From a bacterium (lineage in GTDB: Bacteria > CSSED10-310 > JAJRTK01), in NCBI GenBank assembly GCA_024278345.1, contig JAJRTK010000255.1, positions 1-6,112 on the forward strand: DNA of 6,112 bases, read 5' to 3'. Of the stretch, positions 1-6,112 are shown one piece after another (position 1 is the stretch's first letter; every line of letters begins with the position of its first letter). The notes beneath the pieces are model-generated. The model was not told the DNA's origin. It saw only the letters and a list, made by a program, of their open reading frames with translations, and made no database searches. The position numbers were made by a program, and so were the translations under genes.

Positions 1-65
1 CCGGTTGACAACATCACCGCTGGGGCAGGCCTCCTTCCCGGCTCCGTGCAGCCCGGAGGGCGCTA

Positions 66-84
66 CACCGGCAAGATGCCGGTG
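66..84. repeat. Perfect 8-bp hairpin, REP-like intergenic palindrome
   Basis: The arms CACCGGCA (66-73) and TGCCGGTG (77-84) are exact reverse complements around a 3-base AGA loop. No T-run follows on the plus strand, so a standard intrinsic terminator is not supported. The GC-rich palindrome in non-coding DNA looks like a dispersed intergenic repeat, or the end of a transcript from an upstream gene outside the window. The inverted repeat is directly visible; its role is inference. Confidence 0.55.
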
Positions 85-102
85 CCACCGTTTCGGCGAA
101 GA

Positions 103-130
103 AAATTGTAAAGCAAAAACACGACAATTT
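103..130. promoter_or_regulatory. Inverted repeat, possible operator upstream of the kinase gene
   Basis: AAATTGT (103-109) and ACAATTT (124-130) are exact 7-bp reverse complements separated by 14 bases, so the arm centres lie 21 bp apart, about two helical turns. This suits a dimeric regulator binding one face of the DNA. The element is AT-rich within GC-rich DNA and lies about 100 bases before the kinase start, where a promoter would be expected. No convincing -35/-10 pair is visible around it. The match could be chance, and no regulator is identified. Confidence 0.25.
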
Positions 131-137
131 GATAGGT

Positions 138-147
138 CCCCCCCCCC
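138..147 (+). repeat. Homopolymer of ten C residues
   Basis: Ten consecutive C bases lie about 80 bases before the kinase start codon, in the presumed promoter or 5' leader. Homopolymer tracts of this length are prone to slippage, and in some bacteria they vary promoter strength or reading frame. They are also a common site of sequencing length error. The tract is not inside a supported coding region. Confidence 0.7.
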
Positions 148-227
148 TCAACTTATCCATGCCGTAGAACCATCCAACTGCCTACGTCGCGCAAAAGCGA
201 TCCAGCTCCACTACCCCAAAGAATCTG

Positions 228-800
228 ATGCAAGAAAATTCCCAGCCCGAAATCGCCTACGCAAGCCTGGCCGCTGGAGTTTGGCTCGGAACGCGGTACA
301 AGCTCGTCAAGAAGATCGGCAGTGGCGGCTTCGGAAAAGTGTTTTTGGCGGAGGACACCGCACTCTCCATCCGAGTGGCGCTGAAGATTCTCAACCCTGA
401 TTTGGCGAGTATTGACACTCAGCTCGCCCGGTTCAAGCGCGAAGTGGTGATCGCCAGAAAGATATCCCACCGGAACGTCTGCAAGATCTTCGATTTCGGC
501 CAACTGGGAGAAATGCTCTACCTCTCCATGGAGTATATCCACGGCCAGAGTCTGGCGCACATTCTGGCGAAACACAAACGGCTCGAGCTCAAGACTGGTT
601 TGGAGCTCATCCTTCAGGTCTGCTCCGGCCTCCGGGCCGCGCACGAAGAGGGGGTCATCCACCGTGACATGAAGCCTCCCAACGTCATGATCGACGCCAA
701 GGGGCGGGTCAAGCTCATGGACTTCGGGATCGCACGTTCGACGGACACGGGCTCCGTCACGGTGACCGGCACCATCATGGGAAGTCCGAGCTACATGTAG
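228..800 (+). CDS. Ser/Thr protein kinase, N-terminal fragment (190 aa)
   Basis: This is the part translated before the amber codon. It contains the kinase N-lobe and the first part of the C-lobe: glycine loop GSGGFGKV (31-38), ATP-anchoring lysine in VALK (K53), probable helix-C glutamate E72, catalytic loop HRDMKPPN (145-152; catalytic D147, N152), magnesium-binding DFG (165-167) and the activation segment ending GSPSYM (185-190). All residues for ATP binding and catalysis are present, but the fragment stops just before the PEQ motif and lacks helices F to I, which stabilise the fold and bind substrate. Active kinases of this family have a domain of about 260-280 residues, so the fragment alone is probably unfolded or inactive. 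It has no membrane segment. The P in HRDMKPPN, where E, G or A is usual, is a mild variation. The kinase assignment is secure; activity of the fragment is doubtful. Confidence 0.85.
   Translation: MQENSQPEIAYASLAAGVWLGTRYKLVKKIGSGGFGKVFLAEDTALSIRVALKILNPDLASIDTQLARFKREVVIARKISHRNVCKIFDFGQLGEMLYLSMEYIHGQSLAHILAKHKRLELKTGLELILQVCSGLRAAHEEGVIHRDMKPPNVMIDAKGRVKLMDFGIARSTDTGSVTVTGTIMGSPSYM
798..800 (+). other. In-frame amber (TAG) codon in the kinase activation segment
   Basis: The codon order here is Ser-Tyr-Met-TAG-Pro-Glu-Gln. Bacterial Ser/Thr kinases normally read YMAPEQ or YMSPEQ, so the TAG sits exactly at the Ala/Ser position. A Ser codon TCG becomes TAG by one C-to-A change, whereas an Ala codon needs at least two changes. 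No insertion or deletion accompanies it. The other two stops in the window that end full reading frames (2898-2900 and 5960-5962) are both TGA. That is compatible with rare or recoded TAG use but is far too small a sample to show it. Confidence 0.9.
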
Positions 801-860
801 CCGGAACAGTGTCAGGGACATGGAGGAGACCACCGAAGCGATATTTATTCTCTGGGTGTC

Positions 861-2900
861 ATGATGTACCAGACGTTGACGGGAAAACGCCCCTTCACCG
901 GCTCGTCGCCCATGAGCATCCTGTTCCAGCACGTCACCGACCCGCCAAAGCCCCCTATCGAAATCTTGCCTTCTCTCCCACCGGAGCTCAACGAGCTCAT
1001 CTTGCAGTGCATGGCCAAGCACCCCGACGGACGCCCGCAAACCGTGCCAGAAATCCAGAGCGTCGTTCACGGAGTGCTTGTCAACCGCCTTCACCTCCGG
1101 TCTCCGGAAGAAGCAAACGCAGCAGGGAACCAGGATCTCTTTAGCGACCAGGAGCTGGATACCTATGCGGGATTCACGCCCACGGCTGAGAAGCTGTTGG
1201 ACTCTCAGATTCTCCGTTCTTATGAGTCCCATGCGCACCTTCCCGCAGCGGCTTCCGGTGGCGCGTTGGCGGCGAACGGAATCGATTTCGCCCGGCAGGC
1301 GGACCTCGATGCGGCAACCGCCTTCAGCCCTCCCGGCTCCGAGCCAAGTGCCCATCCCACTCCCGGCATCGAAGCGGCATCCTCCACCGCGGTCGTGGAG
1401 GAGGGCGGTTACTACGAGGCCGGCGAAGCAGGTATTGGTTTCAACCGCTGGCAGGCTGCCATCCTTGCCGTGGCCGCCGGCGGTATCGCGTTGGTGGCCT
1501 ATGTTGGGCTCCTCTGGGGGCTCGGATGGATACCGGTCGGGAACCACCGACCTCCGCCCTCTACCGTGCCTTCGCCTACTCAGGTGACTCAGCCCATCCA
1601 GATCCTCGACGTGGAAGATCCGCTTCAGGCGGAAGTTGACAAGATGCTGCGACAAGCGGAGTTGACGCGAAAAGAGGCCGGAGATCACGGAAACCTGGAT
1701 GCCCTCATGGCGCTGTACAACAGAGTCCTCTTACTGGATCCCAAAAATGAAACCGCCTCGACTCAGGTGGGACTCCTCATTGACGGATTCAAACAACGCG
1801 CCATGAAAGCCTTGAGTGCCGGCGATCTCGAGATGGCTCTCGATATCTCTCAGAAAGCGCGGTCCTATGCTCCCAACGACGCAATGGCAAAGCAAATCTA
1901 CGACACGGCCTTGAGCCAGATGCTCCAAGCCTCATCCGCCACGAGCGAGAGCCTTGCCCAGGCCGCGAAGCTCATCGCCATGAGCCAGCCAATTGCAGCA
2001 CGGCTGATTCTCGAAGGAATTCTCACCACCGAGCCTGAAAACACCGAAGCACTGGAGCTCGATGCCCAAGCCAAAGCCCTCGTCCGCCGCCAGGAGGAAG
2101 AAAAAGAGCACGCTCAAAAAGCCGAAGAAAAAGCCAGAGCAGACGCAGAAGCCAAGCGGGTTCAGGCCGCGAAGGAATGGGAACGGAGAAAACGTCTGGC
2201 CGAAGAACGAAAGCGGAAAGCCGCCGAAGCAGCCAGAAAGAAGACTCCCAAAACCGATGGCACTGCCTCCACGACCCCGACAAAGCCTCCCAGCACCACC
2301 CTTCATCATTCCGCTGAAACCATCGGAGAAGCGGCCTCCCCCGAGTCAGGCAAGCCGGGAATCCAGGAAACTCCCCACACCCGGTCAACGCCCGAAACCG
2401 CAGCTTCCGACAAAACACCAAGTTCAGCCCCTCTCATCCAGACCGAAGGAACACCGGTCCGGGCCACTGCACCAACGCCGACTTCCCTTCCCGCCGCGGC
2501 GATTCTTCCCCCCACCGTGACTCCCACTGGCAAGAAAACACCGACCCCATCCCCAAAACAGAAACCGCCAACCCCCAAACCCGCCACTCCTCACCTGGCG
2601 GCAGTCCGCGAAGGAGATCTTGTCAAGCTGCAACAGGGAGTCACCCCACCCATCCTGCGAACCGGCATTCTCCTCCGCCTTCCGGAAGCCTTGCGCCGCG
2701 GACACGCTGGGAAAATCCTCGTCGTCGATCTGCTGGTCAACGAAAAAGGACGGGTAGACGACGCCAAGATCATCAAGGCACCCTTCGATTCCTACCACGA
2801 TAGGATTCTCAAGCAGATCCGGAAAGCAAAGTTCAAACCCGCTCGCGTGGGAACAATCAAAGTGAAGTGTTGGGTTCCCATCCGCATCCGAATTCATTGA
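861..2900 (+). CDS. Kinase C-lobe, membrane span, coiled coil and TonB C-terminal domain (679 aa, same frame as upstream kinase)
   Basis: This is the downstream half of the split gene; the homologous frame begins at 801 with PEQ, and 861 is only the first ATG. It lacks its own Shine-Dalgarno, so independent translation is doubtful. Numbered from 861, the sequence starts inside the kinase C-lobe (DIYSLGV is encoded at 840-860; the late conserved arginine is R58 in HPDGRPQ). A single hydrophobic span covers about 198-224. A helical, TPR-like stretch follows (about 258-405), then a charged Lys/Glu/Ala/Arg coiled coil (about 405-462) recalling the TolA middle region, and a Pro/Thr/Ser linker (about 463-580). 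The last 95 residues have the TonB_C pattern, with ILVVDLLVNEKGRVDDAKII, KAKFKPA and a closing VPIRIRI strand. TonB's usual membrane-span histidine for ExbBD coupling is absent, so energy transduction is uncertain. The domain may instead bind an outer-membrane or cell-wall ligand that signals to the kinase. Confidence 0.75.
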   Translation: MMYQTLTGKRPFTGSSPMSILFQHVTDPPKPPIEILPSLPPELNELILQCMAKHPDGRPQTVPEIQSVVHGVLVNRLHLRSPEEANAAGNQDLFSDQELDTYAGFTPTAEKLLDSQILRSYESHAHLPAAASGGALAANGIDFARQADLDAATAFSPPGSEPSAHPTPGIEAASSTAVVEEGGYYEAGEAGIGFNRWQAAILAVAAGGIALVAYVGLLWGLGWIPVGNHRPPPSTVPSPTQVTQPIQILDVEDPLQAEVDKMLRQAELTRKEAGDHGNLDALMALYNRVLLLDPKNETASTQVGLLIDGFKQRAMKALSAGDLEMALDISQKARSYAPNDAMAKQIYDTALSQMLQASSATSESLAQAAKLIAMSQPIAARLILEGILTTEPENTEALELDAQAKALVRRQEEEKEHAQKAEEKARADAEAKRVQAAKEWERRKRLAEERKRKAAEAARKKTPKTDGTASTTPTKPPSTTLHHSAETIGEAASPESGKPGIQETPHTRSTPETAASDKTPSSAPLIQTEGTPVRATAPTPTSLPAAAILPPTVTPTGKKTPTPSPKQKPPTPKPATPHLAAVREGDLVKLQQGVTPPILRTGILLRLPEALRRGHAGKILVVDLLVNEKGRVDDAKIIKAPFDSYHDRILKQIRKAKFKPARVGTIKVKCWVPIRIRIH

Positions 2901-3039
2901 CCTTGAGTTCTCGCCACGGATCTACCGCCGCGCCTGGGCCGCCGGCTCCCCTGTCCTTGCAGGACGACCCTTCAACGAATCCAGACCTGGGTTGAGCCTT
3001 AAGCCTAGAGGGCACGGAGCATGCCCGGGGCGATGAGGG

Positions 3040-3061
3040 GCCAGGGGCGGCGGACCCTGGC
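3040..3061. repeat. Inverted repeat with 7-bp arms in the intergenic region
   Basis: GCCAGGG (3040-3046) pairs exactly with CCCTGGC (3055-3061) around an 8-base loop. No T-run follows. The CCAGGG...CCCTGG ends resemble those of the palindromic element near the right end of the window, so both may belong to one family of dispersed repeats, but their internal sequences differ. It could also act as a factor-dependent termination or mRNA-stabilising stem for the kinase transcript. Confidence 0.4.
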
Positions 3062-3232
3062 GAACGGCGGGAACGGATGTGAGCGACGTGAGCGGAACGC
3101 GACTCAAACCCGCTCGTGACGATCCGTGATGAGAGTTCCGGGTTGAAGCGTCCCACGGCCAACATCCGGGAAACAGTAGGGGTGGCTCTGGTGCGCCGAG
3201 CCCAAGACAGATGGATCAAAACAATTCAATAC

Positions 3233-3261
3233 TTGAACATCATGAATTCTCCGTGTAATCT
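3233..3261 (+). promoter_or_regulatory. Candidate sigma70-type promoter for the protease gene
   Basis: TTGAAC (3233-3238) and TAATCT (3256-3261) are 17 bp apart, the preferred spacing, in the first AT-richer stretch before the protease. The matches to the consensus hexamers are only 4 of 6 and 3 of 6, so the call is weak. Transcription from here would give a leader of about 60-65 bases before the start at 3332. Confidence 0.25.
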
Positions 3262-3321
3262 ATCCGGCGAGGACCGAGTCTGCGGTTTTTCACAGTTTCT
3301 TGTCATGAATTTCTTTATGTT

Positions 3322-3327
3322 AGGAGG
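3322..3327 (+). promoter_or_regulatory. Strong Shine-Dalgarno (AGGAGG) that fixes the protease start
   Basis: AGGAGG lies 4 bases before ATG 3332. It is the only good ribosome-binding site near any candidate start of this frame (GTG 3116, ATG 3305, ATG 3317, ATG 3332). The spacing is slightly short, but the match is complete, and the resulting N-terminus is a plausible signal peptide. Confidence 0.75.
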
Positions 3328-3331
3328 TTCC

Positions 3332-5962
3332 ATGGGTTGGCAAAAAAATGGTTGCGGGGTGAATCATTGGTTCGCCCCGAAATTCGGCTACAGGTTCTTG
3401 ATTTGGACTGCGATGACAATCTGCTCATCGCAGTTTGTCTTTGGGGCGGAGTCGCGTCCAGAGGTAGAACAGGCGATTCGGGTCATGGGGCAGGCGACGT
3501 CTGGCAAGGGCAAGATTGTTCGTTCCTCGATGACGGGATTCGTCTCCTTTTTGTCAGTTCCCGGTGGAGCTTCTCTTAGACTGCCAGTATCGGAAACTGC
3601 TCCCGCGGAGGCTCGTGCATTGGCAGTCATCCAAGAGTTTGGTCCCGCGTTTGGCCTCCGAAACACCGATGCGGTGCGGGTGACCCGGAGCTCGCAGCCG
3701 GATGGGGTAGGCATGGAGCACGTGCGGCTCCAGCAGGTCTACCGGGGAATACCCATAACGGGAGCTGAGTTGACGATTCATTTGGCGGGCAATCGGCTCA
3801 TCTCAGTCCTGGCAAAGACGGTACCGGAGCCATCGTTGTCCATCGAGCCGCAGATCACAGCTCAGGAAGCGGAAGATCGGGTTCGGCAGCGGTTGGCCAA
3901 GCATCTCGACCGAAGCGGCGCGACCCTGACGACTCGGTTGGAAATCCTTTCCCGTTCGCTGCTGGATGGCGTTGAGATGCCACCGCACCTGGTCTGGTTC
4001 GTGGAAGCTCGCGGGTTCGATCTATGGCGTTATTTCTGGGTGGATGCCCGAAGAGGCAGGCTCTTGCTCGATTTCAACCAGCTCCCCAATGCCAAGAATC
4101 GCGAGACCTACACGTCTGGAGCAACGAATACGCTTCCGGGCACCTTGCTGCGGAGTGAAGGCACGCCTGCCATCGGCGATGTGGACGTGGACAATGCCCA
4201 CGACGGAGCCGGAGAAATCTACGATTTCTATATGAATAAGTTTGGCCGGGACAGTTATGACAACGCCGGATCGACAATTATATCTAGCGCCCACTACTGC
4301 GATCAATGCCCCAGCCCAATGGCCAATGCCTTTTGGAATGGAACTCAGATGGTGTACGGCGAGGGACTTCCCGCGGCGGATGATGTGGTGGGTCATGAGT
4401 ATACCCATGCCATCATCAACCTGACGTCCAATCTTTTTTACTACATGCAAAGCGGCGCCTTGAACGAATCTTATGCTGACGTCATTGGGGAAACACTGGA
4501 CCTACAGAATGGCCGTGGCAACGACGCTTTCAATGTTCGCTGGGTCATGGGCGAAGATTGGGGAGCGCCTACGGGGGACAATACCGGAATCCGAAACATG
4601 ATGAACCCCAACGCATTCAACGATCCGGCAAAGATGAGCGATTCCACCAATTTTAAATGCTACGACTCAAGGGGCGTAGACGCCGGGGGTGTCCACGGGA
4701 ACAGCGGGATTCCCAACCATGCATACGCGCTCATGGTGGACGGTGGAAGCTATAACGGATTCACCATCACGGGCATTGGCTTGGACAAGGCAGTCCAGAT
4801 TCAGTTTCGGGCGGTGTCAATTTATTTGGTTTCCGCTTCTGGTTTTCTGGATAACTACAATGCGGTCCAGCAGTCCTGTACCGATCTTGTGGGGCAGTTC
4901 GGCATCAGTAGCGGCGACTGCACCGAAGTCAAGAAGGCCCTGGACGCCGTGGAGATGGGAGCCGCTTGGCCCTGTAGCCCCGCACAAGCAGCGGTGCCGG
5001 ATCGCTGCTCGGCGGGTCTAACCCCCAGCAACACATTCTTCGATGACTTCGAAAACTCAACCTCGGGCAACTGGGGAACCAACGACCTCATTGGCGGTGT
5101 TGGCTCCGTTTGGCTCCAGGGGAATCCCGCCACAATGTACTCTTCAGAATTCGCCACAAGCCCTACGCAGCATTTGTTTGGATGGAATGCCAATGTCACG
5201 TCGGATTCCACCGCCGAGATGGCAAACGATGTGACCATCCCGGCGAACGCCTTCTTGCAGTTCAACCACGCCTTCGGCTTCGAGAACGGCACTGGGGTCT
5301 TCTACGATGGCGGGGTCATGGAATACAGCACCAACGGCGGAACAAACTGGAGCGATGTCGGATCGCTGATCTCGGCGGGCGCCAATTATGGAGGTTCGAT
5401 TTCCACCTGCTGCAGCAACCCGTTGGCCGGACGCTCAGCGTTTGTCAACGAGAGCTGGGGTTATACGGCAACACAGCTCAACCTCTCCTCGCTATCGGGA
5501 CAGGCCGTTCGCTTCCGTTTCCGGATGGGCACGGATGGAGCCGTCGATGACTATGGCTGGGCGGTGGACGATTTCGGCATTTACACTTGCGTCGCGACAA
5601 GTCCAACGCCGACGAAGACCCCGACGGCTTCGCCGACGAAGACACCGGCCCCAGGTACGCCCACCCCATCTCCGACAACGGGAGGAAGCAATCCAACGGC
5701 CACAAACACGCCACCTGTTCCCACCAGTACGCCCCTTGCCTGTGATTGCCCCGACGCGGATTTCGACGGAGTCCCCAATGCGTGGGACCTCTGCCCCAAT
5801 ACTTCCGTGGGCAGCTACGTCGATTCGAGCGGTTGTGCCGGCTCGACGCTGGGAAGTGCTCCAAGTCAACAGCGCTGGAACCTGATCCTCTTGCTCGGCC
5901 TGCTAGGTGTGGCGACACTGTTGCGGCGCGGGCATCTCATGCTTGGAAAACGCGGGCGGTGA
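3332..5962 (+). CDS. Secreted M4-family (thermolysin-like) zinc metalloprotease, multidomain (876 aa)
   Basis: This is an exported neutral endopeptidase of family M4. By residue: signal peptide about 1-39 (long n-region, core FLIWTAMTI at 22-30, likely cleavage near VFG/AES); FTP/PepSY-type inhibitory propeptide about 60-250; catalytic domain about 255-545. The zinc site is HEYTH (H355, catalytic E356, H359) with third ligand E379 in GALNESYAD, 20 residues after H359 as in thermolysin. The transition-state histidine is H455 in DAGGVHGNSGI, with its partner D450. All key residues are therefore intact. After the protease comes a beta-rich domain about 565-753 (FFDDFE start, GWAVDDFGIY end) like those on MAM or immune-inhibitor-A type exoproteins. 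Then come a Pro/Thr linker 757-802, a thrombospondin type 3-like repeat 804-836 (DADFDGVPNAWDLCP), and a C-terminal hydrophobic span about 849-864 with a basic tail. The last part suggests surface anchoring or a processed sorting signal. Typical M4 enzymes are 500-600 aa, so this one is enlarged by its C-terminal extensions. It is probably transcribed on its own. Confidence 0.96.
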   Translation: MGWQKNGCGVNHWFAPKFGYRFLIWTAMTICSSQFVFGAESRPEVEQAIRVMGQATSGKGKIVRSSMTGFVSFLSVPGGASLRLPVSETAPAEARALAVIQEFGPAFGLRNTDAVRVTRSSQPDGVGMEHVRLQQVYRGIPITGAELTIHLAGNRLISVLAKTVPEPSLSIEPQITAQEAEDRVRQRLAKHLDRSGATLTTRLEILSRSLLDGVEMPPHLVWFVEARGFDLWRYFWVDARRGRLLLDFNQLPNAKNRETYTSGATNTLPGTLLRSEGTPAIGDVDVDNAHDGAGEIYDFYMNKFGRDSYDNAGSTIISSAHYCDQCPSPMANAFWNGTQMVYGEGLPAADDVVGHEYTHAIINLTSNLFYYMQSGALNESYADVIGETLDLQNGRGNDAFNVRWVMGEDWGAPTGDNTGIRNMMNPNAFNDPAKMSDSTNFKCYDSRGVDAGGVHGNSGIPNHAYALMVDGGSYNGFTITGIGLDKAVQIQFRAVSIYLVSASGFLDNYNAVQQSCTDLVGQFGISSGDCTEVKKALDAVEMGAAWPCSPAQAAVPDRCSAGLTPSNTFFDDFENSTSGNWGTNDLIGGVGSVWLQGNPATMYSSEFATSPTQHLFGWNANVTSDSTAEMANDVTIPANAFLQFNHAFGFENGTGVFYDGGVMEYSTNGGTNWSDVGSLISAGANYGGSISTCCSNPLAGRSAFVNESWGYTATQLNLSSLSGQAVRFRFRMGTDGAVDDYGWAVDDFGIYTCVATSPTPTKTPTASPTKTPAPGTPTPSPTTGGSNPTATNTPPVPTSTPLACDCPDADFDGVPNAWDLCPNTSVGSYVDSSGCAGSTLGSAPSQQRWNLILLLGLLGVATLLRRGHLMLGKRGR
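5607..5643 (+). repeat. 13-bp direct repeat within the Pro/Thr linker
   Basis: CGCCGACGAAGAC occurs exactly at 5607-5619 and again at 5631-5643, a period of 24 bases or eight codons. It encodes the repeated PTKTP units of the protease linker. Because the period is a multiple of three, slippage would change linker length without shifting the frame. Confidence 0.75.
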
Positions 5963-6049
5963 GGAGCATTGGTGTTTGGAAGGGGTATCCACGCAAGGCG
6001 GGACAGAACAGAAAAAAAAGGAAAACGCGTAGCGTACAAAAACGTGGGT
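5963..6049. other. Non-coding region after the protease gene
   Basis: No gene is seen from the protease TGA to the palindromic block at 6050. There is a purine-rich A-run (6012-6019) but no hairpin followed by a T-run on the plus strand, so no intrinsic terminator for the protease is evident. Confidence 0.5.
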
Positions 6050-6096
6050 CCAGGGAGCGCGCTCCCTGGTGGGTGCAGGGCGAAGCCCTGCCAGGG
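6050..6096. repeat. Composite palindromic element, REP/BIME-like
   Basis: A perfect 20-base palindrome with two 10-base halves (6050-6059 CCAGGGAGCG, 6060-6069 its reverse complement) is followed 5 bases later by a 7-bp stem GCAGGGC/GCCCTGC (6075-6081 and 6085-6091) with a GAA loop. CCCTGG (6064-6069) can also pair with CCAGGG (6091-6096) to enclose the second stem, giving alternative folds. On the minus strand the second stem shows the stable GGGCTTCGCCC form. The first is followed, 7 bases on, by five T residues (6045-6041), so a minus-strand terminator for a gene to the right is possible. From memory, similar CCAGGG/GGGCTTCGCCC blocks recur between genes in several high-GC proteobacteria; this was not checked. 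Confidence 0.65.
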
Positions 6097-6112
6097 GACG
6101 GGGGATGGAATC

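Follow-up and report, generated by a model that had tools for sequence, protein, structure and literature searches.

Four protein kinases in one draft bacterial genome carry an in-frame stop within the same seven codons of the kinase domain, among them the Hanks-type Ser/Thr kinase of the stretch analysed here, where a TAG occupies positions 798-800. An assembly error or a recent gene-breaking mutation is more likely to account for this TAG than a new genetic code. The window, 6,112 nucleotides, is the entire contig C179 of a genome of 6.06 Mb in 550 contigs (87.9% complete). Stretches totalling 1.32 Mb of this genome were used for the sequence comparison with relatives, which share its phylum at closest.

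The interrupted kinase gene

The TAG is codon 191 of a forward-strand frame that runs from an ATG at 228 to a TGA at 2898-2900 and gives an 890-residue product if the TAG is read as X (Table 1). In a Pfam search of that translation, PF00069 (Pkinase) matched residues 24-271 (E 1.7e-53), the alignment running through the TAG without a gap, and the Gly-rich loop, the VALK lysine, HRD, DFG and the APE region are all visible. The domain and its catalytic motifs thus assign the gene to the Hanks-type Ser/Thr kinases, although its coding sequence is interrupted. The first-pass annotation of this DNA had described an amber codon at the YM(A/S)PEQ site, contiguous kinase homology on both sides of it and 699 open codons 3' of it, and each of these was confirmed, the last up to the final TGA. 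Its view that an old pseudogene is unlikely also holds, given the single lesion and the open downstream frame; the additional frameshifts or stops expected of a decayed pseudogene were seen neither in this gene nor in the stop-bearing genes described below. Without suppression the product should lack kinase activity, because the frame breaks ahead of the C-terminal half of the fold. The closest paralogues within this genome share 52% identity with it and are intact. In the paralogue on contig C148, the preceding Met is the same and TCG stands in the stop codon's place, so a change from TCG to TAG would take one base. No orthologue of the window kinase was found in public species genomes.

Table 1. 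Features of the window and in-frame stops in other genes of the same genome (stop codons in square brackets).
Contig	Feature	Position	Strand	Description
C179	Hanks-type Ser/Thr protein kinase gene	228..2900	+	891 codons, counting one internal TAG and the terminal TGA; Pfam, translation with TAG as X
C179	Protein kinase domain	297..1040	+	PF00069; match C179:297-1040 of the genome-wide kinase search, one TAG inside
C179	YM[TAG]PEQ motif, TACATGTAGCCGGAACAG	792..809	+	Pattern search; stop at Ser/Ala codon
C179	In-frame TAG in place of the Ser/Ala of YM(S/A)PEQ	798..800	+	Ser, Ala or Pro in aligned kinases (paralogues) of the same genome
C179	Downstream open frame, 679 aa	861..2900	+	ATG start; ORF list; end of the kinase domain, low-complexity linker, C-terminal domain
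C179	Putative membrane segment	near 1447-1530	+	Judged by eye
C179	TonB C-terminal-like domain at the protein end	2685..2885	+	PF03544, E 9.5e-5, slightly under the Pfam cut-off; in frame after the TAG
C179	M4 (thermolysin-like) metallopeptidase gene	3116..5962	+	PF02868, PF01447, PF07504; propeptide motif; ends with TGA; separate from the finding
C306	Kinase			YM[TAA]PEQ; stop at Ser/Ala codon
C57	Kinase			YMSPE[TAG]; stop at Gln, three codons after the C179 site
C414	Pseudokinase			HP[TAA]CLAPEQ; stop three codons before the C179 site
C262	OppD-like ATPase			MVF[TAG]EPMTSLNP; one stop in a conserved motif
C297	Histidine kinase			SGMNE[TAA]VLDKIFDPFFTT; one stop in a conserved motif
C358	Secretin-like gene			TD[TAA]LIFITP; one stop in a conserved motif

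Elsewhere in the window, the metallopeptidase shows, by Pfam and by eye, a weak MAM/reelin-like region, a TP-rich linker, an apparent thrombospondin-type calcium-binding repeat and a hydrophobic C-terminal tail. Both window ends (1-115 and 5991-6112) are dispersed repeats of about 115-120 bases each. In the sampled 1.3 Mb they matched 27 and 43 stretches, respectively, and each is probably present in over 100 copies in the genome. Repeats at both contig ends fit a short-read assembly that was broken at repeats, and the genome appears to derive from short-read metagenome data. The portion of the 16S rRNA of contig C311 that was read had no clear error.

Companion stops and stop-codon usage

With 129 kinase-domain matches in 6 Mb, the genome has a very large Hanks-type kinome. 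The whole-genome kinase search flagged an internal stop in four of these domains (C179, C306, C57 and C414) and in none of the others. The chance that the other three stops would fall within three codons of the first is 1.9e-5 for a 263-position domain. This clustering rules out scattered decay, and independent random mutations would not place four stops in one seven-codon stretch. The first-pass annotation missed the three further kinases. Read as a single fresh TCG-to-TAG mutation, its proposal is incomplete, because those three genes are interrupted within the same seven codons.

Searches of other families, together with a comparison that set 1.32 Mb of this genome against 0.8 Mb from two relatives, yielded three non-kinase genes with one stop each (C262, C297 and C358; Table 1). 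No stop flagged in the 0.8 Mb of the relatives was judged convincing, and a self-comparison of the genome that was not filtered by strand produced many false positives from antisense frames. An HATPase match with TAG (C313), tried as a further companion, proved to be an ordinary gene end. A codon-usage scan for further readthrough genes gave a signal too weak to be useful, with the OppD-like and C57 stops as its two top candidates. All seven stop-bearing genes have a single lesion and are otherwise intact where read. The residues replaced, in the order C179, C306, C57, C414, C262, C297 and C358, are S/A, S/A, Q, variable, Q, E/A and L, the Q of C262 being that of the known OppD motif. No stop was found among 81 response regulator matches and 31 sigma-54 activators, though these are also multicopy.

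TAG and TAA are ordinary terminators in this genome. Among 81 homology-supported gene ends, 47 were TGA, 21 TAG (26%) and 13 TAA, so that the hint of reduced TAG use in the first-pass annotation was wrong, and neither codon shows the depletion that a genome-wide reassignment would leave. None of 48 tRNA matches had a CUA or UUA anticodon, and the best match to the PylS C-terminal profile scored 23 bits against a cut-off of 178; since the genome is only 88% complete, the missing pylS and tRNA-CUA are not final. The stops replace no one consistent amino acid, and the flanks of the seven differ, with no common leaky context. The suppressor tRNA or amber recoding that the annotation had entertained is therefore unsupported, in view of the normal terminators, the tRNA and pylS searches and the differing replaced residues.

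Two other loci came to light in this genome. The tRNA-like gene at C257:2877-2940 (L112 473-545, minus strand; 43 bits) has a bulged acceptor stem and a 6-base anticodon loop, TTTGTC; it was rejected as a candidate suppressor, as the loop contains neither CUA nor UUA. On C353 (L191 near 17353, forward strand), an AhpD-like gene has an in-frame TGA (NDCFY[TGA]LVHHGESLR) at the position usually occupied by the second Cys of the family's CxxC. By its sequence this gene likely encodes a selenoprotein, and the genome may accordingly use selenocysteine.

No kinase that carries such a stop and is otherwise intact turned up in the scans of other genomes. Seven same-phylum genomes had no internal stop among the kinase matches listed. 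A kinase match in another genome (G031), considered as a possible case, proved to be an ordinary gene end. The pattern YM[TRR]PEQ was present in this genome only among 386, with two matches, both in kinases. Eight matches in 195 second-phylum genomes were not kinases, the TAG matches in seven of those genomes lying in frames without kinase homology; overall, pattern scans of 579 other genomes gave no stop-bearing kinase. A slightly narrower pattern had 75 matches in about 85,000 species genomes, of which one was a kinase, a decayed and frameshifted pseudogene with YM[TAG]PEQ in an Acidobacteria MAG (contig L386).

Competing explanations

The options listed in the first-pass annotation (a fresh nonsense mutation, a sequence or assembly error, readthrough) were the right ones to weigh. 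We consider a wrong base in the assembled consensus at 798-800, arising from an assembly or base error, the most likely explanation and give it about an even chance. The stretch G-T-P-x-Y-M-S/A-P-E-Q is the most conserved of the kinase family, which is represented by dozens of copies here and probably by very many more across the community. In a short-read metagenome, words this abundant could allow single-base read errors to reach the depth of a thinly covered genome's true sequence, and the assembler may then thread a wrong word between correct flanks. Such an error would fit the clustering of the stops, the intact flanks, the specificity of the pattern to this draft and the ordinary use of TAG. 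At the three best sites, the exact DNA common to other kinases is 19-23 bases long, versus a median of 16 at control codons, which is compatible with an error in repeated words. At C414, C262, C297 and C358 the shared stretch does not exceed the control length, which counts against an error. The weak point of the consensus-error reading is the scarcity of matching missense errors. Base errors in the motif have about 23.5 missense routes versus 4.5 stop routes, so that, if errors strike regardless of their effect, each stop should be accompanied by several visible missense changes; this scarcity counts against error. Only 2-4 odd residues at invariant positions were found in 80 motif copies, versus 4 stops, and the predicted excess of missense changes is thus missing (p about 0.01-0.03, or as much as about 0.1 when errors are restricted to G/C-to-A/T). 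The stop-free response regulators and sigma-54 activators also count against it, as does the C311 16S rRNA, with no clear error in the portion read. No paper on in-frame stops caused by misassembly of MAGs was among those searched.

We rank second, as possible and clearly less probable than an error, that these are genuine recent nonsense alleles, by which several kinases and other genes would have been lost through single nonsense mutations, with mutations concentrated at the kinase motif, for instance because its roughly 80 near-identical paralogous copies recombine or serve in repair. One base change in a plausible sense codon could account for each stop (TCG or CAG becoming TAG in C179, C57 and C262), the missense excess that errors would predict at the motif is not visible, and the Acidobacteria case is a real kinase pseudogene with this change. 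Selection for loss would, however, scatter the stops, rather than leave all four within seven codons. Pseudogenes often carry frameshifts, yet none was noticed in the kinases of this genome, nor a second lesion in the seven genes where read, and we know of no hot-spot mechanism that gives both C-to-A and C-to-T changes at such a motif. It is improbable, in our estimate, that a dedicated process places or keeps stops in kinase activation segments, whether as targeted inactivation or to permit translation only upon stop bypass. We hold a lineage-specific readthrough or editing, in which the stops are genomic and their weak or regulated bypass would gate production of the active kinase, to be just as doubtful. 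The recurrence of stops at one structural site in four kinases, the intact downstream frames and the scarce missense changes at the motif would suit it; yet the stops are both TAG and TAA, they stand at positions of different residues with no flanking sequence in common, the C57 kinase uses TAG both internally and as its terminal codon, as do many supported genes at their ends, no fitting tRNA was found, and the relatives' listed kinase matches have no such stop. Pyrrolysine or a genome-wide amber reassignment, which a single in-frame TAG in a conserved gene would fit if taken alone, is largely refuted by the PylS score, the lack of a CUA tRNA among the matches, the normal use of TAG as a terminator and the TAA of the companions, and we leave it hardly any weight.

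Should the stops prove to be errors, the case would serve as a warning that recoding can be mimicked where in-frame stops interrupt the conserved motifs of large gene families in draft metagenome bins, and that a genome-wide search for companion stops brings such cases to light. Should they be real, the recurrence of stops in a single structural element of several kinases would represent a novel means of silencing or gating signalling genes.

Compared with known systems, the window shares with amber and ochre reassignment (codes 15 and 6; pyrrolysine) an in-frame TAG or TAA in otherwise conserved genes. The differences are that no suppressor tRNA or pylS was found, that in-frame stops are few, that genes still terminate in TAG and TAA and that the replaced residues vary. 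The Acidobacteria pseudogene has its TAG at the same YMxPEQ codon as the window gene; it also has frameshifts and lacks the catalytic loop, whereas the window gene has a single lesion. Relative to Hanks-type (PknB-like) kinases (PF00069), the window gene has all the catalytic motifs, spread over both sides of the stop, and differs in that its frame is broken at the Ser/Ala of the APE region.
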